A DNA stretch of 64,000 nt, taken from positions 4,154,001 through 4,218,000 of the forward strand of contig JAJTUQ010000001.1 of NCBI GenBank assembly GCA_021399445.1, written 5' to 3'. Positions 1-64,000 of this stretch are shown piece by piece. This stretch comes from Xylogone sp. PMI_703. Its lineage: Eukaryota > Ascomycota > Leotiomycetes. The notes under the pieces are model-generated. The model saw only the letters and a program-made list of their open reading frames with translations. It was not told the DNA's origin and made no database searches. Each line of letters begins with the position of its first letter. The stretch's first letter is position 1. A program made the translations under genes and the position numbers.

Positions 1-141
1 GGCTCCTTCGATTGGAATAAGAACATGTAGGTAAGTGGGTCTATATTATCTGATATCTACCTCCTAGCGATATCCATCGTAGTTATTGCACAGCTTCCCA
101 AAAGAGCTCGCTAGAGCCTTCTGAATACTGTCCACAGATAT

Positions 142-680
142 TTGTTGCACGTCGGAGTCCTTGCCAAGGAGCGTTCGGTTGACTAGTTCATTATCATGAC
201 GGTTACCCTTTTCTTTTGTTGCACGTCGCATTATAAGCCAAGAAGTGGAATCCGCTGCACCATTATTCTGTTGCACGTCGCATATTGTGCCGAGAAAAGG
301 AAAAGTTTGTGGCTCCAACTGTTTGTAAGTGACTTTTTGTTTGTTGCACGTCGTACCTACTACCAAGGGTACTAGCGTTTGGTCGCTTCCATCACTATAT
401 AAGAGTTAAGCTTGTAGAGTGGGTTTCCATGATCCACAGTTCGTTAATACCTACATCATTTCTGAGTGTTTTGTTGCAATTCGCAAGTAATGCCAAGGGG
501 TCTAGCGTTCAGCTATAAAGATAACTAATGAGGTGGTTCATTATGCCAGTTTTGGCATCCAAATATTTTGTTGCACATCGGGGTCCTTGCCAAGAGCTTT
601 CGCGTTCTGTTAAGTATTTTCTGGGTATTCGTGCACACTAAATCTTCCATTTTGTTGCAAATCGCATATGCAGCCAAGGA
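142..680 (+). repeat. Seven-copy bipartite short repeat
   Basis: The motif TTGTTGCAnnTCG, then exactly 8 variable bases, then GCCAAG (or ACCAAG/GCCGAG) occurs seven times, starting near 142, 216, 268, 341, 471, 568 and 652. The centre-to-centre distance varies from about 52 to 130 bp, so this is not a simple tandem satellite. Several copies continue with a weaker AGCGTT(C/T)-like tail. The fixed 8-base spacer with variable DNA between units suggests a protein-binding module or a decayed minisatellite. Open frames crossing it on the minus strand look like by-products of the repeat. Confidence 0.8.
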
Positions 681-957
681 TTCTGTAGTCAAGCAGGATG
701 GTCACTATATCTATCGCTGAAATAGTTACTTGAGGCATCTTTCGGGTAAATGCCATGCGTCATCTAGTGATGGATGAGACTGGAAGTAGGGAGGTGCAGT
801 ATCATTATTCACAATAAAGACAGTCAAAGTTGAGTCTATTAGTGTAAGTCTGCAAAGGTATCTTTATATTCCTAAAGACAATCTAGTTCATATTCTCCAT
901 CCATTTAACCAAAGTACCCCGTTCCAATAACGCCTCATGATATCATCGTAGACTTGT

Positions 958-1299
958 TCACAAGTCTTCTCCAATCGACTGCTCATAACTATGAGTGTTC
1001 ATATAGTCATGAATTTCTATCCAGGAGCCCACTCCTGTGAGCACGTCCTCTGGAGAAGCATTGAAGTCAATGTCACCATGCGCGGGGTCATCTGAAGTAG
1101 TACTTGAGGATGAGGAGTGGCTTGAAATTGAGTGTGCATAGCTTCGGCTCGAGGGGGAGGATGAGGACGCAGATGAGGAATGGCAATGGTAATGCGCATG
1201 GCTTGCAGAGCTGAAGGGATTCTGTCAGCATTACAGCTACAGGACAAGAGATTTGACGCAATACCTTCGGTAAGGATATGGTCTCGGTTGGGAAGACAT
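958..1299 (-). CDS. GVGxW-family small Ser-rich protein, copy A
   Basis: Two-exon gene: exon 1 is 1265-1299 (35 nt) and exon 2 is 958-1210. The 54-nt phase-2 intron has donor GTATTG, a GCTGAC branch-like site and acceptor TTCAG. The product is 95 aa. The N-terminus is MSSQPRPYPYR, followed by a His/Tyr patch (HAHYHCH), a Ser-rich low-complexity middle (about residues 23-51), an acidic stretch, the conserved core SPEDVLTGVGSW and a 20-residue tail. No signal peptide or membrane segment is visible. Three relatives lie at 7.4, 10.8 and 14.2 kb, with the same intron phase and the same C-terminal core. The function is unknown and I do not recognise the family. The matching intron and motif in four unlinked copies are the main evidence that this is a real gene. 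Confidence 0.72.
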
Positions 1300-1474
1300 G
1301 TTTAAGTATGAATCAAGAAATGGATAAGGTGATAAAGTTCAATCTGAGGTTGAGGGATGGGTGGTTGGAATAGCTATAATAGTCAAGTCAAGCACTGGCA
1401 GTGGCTCCTTGCTGCGAAGGATACGCCCTCTTTCCCTCATGATGTACCCATGGGAGAAGGAGGGGAGAGTGGCG

Positions 1475-1486
1475 AAATATATATAG
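1475..1486 (-). promoter_or_regulatory. TATA-like box of copy A
   Basis: On the minus strand CTATATATATTT lies about 176 bases upstream of the start codon of copy A. A pyrimidine-rich stretch (1451-1474, read on the minus strand) follows it, as is common at fungal transcription starts. Similar TATA elements precede the other three copies. Confidence 0.45.
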
Positions 1487-4400
1487 TTGCCATCACGACA
1501 AGAAATAAGAATGTGGCCGATGGTTACTGCTGGTAGCAGCTATGGTTAAGCGGCCCCAAGCAGGTGACCATACATGGTTAGGATCAAATAACGTGGCATT
1601 GGAAGGGGAATGCGGAAGGACTCGACTGTGTGCTGTTGTCCCCTTGCCCTGTCCACCAGCAAAATCCACCATTGACACGAAAGCGCGGCGCGCAGGCTTT
1701 TGGACTCTTGCCGTGCTGATGGTGTTTAGGTCAACTGCAAAAAACGTCGAGAACCTAGGTCCCCGCTACTCCGGCCAATCAGCAGGATGTGATCTTGGAC
1801 TCAATCTCGGACTCGGAGCGTTCGCTGGTGCCTTTCGCACGTTTCAAAAGCCTTGTGGCTTACAGCACTTCCAGCTGCAGAGCGGTTCCCGGCGTCCTGC
1901 ACGGGTCCTGGTCCTGAGGGGCGCGCCAAGCGGGTCCCCGAGCCCTCCCTGGGCATGCGAGAGACCCAATTTTCCCAGCGAGATTTGCGAGCGAGATTAT
2001 TTGGACATCTACTTACAGCGGTACACAAGCGCATTGGACTTTGCGCCGTGCATACCCATGCACAACCACAACCACCTCATACTGTATGTAAGAGAGTACA
2101 ATTATTTTCCGGATCCTACGCTTGGGGACAGGTGCGTGCAGGTATCTCCGAAGAATCCTGACGCCGCTGCAAAAACTACAGCCTCTTAGCGGTTCGGACC
2201 AAGCACCACATCTCTGGGAATTGGTGATACAAGCATACTGCGTAAGCAGTTCTGTAATCATTTCTAGGACGTGCACTCCCTGCAAGATCCAACAAATGGT
2301 AGTGTGTGGAGCAATAGAATTGGTGCTAGCCATGGAGCTGTCAGTCTGCTCCAATACCGTCATATTACACTGCATGCCCGTGTAGATCAACGAGACTGTC
2401 CTCTCTGCCTAAGTGAGTCTATCGTCTCAGTGCATTCCGTCGTGCCCGTCCTCAGCTACAGTAAGGCTCTAACGCGAGAAATACCCGACGCAACGTGAAT
2501 AACAGAGAGTATTAACTAATATTCTTTCCTCCTACTGTGCAGCTATTTAGAGACAACTCTGCACATTGGCCAGGAGAGAAGCAGAGTGCCCCAAATATCA
2601 TGTTGCGCGCAACGACCAACCCCGCATGGTTAGCCGTGGTTAGATGTTAAGTCAAGCGGGCCTCAAGAGATACTGTCCGTTTCCGCGGCGCAGGCACAGG
2701 GATGAGCCGAGTAAAGACTTGTCGTTGGGTAGTGGCGGCAACCCCCCTGCAGCTCCACAGAACCCAAAAACATCGGAGAACGGATGTGACTGCACCGCCA
2801 CACTTCAGCCTTCCAGAATGCCCTGCAGGGAGGCCCTGTCCCAGTGACGTAGCAGGACAGGGGCTCTTTTACCGTACTCTCAAAGCATTATACCAAAAGC
2901 TGAAAAAGATACCAGCAGAACCATCAATTACCTACATCAAATTATCAATTCCCCTCGGGCTCTCGAACAAGGAGACTAATGCAACATACCCGCGTGCCCT
3001 CTCTCGGCGCCCTGCTCGTACTATTATGACGATCGTGGCAAACTTGCCCGTTACGGTTATGGCAGAACTTTGTGAAGATCCTTAGGAATTGTCACTGCCT
3101 GATGAACCTCGGGGAATTTGAGCGCTCTTAGTCCCGTGGGGTACTGCGGTAGTAAACATCCCACGAGGTCACGCAGTCCCTAGGAGGGGGCACAGAGCCT
3201 CAGCACTTATCCGTCCTCTGGCACGTGTCATCGTTAAGCCCAGGATGTTAACTCGGGACTTGGAACGTTGTCCTCATACCCATGATTCGATCAGCGGCGC
3301 TGATCAGACTTGTGGGCTCAAAGTCAAGAGTCAAAGCGGAATAGCTTCGAATACAGTATTTAGCCTGTAGTTGTTCGGTGGATTCAGGTTGCGTAGTAGG
3401 TAGTCGATGCAGTGCGTTTCGGATTGCTCAGTCTACCCAGAGCCTAAAATCGTGCCGTGTAATCGCATCCCAGTTACTGGTATCAACACCACCAGGTGCA
3501 TAGGACTATTCATGCTTGAAATGGCTAGCGTGGGCTGGTCCGAGGTTATCACGTCGCGCCCTGTTAAGCTCCTCAGACCCTGATTTTCCCAGATGACAAG
3601 CATGAATTGGATAACAGAGCCAATTGTTCTGCTTCCGAGGACTTAGGATGCAGATGCAAGATCTCGGCCGGCAAATAGGAACAGACTCCGGATCCTCCTG
3701 ATTGGTTTCTCCGTTTTGCTTTGTGCTGTACCACCACACGATCAAATCTTTAGGTAGGCTTTTCGCCTCGCCTCTTCACCCATCACGACCTGCCTAAAAG
3801 GGAACCCAAAGAAATCTCTCGTAGGTTGGGCAACGTGACTCGTTCCTCGCATTCTCCTTCTGGGTGATTGATAGCGTGAAAGCGATCTTTTTCCATAGTC
3901 AACCGTGGCAGGGCACGCAGTTATCTCGATAAGAAAATTTCTATATCATCCTCACCCATGCCTAAAACTCATGGCCAGAATGCGATATTTAAAGTAAGAC
4001 GTGTTGAACATAATTTCCTGTATCGAGTGTTGACTGGGTGCGCATCTGTGTTCAAGCCTTTGCCAGTTTGCAGCTTCGATAGTACAAAGCAAACCCAGTG
4101 AGAGATACCAGTACTACCCAACAAAAAAAGAGCCATTTCCTGAACGATGGTGCCTAAATTCCATTCGCGGTGAAATAAGAGCAGTGATGAACCGGCAGGG
4201 CGCACGCGCCTACTGGAGCATCGAAATTGTTACCGAAAAGAGCAACTCTCTAGAATCACGGCAAAGTGCTAGGAAAAAGTACCGTCTGTACCGGTACCGC
4301 GACCAGTAATGCTGGATTGATTCCTCAGGTATCAGGCTTCCTCCCCTCCGAATCTTGGTTTTCGGCCGTCTTCTGGAAGGTCCACACCCAGCCAGACAGG

Positions 4401-4754
4401 GGTTCGTAGGCGAAGTGCGGTCCCAGGAAAGGGACTCACGATCTGACCAGGGTCCGGCCAAGGAGGCACGTGGGAGGACGCCAGCGTTGCCAGCATATCC
4501 CGGACTCTTCCTGGGACCCAGCAGCGCATCATTGCGTCGTACTGTGGCATCGTCGGATTTCCGTGACACTAGCCATTTAGAGTTATCGATACGGAACAGC
4601 GCTCCCTAGCAGCCAGCAGGTCTATGTGAATAACGCTGACAAACCTTGAATTGGAATCTCTCAGATAAAATTGTTTATATATAATTTTTATAAATTTTTT
4701 AGGAATTTATTCGAATTTCTATTGAATCTTGAAAAGTGTGAGATTTCGCGATTT

Positions 4755-4779
4755 GGGGGGGGGGGGGGGGGGGAGGGGG
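4755..4779 (+). repeat. Poly-G tract (G19-A-G5)
   Basis: A run of 19 G, one A and five more G, flanked by an AT-rich stretch (about 4670-4740). It could be a microsatellite-like slippage product or a G-quadruplex-forming sequence. The exact length may be unreliable, because long homopolymers are prone to sequencing error. Confidence 0.9.
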
Positions 4780-7155
4780 TTTTGAAAAGTGGTCTCGGAA
4801 TTTGACCTTTTAGTTTACTCTCTCTGGATCCTTGCTTCTTCAAGGTCTGTTGAGTTGATAGCAATGAGGCTTACGTATTTTTAGAAGGGCCGCATCGCCA
4901 ATCAACCTGCTCAGTTGGAAAAAATTTTCTTCTTCTGCGCCGGGCGTAATTTTCTCGGGGAACTGTAACTGTCATCTCCGGAGCGATCTGTGGAAGCATA
5001 ATGTACAAGTAAAGTTGGCCAGGATCCCTCCTCCATGATCTGCCACACTATCTTACGGAGTATAGTCTCATGAAAATGACTCTCAAATAAGAAAGCGAAT
5101 GTAACACTATACCGTGCATACTGTCAGCACTACAGTAGAAGGTTAATGGAATGGCAAGTATGCGGTGGAGAGTAATGCCGCGGCTAGTTCGAGAGCCGTT
5201 TTCTGAGATTAAACGGCGGCTGAGTTAGCAGGGATGACGGCAACGCGCAGGTGGAGTTTGATTAGCCCTAATTTCTGCCCCATAAAAGCTATCTCCAAAA
5301 TTTAGAAGCATATGTGCTCGAGTATCATATTGATTGTTATTCTCGACTCAGATCAACTGGGTTTAAATATCTTCCTCCAAAGCTTATGTAAAAATGATTC
5401 TTTAGGTAGTACTATACCTGAAAAATACGCATTCATTAAATCTACACTTAATGATAGAAAATGGCTGCAGTAACGCTACCACCAGCAGCTTCGGTCTACA
5501 GCTCAGCCGGAATCACTCAAACAACGCTGGCAACCATATTTAGAAAATCCCGCCGGGGTTGAGACGAGCTGCACAGTCACCGAGGGCAGCACATCGGCCT
5601 GGGGGGTTTCATGTGATATGCAGGATGGGCTAGAGAGAGGCGACGCAACAGAAGAGCAAACCCCGATCGCAATGTCCGAAGGCGATAGTGGAGGATCGCG
5701 AGTTTGTTGGGAAAGAAGGGGGTGAGAGAATGAGAGTGAGAGACAAGGAGCAAAAAGAGGGCTTACACCATTATCTGTCCTGCTTGCGATCCCTGTGATC
5801 CTCGACCTCTCGGAGAGCAGCGGAGAGAAATTTCCGATCCGTACGGTAGAGAAAGATGTTTGTAAGAAAGACTACACACACTTCTCTGTACAACCACAGC
5901 ACTCGCGCAGGAATACATACCACACGACCCGCGATGTGCTTGCACAGGAATGTATAATACACTACACAGGATGCACTTGCGCAGGTCACAAATGATTTTA
6001 GCTGCGACAACCTCTCTTAGTGCAGTTGGGTACAATATTGCGCTCATTGGCGGTTTGAATGGAGGTGCCATCTCGAAGGCTTCAATGTCTTCTCCCAAGT
6101 TCCGGGACAGCAGCCAAACTCCCGGGACAAAATAATTGTCATGATGGTACTTCTGTGCTCGCCAAATTTTGGTGGCGATTTATGTACCACCGTACCGATT
6201 AAACTGTCCGCCGGAGCCAAGGTCGGAGATTGAGCCATCACGCCCTGCCAGCACAGAAGATCGACAACCTCTACTTCGGTGGGGCTGCGCAGCCAAGCCA
6301 CGTACTTTGAGGGTAGTACAGTAATCACAATTGTGTGGAGACGCTGGTAAATGTTACTGCCGCACTCCGCTTCAGGTACGGTATTGCGAATTGCAAGCTG
6401 GGGGTGGTTACTTCGTACAGGCCGTAATATATCACACTTTTCGGTCTGTTCACTATTGCCCCAAGAGGCACTTTTCCATAGTATTCCACAAATGTGCACA
6501 GACAAAGGGGGTAGTATATTGCAGCCCGTAGAAAAGTAATTGGAAGCCGCGGCCTCTGGTGGTTGTATTCACCTCCTCTATCAATTGCTTCAGTACCGCG
6601 GGGATACCTCCTCGTCTCCTGTACTGGCCGCCCTCAGCGATCCTGGACTCCATGTGAAGAAACGTCAATCGTGCGCCACACTGTAAGCCATGTGTAATCT
6701 ATTCGGGTCCTGGTAAGTGGCAATGCTACGGATCCGATTATACTATTGGTCAAAGTAGGACACACCAAGACCACTTCAAGGGGTTCACGATGGGCAACCA
6801 ATCACGGCTGCTGGTCCCTTCGATGGCGCTGCCCCCATCTGCCAGCCCGTCGTGAAGCCAGCCGTGCACACAACGTGGTTGTTATCCAAAATGCAGACCA
6901 CCTGGAAAAGGCGCGGAATTTACTGCCGAATAGTACTTTCTCCATACTTTCTGTTTCATTGCATGCAATAAGAAGAGTAAGATGAGGCTACAATCTAACA
7001 GGGGGTTCCGAAATATGGCTTGCCAAAGTTTCTCGGTCTTTTGTAGCATACCACACCCGTCACAACGGATATGCTTCGCGTTCATATCCTAACCTAGACC
7101 GAAGGTGCAGTTGGGGGGGTGTTCAGCTGGAATATTGTTGAGGCAGGAATCTCAC

Positions 7156-7166
7156 AATATATATAT
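7156..7166 (+). promoter_or_regulatory. TATA-like box upstream of copy B
   Basis: AATATATATAT followed by a C/T-rich leader, about 280 bases upstream of the inferred first exon of copy B. Its use by that gene is inference. Confidence 0.3.
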
Positions 7167-7447
7167 CAGCCATCGAACCCACCTCTTCTGTTGTTTTCTT
7201 TCATTCATAAAACACACAAAACTCCATAGAAATATTAACTACGTCGCTTTTTATGTTCCAAGATGGTCACAGTCATATTGTGATTTATAGTCACCACCGC
7301 CCTCCTGTCAAGTCACCACGAGACCACTACCACTGTCTCAACTGTTGATGACGGAGGAACCACCACTTTTTTCCTAGTCACTCCTTTTTTAATAATAGTC
7401 CTGCTTGATTCAAACTCTCATTTATCCTGGAGCCTTTCATCGTTAAC

Positions 7448-7820
7448 ATGTAAGGCTGTCCAAACTGACTAAGCTCCTCGAGAGACATGACATGACACTG
7501 ACAGCACTTACACTAGGACCGAAAGTCACCATTCTTATTCCGCCGTATCCAGCTCTTCCCAGTCTCGAACCGGTAGTTACCCAAGTTCGATCTCAAGTCA
7601 AACATCCTTTCTCTCTTTACCCGTCTCACCAGCTGCCGCTACCACAGCATCTTCGACTTCCTCTTCCCCTTACTCTTCTTCTTCGCCATCACTAGCTTCC
7701 TCGATATCTTCATCGGCTTCATCAAATAGCTCTTTCGCCTCGGCCACCACCACAAATATGTCTCAGGAAGAAGCTCTTAGGGGTGTCGGTGCTTGGTCAG
7801 ATGAATGGATTCCAATGTGA
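7448..7820 (+). CDS. GVGxW-family small Ser-rich protein, copy B
   Basis: Inferred model: the start codon is split by the intron, with AT at 7448-7449, intron 7450-7516 (donor GTAAGG, an ACTGAC branch-like site, acceptor CACTAG) and exon 2 at 7517-7820. The product is 101 aa, starting MTESHHSYSAV. A long Ser/Thr/Ala-rich middle follows, then the core MSQEEALRGVGAW and the tail SDEWIPM. In the unspliced RNA the first ATG is followed at once by TAA, so splicing would be needed to make the protein. The intron phase (2) and position match copies A, C and D. The exon 2 frame is firm because of the family core; the first exon is less certain, since an untranslated or longer upstream exon cannot be excluded. 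The function is unknown. Confidence 0.6.
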
Positions 7821-10109
7821 TGAGGTTATGCTTGGGATACAAAAGAAGTCTTTCTATTCAGGTTCTCTGAACAAGAAAGATTATGAAGGACTGCATGATA
7901 ATGACTCATGTGTTCTTGGAGACTTAGGGGGTTTAAACCGGTTAAGAAAGATAGGTGGAAAGGGCGAGGCGCAACAGATTAGATGAACTTATGTAGAAAT
8001 TATTAGAGACAGAGATAAAAGTGGAATCGGATGACTAAAAACTTAGTTCTACTAATAGAGAAAGATAAATAAGATCATTTACGACACCTCTACCCCTTGA
8101 GCCAAATGTGCTCATGATAGAGTTTTACCAAGTGCGGCTGTATCTCGCTTTTCTCCGACGCAAACAAGCCTTGGCCGCTCACACAGAGAAGTGACTTACT
8201 CTACCTCGTCTACTTACTATCCTTCAGACGCTCTCAATTTCTACTAGAGAGGACTTGCCATGGGCTTGGGCCATGTTACGTATTTGACCTGATCTTCAGA
8301 AAAAGGCGGAGAGAGTGAGAGCGCGACAATCTAGTCGACCTAATTCACGTCGCCCTTCATGCCACACCATAACCTGAACAGTGAACGCAGCCAACTCGGG
8401 AGACTTGTATTGGGATGCTCGGCAAGCGCCTGTTCTCAACTACCGGCCGGCTTCCTGGAGGTTGAACAGCCAGATCGAATATAGGACGGCGGCCCGTTGC
8501 CGCCGTGCCTTTCCGACATGCGATGATGAGGTAACGTGGTCGGTACACGTTTACTTGCGACTCTGTTGTATCCCGCTCACGGCCGCATCTTGCGTGTGTA
8601 CCCTATGCTATAGTACCAGTGCATGAGTGGTCCTACTGCACCTCATCTTGCTGCTGCTGTCACCGCTAGTCCCGAATAGGGTCCCCAGCCTTTCAAGAAG
8701 TTGGGGACCATATTCGGGACTAGAGGCTCATACCCATGCCCAGTTCCAGGGTTCAGTGCACCGTCTCGACCGTCCAGAAGATCTGGCGCTGACTTTCCGG
8801 AACCCCGCCGGCAGTGGAGGAGCGAAACGAACGATATGAGAGGAATATGGTGTGCTGATTGGTTGTTCGGGATCAAGTGTTCCTAGTTTGTTGATTCGTC
8901 CTATTGGTGCTCAAACAGGGCTTCTCGGTGAATGGTTTTGTCCAATGTGGGAGGGTCCTGATTGCATCATCTAGAATGCTGGTTGGACGAGAAAAGCCGA
9001 TGATTTTATACTTTATGATGGTCCAAATTTTGAATGCTTCTTTTTTAAAATACTTAACAGTTGGATTTCCTTGGTTTCTGTGTGTACAAAGATCATGGTT
9101 AATGTCATAAAGAGTCGGATAGGAAGCGCCATTGGCTAAACGGCTCGCTATTATGCCGAGTCTTGTATTATCCACACAAAGCGGCGAGAGAGTAGGGAGG
9201 TATCAGCCACACTTTCGAAGATACAAACCACTTTAATCAATTTATCTAATTTATCCAGCTCGTGGTAATCTTCTATTGCTATCAGTTAGTATGACAGTTG
9301 TATGTAGCACTAAAGCAAGACTTGATCTCAATCATTTAGAATCTCCAGTCATTAGGAGTAGAGAGTGCTCATATGGAGAAGGCACCTTTATTTTTAAATT
9401 ACCAAATCCGGTTCCATAAACTGGTCCATTCACACTGTCTCAAGCAAAGACGGCATTATTTAGCTCATGGTTCGCACTTAAATGCTCATTCTGCCTGAGG
9501 CATTCCACCAATTTCCCTCTTGCTTGCTCAATGGTCTCTGGAGGAATTTTCTCCAATAGAATGTAGCGTACTGCATGATTGGTTGATAGGCAAGACCCAC
9601 ATACCACAAATTTCTTCGGTGGGCCCGGACGGGAGCCAGCTACAACTCGCCCACTTGAGGCCAGTGAACCGGTCGCTTGGCTGGCGACTTTTCTTCATGC
9701 TTGTATTCGAACATTTCTCTGAGTCCGGGGATTTGTCAGAACCACACCACTAGGACGGCCGCGAGGACCCTCCTCAGGGGCCCTGTAGTGGACTCCTGCT
9801 ACCGCACGTTGGCACCGTACTTGTAACTGTAGTAAATAATATCTCACATATCACATCGACCCCCTCTCAGGACCCTAGACAAAATCCTGTAGGCTGGTAG
9901 AAGGTGCGATGCAGATGCAGTGGCCATGTTTCAGGGACCGTGGCGCTAGATTAACGAACAGGCCGATGGGACCATGCCAGCACTGCAACTGCAAATGCCT
10001 GGCCAAGCGTGCCAGGGACCCGCCCAAATGCCCCTCCCAGAGGCATAGCTCAATAACTCCAACTTACCCAGCTCGCCATGTCCTCTTGATGCTGCCCATA
10101 GAAAGGACG
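7821..10109. other. Stretch without a supported gene
   Basis: No frame here shows a recognisable domain or a coherent set of exons. The one structured item is the hairpin at 8667-8722, listed separately. Confidence 0.45.
8667..8722. repeat. Long hairpin, 21-bp arms
   Basis: The arms 8667-8687 and 8702-8722 are reverse complements with a single mismatch and surround a 14-base loop. The outer ends read TAGTCCCGAATA on both strands. The arm is related to that of the hairpin at 12097-12145 (TAGTCCAGAATAGG), which suggests a small repeat family, perhaps the paired ends of a deleted transposon or a minimal foldback element. Confidence 0.8.
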
Positions 10110-10344
10110 GCTCGCTCTGGACAGATTAAACGACAGCGGCTACAGTTGGTCATAACCAAATACCATGATAGAACTTCAATTCTTATACAAAATATAGTTA
10201 ACTCTAGTGTAGATAGTGTAGTTACATTAATGTTTCTATTGTTTTGCCTTTTAACCGATAAGATCTTTGAATAGTTGTGTGATTTCACCTGGTATAAACT
10301 ATGGCCTACTGTAGCCGCTGTCGTTTAATCTGTCCGGAGCGCGA
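10110..10344. mobile_element. MITE-like element with about 40-bp terminal inverted repeats
   Basis: A left arm (about 10110-10154) and a right arm (about 10300-10344) are near-perfect reverse complements. They share the core GACAGATTAAACGACAGCGG followed by CTACAGT and a similar inner end (GGyCATA). The arms enclose about 145 bp of AT-rich DNA with no transposase. The arm length, small size and lack of coding capacity fit a non-autonomous DNA transposon (MITE). The target-site duplication is not clear by eye, so the exact ends are approximate. Confidence 0.75.
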
Positions 10345-10558
10345 GGACGGGAGGCACGCTCGCACTTTTGTACCTCCGACCCAGCCGTAATTTGCATCAT
10401 CTGAAGGGCCTTACCTGAACGATCAGTGGCATGCGTCGATCGAGCATCATCTGCAGGGCAACCTCTATTTCCCTTGAAAGTTTCGTTGAGTGAGTTCTCC
10501 GCCCTGAAACTGTGAGTCTCTGTACTTAGGGTATGAGGACTTGAATACCCTCGGAAAC

Positions 10559-10565
10559 TATATAA
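10559..10565 (+). promoter_or_regulatory. TATA box upstream of copy C
   Basis: TATATAA followed by a CTCTTTCCTCCCTTC pyrimidine tract, about 213 bases upstream of the inferred start of copy C. This TATA-plus-pyrimidine layout resembles that of copy A. Confidence 0.45.
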
Positions 10566-10777
10566 TCACTCTTTCCTCCCTTCATTCCTAGATACTAAGG
10601 ACATGATATCAATACATTGTCTTTAAGAACTTAACAACTATAACCACAAAGGGACTTGTATCACATTACAGCTGGTTACAGTCAATAGTTTAGGAACCTC
10701 CTTCGTCAAACCCTCCTCGACTCTCTTCTTATTCAAACCCCATCTATCTCTTCACTTCAAGTACTTCAAAGTGGAAA

Positions 10778-11066
10778 ATGTATGATCTTAAGCCGTATAA
10801 GTATCGTGGATGGCGCTGACGTCGCTTGTATCAGGGCCAAAAGTTACACTAGCTCCGCTACCTCTCAAAGCCAAAGCGACAGTACCTTAACCACGACATC
10901 AAGTCAAACATCCGTTAACACTCTCTCTATAGCTGGTGCAACTGCAAGTTTGTCTTCTCCGTCCTCACCCTCTTCTCCAGTGGATAGCTTCTTCACTTCG
11001 AGCCTCGGCTCAGAGATATCCCAGGAAGAGGTACTTAAAGGAGTCGGCGCCTGGGCTGAAACATAG
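10778..11066 (+). CDS. GVGxW-family small Ser-rich protein, copy C
   Basis: Inferred model: AT at 10778-10779, intron 10780-10834 (55 nt, donor GTATGA, GCTGAC branch-like site, acceptor ATCAG) and exon 2 at 10835-11066. As in copy B the start codon is completed across the phase-2 junction. The product is 77 aa, beginning MAKSYTSSATSQ. It is Ser/Thr/Pro-rich in the middle and ends with the core ISQEEVLKGVGAW plus AET. The N-terminal AKSYTSS aligns with the FAHYTSH of copy D. An uninterrupted reading from an upstream ATG at 10782 would also reach the same C-terminus, adding 17 unrelated residues; the spliced model is preferred because all four copies then share one intron. The function is unknown. 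Confidence 0.62.
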
Positions 11067-11543
11067 TGCTTCGGTTTAATGCAGTTTTGGTATTTAATAA
11101 CTGTATGTGTTTGGGGTACCGTGTGATCGGAAACATCTATAGAGTGTCTGTAGAATGAGATTTATGAATAGATTTTAATTTAGCACATCGGACCAAAAGA
11201 ACTGATCTGCTAGCTGCCTCTCTTTCCCTCTTATAAAAGGAAATCAGTGATGGCTGATTTCCGAATTGGTCAGTATCCAACATTAGGCATTCGGGGTTCA
11301 GTAGTTAGCTGTGTGTTATATAAACGACAGCTAGAATTTAGCGACGTGCTGTGTCCACAGTGAGAATGGCCGTCACGTTTATCCTGCTATCTTCCCGGCC
11401 CTCTCATTGTCTGCTTCTTGCTTGTGGCCCAGACAGAAACAGTAGGTGGTGCCCAACAAGCGGGATTGTGGATTTTGTTAAGGTCAGTTAGGATATCGGC
11501 TGAGGGTACCATTTTCAGCAAATTGATGCGAAGCTTTGCAAGT

Positions 11544-11634
11544 AAAAAGTGCTGAAATGTCAGAGCAAAAAGTGATGAAATGTCGAAGCGAAGAGTGCTG
11601 AAAAGTCAGAGCGAAAAGTGCTGAAATGCCAGCC
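11544..11634 (+). repeat. Four tandem copies of a 23-bp unit
   Basis: Four diverged copies of a unit resembling aaaaGTGCTGAAATGTCAGAGC run head to tail at about 11544, 11567, 11590 and 11613. It is a short minisatellite outside any gene model. Confidence 0.8.
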
Positions 11635-12096
11635 ACTGATGATTACCGAGTCTACGATTGGCCCAGTACAGGCAACTCCACATGTGCTGCAAGGGAAGGA
11701 GATGGGCAAAGAATGGGTAGGTTCTATTGGGTTTCCAAGCGGCAGGGAACAAGCCTGTCATATGCACCGTACAAGAGCGCATGCAGGATAATCTTGACAA
11801 TCAGGTAAGCGAGCCAGTAGAGCAGCACACCGAGAGGCCGTCCACAAGCTGTACTGGAGAACTCGCTGGAGTGAAGTGATTCAGGTTTTAGGGTCCTGGC
11901 AGCGCCTGAGCTTAGATTACCGTAGGTTGTAGCAGGGCCCTTCCGCTTGACGCCGCTAACGAAGAAGCTAAAATCGGTTCCAGCTGTACCGATGCACGGA
12001 TAATACTTTATTTAGCTTTCGCTAGACTCGGGTCGCCTAGCTGCCGCTACCCCCACGGATCGTCGTGGAGCGCGCACTGACCCAAGCTTCCAGAAG

Positions 12097-12145
12097 CTAG
12101 TCCAGAATAGGTACCCATCAATGATTGGTACCTATTCTAGACCAG
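12097..12145. repeat. Hairpin, 19-bp arms, related to the 8.67-kb hairpin
   Basis: The arms 12097-12115 and 12127-12145 pair with two mismatches around an 11-base loop. The left arm begins CTAGTCCAGAATAGG, close to the TAGTCCCGAATAGG arm at 8667. Two foldbacks with related arms suggest a common origin. Confidence 0.75.
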
Positions 12146-12851
12146 CGACTTGTACAGCGTCCAGGACTCTGCGAGCCAGTTGCATGTTTTACCTCGAGAT
12201 GCTGTACTCCCGCCTCATCCTAGAGCTCGTGCGGGTTTCATGCGAGTATCCGATCGTCCGGGAGGGGGATCTGGTTTAACGCAGCTATTGAAGCAGCTGA
12301 TAAGCTATATTCTAGGAAATACTCCGCTATTCCGGAGCCTGCTTTTTCAGAGACCATACAAGCTCATGAGGCTATAGGATATCAAAAATCATATCGAATA
12401 TTAGCATGTCAAGAGATCATGTAAGGATATCTGGCAGGTGTTTTGTCAAGTTGACCGCGCCCACAATCCGCAGATATGATGGCGGGGCAATCAGCTTCAA
12501 CTGTGCTCGCCATTGTGTGATAGGGAGAAAACAAATCTTAGTCCGGACTCTCCCATGGGTTTTATATTTTTACTTTTTCTAATCCTCGGAGTCCTCGCGT
12601 TTTCTAGACCACAGAAGTTTCGTTTTCCTAGGAAAACGTTCGACTATGCATTGCATGTCTTTCTTTTCTTGCTTTTTCAGCGCACCTATGACTGTTGTCA
12701 GACCCGACCTGATTGAACTTGTTACACAAGGGTGATAGACCCTCATATTTTGCACTTGAAGAGCCGCGCATTTTTTGGAGTGCTGTATTAAACAAAAATC
12801 TTATCATTGGTGCATGTTCTCTCACCTTGAAGTTGGGTAAATCGGTAAGAC

Positions 12852-12896
12852 GACAGGGGGGTTCCTATATTTTCAAAATGTAGGAACCCCCCTGTC
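12852..12896. repeat. Hairpin, 18-bp arms with G6/C6 run
   Basis: The arms 12852-12869 and 12879-12896 (GACAGGGGGGTTCCTA and its complement) pair with one mismatch around a 9-base loop. A small inverted repeat with no coding context; a transposon footprint is possible. Confidence 0.8.
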
Positions 12897-14200
12897 AAAC
12901 TATCAACTAGTTATGTGCCAAGGTTAGACATTTCTTAATGCCTAACTGAGAATAAAATGATGAACGAACCGTTCCATGCCTTAAATAAAAGTTTTTATAT
13001 CAACTTCCCTGTCTTGTTGTGAGTTTCAGTAATAACCTTGTGGTATGGCAGGGCAGACTCAGTTCGTATCGCTTTTGCTATGCAGAAGTTCAGCCCCGTC
13101 GCTGTCCTCGAAGTCAAGCCACACGAGGCGTCCTCCGTCGGCAACTCTTGAATGCGACAACGAAGCCAAGCTCTCTTAGAGATTTGGAATCCAGATTCTA
13201 AGTCACCCGGGGACACCAAATCTCTCCGAATCTCACCGTGTCGCGTAAATCTCGTCCAATCTCTGGAGTTAACTTCAGGGCCCAACGTAAGCACCTAGTA
13301 TCATTTACAGTCCGCGGGTAAGGATTTAAATTCGCAAACGCCGAAGCGGTGGAGATAGTGGAGGCCCAACATTCGCTTCATAATTATGCGGTAACCCTTC
13401 GTAATGATCGCGACCGCCACTGCAGCTGCCTGCACGGCATGCTGACAAAAATATATGCTGAGACAATGGATTATGTTTTTGGTGCATTACTATTATCATC
13501 TTGCAGGTCTGGAATGTTGACTTTTGTCATCACAGTCATAGTTCAAGGTAAGAATAGAGACAAGATGCAATTATTGCCACTTCTAAGTTGAAGTACGTAT
13601 GGTAGTCGAACCTTCTAGGTTTGTGGTTTAATTTAAGCTTCCTTAATGTCAGATGTGGATACTTGATACAGTCGTCAGATCTATTTTAGTGGAGATATGC
13701 ACGCAATGCGGGTGACTATGGTAGACGGCCGGCTATTCATGCCCCATAGAAATAGTGGAGCTGAGAGCTGGAAGCTAAATGTATTTTTGATGGGTATGAT
13801 TATTTTTAACTGTCATATTATGCCAACTCTTGAAGGCAGACCATTGATTTCTGCCTTGTCTGAGATTGAGAAATCTAGAGAAATTCGTGCCGAGAATCAG
13901 CACAGTAGTGAATGGACGAACAACCAAGTGTATTATAAAAAGTGATTCGCTGAAAGTCGTAAATCGATTCGCTGTGCGCGGAGAACCCTCTTCGCAGCAC
14001 AAGGACCCAACATCTCTCTTTTGCCCTGCCGAACGCCAACCCCAGACCAACCACCCGACCACACGCCCTTCCGCCCGCGGAAGCCCACTTTCCCAATCTA
14101 GCATAACCGTGCGTGCCCCTCTTAGACTCCTCGCCCTTTTATAAAACGCCCAATTATGCGAGATCCAAAAAAAGAAATCTAGCACCCTCTGGAATATTGA

Positions 14201-14527
14201 CTATTTGTATCCAGTGTATTTTGAGTAATTAGTTCCTTGTGTCCAGGCGCCGACTCCTAGGAGTGCTTCGTCGCGAGACATGCGTGATCCGTTACCAGGC
14301 GAGAAGCGAGTCGAAGATGTCGGAGAAGACGAGGACGTGGAGGAGGCAGAGGATTTGGTCGATGTTGAACTTGTATGGCTAGAGATTTTGCTATGGGAGG
14401 ACGACGAGGGCGTAGAGTGTGAAGTATAATGCGCAAATCTAAGTATATTTTGTTAGACGTGGCATGTGTGAAGTGACAAGACGAAGACTCACTCTTTGTT
14501 GCCGAGGCTTCCCATTCTGAGAGACAT
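14201..14527 (-). CDS. GVGxW-family small Ser-rich protein, copy D
   Basis: Two exons: 14493-14527 (35 nt, the same length as in copy A) and 14201-14438. The 54-nt phase-2 intron has donor GTGAGT, a TCTAAC branch-like site and acceptor ACTTAG. The product is 90 aa, starting MSLRMGSLGNK. It continues with FAHYTSHS, a Ser/Thr-rich middle, the core MSRDEALLGVGAW and the tail TQGTNYSKYTGYK. A second in-frame ATG four codons downstream is an alternative start. The equal first exons, equal introns and shared core with copy A indicate descent from one gene. No domain is recognised; the low-complexity middle suggests intrinsic disorder. Confidence 0.72.
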
Positions 14528-14642
14528 GTTGTATAGTATGAAAATAAAGAGAAAGGATAGTCTCGCCTATTATTTAAAAGTACCTTGAAGGTTCTCATTA
14601 AAGAAAGGTATTATCCATACGGATGGAAGGGGGGCCGAGCAA

Positions 14643-14652
14643 GATTTATATG
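14643..14652 (-). promoter_or_regulatory. TATA-like box of copy D
   Basis: On the minus strand CATATAAATC lies about 120 bases upstream of the start codon of copy D and is followed by a C-rich tract. Confidence 0.4.
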
Positions 14653-15193
14653 CTAGAGCTCTGAATGAGCATTGGGTTTGAACAAGAATCGCGCGCACAT
14701 AGCACAAATCCATCCTCGCTCACGCCCACGCGCCCACGCACATCAGACCAACCCCTACGACAGCAAATCAAATCAATAGATGCTTTCAAGCCGCTAGCAT
14801 ATGCAGAAGCGGTCAACCCGGCTCAAATCCTTTTATTCTTGTACATCTCACCCTCCTGACCTCGGTGGAAGTTGCTTTGTCACACAGGGAGAAAAGAAAC
14901 AGGGGGTTACAACCGGGATCCTGGCGGGCCTGAGAAGCTCCGCGCAGGGAGATGGTGGCGCGTTACCCTAGTGGCATATCTCAAAAATTTCCCCAGTTAG
15001 GAGCTACTTAGTTGTGATCTGTATGGAATTGAGATGAGTTGCCTCAGTCCGTTGATTAATGCTGAAGCAGACACAGTTATTGCGTAATAGGTACATTCGT
15101 GCAACACAACAAGACCAAGGGGGATGTACCTAATCTCATACAGGCAAGTGTTCCAGAAAGTGTGTAACTTGCTATGGTCGAGAGTTCAACTGC

Positions 15194-15640
15194 TCATCTC
15201 GGAAGTAGTTTTTTCAGCCTCATCAACGTATTTGTGTCCAGTGCTTTCGCCACCCACTGCCAACTCATTGGATCCGACGGACGCTCGTCATCACGTCCCA
15301 CTGACATCTGCCCGTAATGGTATCTGTCATAGCGCAAAAGGTCTTGTTCATCTGGATCATGCCTGTAATCCGAAACAACCAAACCGGAGGCTTTCCAGTG
15401 ATGTGGCACCACGTCAGGCATGTAGTTTCTGATGAGATGACCGCGTAATTATAGTAGGGGTCGCGGGAAAGCAGTGTGAAAGCGGCAATACTACCGGAAT
15501 GCTCGACCTCTTGGCGTGCTGTGAGAGTTTCTCGCAGGCGCCGTCACATACATTCGCCACCGGGGCTCTCTAGCCTGATGACGGGCAGTTAGAGCGCTAT
15601 GCCCAAGAAATACCATGTTATCTTACCACAATAGTAGGCG
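15194..15640 (-). pseudogene. Possible decayed coding remnant
   Basis: Read on the minus strand, this stretch has gene-like peptide in two frames: one around 15420-15520 (containing SGSIAAFTLLSRDPYYNYAV) and one at about 15194-15421 (ending ALDTNTLMRLKKLLPR before a stop). They cannot be joined without a frame change. Upstream at about 15583-15635 there is a sequence with intron-like signals (GTAAGA donor, CTCTAAC, ATCAG). It may be an intron-rich gene I cannot resolve or a frameshifted relic. I do not recognise the family. Confidence 0.3.
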
Positions 15641-16287
15641 GTATGCAAGGAAAGGGAAGTAATGAGCAATGGGAACGCCCGCGGGCAATCCAACGTCTCG
15701 GGCCGTCTTGCCCATTGCTGACACCAGACAAAAGCGGAAAGGAAAAATCTGGCGGCAGTCCGCCTGGCCTGGAGTTCGCGTTTAGAAACTTCCCCAGCAT
15801 CAACAGCCTCGATACTCGGCCTCGTAACTGCAACTTCCAACCACTCAATCATGGCCATCTCACTTTTTCGCATTCTCTCGTTCCTTTTTTACGGCAGCAT
15901 GGTGCGGAAGCCGGAGGCATCCCGCAGCTAGACTAATTTGAAAACCTTCCTTCCACTGATTGAAAGTCTGCCCGCGGTCACAGGCTGCCGCCCGTCTGTC
16001 AGCGATACGTCAGCCTGGTCCCTGCGTAGCATTTAACTATAATCCCACGATATTTTAACACTGAAGCCACAGATCCGGCATCGTGGGACGTGCAGGTGCC
16101 GCGGCTTCGGCGCTGAGATTTTATTTCCGCCAGGCGGGCTGGTGGGCCTCCGCCGCTGCGTGTACGCTTGCCCAATATAGGCGGATTCGTAACTGCAACG
16201 CTCACCGGCTGGACGAGTCACTTATATCCAAGTTAAACTGCGGCTAGGGCCGGTTTTCTTGTTCGCATGTCGTGATGCTGGTGGTCT

Positions 16288-16411
16288 AGTAAAGACTCTT
16301 CATGACTGATCTGTCAAATGAGAAAGGATAAGGTGAGCAATACACGGATTGAACACGCGGCTCAATTCCTCGGGTGCTACTATCCTTTGATTTGGCAGTC
16401 AAGTCTTTTAC
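16288..16411. repeat. Imperfect inverted repeat, about 40-bp arms
   Basis: The left arm (about 16288-16330) and right arm (16381-16411) share GTAAA-GACT, CAAAT and AAAGGATA blocks in inverted order, with small gaps on the left. The arms surround about 50 bp. It resembles a degraded foldback or MITE. A tRNA was considered for the centre and rejected. Confidence 0.5.
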
Positions 16412-17039
16412 CATCAACCCCTAGGTCACTGAATATACCTTGTTTGGTAATGTTTCTAATGTACTAGAGGCTCAAGCAATGGAGATAGTTACGTCTAACC
16501 TTATCAAATAAGACATGTAACAAAGATTGCATTAGTTTTTCTAGTACACGGTGAATGAGGAGAGGCCCATCGGTTCATACACTTAATCACTTTAAACGTG
16601 ATCCAACCATCCAACAAAACACGCACCGCCAGCGGTGCTCAGCATCGGAGATCTTGGAGTCGATTATCGGACCAACCTCAAGATACGTCTTCACACCTCC
16701 CAACCCTGTACTCGGTACCCCCTGTCGGCCCTTCTCGTGAGCGTCAATAACACACGCATCCTCTTGTGCTTCATCTTATTGTGTGAATGCAAACAGATCT
16801 AGTCGATATGGAAATATTACGGCCTCTTCGCAGTTTGTCAATGATTACGAACACAGAGTAAACTCGGAACACATTTCTCATTTAGACTATCAGTCTATTT
16901 ATCTGAGCCGATGCTAAGATTACCAAGATCATTGACAGCAAACGGGATACCTGACACAACTTTGTTCTCTATGTAGACCTGAGACTGTTGCGCCTTCCTC
17001 TATACCACCATTACGCCCTTCTTATGCAAGCACTAATAA

Positions 17040-17734
17040 CTATGCGTCATGTCGCGGAAGAGCTGAGGGACCGAATGACAATGGCAGCAGCTACAGTCTT
17101 TTATTAGCTTCTAAGATAAACGCATGGAAATAAGATGGAATACCTCTCCAAGAGTCATGACTTCGAACGCACCGTCTTTATCAAACATAAAGACGGGGAA
17201 ATCCGGCTCACAAAACTCACGGATGCTGATAGTAGTGGTCGTCAGCCTTGCAATCGACAATGGACACCCTGTCCGACTACATAACACCATATCAAATTTT
17301 CACATAGGGCTCGTACAATTGTCTACACATCCCACAAGGACTCGCGGGAGGGGATATATCCGTGGCAACCGCCAGAGCCTTGAATTTCTTATGACCTTCC
17401 GTCACCGCCTTCCCATAAGCTACCCGCTCAGCGCATGTGCCGACCGGATAGGAAGCGTTTTCGACATTGGCACCGTCAATATATTGACCATCGTTGGTAA
17501 GAATACTGGCACCTACACGAAACTATATATTCCCATCAGTGCCACAGCGCTTAGGATGTGTCGTCATGTCTGCCAGCGGTATCCACTTACACGCGAGTAG
17601 GGACAGTATGCAGTGGCCTTTGCATCAGTGCTCCGGGTTTTCAGGACGGAGAATTGCTCCGTAGTGATACCATACTTCTCGCAAGCCTTCTTCACAACAG
17701 CTTCATCGGTGGAGAGTTGTAGATTATACGACAT
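17040..17734 (-). CDS. cdd1: Cytidine deaminase
   Basis: A four-exon gene: 17591-17734, 17317-17522, 17144-17225 and 17040-17090. The introns are 68, 91 and 53 nt, and the joined frame is open for 160 aa. It hydrolyses cytidine/deoxycytidine to uridine/deoxyuridine in pyrimidine salvage and should be cytosolic. The typical single-domain layout is visible: YCPYSRFRVGA (43-53), the NVENASYPVGTCAERVA zinc/catalytic block with Cys78 and Glu80, and PCGMCRQFIREF with Cys111 and Cys114. The C-terminal LGELLPLSFGPS block is also typical. All three zinc cysteines and the proton-shuttling Glu are present, so it is likely active. The length matches homotetrameric fungal and animal enzymes. A pyrimidine-rich tract (coding strand) directly precedes the ATG (17735-17800). 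The neighbouring GDSL gene is on the same strand, 650 bp upstream. Confidence 0.93.
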
Positions 17735-18383
17735 TGTGGAAAAGAGAGGAGAGAAAAAAGAAAGGGAAGGAGGGGAAGAGAGGAGCGAGATGCGAGATAT
17801 CTAGATAAACACTAGGGAGACATGACCAAACCTGCGGTAATCCGCTGCTGCGTAACCTTAACAGCGGAATTCGTCCGATTTCAAGAAACCTTTATGGCAA
17901 TAATCCATTTCCAAATGCCATCGCGATACACCATAAATTTCCAATTATCAAGATCTCGTCCCGCATTTTGCCCAGCATCGATAAGAGAAATACGGATTTT
18001 CTCTCGGATTGTTGCTGTAGGGACAAGTTTCATATCTTATCGGAATTAATCCCCGGTCGGGGCCCGGCCCAATAAACACGTGATTATATAAAATCATAAT
18101 ATGATCTGATATCATGTGAAACATGAAATATTATAGAACGGCTTCTAGACTTCTACCAAACGCTTGACTTTCATAATGACCTGCACGGAATTGGCTGTAT
18201 GCGGTAGCCTGATGAGTAACGGGCGGCACGGAAATCGTATGGCGCGTTACACAAGGCGAGATGAATACGAAGTTGGATAGTGAAGTTGGACTTTGTTGGA
18301 ATTAGTGGCTACTATACGAGGTTCAAGCCTGGCGATCTGGGGAATCTACCCCCCAGAGCGGCGCTCTTATATATAAGTATATT

Positions 18384-19406
18384 CTACCCATCTAGAACTT
18401 CTGATTTTGTTATCAGGACCTTTTCAGTCGTAACATCATTCTCGATCATGCTTTCCCTTCGTCTCTTCAGCTCCTGTCTTAGGAGACCCGCACCCAGGAG
18501 ACTCTCGGAGCTTATCTCTCCCATCATGTCGTTCTCAGACACGATTTCGAACAGTCTATCCGAGACAATCGACCCCATCAAATCATATCCTTCGGTCGTG
18601 AAGTGAACTCCGTCGTCCCATAATACTTGACGCTGGTCTTCCGTCATATTCCAGTAAGGCATCGCTCCGTGTAAATCGAGGGTGTAGCTTTTGACCGTTG
18701 TCAGTATCGTCAAGGTATGATTTCTTGTATTCACTTCATAATACACATGGTTGCGGATGAATATATAAGATACTGCACATACAAGTTGGTGGCTTCATGT
18801 TGTAATATCAGTTCATTTAACTTATCCCGACGTTCATCAAGGGCCGGGGGGCAAGTCCCGCATTCGGGGACGGTGAGAGCAAGGACGTTGCTCCCGTGAT
18901 CAAGAGCAACTTTCCATACTATTTGCAGAGCAGAGTAGATCTCGTCCGCGTCAAAGCCGTTATTAAGATCATTGGTACCGCCCAGCACGACGGTCCAGTT
19001 ATATGGCACTTCAGTATTCTCGTCTGTTGAATGTTAGTACATGGAGACGCAAATTTCGGTTGTTTACATGAAAAGTGTCATCTCCTGGATCTGAGATCGT
19101 CCGAAGTGTGTGGCTGAAAAATGATATGAGTCTCTTGGGTCGAAGACGCATAGTCTCGTATGTGAGCTACGAGACTTTACACTTACATAGTGAAGCAATT
19201 CGGGGGTGGAATTTCCCAGGGGGGCTAATAACTAAATCGCCAGAACGACCCTGGATATCTGTAGTGATAACAGCAGAAGGAAGAAACTTTTGCAATGAAG
19301 GCTTCAAAGACCACGCATAAGGATGAAATACAGTCCCAAATCGAGTAAATCCCTCCGTCAGGCTATCGCCAAAACACAATATATGAAATGCATTCATCAC
19401 AATCAT
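18384..19406 (-). CDS. SGNH/GDSL hydrolase
   Basis: Three exons: 19187-19406, 18783-19023 and 18384-18687. The introns are 163 nt (GTAAGT...CAACAG) and 95 nt (GTATGT...CAAAAG). The joined frame gives 254 aa, or 251 from the second Met. All SGNH blocks are present: FGDSLTEG with nucleophile Ser15, GGTND (88-92) with the oxyanion Asn91, and DDGVH (178-182) with the Asp179/His182 pair. It should hydrolyse an ester of unknown acyl or acetyl type. No signal peptide is visible, so it is probably intracellular. The C-terminal 45 residues are charged and predicted helical (SESLLGAGLLRQELKRRRES). The gene is divergent from the Mps1 gene; about 400 bp separate the start codons. Confidence 0.9.
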
Positions 19407-19812
19407 GATCTGAGGTCTGATGTTGAAGTAACATGTACCCTTCGACAGGGCGACATTAGAAGTGCAAGGTTACACCAGAGCTAACTTACCGCAACGGCGG
19501 CTGCTCCTTAGTGGGGGACGTTTATGCCTGAGGCCCCTAATTTGGTTGCCCCGAGAGATTTGTTTACAGCGCTAGTGTATTCGCGACAGGGCCAATCAAT
19601 ATACCCACCATTTACCTAACATCCTTCCACATCCCAGACGCGCTGATTCTTACAACTTCTTGCGATGCTGCTGATCTTATTATAATAATAATACGCTTTG
19701 AGCATGGAATTGGCGCTCAAGATAACTGAATTCAACACTCGACGACATTAGAAACTAACATTATCGCTTCAATCCAGTGCTTCAACAATAATAGCTTTAC
19801 ATCCGGATCCAA

Positions 19813-22478
19813 ATGGCAATGGCTTCACCCACCCCGATGGGCTCAACCCACTTTGCATCGCTTTCCAAACGACAGCCTTCCAAGCAAACACTTCGACAAG
19901 CTCCTTCGAGGCCTCATTTCTCTCGAGCAGAGCCTGCTCCTACTGCTAGTCATGCGCGCAGCTTTTCCTTGAATGATTCCTCCGACGATGAGGAGATTCC
20001 TATGCCTATGAAGTTCAGCGCTCTCACGAAGGCATTGCTCAATGATGACCCCTCGGTAATGGAGACATCATTGGCCTCAGAGAAGCGCAACAGCCCAGAA
20101 CCTATTGAACGATATCAGAGTTCTTCTAGAGCCGGTAGTGCCAATGTCAGCGGCATGGCAGACCCTGACCAAGGCTCTCCAAAGACGCGAAATAACAGCC
20201 CAGTGCCTCGTCGAGTAGTTCGACTAAGTGGCTCAAGATTGAGCGGATCACCTTTATCGTCGAGCCTGGTAAAGATGGGGTCTTCATCCAGGTCCGCCCA
20301 GAGGAGAGCAGAAGCGAGGGGTAGCGCAAGCCCTCAAGACATCAACACTCCTGCGCCTGCTCCTAGAACCGTACGGATACCAGTGTCATCTTCAAGTGGC
20401 CATGCATTATCTGGTTCTTCAGGAAGGCCATCCAGTAAAACGAATTCCGCGTCGAGACATGATGACGAAGCACCTGCATCCGAGGAGTACCCATCTACAG
20501 TTGGGAGACCACAATTGGCCACTAGCCAAGGTAGTGTCTCAAGATATGGCACATCTGCTTTGGGCCGTCCAAGATACGGAGAGGAAGCGGGTTTACAGAG
20601 CAGTATGAGAGTTAAAAGAGTTGGAAAAGTAGCCGGAAGCTTTCTCAGTGGGCCTGCCCGACGAGGTAGAAGACGTATGGAAGATGATGAGCAGAGCCCC
20701 GCAGATGAGCAGGGCGACGGTCTGGATGCTGCCGGAGCTAGCCAGGAGCCCCAGAGTCAAAGTCAAGAATCTCATTTAGGGGAACCTCAGGGCCAGGAAG
20801 AGTATCCGTCGAGCCAGGAGTCTCAGCCAAATCGGCCGTACTCCTCTTTCTCCTCAGACTATAGAGATTTAGCTGCTTCTGGGAGCCCAGTCAGTTCAAA
20901 GGAACTTATCAACTCGATGCGTAGATCAAGGTCGCCGCCACCTCCTACACTTGAGTCCCATTCTGATGGACATTATGCCAATGGAGGACCCTCTGGCGAA
21001 GGTTATCGTAGCGACTCTCACAAACCGGCTCAACCTGTATTCAAATTACCGGCTCCTCGACCCGATCTTCCCTCTAGGCACGATCAGGAAAACGAAGCAC
21101 CGCCCACCTTCAAGAGAAACAAACCAGCATCCCTGATGAACCTAGAAAATGCAGTGGAGAAACCTCCTGTGCGACCAGCTAGTGTAGATATTGGCGCATT
21201 ACAGGGTAGAACGTCTCCTGAAAGACAGGCATTGGCTTCCAGAAGTCAAAATACACCACGAAGGCCTGCGCCACCTCCGCCGAAGATGTCAGTCTTGGAA
21301 GCGGCTACTTCCACCGCTGGAGCTGCTGCCGCTTCACATGCTACAAGTAAGAGGAATAAATTGAAGGTGAATGGAAAATACTTTACTAGAATGGACTGCA
21401 TTGGAAGAGGAGGTAGTTCAAAGGTGTTCAGAGTGATGGCTGAAAACTCTAAGATATTTGCCTTGAAACGAGTATCATTAGAAGATGCAGACGAGATGGC
21501 TGTCATGGGTTTCAAGGGGGAGATTGATTTGCTAAAGAAATTGGAATCTGTGGAGAGAGTGATTCGACTATATGACTACGAGTTAAACGAGGAGAAAGGT
21601 ACTCTCAGTGTGGTATGTACTATCTTTATGATCATACTAGATATTCAAGGCTAACTGAGTATGTATAGCTCATGGAGATGGGAGAGTTGGACATGAACAA
21701 GATCTTGGAATTGCGCTTGAAATCAGAAAATGCCAAGTTCGACCCTAGCTTTGTCCGACATTACTGGAAGGAGATGTTGGAGTGCTTGCAAGCTGTCCAT
21801 GCTCACGACATTGTCCACTCGGACTTGAAGCCTCACAACTTCGTGCTTGTGCAAGGAAGACTAAAACTGATTGACTTTGGTATTGCCAATGCAATCAAGA
21901 CTGATGAGACAGTCAATGTTCATCGCGAGACTCAAGTTGGGACACCGAACTACATGTCGCCTGAATCACTCATCGACTCCAATGCAAGGCCAGATGCTAG
22001 AGGTCGAATTTCGAATGAGCCTAGACTGATGAAGCTGGGAAAGCCAAGCGATATCTGGAGCTTAGGGTGCATCCTGTATCAGATGGTGTACGGGAGAGCC
22101 CCATTTGCGCATATTCCCAACCAGATGCAGCGTTGCCAAGCCATCATCAACTTCAACTATGCGATCGAGTACCCAGCTGTCGGTGTAGGCGGTGTGCCCG
22201 TGCCAGCGAGTCTGATACGCACGCTGAAGAAGTGCCTGAATCGTGACCAGCACCAGCGGCCATCAGCTACCGAGCTTCTGGACCCGCGCGACCCGTTCCT
22301 GTATCCAGTGGAATATGGCGAGGACTGCTTCCCCATGACGGAGGAGCTGCTAGGCCGGATCCTGCAGAGCGTCGCGGCCAAGTGTAAGGACCGCACACCG
22401 AGTGACATCGAGCTGTTGTCGCTGTGGCCGGCGGGTTACTTCAACAGCCTGCGCAAGAACATGCGCGAGGGGAGGTGA
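19813..22478 (+). CDS. mps1: Mps1/TTK-type dual-specificity spindle-checkpoint kinase
   Basis: Two exons, 19813-21612 and 21669-22478, with a 56-nt intron (GTATGT...TATAG), encode 869 aa. The N-terminal 500 residues are Ser/Pro/Gln-rich and look disordered, as in other Mps1 proteins. The kinase domain covers about residues 525-820: glycine loop IGRGGSSKVF (530-539), ATP lysine in FALKRV (Lys552), catalytic HSDLKPHNF (Asp652), DFGIAN (Asp669) and the activation-segment end MSPESL. HSD in place of HRD is typical of Mps1/TTK. The enzyme recruits the spindle-assembly checkpoint to kinetochores and acts in spindle-pole duplication in yeast. The KEN/D-box content was not assessed. The start is the first Met of a long open frame and shares an upstream region with the GDSL gene. 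Confidence 0.95.
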
Positions 22479-24248
22479 TAAGCTGGAGGGGCTTCTCCGT
22501 ATCATGGCCTGATGGTCTGATTGTGCGTGGAAGTGTTGGAATTAATGAGCAATTGTCATGTTATTTTTAAGATGTATTAATGTCGAGTACTGGAGCTGTT
22601 TTGGCGGACAGTCCAGTAGCGTAATGATGCACATGGGGCTTGTGCGGTGCTGGGTAGTTTCCGAGCGGCCGGCACGGGGTCGTGTGTTCTTTTGGCATGG
22701 CGTTCTGGGCGCTTGTGGGGATGGGGATATACCATCAGGAAAGTGTTTGGGGTGTTGTTTTGAAGAGGCCGCTCTGGCCTCGCTGTTTTATTCTGTTTCT
22801 GTCTCTCTATGTAACTTGTATCCATTATCATCATCTTCTCCCTTGGCTGGCAGCGAGGATGCCGGCTCTGTAGATACGACGCTTTTGCGACAGGGGTTTC
22901 TCTTCTTGGTCTAGATCTTCAGGGCGGCATCATTTCTTATGTAGAAAATCAACGGCTTTATGTTCTTCCACCTTGGTGCAGCTTGACCTGTTAGTATCCA
23001 ATCGTACCGTATCGCTTGCATTGCGTTTTGTGCGGTCTGGGAATTGTGATGACATATATATAGATAATATAAGTATGATATAGGGGTGGATTATGTTATG
23101 ATAACCACATCTATCTCTTTCCGGTCACCATTGTCACAAAATAATCTTTCTATATTGATGCCTCGTCTAATAGAGCGGAGATGTTCCAAAGATTCAATAA
23201 TATTGTCCGAGAAGACTGCAAAGTCAGCTTAGTAAGGATCTTCTGTACAACCTCATCTCCTTGCGGATTGGATGAACCGCACAAGAGTACCAACTTATCT
23301 CTCTCGGCCTCTTACCCATGAAGCAAAAGGCTCCAGTGTCGGAACTCTGGAGCCAGCGTTAGTCTGCGGATACGGAGATAAAAGAGGACGAAGCCAAATA
23401 GGAAGAACCGAGGAAAGAGTGATCCACAGGAGCTCCATAAGCATGCAGCAAGCTCTCTCACTCCTCCCCCTAGCACGAGCCTCTTCTGGGCCGTGTTTTG
23501 TGGGGTTTGGTGGGCAGATGGGGTTATCCCGTAACAGTGTTGCCCCCGCCGCCACAACTCGCCATGATGTTCCACTTCTCACCTTACAGTACACTACCGT
23601 GACTTACCCACTGGGCTCCCTCGCAATTGCTCCTCAAAACCGTCAAGATCGGTTGCCACATGGAAATCCCGGGGTCGAGTGTCAATGATTGGGGAAGAGG
23701 GTTATTACCCAGATCTTCGTCCTTGGATCTCCGGGAAATACCTTCGGCTTTTACTATTACCATGCCTCACTACTCTCTAGCACTGCTACAAAGTCGTGCG
23801 GATTGCGGATTGCGGATTAGAGGCGGGACAGGGGGAGTGCCGGGCTTACAGGCCCCATTATCGCCTTTGGGACTTTATTATGGTTCTTTTTGTGCGGGCA
23901 TTAGGTTCGTGGTGGGTGCAGGATATGACTAGCTCCAGGACCAGGGCGCGCCGCCTCCCTCCGGCAGAAGCGTCTGGGGCATATCTTGGAGCTTCTTGTG
24001 CGTGTATATATAGGTAAGCTCTCCTGCGGCTTTGGTTTCCGGATGGTAGGTGCTGCTTCTTTTTCTGTTACACGAGTTAAGTGAGCGAGCTCTTTCTACT
24101 GGGTTTGGCTACTGTTTGCTCTCTTCTACTTTCGCCCTACCCGTCTTTCCGTTACACAGATCAAACGAATAGAGAGGAATTGTTTCGGCTCAACACATAG
24201 CAAGTACGTCCCAATTCCGACGGCAAAAGCAAAAGGCATTTCAATCCT
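22479..24248. other. Intergenic region downstream of Mps1, upstream of the monooxygenase
   Basis: No gene is supported. The first 600 bp are probably the Mps1 3' region (AT-rich by 23.05 kb). At about 23.80 kb GCGGATT is repeated three times in tandem. An open frame at 23272-23688 has no recognisable features and is judged accidental. Confidence 0.5.
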
Positions 24249-26372
24249 ATGTTTCGCTCTCTACAGCAGTGGTTCGCAATGGGATCGACCGCTCCGCCTC
24301 TCACCCTCAAGGAGGAACCTATTGAGAATCTCCGTCCATTGAAAGTAAGGATCATTGGCGCCGGCTACTCAGGGATTTACCTCGGCATAAGGATCCCGCA
24401 GCGATTGAGAAATGTAGATCTGAAGATATATGAGAAGAATGATGGTGTTGGCGGGACGTGGTGGGAGAATAGATACCCGGGATGTGCTTGTGATATTCCT
24501 GGTATGTATGCTTCATTTTACCACTTCAATTCAACATATCTTCCATGATGTGGTGGCTGCCTTCTAGGTCTGTCACATATTCTAGTAATTAGTTACTGAT
24601 ACGGATCCGTAGCGCATTCATACCAATACTCCTTTGATCCTAACCCCAATTGGTCGGCATTCTATGCTCCTGCCAAGGAGATATGCGAATACTTGACTAG
24701 CAGGGCAGAGAAGTACGGTGCTACAAGATTTGTTAAACTGTCACACAAAGTCACGGACTGCACATGGGATGATAGCATCAAAAAATGGTATGTGGAGAAT
24801 GTTCCAACTTGGGTCTTTCATTTTGAGCAAGACGAAATTAATATCGATGTAGGAAAATTACCGTCGAGAATACCAAGACCAAGGAGATCATCAAGGAAGA
24901 TTGTGATGTCTTGATATCTGCTCGTGGAGCCCTTAATGATATCGCATGGCCTAACATTCCTGGTTTTAACACTTTCAAGGGAGAGGTTATGCATTCAGCC
25001 GCTTGGAATCAAGAGTAAGAATGTCTCTTTCTCAATTTTATTTCTAATTAGTTGCTAATTGTGACAAGATATGACTTCAAGAATAAGCGGATAGGTGTTA
25101 TTGGTGGTGGATCCAGCTCAATCCAGATTGTACCTAGCCTTCAGAAGGTAGAAGGAGCTCGCTTGAGCTGTTTTGTAAGAAGTAGAACTTGGATTTCCAA
25201 TCCATTCGGTGATGGTAGGGTTTTTCTTTTCCTGTTGGATCTGATACTAGGACTAATTCAGAACTAGGAGCAATGCTTAAACTTGGGCTGGATCCCAATA
25301 GTCTAGACTGTAAGCTTCACGACTCACGCAGATCATATCTGTTGCATTCACTAACAAAGCCATAGTCACCAAGGAACAGATAGAAGAGTTCAACAAGAAC
25401 CCGGAAAAGTTCCTTAAATTCCGCAAGACCATTGAAGCAGATGGGAACACAATTCACGGGGTCTCTTTCAGAGGCCATGAAGTACAAAACGGTGCGAAGA
25501 CAGCATTTGCAGATATGATGAGACAACGTCTAGCCAAGAAGCCAGAGATTTTCGAATCCCTAGTCCCAGCCTTCGGAGTGGGCTGTCGTCGTCTTACGCC
25601 TGGTCCTGGATATCTCGAGGCTCTGGTCGAGGACAATGTTGACTTCATCAACGACCGAATCAAGCAGATCACTCCTTCATCAGTCGTTCTCGAGAACGGC
25701 AAGTCCATTGACTTAGACGTCTTAGTCTGTGCAACTGGCTTCAACACATCCGCACCGCCTCCGTTCCACGTAAATGGCAAGAATGGCATCAGTTTGCAGC
25801 AGCGTTTCAAACCACATCCCGAAACATACCTAACAATGTCCGTTGACGGATTCCCTAACTTTTTCATGATGCTGGGTCCCAACTCAGCTATCGGAAGCGG
25901 TAGTTTAACCATGATGATTGAAACAGAAGGCGACTACATCGTTAAGTGTATACGCAAACTTCAAAAGGAAGACTATGTCACCATGATGCCCAAGCGTGAG
26001 CGTGTTCAAGACTTCTCAGAGTACATTGATGCCTACTTCAGCAAAACAGTCTACATGGACGAATGCCACAGTTGGTACCGCTCCGAAGGCGGCCATGGAA
26101 ACAGGGTTAGTGGTCTGTGGCCTGGAAGTGCGCTTCACTGTCTTGAGGCGTTAAGGGCACCGAGGTGGGAAGACTTCGAGTACGAGAGTCTCCATCCGAA
26201 TGGTCTAAGATGGCTTGGGAGTGGATGGAGCGTCACGCATATCAAGGACAAAGATGGGAACTTCGGTGGTGATCCAGCTTGGTATTTGGAGCCCAGCCAG
26301 GTTGATGCGCCACCTGCACCACGACCGGAGGAGGATGAGAGGTATACTAAGTTAAGGCCATGGTCTTATTGA
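24249..26372 (+). CDS. Flavin-binding monooxygenase (Baeyer-Villiger type)
   Basis: Six exons: 24249-24501, 24613-24787, 24853-25014, 25069-25214, 25268-25309 (42 nt) and 25366-26372. They join into one frame of 594 aa; a start at the second Met gives 584. Two Rossmann motifs are visible: GAGYSG (37-42) for FAD and GGGSSS (about 209-214) for NADPH. Between them lies a BVMO-like fingerprint, F184-K-G-x-x-x-H190-x-x-x-W194 (usually FxGxxxHxxxWP; the proline is replaced). Also typical are GGTWWENRYPGCACDIPAHSYQ and the ATGF motif. It should oxidise a ketone or related carbonyl with NADPH and O2. Fungal members often sit in secondary-metabolite or catabolic pathways, but no cluster is visible here. 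The substrate is unknown. Confidence 0.93.
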
Positions 26373-27079
26373 GGGGTGATCGCTTTTCTTTTTCTTACAT
26401 TATGGGGGTTTCGGTCTTTGCTGGGTAAAGGTATTGTTTCTACTTTCCTGGCTATTTCTTGTAGTGTATATCCTGGTATTTTTCATGTAGGGTCTCTCTT
26501 ATGTCTATATGACTTGGTTACCTCGTTATAATGAGGATAGATAGCAAATTATGATGGGATGTTCTAATATTTGATATTGTGCATCTAACTGGTGAGTGTC
26601 TCGGTCTGGAGATTAAGTACGGTTATTCATTGTGCGTCTTAAACTACAGGTTTACTGAATATATAGGATCAGACCGTGGAATATTGCTTATGAACACTCC
26701 TTGGTATCATAGACGGGTCTCCTTGAACAATACATTCCGATACTCTTGTTCCTACCGACTTCCATATCACGTCGAGCACTAAAAGCAAAGCGAATTCCGA
26801 TCCCATATGGAGAAACATTGTTCAAGAAATCAGACGAGGTAAGTGTTTAAACCCTACATAAGGACAAAGCTATAACAACAACCAGACTGTCCCTATCTGC
26901 AACGAGATATCCCACAGACCTCCCTCACGTTTCACCTATCTTCTGAGACATTATGTTTTCTGCTCTGTTCTTCCGAGACGCCTTATCCCCGGATGATTTG
27001 GGGCAATCAGCAGCCTATTTCGCACCCTCCACAGCGTATTTCAGCTTTTCCTGCAAAAGTCTCTCTTAGTTAATCTCAT

Positions 27080-29757
27080 CCAGATTGGCGGTCAGTTTAC
27101 CGTGGCGTTGATCCATGAGTTTTTGTTGTAAGCCATCAATTCTAGCCTGCATCGAAGAAACAAGATCTGAAAATTTTGCATTGATCACTTGCTCAATATC
27201 TGACTCCGAAGTGAGCTTCATTGAAGCTTGGAGAGGAGTCTCTAACTCTAGATTACGGTGAACATGTTTTCGTATATGTATGTAATATGAGTGTACCGAA
27301 AGTGGGTAGGAAGATAATTTTCTCTACTTGGAAATATTCATCTATCTGCTCCCTGGTGAGGGATGTATCGTTTTCGGTGGACTGTCGTGAGGTTCTTGTT
27401 CCCTTCAACACTCGACTGGGTTTAATCGCCACCCAAACCTTGAGCTCTTCAAGAGCTTTCGATTGATTTGTGTGCTGCTAATATATTATCTTTGAATTCC
27501 CAATGAAATCTAGACCTTGGCATTATCATCGACTCCATCCGCTTCCCCTCCACTCTCATAAGTCCCCGAACCCTAGTCATCTTGTGACTCAATAACCTCT
27601 TCATCTCCTCCACCAGGGTTTCCAGGGTTATGGAGACCTTGCTTCTTTTGTTTGATATCCGCATTCCATAGGTCGTCTCCTGCATTGCAGACTGCGGTCA
27701 AGATGCTGAACTGGACCAACAATGTCCATGACCTGTACTTGATGACAAGCTAAATGATTCTCGGCACTATCCCTAACGATCGGCCTTGTCTCCTTGTAGT
27801 TGCCCAGGTATCTGTTGACAGAACCAGGTCGAGACAGCGTGCTTGCTCTGACGTTGTGCACACCACGTCGAAGTATGCCTTAGTTCATTGTATACAATCA
27901 CAGTGGTCCTCTTCCCAAGTAACACTATCATTCTTATCATGCTCGATGTTGGAGTCCTAGGAATTATCTGGTAAGGTCTGAGCAGTATCTTCACCGGCCT
28001 CGGCAAGAGCTGCATTGTTCTCAGCACATTCTTCATCTGAAGCATCCGGGTCTCCAGTGAGCATTCAAGAAGGCCGATCTTGGTATACTGATTCGCGTGT
28101 GTCTCTTTAACTCTCGAATAATCATATCCGCATCATTCATTTCAGCAGTGACTTCGAGTCTGCATCAATTCCTGCTGCAGCTCTTTTAGCCATAATCTTG
28201 TCCTCGGCATTCTGAATCTCTGCTCCCTGTTGTTCCAATGCCTTGCAGAATTTCTTAAGATGTCCTGTCTCTCCACATTTTCGACATTTGATATCCGAAT
28301 AGTTGATTGGATTTGTGCACTCATCACTGTAATGTCCAGTGAGACGGCATCTTGTACCTTGTACAATAGTCATTTGGAAGGGAATTCTTTTCTGATATGT
28401 CCTCGTTCTCCACAAGAGCGGCAGCTCTTGTACTTGACATCGGATTATTCGGACAGTCCTTGGCCTTGTGTTCGGGTTACTGGCAGAAGTTGCATGTGAA
28501 TACTCTGCGTTTCTTTGTACCTATTGTGAATATTCCGATCGGTAAATCAATATCCAGCGTAAAAGATGGCAGAGAATTGACCCTCACCTGGGTATAAATG
28601 ATATCAATACCACATCTGCTGAGACAGTCGTTGCTGCACCCGATCACCTCGAATCTCCGTACCAACATGCCATTCGGAGTCACCGTAGCATCGGAGCAAC
28701 GAATGTAGGTATTTCGAATTCTTTGATATCGATACACGCCGAGTTCCGTCATCACATCGTTAGAACCGACGACGATGAGCAAGTTCCTGGCTCGAGTCAT
28801 CGCTACACAAGTCTATGGGGCTCTCCCGTAAATCCAGGACCCCTCGTTCTCACAAGGTCCATGAAGACAACCGAGTCCTCGTACCCAGTGAACCATCCAC
28901 AGTGCGTACTTGTACCCTCTTTCGAAACTTTGTATCGAGGCGGCTCCATTCACTCAGGTAGAGATGTACCTGGACTCGGTACATCGCAATCACCAGAATA
29001 TCGTATCAAGACGGCCATCAACGGTGTCAAGATGGCTATCCATGGTGTTGAGACGGCCATCAATGCCGTCAAAGTCCCTGTCTTGCAGGAAAGAGCCAAC
29101 TTTATTCATCACAACGTTGATGTTTATCTCATTCACGGCTGAATTACCGTTGTCCTCGCAGTCGCCCACTGTGCTCCAAGAATGGACCCTGGACGGAACT
29201 TTCATCCTGCCAGATAGCGTAGGTAATATTAAGCAGCTAGCTTCGAGAAAGGTCTTGATTTTGCGTCTGGCACATTAGGCATGGCAATATTTGTATCGAC
29301 TGTGATAGACCGCATGGACGATGGCAATCTTTTGACACAGTCTCTTGCCCAAATTGTTGTAGGCGATATAGGACCATGTCCTCGGCAAGGGTGATAAAAT
29401 GCATTCGAGGCCCAGAAATCAAAAAGACCTCCTTGGCATCTCACCTGGTGGGATGGAACGGAACCTGGGTGACCAATCTTGCCCTAGGTCCCTCATATAG
29501 AGAGAAGTTGTAAAGCAAAGGGGTTCCTGTAAGGTACCAGCCCTTTATCACGGTCAGCGGGCAACACGACAGGTTGAAACTGCATTGGATCGTCGGCGAA
29601 AAGATATACTGATGGCTTGTAAAATGCCAAAGGATCAATGAAGATACCTCCTTTCTGTTTGCTGCTCCATCTAGGATAACTAAATTGGGCTTGAAAGCCT
29701 CTTAACAAGATCACCTTCGACGCGCCACCACGTGTGACAAAAACCGCATCCATCGGG
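27080..29757 (-). pseudogene. Decayed SF1 (UPF1/NFX1-like) helicase with CCHC zinc knuckles
   Basis: Read on the minus strand, the gene is broken into pieces in different frames. At about 29.5-29.75 kb there is a helicase motif III-like segment (DPMQFQPVV, then NPFALQLLSI). A stop and frame change follow, leading to MRDLGQDW and EMPRRSF before another stop. At about 28.8 kb comes the SF1 motif VI-like MTRARNLLIVVGS. Then come up to four zinc knuckles: CNFCQ-stop-PEHKAKDC, CRSCGERGHIRKEF (last Cys lost), a third one lacking its first Cys, and an intact CRKCGETGHLKKFC. Near 27.1-27.25 kb a short coiled-coil piece precedes a stop. The order on one strand fits a single large protein ending in zinc knuckles. 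Several internal helicase motifs are missing or replaced. The limits are approximate. Confidence 0.6.
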
Positions 29758-31186
29758 CTGTTTCTCGAATGGATTTCAGCAGTGCCGTCACTTTCATAGT
29801 GATTTCAGTCTTCTCGAATGGATTTATCTTCTGCATTTTCTGTTGCTTGTGGGGGAGGACAGGGAGGTTTCCGATTCCCTCTCCAGATTATTGGCTGCAA
29901 TAGAGAAGCTTTGTTTGTATCTCCAAATGGCGCTATAAGCAATCATCCAGGAGCTTCCTTGATACGTCGCGTTCTGGTCGAGCAGTCTGGCTCGGTCTTG
30001 CTATGTAGAGAATAGTCCTCCACTTGCAAGCTTGACTGAGATCACATCTCCTTTGCTTCAGTATGGTCAGAGAGTGTGAGTTGTAGAGGAGAGAGTGCAA
30101 AGGAGGGAGCGGAGCGGCGCTTTTATGTACCAAATTATGGAATTCACTCTTGACAGAATCTCCCTCTATGAGAGAGTTTGGCAAACTAGAGTGAATCACT
30201 AATTCAAAACCCATCTGGGAGAATTCAATAATTTTATGTGAATGTTTTGTTCACTGCCCGGTCCGTATAATGGGGAAGTTAGAAACTTCCTAAATAGGCT
30301 AGCGTTTTCCTTACAGATACTGTCACTGCGCATCGACGTATTCACAGTTCATCACTCCCCTTTACCCGATGATAAGTATACAGTGACAGTAAAGTGAATA
30401 TAGCAAGATAGAGTCATTCGAGGAAATTAATGTCCTCTGTCGAGAATATTCAAGATGGCGTACTTCGTCTTGCCATATTACATTCAATCGTTGGCTATGA
30501 TTCACACATGGAACTTCACATACACGATATTCATTCACAATGCATGCTAATCAGGATATGGAGCAGTGACATGCGTATATTTCCGCTTTTCTCCCTATGT
30601 AGTAATAGTATAAATGCCATAATACCAACAGTCCAAGCGTCACTTCCCAAAAAAAAGCAAATCATCCAGTGAATTCTGTTTTATCCTTCCACAACGTATA
30701 CCACAATTCACCATGAAGAGAAAGTCTGAGACCATAACAACCAATGGAGAAATCCCATCTCTTGTTCGATGATGTGATTTCACATCCCTCCACAAATACA
30801 TTTCTAATATTAACCCCCAGTAATCCCCGGAAACATGGAAAAATATAACCCCGTCGAGATTTCTTTGGTCCACCACTCTAGATAGAAAAGAAGAGCTGGA
30901 GAAAAAGTGAACAGTCAAAAAACAAATGCCTCACGTAGAACGCTCCCATTAAGTCATCAAAAGTCGTTTCATGAAATGCTAAGACGCAACAAAGACTGAG
31001 AGGCAAAGAGACATAAGTGAGAAAATTAGAAACGAGTAGCCCATGTTTTTAATGTCACAATTCTGTTCTGGTCTTCCTGTTTAATGCCCATAAGGCCCAT
31101 CAACATCCAGTCAGTTTACTATCCCCGTCTTTTCCTAATTCACAGTACAGTTTTTCTCAACTAGCCCCAATCTTTCCGGCATCCAT
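29758..31186. other. Intergenic stretch, nothing recognised
   Basis: No frame with a recognisable product. Part near 31.0-31.19 kb is likely the 3' untranslated region of the zinc-finger gene on the minus strand. Confidence 0.5.
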
Positions 31187-33889
31187 TTACTGGCGTCCAG
31201 TATATCCAGAGCTAAACTGGTCGTCTTGAGTCCAATCCATCATCATTCCGGCATTCGCATTGTTGCTCACGTTTGTCTGAGCGTAGAAGTCCAATAATTC
31301 CTGGGAGATCGGTACAGTATTGAATTGCTGACCAGTGATCTCACCGAAGAAAGCACTTGGCGCGCGGCTGGAGACTGTACCACCAGTGGAAGTTGGGAAA
31401 AGCTGGAAATCAGCGCCTAGCTGATTTGGAGGCGCAAAGTCCTCGAATCCCTCATCTACCTCGCGAAGAGAGCTAGGAGTGTACAGCATGGTATTTCCAT
31501 GACCAACGGGTGAAAAGTGAGGAATGGGATCAGCCTTAGCATTATATGGGATGACACGAGGCTGCTGATCGTACATGCGCTGGAAGACTTCGTGCGAAGG
31601 AGTGGGCAGTTGAACATTTGCACTGTAGAGATCTTCGTTCTCACCGAAGAGGGAGAAGTCCACATTGTTAGACGACAGGTCTTGGAACGGTGTCGCATCG
31701 AATGTGTTCGCAGCCATGTCAAAAGGTGAGGTGTTGCTGCTAGAAGAGTAAAGAGATTGGTTCATGTCCGATGTTGGAGAGAGATCAATCTGGAGAGGTG
31801 GAGCAGGGTTGAATAAATCGAAATCAATATTTTGGTTGTATTCGGGGAAGCTAATATCCGAATTGTGGGTTGTGTCAAACATGAGAGAATCATTGAAAAC
31901 AATGTCATAGTTCTGCTCAACTGGAGTGGTAATGCTGTTTCCTTCGCTGCTAGGCGTACGGATATTGGAGGTTTGAGGAGTTGGCAATGGGTTAGGTTCC
32001 TGTCCGGCCTTAGGCTTGTTCTTGCCATTGTTCTTGGATCGGACGTAGGTCCAGCCGTGTGCCTTCTCCATATGTTGCTTGCAATTGGACTCACGCTTGG
32101 ACCTGTATGGGCAAGGCTTGAAGTGACACTCGTACAAGGCTGGAGAAGCAGAATGCTTGTCATTGTGGTGACGACCCATTTCCTTTTCCGTTGGCCATCC
32201 ATACTCGTGGTAGTGGCAAGTCTCGACTGGGCACTTCCATGGGCGAGAGTGGGTTTTCTCGTGCTTGGTCAAGTCACAGGGACGTTTAAATTCTCGGTCA
32301 CATCCGGGAACACTGCAGCGCTTGGGAGCAAGTTCTGAAGCTGAAGCGGATCGCTTGCGGCGGGCCATGGATCGCATAATGGCTTCCTCGTCCTCGGCTT
32401 CCTGGCTAAGGGACCTCTTCATCTGGACGGTCGACTTACTATCGTCTTCGTCCAAGTCGATGGCTTCTCCGGTGACAACCGAAATGGCCTTACCGTTTTT
32501 CTTGACTCTCACAAGTTGAGCGGGGCGACCGTTCTTGGAATAACCACCGTGGAGTTTTACTTCGTCGGTTCTGTAACGAAGGAGTTTAGTAAAGATCTTT
32601 TGCAGTCGTTCAACAGTTGCCGCGGGTGGATGTTGTATTTGTAGTTGCCCTCCCTGCGCCTGGCCTTGCTCTTCGGAGAAGAGAGCTTGAGAAGAAGAGA
32701 TATCATCTCGCTCAGGCAGGCAATAAAAGGATAGAAAGGATGGGACAAAGGTTACATACGGTTCTGGATCATTCTCGCCCAAGGCCTCACCCTTGGCCTC
32801 CTTTTCCTTGGCGGCCTTTACTTGCAGGGCGTACTGCTTAATCTGGTCGACGAGATCGACGAAGTATCCGTTAGTATACGGGCGGTCGTGAGGCCGAGTT
32901 TGCTCGCGTTCGCTAAGAAATTCAACAGTTGCTTGGATACACCGGATCGACGTAAGACAGAAGTCGAGATACAAGGCGGCTGTCTTGGCTCTCTCCTTCA
33001 AGACGCGGAAGAACCAGTGAGCAACACCCCCAACAACATCGGAACCAGGGAAACCACTTACTGGTGCCATAAAAATCAAAGTCTTCTCGAGGTCGCGGAG
33101 ACACACAATCTCCTTGCTGAGGATCCTTCTTGGAACATCTTTAACAATGGGCCGGAAATCCTTCAACGAAGGTTTGGCGAGAAGCGGCTTAAGAATGTGC
33201 TCATGGATGCGGCTGGTCGCCTTAGAGCTGAGAGGTCTTAGTTCCTCCATGGTGGATGAGTGAGCGGCTGCTGATCGTGTGATGGCAGATGCGGAGACGA
33301 TGGACTTGGCGCCACGTTCGTCGTTGAATTCGCCGGCGACGTTGCCTTCGCTTTGGATCTCCGACTTGATGGACGAACCCAGGCCGCTGTCCGAAGCGTG
33401 GTGTCTGGATAATCGACGATTCTGTCGTGGACGAAGTGAGTGGCGACCGATCGACAACTCGGTTGGCTCTTGGGTGATGGCGCCCTCCATGATGGGACCG
33501 TATGAGCGAGTTGCCGGAGTGTCGACGGTGTGGTTGAGGACTCCTTGAGGAACAGGGTCGGAGTCGTCGAGGAAGGAAGGTCGGGTGGAGGAGCAGTCGT
33601 CAAGGCCAGCGAGACTGCGGTCGATGTCTCCGAGAGTCAAAGCTACGCGGCGCTTGTGGGCATCGACAACATCCTCGAGTGATGAGTGAGAGCGACGAGG
33701 TAGGGCTGGGACAGTGAAGTATTGTTCTGGGTTGATGTTGGGCGACGATGAAGGTGAATGGAAGGTCGCGCCCTTGCGAAGGGACATCTTGGTATTAACA
33801 GTAGGGCAGAGCGATGACGCCGTGGGAGAGGAAGGAGTCAGAGCGGGAGATGTGGTCTTTGTAGTGCGGCGAGGATGGGTGAACGACAT
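31187..33889 (-). CDS. C2H2 zinc-finger transcription factor
   Basis: One uninterrupted frame of 900 aa. Residues 1-230 are Ser/Thr/Pro-rich. A conserved-looking helical region spans about 230-365 (from HILKPLLAKPSLKDF to the end of FVDLVDQIKQYA). A basic/acidic linker follows, then three adjacent zinc fingers at about 523-615: CSVPGCDREFKRPCDLTKHEKTH, a longer CPVETCHYHEYGWP...H finger and CHFKPCPYRSK...HMEKAH. The C-terminal 280 residues are rich in Asn, Ser, Phe and acidic residues, which suggests an activation domain. It should be a nuclear DNA-binding regulator; the target genes and exact orthologue are not recognised. A GTATGT at 32754-32759 looks like a donor, but no in-frame acceptor follows, so I keep the gene intronless. 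The kilobase upstream is long and pyrimidine-rich, compatible with a long 5' leader. Confidence 0.9.
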   Translation of the reverse strand: MSFTHPRRTTKTTSPALTPSSPTASSLCPTVNTKMSLRKGATFHSPSSSPNINPEQYFTVPALPRRSHSSLEDVVDAHKRRVALTLGDIDRSLAGLDDCSSTRPSFLDDSDPVPQGVLNHTVDTPATRSYGPIMEGAITQEPTELSIGRHSLRPRQNRRLSRHHASDSGLGSSIKSEIQSEGNVAGEFNDERGAKSIVSASAITRSAAAHSSTMEELRPLSSKATSRIHEHILKPLLAKPSLKDFRPIVKDVPRRILSKEIVCLRDLEKTLIFMAPVSGFPGSDVVGGVAHWFFRVLKERAKTAALYLDFCLTSIRCIQATVEFLSEREQTRPHDRPYTNGYFVDLVDQIKQYALQVKAAKEKEAKGEALGENDPEPYVTFVPSFLSFYCLPERDDISSSQALFSEEQGQAQGGQLQIQHPPAATVERLQKIFTKLLRYRTDEVKLHGGYSKNGRPAQLVRVKKNGKAISVVTGEAIDLDEDDSKSTVQMKRSLSQEAEDEEAIMRSMARRKRSASASELAPKRCSVPGCDREFKRPCDLTKHEKTHSRPWKCPVETCHYHEYGWPTEKEMGRHHNDKHSASPALYECHFKPCPYRSKRESNCKQHMEKAHGWTYVRSKNNGKNKPKAGQEPNPLPTPQTSNIRTPSSEGNSITTPVEQNYDIVFNDSLMFDTTHNSDISFPEYNQNIDFDLFNPAPPLQIDLSPTSDMNQSLYSSSSNTSPFDMAANTFDATPFQDLSSNNVDFSLFGENEDLYSANVQLPTPSHEVFQRMYDQQPRVIPYNAKADPIPHFSPVGHGNTMLYTPSSLREVDEGFEDFAPPNQLGADFQLFPTSTGGTVSSRAPSAFFGEITGQQFNTVPISQELLDFYAQTNVSNNANAGMMMDWTQDDQFSSGYTGRQ

Positions 33890-36800
33890 CTCTGAGTGGT
33901 CAGGTATCGAGGGGCCCGATACCGTTGCAAAAGCTGTTGAAGGACTAGGATCGATTAGCCACAGTTTGTGCTAGGCTCACACGCATTGATTTGCTGGATA
34001 GATGAGTCACAATCCGGGGAGCCGAATTGAGGTGCCGTTCTCGACGAGCTGGAGAGGACAAGTAAAAAGGCTCTCCAAACCACGCCCGGAGAATAAGCCC
34101 ATAAACCATTCGTCAATGGACAAGATAAAAAGGAAAAGAGAGAGTCTAGAGATTGGAAACTGCCACTCTTCTACCAGTCCCTTGCCAAGAGAATGAAGAA
34201 GGCGAAACAATGAGGCTCAAAAGGAAAGCAGAGAATCAAATGAACGGGCCAATGCATACAGTTTTATATCTATGGTCTAACTTTCCAAAAATGCGGCTCT
34301 GCACAATCTCCTCACTTGCGTTTTCCACAATCCCGAACAATCGAAGGAGTCAAAAGGGCAAGATCTCGAAGAACGGTGATCGGAAAGGGCGAGTCGATGG
34401 TTGACCGAGCGAGTGAGTTGTGTCTGGTGAGGAAGCGCCCTCTTTCCCTTCGCCGTCGGTCCTGTTGCAGAGGCGACTTGCGGATTTCGCACAGGACACA
34501 ACACAAATGCCCGAAGGAATCAATTATGCTGGGAGAGAATAGTGCAGACGATGGTCGTGTGTATGGATGAGTACAACGAGAGCCAGGTTGAGGAGCGGCT
34601 GTGGTTGATGAAGGAGGCAAACTGGCTGCTGCCTGGGCGAGGAAAGCTTGGTGAACTAGGGGTGGAGAAATGGCTCGCAGTATATAGGGTCAGGCTGGGA
34701 CGCTGGACGGCGCGCTCTGGGTGCTGTGCTGCACGAAATGGGCTCGCCGCGGGGGGGTTCGCTGGGAGCTGGAGAAGGGAGACGTGGAAGAGAGTCGACG
34801 ACAGCTGGAGACGGGAGACGGTTGGGTGGTCGATAGGCAACGCTAACGGGGAACGGAGGAACTCGAGGATTCGTGGCCAGGCGAGCGGATCTGGAGGCTG
34901 AACGAAAGCAAGAGAAGCAGACACGCGCGCTGGCAGGGCAGGAGGAGAGTGAGAAAAGAGGGAAGAGCGAGAGACTTTTGGGGGATAATGGGAAGGAGAG
35001 CGATGAGAGAGGGGAGGAACTGCAGGAAACAGAGCAGGCAGCCTTCTGGAGAGCCCTACGGCAGCTGCGGGAGGTGTGCGCCTATTGGGGTTGTCGGCGA
35101 AGAGGCGACGTCAAGGTGTCGAGGGGCTTTAGGGCGGCGCGCAGATTTAGGCAGCAGCGAGCGATGCGGTCGAGGTCCCTGGCAGTGGATCCCTCCTGCT
35201 TCTGGCGCTCTGTCGCTCTTGCCCCTGGCCCAAGCTTAAAATTGTTCCTGCTCCGTGGGAATTGTTGTACCTCCGTACCGTGGAATAGTCTTGTGTACCG
35301 CACTGCACTGGATTGGGTCTTGTACCTCCGTACCGCGCTTTGTCTCTGGCAAAATTGATGATGATGGTGATGGAAGTTAAATGCAATGCAACAATGCAGC
35401 TCAATTCTCTCGATTAAACCTTTCAGTGTGGTTTTAATACGGAGAGTCAGCACAAGTACCCGCCCTTCTCGCAGAATTGTGCCAATGCTTGTTCAAGCCC
35501 GTATCGTATCGACATTCTTAATTGCGCGAGAAAGGAAATGGGTCTGGGATGGGGTCTGGCGCAGTAACGTGATCCGGTAAAACACCAAGACGAGAAGCGG
35601 CACAGCACAGCACAGCTACAGCACAGCCTCTTCTGCATTGAAAATTACAGCAGTGCAAGCAGCATACAACATTGTGGTACAGTAATTGCTCTTCTCTTTG
35701 CAACACAGAGCTGTACCAGAACTCCTTCTGCGCAGCATGTACTGTACTTTGACCCTGAGACCATGACACGGCCTGATTACTGATTGCAAATCTACTGATG
35801 GATTACTAACATTTCTATTCTTGGCACTCAAACTCGCCTGTCATCAATTTGCTGATCAGCACAGTTGGGGATCAGATAACGAACAGGGCTTGGCTACTTT
35901 GTCTGCTACAAGTACGGGTCCAGTATCTCAGCCTCTGCTTCAACTCCTCTGACAGGAATAATCTGTTGCAGCACAGTATGATCGATTGGTCCTGGCATCA
36001 TGTATCATATCGTGACTGCAGTAAACAGAGATTATGCATTTCATCTGCATCACCATCCAGCGGCACGTGCTTGCCTGGCTTTTGAGTCAACTTTTGCTTT
36101 CCTCCCCCAGAATAAGCATGTCCGGCTTGGATCGCCAATCACTCGATTATTAATAACCCAACTTCCAAGTTCCCCATGCGTTCATCGTTCGACGTGTGAC
36201 TGCAAATTATGACTCTGTCATCAACGATCGCCCGCCATTCGCTGCGCTACGAGGGTACTGGCCGCTTCCCATTCTGGAGCCCCCTCTGATACGTTCCTGG
36301 CCGACATGTCGCTGCTTTGTGCGGTGTTTTCGTTGCTGTGTTGTTCCCGAAAGAATAAGACGGATCTGTTTTGGCCCGATTCATCTGACCGAGGACTCGC
36401 ACGCCACAGTGCAAAAGAGCCTCGATGCGAATCACCCCCCGGGTACTGAGGCATGCCCCTTACCGGCACTCCGGGAGCGCAAACCACCGCTCGAGAAATT
36501 TCAATACTTTCGCTTGGCCTAATTAACCATACTTTTGGTCCCTTTGCCAGATAAACAAACGCTTGTGTCGTCCCAACGCCTCAGGGGGCCTCAATTGCTA
36601 GCTTGGGTGAGGGTGAGCCGGCTCGTTCACATCTTACTTTTGCTGGTCCTTTCTCAATTGGGAAGACGAGCGTTTCGCAGTACTCTCCGTAAACCTGTGT
36701 ACAATGCCTGGAATCCGCAGAGAGAACACCTTCTTTTCGGGGTAGCTCTCAGCTGATACAATGCTTTGCATTTCGAGATTGATGCTTTCCTTTCCGGGCT

Positions 36801-38711
36801 GCGTGCTTCCATTCTGACGTATGATGGTCCCCTAGGATACGTACGACATCGTGTGTACACGCACTCTGGATCTCTCACATCGTAACCATTCCAGGTACGC
36901 GACGTACAGCACCTCAAGATTGATATTGCGACATCAAAAGCATCATCGTCTCCCAGCTTCGTCACCCACGGCCTTGGCAACAGCTGGCGAGCCTCCCTTC
37001 AGAGCCAGTTGGTGGTACCCCAAGCAGACGGCTCCAAAGACCGCTGCCTGTGGCTCACCCATCTCTGCCGTGAACGCGACAGACAGCGGCAGTTTACGAC
37101 AGCTCGTACGTACAAGTCCCGTCATCCTCGACACCACCTTTGGAGCCGCCAAAAGAGCCAGACTCCCGCTTCGACCACTTGGCAAGCGCCAACCAATTCC
37201 ACGGAGGAGATGGGCCCGGGGCCCAACGGAAGCTTTCTGGTTGCATCAAGCTTAAATCCATGCTTGGGTGTGCAAGCGATCATGCGCATGGGCATTTGCT
37301 GGTGTTGCCATACGGTTGCAACCGCGCGCTCCTACCCTCTGCTTCTCTTTGGGTATGAGGCGTCCAGGCGGGCAACAGGATGCGAGCGCCAGTCCCCTGT
37401 TGCGTCTTAAACCTAAACGACGATTGCGGATTGCGACGGTGGGCCTCTGGAGATCAGACGTCTTTGGGAGGCTCTGGCGCACCAACGTCGCATTGCTAAT
37501 TCACGGTAAGCTCTCCCTTCGAGACACGACTTGAGATCTGTCTTTATCGTACTCGTGATCCATCTCGGAATCTGTCGCCGCTCTGAAACAAAGAACCAGC
37601 CGTAATTACGGCAACGTTCAGCACGATCCCATCCAGAAGACCGTGGTTAATGCTATGATCTTTGCACGTTGGCATGTCTGGCGAGGCGAGAACCCCAGAC
37701 TTTCCATTTTTAAAAAGCGATATCTTGACCATGATTCTCCACAGCGGATCGCACTGCTTTCCATATCTGGCCTAAGCCAGCTTGTGCGTACTTGTATGGG
37801 CCGTGATGCTACACAAACCCAAAATAGCCGTGATTGATCTTCATTCTGAACCTGATCACCTCGAGAATTCACGGCTTCCTCCCACTGAACTCCAAGTGCC
37901 GTCATAATCTGACTGTATTATTTCTACGACACGAGTAGAAAAAGTTATGATTAACTCGGCTTGTTCCCTTTACGGACTAGCTACGGGAAGCGGCCAATTC
38001 CCAGAATTCCCACAAGGATGCGGAGAGTGGTCCGGGCGGTTCCGTCTAGCAATTTGCTGTAGGATCAAAGCCATCTTGCCTATTTGGGACATTCCTTACT
38101 GGAAATTCAAAGTTTTGCCCCTCGAGTGCATACAGAGCCGCAGCTATTGAAGGAGGTATGGAAAGCGTCAAGAATAGAAATGAAACACTGGTATACTATA
38201 TTGTACTGTACCATGAGGATCGAAGCATCTACACAGTAACGGGAACGCCGCCAAGAGCATCCTCACCTACAGCATTATTTGCTGACCCAGTTGCATCCCT
38301 TCCGTTTATTAGTCGATACTAAATTGATCTTCAACCAAATATTTGATCTTGAACTATATTTATGTTTTAAAAAGGTCTTGGGATATTCCCCGTCTTAATT
38401 ATCTTTGGCTACATGAGATCCAGCAGTACCGGTATGGTTAAACCTTAAGTATATCAGTAATCACGATGCCGAATCTCTATAGAGCGAGCATCTGAAGGAT
38501 TATTATCTCATCATCTCAGATTCAAGATTTCCTTATCGCGATGATCAAGTACCAGAATAGTGATTGCAAATCCGACGCAAGATGATTTGCCACTCCCGAA
38601 ATAAATTTAACGTAAATAAGGGCAAATATTAGAAATCCGCCATCCCCTCCAGAACGCAGCACCGTGCCGTATTTGAATAGGGCAGCATCAGAACGTATCT
38701 CGGACACGGAA

Positions 38712-38913
38712 TACGGAGTACACCAATAAACCGATCCCCCAAATTCATGCGTCGTGAATTGTCAAGCTTTGTGTAACGGGGTACGGCGTACATTACTAAT
38801 TTCCGATCTCATCAGCAGACTAAACCGCTTTCTCTCCGTAAACCCCGTTCTAACCACCGAGTAGGGAATTTAGAAGAGGATCTCGGAGTCTAACGGATAT
38901 TCTGTACGGAGTA
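38712..38913 (+). repeat. TACGGAGTA short repeats
   Basis: TACGGAGTA occurs at 38712-38720 and 38905-38913, with a related GGGTACGGCGTAC between them (about 38777). Another copy is at 5054-5062. The 9-mer is known to recur in repeat-rich ascomycete intergenic DNA. Confidence 0.6.
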
Positions 38914-40071
38914 CTTCCCCAAATTGCTGTATGAAAGCATCAATGCAAAAGTTACCGCACAAATAATCCTGTAACCGTATTCTTAACGATGGCTAACACC
39001 ACTCCCCTATTAACTCATCCCTCGCGCTCACCTACGATAGGTCCACTCGTATTCTCTTTCCTGTTCGTAAACGAGAAGCGAAACATAGGAAGTAATGCGC
39101 GAAAAAGGACATGGCCGAGATGACACGAGGAAGGAAACAGCAAGATGTGGCAGTGCTACTTTTTCCATGCGCGCCGCCTCCTCGAATGCAAGCCCCTCAA
39201 TCTTCCACCCCACCTCACGCACCGCCTCAACATATGGGTACCGTACCCAGTACTGTAATACAGTACAGGCAATATATTTTATTCCCCTTTCATTTCCGTG
39301 CGGCGTTTTCTTTTATCATGGTGAGGGAATTAATTGCTTTCAGCCCTAGGAGAAGTCCGATGCATATTTTGATGTGATGTGATGCAATGCAAATGTAATG
39401 CTACGGCCCCAAGCTTCGCGTGTTCTCAGATTTAATCTATCGTTTTTGGTACGGGGGATGTGGTGTGGCTTGGCAGCTTCCTGTTCGAGGATGAGGCTGT
39501 TTTGCCAATTCTCTTGGGGCTTTCCTGCCAGTCAGGCAAGTTACTCCGTATGTGCCTGGTCCTGAATTGGTATGATCATTTATGTTTATTCTTTCAGTAT
39601 TTTCGTTGGTCGTTTTGCAGTACATCACCGTATGCTCTGAAGCACTGCAGGCTTGGACTCCTCCGGCAGTGATTACCCATAATGGTGGCTTTTACTAACC
39701 ATGCTGATGGAAGGGCGCTTTTTGTGTGTCACTTTGGCATGTAGAGCTCAGTCCTCTGAAGCGTGAAGGATACATCCAATGATATTATAGAGGGTTTACT
39801 TTTCCTTTTTGTCTCTGTGATAGTTTTCCTTGCTACAGTCGGAGTAGTACTTCACTACAGGCATCGATCTGCCCTGTACTCACAACATTAGTGACATAAG
39901 ACTCTTCGCGAAAGCGGTACTGTATCAACCTTTCCTGCTACGGTTTTAGACACAGATTCAAACGAGCTCCAGCACCGCTTATACTTCACTAGTACGGCTA
40001 AATTCTCGAAACCTTGATATCTTGGCCGGCTCTTGGTCTTTTGCTATCAGAAGTCCTTCTATGTGCACCCG

Positions 40072-40427
40072 CCTAATTTTAGAATACGAGAAGAAAAGTT
40101 CGTACAAAATATATCGTCAGTGATAGGTCAATCGATATTCACCAATCTTTCTCAGAAGCAAGTTCTCGAAGTATGATTGTTCCTCGTGGTTACTTTCCAT
40201 TTCCCGTCGGATTTGCTTGCCAAGTATTCAAGATTTACTCTGCTATATTTCACCTACAGGTGCTTGGTGATGATAAAAATAGTAGAGTAGCTGAAGCCTT
40301 TGCAAAGATTGGGTTGTACTTGCACTTGATTAAGGGTTTGCCATATCTGGACAGCATTTTCTTGTCTTGGCTAGTGTTTTTGAAGATTTGTTCTGAAGTT
40401 CACGATGGTCCCCGGGTAGGTTATTGA
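40072..40427 (+). pseudogene. Coding-like fragment, unidentified
   Basis: Two adjoining open pieces in different frames look like ordinary protein: one (40072-40174) contains REEKFVQNISSVIGQSIFTN, the next (up to 40427) contains RVAEAFAKIGLYLHLIKGLP and IFLSWLVFLKICSEV. A further open piece at 40540-40827 may belong to the same relic. No family is recognised. A frameshifted remnant of a larger helical protein is the simplest reading. Confidence 0.3.
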
Positions 40428-41893
40428 TCGCCTGTTGCTAAATTTATCGTCAACCTTGACCACTACTCCGCGATCGCAAGTCATATTCTCTCATACCTAT
40501 CGAGGTAGCTCTTGAGCTGCATCCAGATGCAGCAGACATTTGATATTTGGTTTCGCTTTGGGATTGGAACTTGCTGAGGGTAGCTATCGCGATATGGTTC
40601 TAAAAATAGCCCAAGTAGCTATTTATATCAATTTGATATATTTTCCCATGAGCACCGTGCAGACTGCAATATCTATCCCGCACCCAGTTACTCAACCTAT
40701 TGCAGAATCTGCAGATCTGATCCTAGGATACGAAAATCTCATGCAGCAAGGAAGAAGCATTGGGTGCGGGGTATCACAATGCAATAAGTGCGTGTGCGGG
40801 GGAGTTGCTGCAACATGGGTGACTTGAGGAATTTCAGACGGGATTTTTTGTGATAGGGATTGAAGGAGTTCCTCTTATCTAAAGACCCTGCGATAGGTTT
40901 GGATTATCGATGAATCATGTAGTTTCGTACCTGTCGCCGGAGATGGGTCCGTCTATACGTCGTTCCTCGGAATGCACCTCTTGTGCGTTGGCTATGCAGA
41001 ATTTGTACCAACATTAATCCTCAGCTCACCGATATTTCTATCTAAGGCCATTAATTATGTCATAGACTGTGAGATGATATCAGGTCTTCACGTGGCTCTA
41101 GATGAGCGGCTCTTGCGGTGGAGAGAAGTCGGCCCAGACAGACTGGAGATATGCCATGCGCAGTATGCACTCGTTCACAGAGCCTGACGAATGTTTGCTG
41201 AACTTCACGTTTCATATATGACTAGTCCTGTGACTCGGAGATTTCTCTCCAATCGTAAGTTCATATGATATTTGCTTGTTTGCTGGTAGGTGGTTTCGAA
41301 ACATTACGTGGTTGCATAGATCATCGCCCCTTGTCAATTGATTGGCTGTGGTGAGCCGTTTCGCAACAACGCTTTTCAAGACTCCATAATTCAACAGCGT
41401 GTCATCTCAAACAACACGAATGATACAAAGTAGCGGTATCGAACCACGCAGGTTTGAATGATGAACAATGGAGTTCTATAAAGAAAAGGTAGGGTGGCTT
41501 GACGGGCTGGATTAGACCCATTGTTGAGTTTCAAGCGCCTTCTAAAAGCCATTCTTTCCCCATGTTTACCTTCATTGTTCTCATGTGCATCATTCTATCA
41601 CATTCTTTGTCTTTTTTCTGGATTGTGCATATCAGAAGTCTATCGTAGGTTCTGCTTTGATCTTTGATCTACTACTTTCACTATACCGAATTTCGGCGTA
41701 AACAGCTACTCTTGTGTCTGCTGTGCGGCCTCGAGTATCATATACTTATACCCCTCCCTTCATTCTGCGACCTGGAACACTCTCCGTCGATCTCTACCGA
41801 AACAACAGCACACTCCTTGTATCACAGTGGTCTGCATATTAAGAAACATACTTACTCGATTCCGCGCGCCATAAGGGACTAGAGCATATCACC

Positions 41894-42592
41894 ATGTTGC
41901 TTGGAACTTCGAGCTTTCTTCTTCTCATACCCAGTTTTGCGACTATAGCTGCTGCGGCTGCTATACCACCGGTCACCTTTTCTATTGAGAGAGACTCCAA
42001 GTTATCTCCTCGGGCTGCGGGAGATTCAGCAGCCTCTCAAATCCTTGCAATAGCACCTACGAGCGGTAGCTGTGACGGGGCACCAGCTCCTGATGAATGC
42101 GCCACAGCAGACCAAGCAGCACCCTACCTCATCAACGCAATGGCGACTTACAAAATAACTTCACCATCCGAGATCGCCGCGGTACTCTCCCTAATCGCAT
42201 ACGAAACCGATGATTTCAAGTACAACATCAACCACTTCCCGGGCAATCCAGGTCAAGGCACCAGAAACATGCAGATGGCTAGCTACAACCTCATGTATGC
42301 GCTGTCAATACCGCAGCTGCAGCACTCTGTTGCTAGTATAACGACGACGGGCTCAACAAGTGGCTTAAGCAGTGATCAACTTAATGATATTCGGGCGTTG
42401 GTGTTGCCGGATCAGTATAGCTGGGCTAGCGCGGCTTGGTTCTTGACTACTCAATGCCAAAATGCAAGACCAGCATTGCAGGCTGGTGGTCAAGCAGGTT
42501 TTGAGGCCTATATGTCTTGTGTTGGAACAAGTGTTACGGATGATAGGCTGGCGTATTGGACACGAGCACAGGCTGCATTTGGTCTATCTTGA
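41894..42592 (+). CDS. Small secreted protein, conserved fungal hypothetical
   Basis: A single-exon gene of 232 aa. The N-terminus MLLGTSSFLLLIPSFATIAA is a clear signal peptide with cleavage near residue 22-25. After a short Ser/Ala-rich spacer comes a compact domain of about 180 residues with four cysteines (GSCDGAPAPDECATAD, TTQCQN, SYMSCVG), enough for two disulfides. Helical segments include MATYKITSPSEIAAVLSLIA, and there is a Gly/Asn motif, FPGNPGQGTRNMQ. I have the impression of a widespread uncharacterised fungal secreted family, perhaps with a lysozyme-like fold, but cannot name a catalytic residue. An apoplastic or cell-wall role is inference only. It converges with the E3 ligase gene downstream. 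Confidence 0.85.
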   Translation: MLLGTSSFLLLIPSFATIAAAAAIPPVTFSIERDSKLSPRAAGDSAASQILAIAPTSGSCDGAPAPDECATADQAAPYLINAMATYKITSPSEIAAVLSLIAYETDDFKYNINHFPGNPGQGTRNMQMASYNLMYALSIPQLQHSVASITTTGSTSGLSSDQLNDIRALVLPDQYSWASAAWFLTTQCQNARPALQAGGQAGFEAYMSCVGTSVTDDRLAYWTRAQAAFGLS

Positions 42593-42979
42593 GCATTAAC
42601 ACGTTAGAGTTGGAGGGGTTATGGATTATGAAGCATATGATGATGGCGGGCGCATTCGGTGTTGGGCGAGTGGTCACTTTTGTTATAGTATAGCATAGGT
42701 TGGGCTTGTTTATGTGGTGTTTTTGTCGGGTTGGTGCTTCTTCTTTTGTGTATATCATTACCGTTTGATTTTTACTGTATGAAATGAGAATTTTGGATCT
42801 GTTTATATCGACATTGCTACTTGTACAGTCATGCTGATCGCATCTCATGTATGGAGACTTGATGACATCTCCCATCTAAGTGTCTCCAACTTACCAAGTG
42901 TTCGACTAGCTTCAACAGTGCAAGTATGGAGCCGTTTATTTATGCGTGTTTTGAAAGCATTGCGGGATCCATGCCGGTT

Positions 42980-44639
42980 CTATCCTTCATATCGTCTCCA
43001 TGATCCAACATTCCAATCCTGGAACCTCCTTGCTGAGGGCGGCAGGAATTCAGTGGTGCCCGTGATATAATGTTGAATATCGCGAATCGCCTTCCGAGGA
43101 AGCCTAACTTCTTCCAATCTTTCCCTGCCATCTTCCAATAATTTTACTGCATTATTCGCAGGAATACTCTTGTAAAATACTTTCATTGCCAGTACTGCAT
43201 CTTGAGATTTTGATCTGGACGATGCAAATCTGAGCGACGGATTCATGATCCAAATGCGTAATATTGTCGAGTCTTCCACTGTGTTTGGTGTATAGTTATG
43301 CCACTCACTTGGAATGAAAAGGAACTGTGAACAACATTGTGCATCCATGGTTGATATGAGATGGCCTGCAATAACCAACTCTATTGAAAGTTGCGGAGGG
43401 TATGCTGGCTGTGTCTCCGATTCACTGTTGATCTTCAAGGTCCATTTGTACAATCGAAATCCTTCGGCACGATGGTCTACCCGACCAACATAATTATTAC
43501 AGTTACTGCAAAGAAGTAGACAATCATCTGATTCTCTTGCGTCATCAGCTGAGTTTTCGACCTAGTATTATTGTCACTATAGATCTATCAAGCAGGAGCA
43601 GTGGTTTTCATAATGTAAGATTAGTAGCTATAGTGTCTCCAATAAAATTCGCTCTCTACAAGAAACATAATATCGAGATCTCATATCCTCTAAGTAAATA
43701 TGATAGCTGTTTGTCCCTCGCGTTAATCCCACCAGTTTCTGTCTCTCAAGAAACGATGGAGTGAAAAGCCGAGGTAGTGAAGCAAGTAACCGCATAATCC
43801 TAAAGGAAGAGGGTATACTTGCATAACCTACTGCAAAAGCAGACCGGTCACTTGATGTCACTCTTGGGTATTTGTATCGGTAACGAGGTTACTGAGGAGC
43901 CAGAGGCACAACCTAGTCGCCTTCTTGATACCCATGGCTAAAGAAAATGATGAAGAAAGATACAAATAGAATATCAACAGCCAAGAAAAAAGTTCAGAGA
44001 CTTTGACTACCGATATCTCGCATATACAAGTATTAGAATTGATAATCTTACCTTGACTCCTGGGCAATCCTTTCCGGAAAGAAGCAATGTGGTCATGTCG
44101 ACAAACCCGATACCCTCCTGGGCTGCGAGTTTGGTATTCGCCCCATAACCTCTATGTGCCATGCTGGGGTTCTCTTCGCTATGGTCGGATGGCTTATGGC
44201 AATGCCAGAAATCCATCATCTCTGCCCAGTTGTCACTTGGGAGATCTCGCCAGGATTGAATCCTACCTTTCTCCAAAATAACAGCGTTACAATCATGACA
44301 TATGAGCTCGAAATCAGGTCTTAAAATCTTCGCAGGCCAGGGGGTAGGATTTTCTTTTACCCCATCGACGTCCGAAGCCTGTCGGGAGTCTGTAATCTGT
44401 AGCCTCCACGTGATCTCCTTGTTTGCTGACGGAGGTATAGGAAGTGAAGCAATCGAGTTCACCCTTCGCGGGAGTTTGAGAGAGGTATTTAACCCTTCAT
44501 GATAAACTATAAGCCTTTCCCCATCCTTTAACTCAGCCCTCGTGCTCCTATTACATGTTGACCCAAGCACAGCAACTATTGATATTTGTTTGATGTTGGT
44601 AAGCACTTCGGCGTATAAAAGAGGGCAAGATAATGACAT
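42980..44639 (-). CDS. E3D-type (HECT-like, E2-binding) ubiquitin ligase
   Basis: Exon 1 is 44052-44639 and the last exon is 42980-43561. They join in phase 0 to 389 aa across a 490-nt intron, which is very long for this genome; a small extra exon inside it is possible but could not be found. An upstream in-frame ATG at 44696 would add 19 residues. Family hallmarks are PLLYAEVLTNIKQ near the start, the CxxC pair ICHDCNAVIL, the DLPSDNWAEMMDFWHCHKP block, the CSNC pair, VDHRAEGFRLYKWTL and a C-terminal region ending in the LPPSARRFQDWNVGSW segment. UBE3D/HECT_2 proteins bind the E2 UBCH10 (yeast Ubc11-like) and act as cyclin-type E3 ligases. The gene is divergent from the questin-oxidase-like gene, 270 bp away. 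Confidence 0.8.
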
Positions 44640-44909
44640 GGCAAATGCGATTGTATGGACATCGAGATTTTGAAGTGGAGGTTGAAAGACTTGCACTCAT
44701 TGAGGTGAAGTAGAAAAGGAGGCTGGTGGATTGGAGTGAGGCTGAACCCTTGTATTGGCGAAGGAAAATAATTTTCCCGCTCCAGCTCCAGCTTACCGAC
44801 CTTTGTCAGCCTTGTCTCCGCATTTAAGTTCAACGAAACATTACATCATACCCCAACGTTGTGAAACTGGATAGTAGTTCACAAACGGAATCAAAAAGAG
44901 ACAGTCAAT

Positions 44910-46252
44910 ATGTCGGCTCCTATGATTTCATGGGTACCAATTGTAAATCGTGTATATGAGTTTTTAACAACAACCGAATATACAAATCGTTCGATTGACA
45001 TACCATCAGTCGATATACATGATGTTGAAACAGCTCCCGAGAAGAGACCAAGGACTCTCAAACATCTTCTTCGAGCAAATCATATAAACCATTCAATTCT
45101 CTATCACAATCTCATATTCCATAACCATATGCCTCATCACCTCGGCTCAGCATATCTCCTGGGAGCCAACACAGAGCAACTTAGGAAGATATACGACGAC
45201 GAAGAAAAAGAGCTCGAAGGATGGGTTGACTCTCCCGCAGAAATAACAGTTGATGACTGGAGAAGCTTCCTCGGCAACAAGGAGTATCAGAGAGCATATG
45301 TGGACTTTTTTGAAGATGAATTGGCTTTGAAGTTTGCGTACAACTGGAGAGCAGTAGCAGAAGAATATTTATTCAAAGGGAAAGAACCCCTGATCAATGG
45401 CATGATTGGAGGACGTATGTTCAAATGTATAGATGCATGACTTACCACTGACATTAAATTTCAGTTGCCCATCCGCTAATTCACCTGGCGTATGCTTACG
45501 AGGTCAACAGCAAAGAGGTTGCAATGGAAGCGTTGGCTATGGGAGCTACTAGTTACAACTTTCTACACAAGTACCTCGATGATCCATCCTACACTACTGA
45601 GTCTACCTATTCAACAACCTCCCCTCTTGAGATCTTCTACAAGATCGCTGAAGACAAGAGGCTTGACGGCCTGTTCGATAACCGAGGGGCTGATAATATT
45701 GAGCCTTTATTCGAAACGCATGAAAGCGTTGTTCTAGAACACTGGAACGCCTGGAAGATAGCTGATCCCAAGGAACAGTTCAGAGAATCCCAGGAAGCTG
45801 CAGTAGCATTGCTTGCCTCAACCGTTCAGCCTGGTACCCACGCATATGATTTTTTCCTAGTGCACGTTCTCACTTCGAGTCATGCTGTGAGAATCCTCCT
45901 TCCCCTGATACCGAAGAAATTCCATATCAGTCTTGTGAGACAATGGTGGCTATTCGCAATAATAGTTTACATTATCCAACTACGACCGAAGATTGATGAT
46001 GGAGTTGTACCAAGCCCGGGCAAACAGTGGGACTACGTCGAAGATAAAGCTATCAATGGACCTTGGGCAACTGATGCACATTATGTCAAAGGTAAATCCA
46101 ACTGCAAAAATACAATGCATATTCTGACAAATCAAAAAGCAATAAGGGCCATTAGAGAGGCTGCTTTTACCTGGGGAGATGTGCACGAACGATACCTTGC
46201 TGTAGCTGTAAAATTTGCCGATGAATTTAAGGGCTGGACTGGGTTTGAGTGA
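44910..46252 (+). CDS. Questin-oxidase-like protein (DUF4243)
   Basis: Three exons: 44910-45414, 45465-46091 and 46140-46252, giving 414 aa. The second intron is only 48 nt and contains no stop, so its retention would add 16 residues. The spliced HYVKAIRAIREAAFTWGDVHERYL matches the family better. Recognisable family features are the His-rich start (HINHSILYHNLIFHNHMPHH), GGLAHPLIHLAYAYE and a conserved C-terminus, KFADEFKGWTGF. The family includes questin oxidase GedK and the AflY/HypA proteins, which perform Baeyer-Villiger-type ring opening of anthraquinones. Many relatives lie outside biosynthetic clusters, and no polyketide synthase is nearby here, so a metabolic role is open. Confidence 0.88.
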
Positions 46253-46474
46253 TTATAACCCTGGGTTCGTATCATATGACGTTGTTAACTGCTAGTTACC
46301 ATCTCAACGGTTTGTCATTGCTTGTATTGTGGGACACTTCCTTAACTATGACGACAACTGCACCATATGCATCATTTGGATGATTTATCGCGGATGGCAT
46401 CTCCAACCAAATTGTAATATTATGTAATATCTATTATATGACATCCCACAAGTTATCTAGTTACTATGACAGAA

Positions 46475-49153
46475 TTAATCATCCACAATATCATCATCAC
46501 TCAATAATAACTTTTCCTCTTGTTGCTCAGTGTGAAGTCTCGAAGACTTGCCCCGACCTCTAATCACTAAGCCCTTTTTCCGAGGAGATCCATTCTCAGT
46601 TGGCTTGTCCGTGGCCCATTCTTCCCCAGGAAGAGTCACATCATCACCATCATCTGGATTATCATCTGTTATGATACCTATACCATGGAAAGCCGTGATT
46701 TTTTCCATATCCTTTAACGCCAAAATAGTAAATGAATTCCTTCGCGACCTCGCAATTACAGTCATGTAAGGAAGTCTTTCAAGTAACATCTCTTTTCTTG
46801 CCGAAGCTCCCATTGAAATAAGAGCTGTAGAAGACCCTTCCTTTTTATCCCCTTCTTTCATGGTGGTAGAGGTGTTTCCAGAATAGGTTTTCCAGTTCTC
46901 AACACTCCCAGGTTTTGGCCTTGTGAAAGCTGCTGCTCCGGCGGTAATGCTATGAAGGTGATTCTCTTCGCCCTTAATCAATCTTGTGACCCATAAATCG
47001 ATAGACCCCTCTATCTCCTCCTTCATCCTCCACAACTTTAAGCTAGTAGGGTAGAACATTTTGAACGCCTCTCCACCTTTACCGGTCCTCAAGCCCGTGG
47101 CAGCTGGAGCTCTACGTTTAACAGGGTAAGGTAAAGAAAAGAGCATTCCTCTAACAGCTATTTGAAAACTGATTTCATCTTGTCGGAGCACGTCACCACC
47201 GGTACCTTGGCCACCTATGCCACCACCGAACCCTGTGGAATTGAAGGATCCATCCCACGATGGACTCAGTAAATCGCTATCTGAGAGAGCATCAATACAA
47301 CCATTCACGTGATCAAGTGATGTAAATTCAAATGATGACGGAGAAGCATCGCACGATAATAGATAGTTTTCGTGAAGCGTTGCCGCGAAAGTTTGAGTGT
47401 CTGTGCCGATTTCATCAATAAGCTCGTCAACAAATACTTGGGACCGCTTGGGTCTCGAGTGAAGAGATATGAAATCCGGTAGATGTTCAACATCAGATGC
47501 AGGCTCTTCACGCTTATTGTACATCACCTTTCCAACAGCATGAAATATACCAAGACTAGCTTCACGCCTAGTTACCATCTCTAGGCTTGTCTTTTCAGGT
47601 TCTGTCAACGCGGCAGGATTCTGACTGGCTTTTTTTGTTTTGGTGAAGGATATCTTGGAGCTCCACTCTCCATCTACATCTCCTTTTAGACACAAAAACT
47701 CCAAGGAGCCAATGGCGCTCCTAATATCTCCAATCTCTCCCAGTTTTTTCAGCACCAAGGATCCTGGCATCGTTCTTCGGCCTGATTTTCTTGATTCCTT
47801 CCTAACAATAACCTCAAGTGCTTTTGATAATAGAGTTGGAGCAATTGGGTTAAACTCAATGACTCCAACACCTGGATGCTGTAGAATTTCTTGACCCAGT
47901 AGCCGATGGGCTGTAAAGCTATCCGCCGATGCAGTCGTGGTTGTAAGTAGAGTTTCAGAGACAATAAGAACTACAGGAGTTATGTTCTCGTTGTTGGTTT
48001 TATTAAAGCTCATTGTTAAAGGGGGAGTATTAGATGCCAAATATTGAAGTATAACAGATCGGAAAGACTGTACAGCGGTGGAAGAGCGTGTAAATGTATT
48101 AGGAAACTCTTCAATAAGAATTATCCTTTTCCGTCGATTTAAAGGTGCGGTATCTTTGCTTGAGATATCTGGGTCATCCTCTGATATTACTTCAAGTTGA
48201 CCGAATTTTCCGCCCCGCGCCATAAACTCTTCGAATTGTGCTGCCATAGATTGGACGCCATCTGAGCTGGCTATAGATCCTACCGGATTCCTCCACTCTA
48301 AGATGTCGCAATCCATTGCTTTAGATAGCAATTGAACCGTTGTAGTCTTCCCAGTTCCCGCCGCTCCTTTTAGTAGAAGTAATCGCTGTCTCCGTCGTCC
48401 ATTGACTACATCCTCTAGCCACTGTCGAACATCAGCTACTTTCCTCTTGTGGACTGCCAGTTCTTCTAAATCGACGGGAGCAAATCTTTCAGCCCAGGGT
48501 CTTGTATCTTCCGAGTAGCTACCGTCGATGGGTGTTTTTGGATGCTTTAAAAACTTCTGGCTTGTACTTGGTCCATCTCCTTCGCCATTTCTGAAAGGAT
48601 CACTTCGTTTTAGACGTCTCTTCGCCGTCATTCCAATCACACTCCTGCTCTGAGCGCTACCTTCCCCAATGTCATCACCATCCGATATAACATCTATATC
48701 CTCGGGCGGTTCAACGCTGAAGGAACGGAGCTTCGTCCTCCCACCCGATGTGTCACTAATAGGAATAGCATCTGCTTGCTGTCGCTGTGCTTGTTTCGTA
48801 AAGAATGTAAATAAATTGGCATTTTTGCCATGTTCTTCCACTTTTCCCTTTCGCTTTGGTTTTTCAGGACTTGTGCTTGCACTCTTATCGCCTGTCTTGC
48901 TAGTTCGTGAACGCTTTGGGAGTACCAGAGGGTCCGCGTTTGTTGTTTTTGTACGAGGTTGATGTCTTGAAATAGTATTTGCCGCTTGCTTCATAACAAA
49001 CCCACGTGCTTCGGACTTTCCATTCTCTGGAGAGCAGGAGAAAGTTTGCAATTTCGACTTCGGCTTATCGAGAGATTCAGCGCTTTCATAATCGGACTCG
49101 TCGGTAGAGGATGCTACCACATTTCGCTTTCGTCGCTTTGCTGGAGGTGCCAT
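46475..49153 (-). CDS. rad17: Rad17/Rad24 checkpoint clamp loader
   Basis: One uninterrupted frame of 892 aa. A basic, Ser-rich N-terminus (1-215) is followed by PWAERFAPVDLEELAVHKRKV, the typical entry to Rad17. The AAA+ core comes next, with Walker A GAAGTGKT (263-270) and the Walker B-like IILIEEFPN. A C-terminal half of RFC-like helical character ends in an acidic tail. The protein replaces Rfc1 in the RFC2-5 complex and loads the 9-1-1 clamp at damaged DNA, activating the Mec1/ATR checkpoint. The length fits fungal orthologues (about 800-950 aa). It is transcribed in the same direction as the aminopeptidase upstream, with about 490 bp between them; no operon is implied. Confidence 0.93.
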   Translation of the reverse strand: MAPPAKRRKRNVVASSTDESDYESAESLDKPKSKLQTFSCSPENGKSEARGFVMKQAANTISRHQPRTKTTNADPLVLPKRSRTSKTGDKSASTSPEKPKRKGKVEEHGKNANLFTFFTKQAQRQQADAIPISDTSGGRTKLRSFSVEPPEDIDVISDGDDIGEGSAQSRSVIGMTAKRRLKRSDPFRNGEGDGPSTSQKFLKHPKTPIDGSYSEDTRPWAERFAPVDLEELAVHKRKVADVRQWLEDVVNGRRRQRLLLLKGAAGTGKTTTVQLLSKAMDCDILEWRNPVGSIASSDGVQSMAAQFEEFMARGGKFGQLEVISEDDPDISSKDTAPLNRRKRIILIEEFPNTFTRSSTAVQSFRSVILQYLASNTPPLTMSFNKTNNENITPVVLIVSETLLTTTTASADSFTAHRLLGQEILQHPGVGVIEFNPIAPTLLSKALEVIVRKESRKSGRRTMPGSLVLKKLGEIGDIRSAIGSLEFLCLKGDVDGEWSSKISFTKTKKASQNPAALTEPEKTSLEMVTRREASLGIFHAVGKVMYNKREEPASDVEHLPDFISLHSRPKRSQVFVDELIDEIGTDTQTFAATLHENYLLSCDASPSSFEFTSLDHVNGCIDALSDSDLLSPSWDGSFNSTGFGGGIGGQGTGGDVLRQDEISFQIAVRGMLFSLPYPVKRRAPAATGLRTGKGGEAFKMFYPTSLKLWRMKEEIEGSIDLWVTRLIKGEENHLHSITAGAAAFTRPKPGSVENWKTYSGNTSTTMKEGDKKEGSSTALISMGASARKEMLLERLPYMTVIARSRRNSFTILALKDMEKITAFHGIGIITDDNPDDGDDVTLPGEEWATDKPTENGSPRKKGLVIRGRGKSSRLHTEQQEEKLLLSDDDIVDD

Positions 49154-49641
49154 ACTGGCTAAACATCTATAACAAATACTACATTAGTCTAAAGATATTA
49201 GAAACGCGAATTGGCTGGATTTACACGCTTTGTGACCCGACTGTGTGTCTCCTTCCATGGTCCCTGAGATGACGGAGGTCGTATTAGCCGCTATCAACCC
49301 TTATCGCGTTTATCGCGCGTATGCCAGGCATCTCGGAAATTATTAGATTCATTCTATATTTAGAAAGACCTTTACGCTTAGTCCCTTTTTGGAACAAGGC
49401 AGGAATGCTCTGTGCAAAATGTATCACTCCAAGAACCAACATAGGAAGGCTTGCTAACTTGGATAAGAGTGTGCAAACTAAGCAATTCTGATGGCCGCTT
49501 CACATCATAATAGAATACAGTTAGTAAAGTCCCTTAGCAATACCAATGCTCCCGAAATATTGAGTTTAGTTTCATTTTATTTGGGAGATCTTATAGCCTG
49601 CTGAACGTACGCATCCTCTCGGCCACGATCACAATTGGTGG

Positions 49642-52600
49642 CTAAGCAAATCTGTTGCTCCTTAACCACTCCAGTATAACTGCACCATCCCTCTCTTTAT
49701 ATGCTGCTCTTCCGAGAATCGTATCATGTAGGACACCCAACGTACGGTCATAACCCCTATTGTCTTTCCCTTCGAAGAACCGAGCAATATCTTTTTCTGT
49801 GTCTCTATCGTTGAACTTCTGGAGACTCAACTTTAAAAACCTATCAAAGACAACTGTATTGACTGCCAATCTCTCCTTGACGAAATTGAAGTTTTGCTTA
49901 ATATATGCCCATAATCCTGCACGGGTCTTCGGATTTATGCCCAGAGCAGCAGCTCCTGTGTGCATATCTTGAACGGGTACATCTGTAAATAGGAATTCCA
50001 GGTATTGACTCAAGAGCTCAGGAGTTTGTAAGCGCCCCAGTGCACGAAGGATGGTCTCTTTACCATCAACTGATTTTGTCTCATACCACTCCTTCTTGAG
50101 AGCTGCGAACTCCTTGTCGTCACCTTCACGAATAGTTATCCCAAAGACAGCAGTCCGAAGACTTGGATGAATGGCCGACTTATCATTACCACTAATATAG
50201 AGGTCGAATCGGCGCTTAGCTTCGGTGATTACCCTGACTTGAGTATTAGACTCGTAAACATAGCATTCAAGTACATAGACTCACTGTTCGTGGCCATTCA
50301 GACCAGCAGTAAGTATCAACAGAGCTCGAAGCTGCGTAGTAAGAAAATCTTCATTCGCACCGCTCTCCCACCCGATTCTCTCGACGGCCGGACCAATCAA
50401 ATAGAGTATGAATTTCTTAAGCCCATTTGTGATGGCCTCATCCTCGCCAAAGACAGATTTTACATTCGAGAGCGAACTTAGGATTATCGACCAGACTAAG
50501 TAGTCCGTCTCTACTGTGAAACCTTTAACAAAGGACAGAAGCCCAGCTGTGGTAGATTCACCCGATGCTGCTAAAGCACCAGCGTCGCCGATGAGTCCAA
50601 TCTTATCTGAATTACTCAGACGGTCAATCTGAGTGCTGAGCTTTGCAAGCCTACTAGGTGGATATTTCGTGCGATAAAATCCTGTATTGTCACAGTTAAG
50701 TTTGTAAAATGATTCATTAGCAATTTTTATCTTGTTTTCTTTACTAGATAGGAAATCCGTGGAAGACGTATCGTGCGCTTCATTCTTTCCTACTAGGCCT
50801 AATGGCACCCACCAAGTTGTTGTGTCATCTTCAGCCTTTACATCTCCAGTTGAGAGATAGCGTGATTGCTTGATTGATATCTGACCTGGCTCTTCCGTAA
50901 CCGTTATCATAGGAAATCCAATTCTGCGGATCCATGGATCCATCAACGCGTTGATATCCTGACCAGATGCCTTGCTAAGTGCCGACCATAGATCATTCGT
51001 TGTTGCATTTCCATATATGTGAGCCTTCAAATAATCCGATACACCCTTCAAGAAGGTATCTTTGCCCATATGCCCAGCCAGCATTCGAATTACAGAGCTG
51101 CCCTTGAGATAGCTGATATGGTCGAATATCTGATCAACTTCCAACGCATCTTTCACAGGAACCTCGATCGGATGGGAGCTACGTAGAGAGTCAAGCCCAA
51201 ATGCAGTCTGCATTCCTTCAGACACAAATTGTGGCCAGACATTCCAGTCCGGATGAAGATAATCAGTTGCAAGCCATCCTACCCATGTGGCAAAGCCCTC
51301 GTTGAGCCAAAGCTCACTCCACCAATCCATTGTGACGAGATTACCGAACCATTGATGGGCAAGCTCATGCGCTACGACGTATGCTACTCTATTTTTATAT
51401 TTGGGATCTGATGTTTTCTCATCGAAGAGTACAGCAGTGGTCCTATATGTAACTAGACCCCAGTTTTCCATAGCCGGTTGAGATGTTAGCTGACTCGAGA
51501 AGATACTATTTAAGGGAGGGAGAAGAGGGAGGTTAGGTGAATTCAAATTTGGAAATACAGAACCTGAGAAATCAGGGAATAAGTCGATAGGAATGGTCGC
51601 TCGTAGTATTGATAATAACAAGGATTAAGACTGAATGACTTACTCCTTGTGACTAGGAGGCACTGGTTAGTCTATACTTCTCTAAAATAGTTGAAAGTAA
51701 CACTTATAGATGCCTACATTGTTAGCCGTAGTATCTATAAAGTACACAATATATAAATAAAGATAGATATCGAGAGAATATCTAATGATAATACTTACAA
51801 ATTCATGAACCGCAAGTAGGTCGGACTTTGGAAGTGGATAGTCAATATCAAAGATCTTAGAGAAATAATCAATAATCTTAGGTGCATGATCCAGTGCTAG
51901 TTGGCCCTGCTCTTTCAATCCCCTCGTAGTGTAAACTCGGACCGGTAGCGGTTTTCCGTTATATTTGCGTTCAGTGAAGGACTCAATATACTCAAAATCG
52001 CCAATTGCCCATGCGAGGAGGTAGGTGCTCATGATTGGGGACCGCTCAAATGAGACGACTTTCCTTCCGTTCTTTCCCTCTTTTGTGCTCTTTTCAGGCA
52101 TATTGCTCAAGGCGGTCTGGTCTTTAGGAATCTCGATCTCAAAGTCAAAAGTTGCTTTTAGATTCGGTTCATCAAAACAGGGAAAGGCCCTGCGAGCATC
52201 GCATGATTCGAATTGGGTACTAAACATGTAGTGAAACTCGTCATCGTCCTTTGCGACAGATGCTGCTGGCGCAACGACTGGCTTGTACTTCGATCGATAA
52301 AATCCTGCCATGTCGTTGTTCATCGTTCCTTGAAAGCGAATGACAATCAACAGTGCGTCAGAAGTTGGCAGTTCGTTCTCAAAAGCCAGGGTTACGCGCT
52401 GTTGTGGAGCATTGTAGGAGACATCATTGGATTTGATAGACTCCTGACTATTAGTATGATCCAAAAGAACCTCGGCATTGTGAATTTGAAGCTGGTGAGA
52501 ATTTAAGGTGATGGTTTTAGAAGCTTTGGTAATCTTTGCCAAAACCTTGACGGTTCCTTGATAACTGAAAGCTCCGCCAAGCTCTAGATCGTAAAGAGAA

Positions 52601-52668
52601 AGGTCATAATTGATAGGTCTGACATTATCAGGAAGGATATCCCTTTGTTGGCTGGCAGGAGATGTCAT
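49642..52668 (-). CDS. M1-family zinc aminopeptidase with suspected splice lesion
   Basis: Exons: 51799-52668, a 9-nt microexon 51644-51652, 50285-51489 and 49642-50233; total 891 aa. Zinc site HELAH (334-338) and the second Glu in WLNEGFAT (Glu357) are intact, with the usual 18-residue spacing. The C-terminal ERAP1-like helical half is complete. It should remove N-terminal residues from peptides in the cytosol (Ape2/Aap1 type). Oddity: in homologues the exon junction reads HEF-SxG-AMENW. The microexon supplies SQG, but the base before AMENW is CCG, not an AG acceptor. The nearest AG lies 15 nt upstream and inserts LTSQP inside the GAMEN substrate-binding motif. Either the acceptor is mutated or another splice is used. 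Confidence 0.88.
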
Positions 52669-53089
52669 GATGGCAATTCAATGATGCTTAGCTGCCAGGC
52701 TGGTTATATGGATGAGCAATCTGCTGTAATATAGGATAATATCTTAACGCCAGAGGCTTGAACGCGAAGACAAATATAAGATACTGTAAAGCAGTTTTTA
52801 ACGTTGAGCTAGGAGTTATGTAGTCTTTTAGGCAAGTGTCGAAAGTAGTTCCACATCCCACCTACCCGAATCGGGCAGTTACTTCAAGCTATGCACGCAT
52901 GGCACGCTATGGCGGGGTAGAGCTCTGCAAGTTTGGGATTGGCCTCGCTGCCGATACTAGCCGTCGGCAGGGGTTAGCGCGAGGCTGACACTGGTAACCT
53001 TCGACTGTGGGTAAACAAACAGCTGCTTGAAGCTGTAAACTCTCACGACTAGCACCGTAAGACCACAAGCACATTCGATTCCAATCAAT

Positions 53090-53488
53090 ATGGCAGCTGG
53101 ACAGAAACTTTACCCGCGTGCCACTGTCAAAAAAATTGTCAAAGCACATTCAAATAAGAACCTCAGCAGGAATGCAGATATTCTTGTAGGTATTGGCGCG
53201 TCAGTTTGAAGAGGTTCTCAGCTCACATGTGATAGATTTTCCTTGACTATGCACTCTTTTTACAGACGTAAGATGTTTTACAAATGAAAGTAACTATAGT
53301 ATTTGGAAGCTAATGAAGCCAGATTGATGAAAGAGGCGAGCATAAATGCGAAGCAAGCAGGTGAAAGAGGGATTAGTGCAAAGAGCGTTAAAAAGGTCAC
53401 TGAAGTAGGTAGCAAATTAACTAATCCTAGAATTGATTGTACTGACGATACACGTTAATAGATGTCATTAGCGAAGTTCAAGGGCTGA
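53090..53488 (+). CDS. CENP-W-like histone-fold protein
   Basis: Four very short exons: 53090-53185, 53236-53267, 53323-53404 and 53462-53488, with introns of 50, 55 and 57 nt. The joined frame encodes 78 aa: MAAGQKLYPRATVKKIVKAH, then SNKNLSRNADILIFLDYALFLQTLMKEA in two segments, then KQAGERGISAKSVKKVTE and the end SLAKFKG. This is the length and pattern of a single histone fold (CBF/NF-Y type; alpha1-L1-alpha2-L2-alpha3), close to CENP-W/Wip1. It would pair with CENP-T in the inner kinetochore. The splice sites fit family expectations at each junction, so the model is firm although no exon is longer than 96 nt. The gene is divergent from the aminopeptidase (about 420 bp). Confidence 0.85.
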
Positions 53489-54107
53489 GGAATCAGTCAA
53501 CCGATCTTCTCCCAGAAAGAACTTAAAGCCATTACTCGTAGTACTACTCGAGCGGCTCTAGAACTTCCGGATCCTGCATGTAGCGGTAGCGTTTTTGTGG
53601 TGGAGCTGACCTCTGGATGCGAAAACAACGCATCTGACGTTCCAGTATGGTAGCTAAGGAGCGACACGTGAGCAAATGTCAAGCTAACTACATCAGAGGA
53701 AGGACATGAAACTGGAGGTGGCAGAAGTATTGTAAAAATATATCTACTCAGAAATACTAGAATTCGTTAATATCGCTGTAATTAGCTTGTCAAAGTTGAG
53801 AGGGGTAAGTTTCAAGTGAAGCTTTGAATCGTTCCTTGTGTTTCTTCCGCCTTCGGTTAGCTAGATAATTGAGTCGGCCTGTACAAGCTCTGGAAATATT
53901 TGTGGGCTTCACTTCACAACTACAATTGGACCTAATATAACGCATCTCCGCGGCGAATATTACCACAATAATTTTTGCCTGTTCTTGAAACTTAAAATTT
54001 TGCAATTGCAGATTTCTTCTAACCGATAATTGATATTGTGGTCTCTTCGTAGAGCACATAACAAACCAACCTTCATTGGGCAACTGAATAACCAAACTAC
54101 TTCCACA

Positions 54108-55738
54108 ATGGCGACATCTGCAGTTCAGAACCCTGCAGTTAGGTCCGAATCAAAATCTGCCAAGAAGAAGAAGGCTAAGAACGAAGCTCCTGAAACTTCC
54201 ACTCCAGCTTCTCCTGCTGTGGAAGCTGCAGCTCCTACGAACGGTGCTACTGAGAGCAACAGTGGGGATGGTGGTTACGAGAGCCCGTATATTAAGGAAC
54301 TGTACAAGTAGGTCAAATATTTATACCGAAATTTACTTTTAAGCAATGAGAATGCTCTTCCGGCATTTTCCATACATAGTTGTAGCCAAAAATATCAAAT
54401 GAATGATTTTGGCTGATGTATACTTTAGGAACATCCGCAATATTAATAAGAAAATATCAAATGCGTCCAAAGTCGATAGTATCATCGCCGAAAATCCAGG
54501 TAAATCATTAGATGATCTGGTCGCTGAGCGTAAAATCAATGCAGATCAGAAGGCTCAGGCTCTTAAAATACCATCTCTCAAGGCAAATTTAACACAGCTG
54601 GAGGAACAAATTGCACAATATAAGAAATTTGATCAGGAGTATAAAGCTAAGGCACAGGCTGAGAAGGCTGAGATTGAAAAGTCTCTTAATGAACGTGCCG
54701 CAAAGGAACTGGAAGAAGCTGTTGCTGCTGCAAAAGCTGAGGCGGTTGCGACTGCTGCTCAGAACCAGCGAAAGGATTTGCTCCTGGTCTCACAATTTCT
54801 ACGATTAGCTGCTATTCGTAGAGGTGATGAAGAGGCCGATGCGAATCTTGACGAGAACAAGGCTTTGGAGGGTCTTTTGGCTAGAGTCTATACTGGAGAT
54901 GATAGCGCAGTTACTACAATGCTTAAACTTATCCAAGGTTCTGATGAACAGACTGCATCCGTTACGGGAGAAATGTTGACCACAACATGTTAGTTTGGAT
55001 TCGGACTTTTATTCTGCGTATACTGACCAGGATTATTAGATGCTGAAGTCAAGGCCTTATCACTGGCGCAAGCTCCTCCGATCTACGAAGCTACTGGTGA
55101 GACTGCAGAAGATACTGTCATTGCTGAGGAATCCTATCCAGTACAGACTGATCCTACGGTTGCACATGCTGGTCTTACTGAGATTGAAGTACTTCCAACT
55201 TCCACTACAAATGAGACGCAGGAACCAAGCAGAGAACAATCTCCCGTGCCTCAGAATGCCAGCATTGGTGATGGAGCAAATGCTGCAGCCGAGGCGAATT
55301 GGGACAATACTAATGACCTATCCGCATCGCAGGAAGGTTGGGTCGAGATTCCTCGCGACGCAGTTGAGACAGAGACTGGCATAACTGCCACTCCGGCTGC
55401 TCATGCTAACACCCAAAGCTGGGCTGATGACCAGCCTGAGCACTCCGCCCAGGTAGCTATGAGACTCACTTTCTGCGAAAGTACTGTGCTAATATATCCT
55501 ACAGCATAAACCTGCGCCCCCTGCTAACCCCAATGATGGCTTCCATGAAGTCCAAAGGTCTCGTGGTGGACGTGATCGAGGAGACGGCCAGTTCCGTGGT
55601 CGTGGCCGTGGCCGTGGCGGAGATGGATATAGGGGTCGGGGAGGATATCGAGGCGATGGGAACGGGCACAGAGGCCGTGGAGGCCGTGGAGGACCCCGCG
55701 GAGGTGGCGCCCCCCGAGGTCGGTCTGATGATGCCTAA
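54108..55738 (+). CDS. yag7: YAG7-like protein with C-terminal RGG box
   Basis: Four exons: 54108-54307, 54429-54988, 55040-55452 and 55505-55738, giving 468 aa. The N-terminus is Lys/Ala-rich (SAKKKKAKNEAPE). A conserved segment, SPYIKELYKNIRNINKKI, leads into a helical, Ala/Glu/Lys-rich coiled coil (about 70-190) and the QFLRLAAIRRGDEEA segment. A disordered acidic middle follows, and an arginine-glycine box fills the last 60 residues (repeats of RGRG and RGG). This matches the fungal YAG7-like dimerisation domain plus an RNA-binding tail. It is probably cytoplasmic and associated with mRNA or ribosomes; the exact role is unknown. It converges with dim1 downstream. Confidence 0.82.
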
Positions 55739-56787
55739 AGGCAGAATCGAATTTGGCTCTCTGTAGCCTAGGCATTCTCTCTTTGCCTCTGTGACACCAC
55801 ATCTCATACTATTACTTGTACTTTCTCCATGGTTTTGCGTTTTGCGGCATCGACGGCGAACAGGTAAGGTATGGTACAGGGTTTGCATTTGCCATAAGGG
55901 ATGATGCAACTGCCAGGCTTTTCCGGGCATTTTCGGGCATCTTTTGCGTTGACAAAAGAACAAAAATTAATGGAGCGTCATTTGCATTCATATTACTGGC
56001 ACTGTTTGCATTGGTTGCTTTTTCTTGTTCCGCGCTTTGGGAATTGGAACGGTCCATACGAGCATGGTTGGCCTGGGTTTATCAAAATTTTACAGCTTTC
56101 ATGTAGTCATGTATGCAATAATAGCACAGATGTTGGTACTGCGTCGGTTGCGAAGTGGACTTCCTGATACTCATATTTTTGCGTGACTACATTAAAAAAT
56201 CTATGTGCGCTTTCGTCATCATAATCTTTGAATTGGATGTTCATTTGCCCATGAGGTAAGCACATGCGCCTCTTTGTTGTTCCGAGCAATCATGTGCATT
56301 GCCGTCGAGTGGGATCTCCAAGGTGCAACTTCACCAGGGTTCCCCACCAGACGACACCGAATTGTGTCCCAGGAGGACGGCATTGTTTGAAATGCCCGGT
56401 TCTCACCTGCCGGCATCTCCCCACCCCATCAGGGTACGTCAGGGACCCCATCTCGAGCCGATCCACACCTGGAGCTTAATTTAACCTCCGTTGTTCCTGA
56501 GCTATCCGGATGGCGCCGGCGATGATCCGTGAGTAGCTTAGCAATACAACTTCCATTACCCAAGGAGATTCATGCCCATTTTTCAGCATTCGTTTATGGA
56601 ACCCCAAAACTTATCATTGCTCGTTGCTCTCGTAGATGGCGGAGCGCGATCCACGATTCTGAGGTGGGATTCTATTGGGCCTGGGTCGTTTCTCCTGCAT
56701 GAGATATTGCCGAGGGCCTGCAAAAATCCTTCCCCAGTGAATATTATGAAATAAATGCAGAATTCTCTTCATTTGACTCAACGGAAT
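55739..56787. other. Convergent intergenic region
   Basis: Lies between the 3' ends of the YAG7-like gene and dim1. No gene is supported. Open frames on both strands overlapping the RGG-coding exon are shadows of its repetitive codons. Confidence 0.5.
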
Positions 56788-58024
56788 CTAAGCAAAATGT
56801 ATTCCTTGCTCGTTGAATGCGTAGAGTAATTTGAGAAAATCAGCCTCATGGCACTGGGCTGCTCTTTTGTCCGCTAGTTCGGTTTCTTCCAATACCTTTA
56901 GTATTTTCTCCCTGACCAGCTCGGCCGTTCTTGTCTTCTTCTTTTTGCTTTTCGTCTTGTCATGGTTGTCTTCATCAGCATCTTGGACATCATCCACATC
57001 CATAATGCCACCCCATTCCTCTTCAGCAGGCGCAGCCTGGAAACCTCCACTGGGCACTGCATCTTGAGCACCTTCCATATCTTGGTCTTCAAGGCTGACA
57101 TCATTCAAAGCACACCAAACCCTGTAGTTCCTCTCACACATCGCGAGAACCTCTTTACTACCTAGCCAGCTTGCCCTCATGGTTTTATTCTTTCTCACGA
57201 AGCACACTCGCAGCATGCCATCCCACTCATCCCAACTCACCTCAGGCCGTTCTTTTCCCATCTTAGGCTCAATTCGGACTACTGAAGATTCCACCTGGGG
57301 AGGCGGGCGGAAATTGTTCTTGCCCACCTTCATTATGTGTGTTATTTTGGCCCAAAACTGTGCATTCACACTCAACCGGCAATAGAGAGAATCACCAGGT
57401 CGTGCAGTCAGGCGGAGCGCAAACTCTCTCTGAAACATAAGAACACATATTCTGGGTGGATTCGGTAATGAGAGGAGTTTGAAAACTAAGGGAGAAGAGA
57501 TCTATTTCTCTATTTGTGAATTTTTGAGTTTTTAGGAGTACATTTGAGACGTACCTGATATGGGGTGTTACTAATACACACGTCAAAGCTAGGCAATTCC
57601 GTTTTGATGACATCCCCAAGAAGAACCTCTAAACGTTTTTGTTCCGGGGACCCAAGAAATCGTTTAGTCACCTCCGCTGCCATTCTGGGATCCAATTCCA
57701 CAGCTATCACTTTCCTTGCTTGCCGTAAAATCTGTACTGTCAAATTGCCAGTACCTGGACCAACTTCTAGGACGGTATCAGTCGGTTTCAGGAATGACTT
57801 CTGTACTATAGCCTCAGCAACTATTTACCTAAAGGTCAGCTACGCTCTCAAAGACAACAAGTCACTCTTAATCGAAGCAGAAAATATTTGCACCAACCTC
57901 CCGGGTTCTTTAATATGTGCTGTCCATATCCGGTGTTAAATTTGAAGACATTGTTGGAAGCTTTGGCGTAAGGCGATGCGCCTGAAGCTGTATTGTTGCG
58001 TTTTTCTTGTTTTAGCTTGCCCAT
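56788..58024 (-). CDS. dim1: 18S rRNA (adenine) dimethyltransferase Dim1
   Basis: Three exons: 57898-58024, 57555-57820 and 56788-57501. The introns are 77 nt (unusual donor GTTGGT) and 53 nt. The joined frame gives 368 aa. It transfers two methyl groups from SAM to each of two adjacent adenines in the terminal helix of 18S rRNA and is also needed for pre-rRNA processing in the nucleolus. Motifs: [20 protein letters not shown] motif [11 protein letters not shown] (59-68), IAVELDP, GDVIK and the catalytic NTPYQ (127-131). The second position of this last motif is Thr where most members have Ile, Leu or Val. A KKKK-rich insert follows in the C-terminal half ([12 protein letters not shown]). The start chosen is the MGKLKQEK methionine; an upstream Met adds five residues. 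Confidence 0.93.
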
Positions 58025-58566
58025 GGTCGAATGCGACACTGATTATGAGTGACGTTTGATGCTAACCGGTTGCGAAATTTACTATCGTATTTACTGCAGT
58101 TTATGTTGTCGTATTGTTCGTGGACTATAGTATTATATCTTTTGCGGGCGATATCATATTTCCTTCGTTGATATCTTTTTGATAATCCCGATATCAGTTT
58201 TAGGTGGGGCCAGGGGAAATATCAGAGCCGCTAGCTTGATATGGCTAGGCTCATTCGGTAACCTGAGCTATCTTGGAACCTCGACTCAAGGGCATTTTAC
58301 ATGGCACCATACTCACGTTCGACACTTGTCCTGTCGTTGTGACTATCGGAGTGTCCAATCTATCGCATTAAACACCTCGCACAATTGCGATCCGACGTTG
58401 CGGCCGCGCCAGTTCCTGTAGAGCGGCATTCTAGATTGGCAGCGGCGATCTACTCTCGACCTCTTCCCCACACGCTCTCACCCCAACGTCAGCTCATCCC
58501 GATCATACTGCTGTCTACCGTTCCGATCCATCTGCGCTACATTCGAGCGCATGCGAACCCGCAATT
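58025..58566. promoter_or_regulatory. Divergent promoter between dim1 and the JmjC gene
   Basis: 542 bp separate the two start codons. The region is AT-rich near dim1 (about 58070-58180, with GATATC repeated three to four times at 58150-58195) and C/T-rich close to the JmjC gene. A shared regulatory region is inferred from the head-to-head layout only. Confidence 0.45.
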
Positions 58567-61500
58567 ATGTCAGCCGATGCGATTGTCGTAGAGGCGCCGA
58601 AAAGTGATAACGCCCCTAATGTTGGTTTATCTTCTCCTCCCGAGAGCAATCCAGCGCTTGAAGTAAAGATGGATACCAGTGATTCCGAATTGAGTGACAT
58701 AGAAGATCCCGAGGATGATCTCGCAGATGTTGAGCCCGCATTTTGGGCCGATGATGGTCATATTCCGGTGTTTAAGCCTACACCCAATCAGTTTAAAAGC
58801 TTTCCCCGATACGTAAGAACAATTTCTCTTTATCGACTGTTGGCGCATACAGTTTACTAACAGTAGAACCATCTAGATGGACAAAATAAACCCATGGGGC
58901 ATGAGATCTGGGATTGTCAAGATTATACCCCCCAATGAATGGAGGGAGAAGCTTCCGCCACTCGACGAGGCTATTAAGAAAATCAAAATAAAAGAACCGA
59001 TCAAGCAAGATATAATGGGCACTAGTGGTACATATCGACAAGCAAATATTGTTCATCAACGATCATACAACCTACCACAATGGCGCCAGTTATGCGAACA
59101 GAGTGAACATCAGCCACCTGCTCGGCGCGGCGAAAGACGAGCCAACCACGATAAGCCTCCACGACCAGCACCAAAACCCAAAGCTGATAAGGCACCTTCA
59201 AATGCCACCCAAAGGAAACGCGGGCGCCCTTCCAGGGGCAAAAGGAGCTCTCTAGCAAATAAGACTGAAGACGCAGGTACACCGGACCGCCTTCCCACGC
59301 CTGTTTCTCCAACCGTGAAAGCTGAAGATGATGTGGAATTGCTGAAGCTAGAAGTGGACGAAGAAGAGGACTCGCCAGTGAAGGGCAGGTGTGGCTCCGT
59401 TAGGCAGGAGGCGTCTGTCTCATCTCGCCGCAAGTATAATCGCCGCGAGGTTGCGAATAGAATTGATGAGGAAGCATTCAAGAATTTCAGATATCAGCTG
59501 GATGAAGAATTTAGTCCTGAACGTTGTGAGGAGTTGGAGCGTGTTTATTGGAAAACACTCACTTATGCGCCTCCTCTATATGGAGCTGATATGCCTGGAT
59601 CTCTGTTCGATGATCGGACGACTGAATGGAACCTAGGCAGGCTAGAAAATATCTTGGATGTAATGGGTGCACAAATTCCCGGAGTTAACACGGCATATCT
59701 CTATCTCGGCATGTGGAAGGCCACGTTTGCTTGGCATCTAGAAGATGTTGACCTCTACAGCATTAACTTCCTCCACTTCGGTGCTCCAAAACAATGGTAT
59801 AGTATTTCCCAAGGGGATGCTCGACGATTTGAAGATGCAATGAAGAGCATCTGGCCTGTGGATGCAAAAGCATGCGATCAGTTCCTTAGGCACAAGACTT
59901 TCCTCATCTCACCCTCGCATCTACTTCAAAACTACAATATAAGGGTCAATAAGATTGTTCACCATCCCGGTGAATTCATTGTCACTTACCCTTACGGCTA
60001 TCACTCCGGATATAATCTTGGGTATAACTGCGCCGAGGCTGTTAATTTTGCCTTGGAGTCATGGATTGAGTATGGCCGTGTTGCAAAGAAATGCGAGTGT
60101 AGCCAGGCCCAGGATAGCGTTTGGATCGATGTTAGAGAACTAGAACGGAAGTGGAGAGGCGAGGAGACTGATTATGATGAGACGGATGAAGAAGAAGAGG
60201 AAGATGGGCCCCATGATCTTCCCACTCCTCCTGAAAGTAGCGGAGATGCCAAACCTAAAGCCCCTCTACGAAAACGTAAGCGAACAGCAAACGACGGGGG
60301 AGAGGCTTCTGGTGTCAAGAAACTGCGCCTACGTTTGAAGGCTCCGGCAAAGGAGCCCTGTGTTCTATGCCCTAACGATATTCCGTCTGAACCTCTCTTG
60401 GCGACGGAAGATGGCCAGAAAGCTCATCGTTTGTGCGCTCTTTACATTCCAGAGACTTCCATTGAGCCAGGTGAACAGGAAGTCGTGATTGATATTAAGT
60501 ACATCGATAAAGCACGCCTAGAACTTAAGTGCAACTATTGCAGATCAAAGAAGGGTGCTTGTTTTCAATGTTCTCACAAAAAATGCACAAGAGCCTATCA
60601 CGCTACGTGCGCTGCTGCTGCAGGCGTTTTTGTTGAAGAGGGCGAAATTCCTGTATTCAGTGAGGATGGAACGGAGTATAAGGATCACGCCATTGAGTTC
60701 AGTTGTCGCTTCCACCGTGTTAAACGCGAAAAGAAACTCGATAGCGATGCGCTAGACGAGGATGAACGTATCAGAAAGGCTGCAGCTGAGTTAAAGGTGG
60801 GCGATGTCTGTCAAATGCAATATTTCAAAGGAGATATATTTGCGGGCGCAGTTGTTGAGAATAGAAAGAGTGAAGAGATAGTACTTGTTGATATTCTTCC
60901 CCGAGGGTATGTTAAGCTTGCTATGAGTCTGTTGCAGTGATTTGGCTAACTTGCACCAGTGACCGTGTTGAGGTTGAATACAAATGGCTTCTCATACCCG
61001 ACCCAGCGGATTATCGTCTGCCAAAACCTTCTGCTAAAGCGATTCCGATGCCCAGATCTTTCAAAGCCAAGGAATCTCTCAATACATCAAAGCGCCAGCT
61101 CCATGATGATCCAAGAGCTGACGATCCTTTTACCGACGGCTGTACCTGGGCAGAGTTTCGCTGTGAGAAAATTTCTCCCAATCCTGCACAGGTAAAAGTC
61201 GACCTATCTAAGGAAAACCAAATCTGGTACTATCTTGGCAAGACATCAACAGAAGCAAAAGCACAGTTTACAGAAGATCCGTCTAAGCCTCGACACAATC
61301 CAAAGGGACATTTTCTTGACACTATCCCTAAACCTGTCACTTCTGTTCCACGTCTCTCATATGCAGCGTCTTATCCTTCTGGTGCCAGCCAAAGTGCTTC
61401 AACTGGAGTTGCGAATCAGCAGCACCAATCTCCAACTATCACATCTATCAAGTCCGAGAAACCTTACATCTACAAGCCGCGCATACCAGCGGATCAGTAT

Positions 61501-62775
61501 CACGTTGACAGCCAGGCATACCGTTCGCAGCAGAACTTTGTCAAGCAGTCAACTCCATACCGATATGGCACGGATCCAAGGTTTGGAGCAACAGATACCC
61601 GGCCCTCTAACCCTTATTCGGGCTTCTCTCCATCGGCGTCACACCACCCGCAGTCGTCACCAATAGCTAGTAGCGGGTCATCTACACCAAAACCGCAGGC
61701 TGGCCCTGTACCGACAGCATCCTTGGCAAATCAACAACGTCCTGCCAGTTATAGTTTCCAAAGTGGCCGTAGCTCGAGCCAGAGCTCTTCTAGCTCCAGT
61801 AGAAATCATAGCGGACGCAGTGGATTAACTAATCCATTTGAGAAGTACTACTATCTCCAATGCCAGCATAACCGGTCACCTTTGGAGTATCGCAGCCCTT
61901 ACAGACCGGGACATGGGTTCATGAACGGATATGAAGGCAGTTTTGAGAAGTATGTAAAAAATCTAACCCCAGCCCAGCTCTTAGAGGCGGAGATGAGGCG
62001 GAAGACCCAAAAGTTACAAAGCGGATCTAGTGGATGGGCGCCCTCTGGCAGTCAATCACCAGGCGTTGCAGCCACTACCAAGGCTGCGCCTCCTTCTTTC
62101 AATGCAACTCTAGCTAAGCAACAGCCCCTGCCACCTCATCAAGTTACAAAGTCCGTTCAAGGCAGTTGGGAGAGGAAGGATGCATCCCAGAGTCATCCAG
62201 CCACCAAGCAGGGACACAATTCTATGTTCCACCGTCAATACCAACCTTCCCAATTTCAAAAGCCTCTGATGCATACGCCAGCCACTCAAGAAATTCGATT
62301 CCCTCAGATTAATTATCAAGCACAACAGCTTGCCGCTTCGAAGAATATTAATCCTGCTCCAAGGGTGGATTCTCGTAAGCAACTTTCTCAGGTTCCGATT
62401 GAGCAAGCTGGAAACAAAAATGACAGCTCTCCCAAGCAGGGCCAAAATAACCCAGCCGTCACACAAGCATCTTCTAGCTCTGTAACGGGAGTGACTGAAC
62501 CGGCAAAATCAATTTTATCAGAGCCAACCACCACTTTTGTCATGGAAGGTAAACCATTATATCCCCATCAGCTACCACTTAAAGCACGGGATTCACAGAG
62601 CTCCTCAGAAATCCCCGCCTATCTTCACCAACAAACGCTCCAAACGAATACACAGGCTGAGAAACCGGATGGATTGGCCGATGTTGCCGCCGATACGGCA
62701 ACGACGGTGCAGCATATCATGCTTAACGTGCGTTCTCGTGTGGAGGCATATGAACATGAGCGTATGAATAAATGA
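58567..62775 (+). CDS. JmjN/JmjC/PHD histone lysine demethylase (KDM4/Rph1-like)
   Basis: Three exons: 58567-58812, 58877-60906 and 60960-62775, giving 1363 aa. JmjN lies at about 58-105 (IPVFKPTPNQFKSFPRYMDK). A basic linker with an AT-hook-like RKRGRPSRGKR follows. The JmjC domain (about 310-480) has the iron ligands His369 and Glu371 in HLEDVD and His458 in GYHSGYN, so it should be catalytically competent. An extended PHD-type Cys/His cluster (about 575-695; CVLCP, CNYCRSKKGACFQC, HATCA) and a short Tudor-like segment (VGDVCQMQYFKGDIFAG) follow. The last 550 residues are Ser/Gln/Pro-rich. KDM4-type enzymes remove methyl groups from H3K9 and/or H3K36 using 2-oxoglutarate and Fe(II). It acts in the nucleus. 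Confidence 0.93.
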
Positions 62776-64000
62776 TGTGGTGTGTTATCATCTGGAAGTG
62801 ACGATTAATGAAATTCACACAGCAGGACACGTGACGATACGGATAGCAGCTAGGAAACTACTGTATTTGTACGAATTGCACATTGGGAGCACCTCATGGA
62901 GATGGCGTTAGGACGTGAGGCATATCCTCGATTGATGGTGGCTATCTGATCGCTTCTTTCTTTTCGTTCTTTTTACAACGTCAAATCTTAATTACGGCGA
63001 ACCTGGCATATGTTTTACATGTCTATATAAGACCGGGGTTTGGCGATTCATTGGCTGTCGGGTCGATGACTGGACATGCATAACATACATAGGGGTATTT
63101 CTGGAGTTTGCTTCTTTCGTTAATTTCTTTCCTGCTTATAGGCATTGGTTGTTGGAGTACTTTAATTGGGATATTGTCTGGTTTGGGGGCGTACAGAACC
63201 TCGGTGCATAGTACCTTGATACAATCAATGCGATTGTTGTACATAGCCCTTATAGGGGGACCATCACCCATGCTTTTAGTCTTGCGTTGCAATCCATTGC
63301 AGATAGAAACGACTTCCCACTTCTTAAATCATGCGTGAATACTTTTTCGGCCGTGAATCGCACTTGCTATCTCCGTCCCGGAAGACACGCCAGCCATAGA
63401 ACCCCCTACCCCGCGCCAACCTACCGTTCCGCGTCACTTTAGATGCAGGACGTAGCATTTGAGTGGCCGGCTCGAGTACTAGGCTACAGCTTAATCAGCT
63501 CTGTGAAGCTCTACCTATAGTGGGAAGGTAAAGACGTAACACGGTCACGCATGCGAATCAGAAACTGTAAGAGATCTTGGAGTCTGCTCCCGACAAATCT
63601 CCAGGTGACTCTGGCTGGGGCGAACATCCACATTGGGCGACGATTATCCTCCCCCAGATTTCGGGCGCACGGACTGGCCTCGGCCCATTCCACGCCCCGC
63701 AGACGCTATCACTCCGACTCCGACGACACAAACCTTCAACTCCCCATGCTCTAAAGTCTAGGCGCCATGAGGCTATCTCGGGAGTGGTGAGGGGTGTGAG
63801 GGACTGGAGGGGTGCCACTCTCCTCCTGGACCCTGTTATCACGGCATGAGCGGGTAAGGAAGCTCTTCCCCCTCTTCTACACCAACGGTCGTAAGGATCA
63901 TCTTCGCTGATTCTTATATCTCTTATATCTCTTCTTTCCCTCTTTGCTTCTTTTTGCTTTATATAGGCTATATCTCACAATCTACCCGAGTTGATCTTTA
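62776..64000. other. Right-end stretch, no gene supported
   Basis: The first part is likely the 3' region of the JmjC gene. From about 63.85 kb the DNA becomes pyrimidine-rich (TCTTATATCTC repeats), as upstream of many fungal genes, so a gene may start beyond the window. The GC-rich open frames at 63.5-63.85 kb on both strands have no recognisable features. Confidence 0.45.

Follow-up and report, generated by a model that had tools for sequence, protein, structure and literature searches.

In fungi, the precursors of RiPPs and of CAAX mating pheromones are encoded by small genes in which one part is constant and another variable. Dikaritin-kind secreted RiPP precursors carry a signal peptide and core repeats flanked by dibasic pairs, while a-factor-like pheromone precursors end in a C-terminal CAAX. 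In Yarrowia lipolytica, 42 of 2421 introns have their donor at the start codon, and these are associated with high splicing efficiency and expression (excerpt of PMC13309789). The excerpted texts of PMC2664464 and PMC10182648 describe no split start codon. Here, we analyse a 64,000-nt stretch of contig JAJTUQ010000001.1 of Xylogone sp. PMI_703 (the window), in which a sequence-only reading had proposed four small genes, called A–D below, whose Ser-rich products share a short C-terminal core. Judged from their sequences, A–D form a genuine family of four genes that is apparently unannotated and whose core is under constraint as protein. The earlier description is accurate save for details, namely the likeness of the first exons, the repeats and an unspliced reading of gene C.

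Gene models and genomic setting

Gene A (958..1299, minus strand) consists of exon 1 at 1299-1265 (35 nt), an intron of 54 nt at 1264-1211 and exon 2 at 1210-958, and encodes 95 aa with 28 Ser. Gene D (14201..14527, minus strand) has the same layout, with exon 1 at 14527-14493 (35 nt), an intron of 54 nt at 14492-14439 and exon 2 at 14438-14201, encoding 90 aa with 28 Ser. The first exon is reduced to AT in the other two models. Gene B (7448..7820, plus strand) has exon 1 at 7448-7449, an intron of 67 nt at 7450-7516 and exon 2 at 7517-7820 (101 aa, 38 Ser), and gene C (10778..11066, plus strand) has exon 1 at 10778-10779, an intron of 55 nt at 10780-10834 and exon 2 at 10835-11066 (77 aa, 23 Ser). 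Conceptual splicing reproduces exactly the coordinates, strands, intron lengths, protein lengths and cores of the four models as first proposed. The claim that A and D share a 35-nt first exon holds for its length and its first 6 nt, and fails for the rest of its sequence.

All four sequence models contain one phase-2 intron at or near the start codon, in agreement with the earlier reading. This shared structure comprises a single intron of 54-67 nt, which follows nt 35 in the A and D models and nt 2 (AT|G) in those of B and C, so that in the latter two the predicted donor site lies inside the ATG and splits the start codon. The two intron positions are presumably homologous. Each predicted intron begins with GT, ends with AG and carries a branch-like CTGAC or CTAAC starting 18-19 nt before its 3′ end. 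An A occupies position -3 of the ATG in all four genes, and the preceding triplet is AAC in A, B and D and AAA in C; the start codons that are split, in B and C, therefore have surroundings of the same type as the intact ones in A and D. When the intron is kept, B reads ATG-TAA, and a stop follows after 20 codons in A and after 12 codons in D. Gene C is the sole exception. An in-frame ATG at 10782, inside its intron, opens an alternative unspliced reading of 94 aa, and no such in-frame start was found on inspection of the introns of A, B and D. The tails of A and D place Tyr at W+6 and W+12, while those of B and C are short; tails and intron position together suggest, across the four sequences, two subfamilies, A with D and B with C.

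To the left of the window lies a gene for a thiamine-diphosphate enzyme (Pfam), whose relatives are named 2-hydroxyacyl-CoA lyase. The best 120 relatives listed for its protein are 69-100% identical, and their readable organism names are all those of fungi; after its own Xylogone entry, the next match is from Scytalidium lignicola (88%). A cytidine-deaminase-like gene was recognised by eye at about 17.1-17.75 kb on the minus strand, and kinase, Rad17 and JmjC genes lie to the right of A–D (Pfam, with a match in five of the eight neighbours scanned). In the roughly 17 kb between the flanking genes, inspection recognised no gene besides A–D. The earlier description of the block as gene-poor fits at this level of inspection. 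Its description as repeat-rich is overstated, as the stretch is only lightly repetitive: 17.8 kb hold two overlapping families of short direct repeats, forming one block, and four inverted pairs, and the first 20 kb hold one tandem array. One of the inverted pairs consists of the cores of C and D themselves. A single MITE-like element recurs at five further places in the genome. The 700 nt upstream of A–D have one 7-mer common to all four genes (0.45 expected) and no common 8-mer, and hence give no sign of common regulation.

The conserved core and its distribution

Near the C terminus, all four proteins contain a 12-residue core of the form S-x-[DE]-[DE]-[AV]-L-x-G-V-G-[AS]-W. It reads SPEDVLTGVGSW in A (1021..1056, minus strand, residues 64-75), SQEEALRGVGAW in B (7761..7796, plus strand, residues 83-94), SQEEVLKGVGAW in C (11019..11054, plus strand, residues 63-74) and SRDEALLGVGAW in D (14243..14278, minus strand, residues 66-77). 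Third codon positions of the core are variable in 11 of 12 cases and first and second positions in 5 of 24 (P = 7e-5, one-sided Fisher). Summed over all six pairs, which are not independent, pS is 0.64 and pN 0.17. The individual pS/pN values are 0.98/0.19 for A/B, 0.67/0.15 for A/C, 0.82/0.07 for B/C, 0.73/0.16 for B/D, 0.38/0.20 for C/D and 0.31/0.27 for A/D, and the A/D pair, taken alone, shows no constraint in the core. C and D are identical over a 16-nt stretch at the core end. This pattern of mostly silent variation in the core is the one that purifying selection on the protein would give; the codon-position and pS/pN counts thus bear out, as constraint on the protein, the proposal that a short core is under selection. 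With their common core and gene structure, A–D are four paralogous, coding-like genes of one apparent family.

We then scanned the genome DNA of this Xylogone sp. (Leotiomycetes; 50,134,506 bases). The degenerate pattern [DE]xxLxG[VI]G[AS]W matches four places, all of them A–D, and its reversed control none. As the pattern was derived from A–D, these four matches arise by construction, and what is informative is that no further place matches. A looser core pattern matches 31 places and its control 23. Of the 27 that are not A–D, 26 were read as loci and rejected with at most 17% Ser upstream, and one (C23:938750) was set aside on its matched letters only, without its locus. A tighter pattern with one mismatch adds a single place, C12:7554842, as many as its control; this has a stop in place of the Trp and no Ser tract, and was taken as chance. 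In a protein search of the genome, the D and A cores match only themselves, and the B core matches itself and C (E 0.04). The sole G-x-G-x-W in the 30 kb left of the window is a GVGGW, and the 421-aa frame to which it belongs has no Ser tract.

Searches of protein collections were similarly sparse. Pfam returned three families, each for one member, with a best E of 0.13 that does not reach the curated cut-off, and NCBIfam a single match of 13.3 bits against a cut-off of 650. Among 5.8 billion proteins, none was found that has three words in common with residues 51-90 of D, and this includes D itself. The four cores with all other residues masked as X gave two candidates in the protein database, neither at E <= 10, in a query that had no positive control. 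Both searches are confined to proteins whose length is about 0.55-1.75 times that of the query, and a core within a longer annotated model would escape them. The same database contains the protein of the gene adjoining the window on the left (sources ncbi and nr). As this neighbour was found there and D was not, it seems simplest to suppose that the sources searched do not list A–D as small proteins in their own right, and that no close copy exists among the annotated proteins of relatives. The family is perhaps lineage-restricted; tiny spliced genes are easily missed, so that absence from annotated proteins does not amount to absence of genes in relatives. Among viral contigs, 18 stretches matched and none was confirmed. 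In the PDB, the B core, the only one searched there, matched a single entry at E 0.075; this appears to be a designed repeat protein and was discarded. A literature search found no paper on GVGAW or on "small serine-rich protein", and none of the titles among the matches listed concerns such a Ser-rich core family. The family had been said to lack a known name, and this is borne out as far as the Pfam and protein-database searches reach.

These absences bear on the alternative that survives best, namely that A–D are lineage-restricted orphans without a settled biochemical role. On this account a young Ser-rich frame was duplicated in place, and the cores are alike by descent or gene conversion, not by docking. 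The lack of a homologue in the protein database and of a further genome copy, the low complexity, the near-equal pS and pN of the A/D pair and the 16-nt identity of C and D, which conversion could explain, all fit it. The other pairs argue against it, with pS of up to 0.98 at pN of 0.07-0.20, values which imply that the copies are old enough for silent-site saturation while the core was held. We regard it as unlikely, while granting it an appreciable chance.

The frames could also be artefacts, or silent or decaying genes, or what matters might be the RNA and its near-start intron alone. The apparent lack of annotation in the sources searched and the unspliced reading of C are in keeping with this; the mostly silent variation of the core and the four open frames, each with a canonical intron and an A at -3, weigh against it and make it improbable. 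If the genes do prove silent, they would counsel caution in the reading of Ser-rich frames.

The Ser-rich remainder of the proteins

The four proteins are hydrophilic, with 29-38% Ser, 34-47% Ser+Thr and at most one Cys each. All six Ser codons are used in every gene (AGY accounts for 26 of 117 Ser), indicating that the Ser tracts are not the product of one expanded triplet. Outside the core, the proteins differ almost everywhere. The best four-way stretches of 7 and 10 residues in the middles are each reached by one of 60 residue shuffles, and the best stretches of 5, 6 and 7 codons by none of 60 codon shuffles each; these above-shuffle stretches are Ser runs. A middle box picked by eye, ISS[HQ][TS]S (SISSQTS in B, with the similar SISSHSS, TTSSQTS and KISSHTS in A, C and D), was not top-ranked and is left unclaimed. 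Each protein has two or three [ST]P sites.

A Ser+Thr content of this order would suit secreted or wall-bound Ser/Thr-rich proteins or effectors. O-mannosylated wall proteins are likewise Ser/Thr-rich, and N-x-[ST] sites occur in A, B and D. By hydropathy, none of A–D has a hydrophobic N terminus, the best 10-residue mean near this end being 0.10 and the best 17-residue mean anywhere 0.78. This lack of a hydrophobic end renders a secreted role very unlikely, and the same values disfavour targeting by an N-terminal hydrophobic signal, one of the three functions earlier suggested for the core. A second of these, a processing signal, is disfavoured by the absence of a dibasic pair from all four proteins. 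That A–D are precursors of processed peptides (RiPP or pheromone), with the tail cut out and modified, would account for short clustered genes in which a constant part stands beside a variable one, and has only the slightest probability given the missing dibasic pairs, at most one Cys and none of it C-terminal (the proteins end in GEDL, WIPM, WAET and TGYK, none of them CAAX), the missing hydrophobic N terminus and the lack of a recognised maturation enzyme nearby in the partly annotated flanks.

A proposed docking helix and its likenesses

Docking, the third suggested function, may fairly be kept, and no more than that. AlphaFold2 models of D (exon 2 alone) and of B (exon 2, four rows) have mean pLDDT values of 53.2 and 51.9, and the block means over the last 30 residues are 58-61 in D and about 56-63 in B. 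This low overall confidence is what disorder would be predicted to give. Each model has a single low-confidence helix, at residues 67-70 in D and 84-90 in B, that starts one residue after the core Ser. In a capping box, as the excerpt of PMC4515027 describes it, a Ser at the N-cap is paired with an acidic N3 residue, and the helix start and the spacing of the core Ser and acidic residue fit this arrangement. The core of A has a Pro at N1.

Our best explanation, to which as a whole we give slightly less than an even chance, is that the core is a short capped docking helix ending a predicted-disordered Ser-rich tether. The proteins would be made and stay inside the cell, with the core Ser as helix N-cap and the acidic residue at N3. 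The Gly that follows would end the helix and place Val, Gly and Trp within a turn, so that Leu, Val and Trp of the core may be presented to a partner. Phosphorylation of the Ser tract and of the core Ser could tune this contact, with the [ST]P sites as further likely phosphorylation points. The core S-x-x-[DE] is presumably a CK2-like site. Through their differing middles and tails, the four paralogues might engage one partner with different reach or regulation. The near-start intron may gate or boost expression, on the precedent of the start-codon introns of Yarrowia in the excerpt of PMC13309789.

It is possible, and in our view doubtful, that A–D represent both a new protein family and a new class of docking motif, in which splice-gated mini-tethers offer an SxEE[AV]LxGVG[AS]W hook to one fungal partner and have been overlooked as tiny, spliced and of low complexity. 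Two of the four mini-tethers so conceived have an intron-split start codon. If true, such a reading would point to a class of fungal genes missed by annotation: very small, low in complexity and with an intron at or near the start codon. It would supply a compact motif that could serve as bait for its partner, and a clean test of whether selection can hold a 12-residue core while nearly all its surroundings drift.

In having a short conserved core on a low-complexity, predicted-disordered chain, A–D resemble disordered proteins that bear short linear docking motifs, and we know of no docking motif that their core matches. Unlike dikaritin-kind RiPP precursors, they have neither a dibasic pair nor, by hydropathy, a hydrophobic N terminus, and unlike a-factor-like pheromone precursors they lack a C-terminal Cys motif. 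The models of B and C, with a donor inside the ATG, are akin to the start-codon introns of Yarrowia lipolytica in the excerpt of PMC13309789, whose donor lies within the ATG or directly behind it. They differ in belonging to another fungus and to unrelated genes, the introns here being predicted and the donors of A and D following nt 35. Finally, A–D are like the orphan or de novo small genes of fungi, as the excerpt of PMC9544372 presents them, in being short, apparently unannotated and without detectable relatives. They differ from these in being four paralogues that have one intron phase in common and a constrained core diverged at silent sites, a degree of structure beyond what one young frame would offer.

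Genes flanking the family and a spaced repeat block

On its left, the window is adjoined by a thiamine-diphosphate enzyme gene (2-hydroxyacyl-CoA lyase / oxalyl-CoA-decarboxylase-like), which occupies positions 7952–9703 of L041, the sequence left of the window in its own numbering. The 3′ ends of this left neighbour and of gene A (958–1299, minus strand) flank a repeat block at window positions 137–686, in which a TTTGTTGCACGTCG-like unit occurs seven times at intervals, its copies ranging from 29 to 40 nt in length and sharing a mutual likeness of 60–90 per cent. A search of the genome returned no further occurrence of this block except one 30-nt match (C21, within the same genome). Inspection of the minus-strand reading frames by eye pointed to a putative cytidine-deaminase-like gene at 17115–17750, interrupted by one or more introns.

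Repeats and hairpins around gene C

A MITE-like element spans positions 10113–10341, 437–665 nt upstream of the gene C start codon, and is bounded by 42-nt terminal inverted repeats that are 93 per cent complementary. The genome search placed this element at five additional sites, with identities of 69–91 per cent. Past gene C, at a distance of 0.5 kb, lies a tandem array of 3.9 copies of a 23-bp unit (11544–11632). The gaps between the genes also contain two short, near-perfect hairpins with 25-nt arms (8663–8726 and 12096–12146), which resemble each other, the arms of both being of the GCTAGTCC-AATAGG type.
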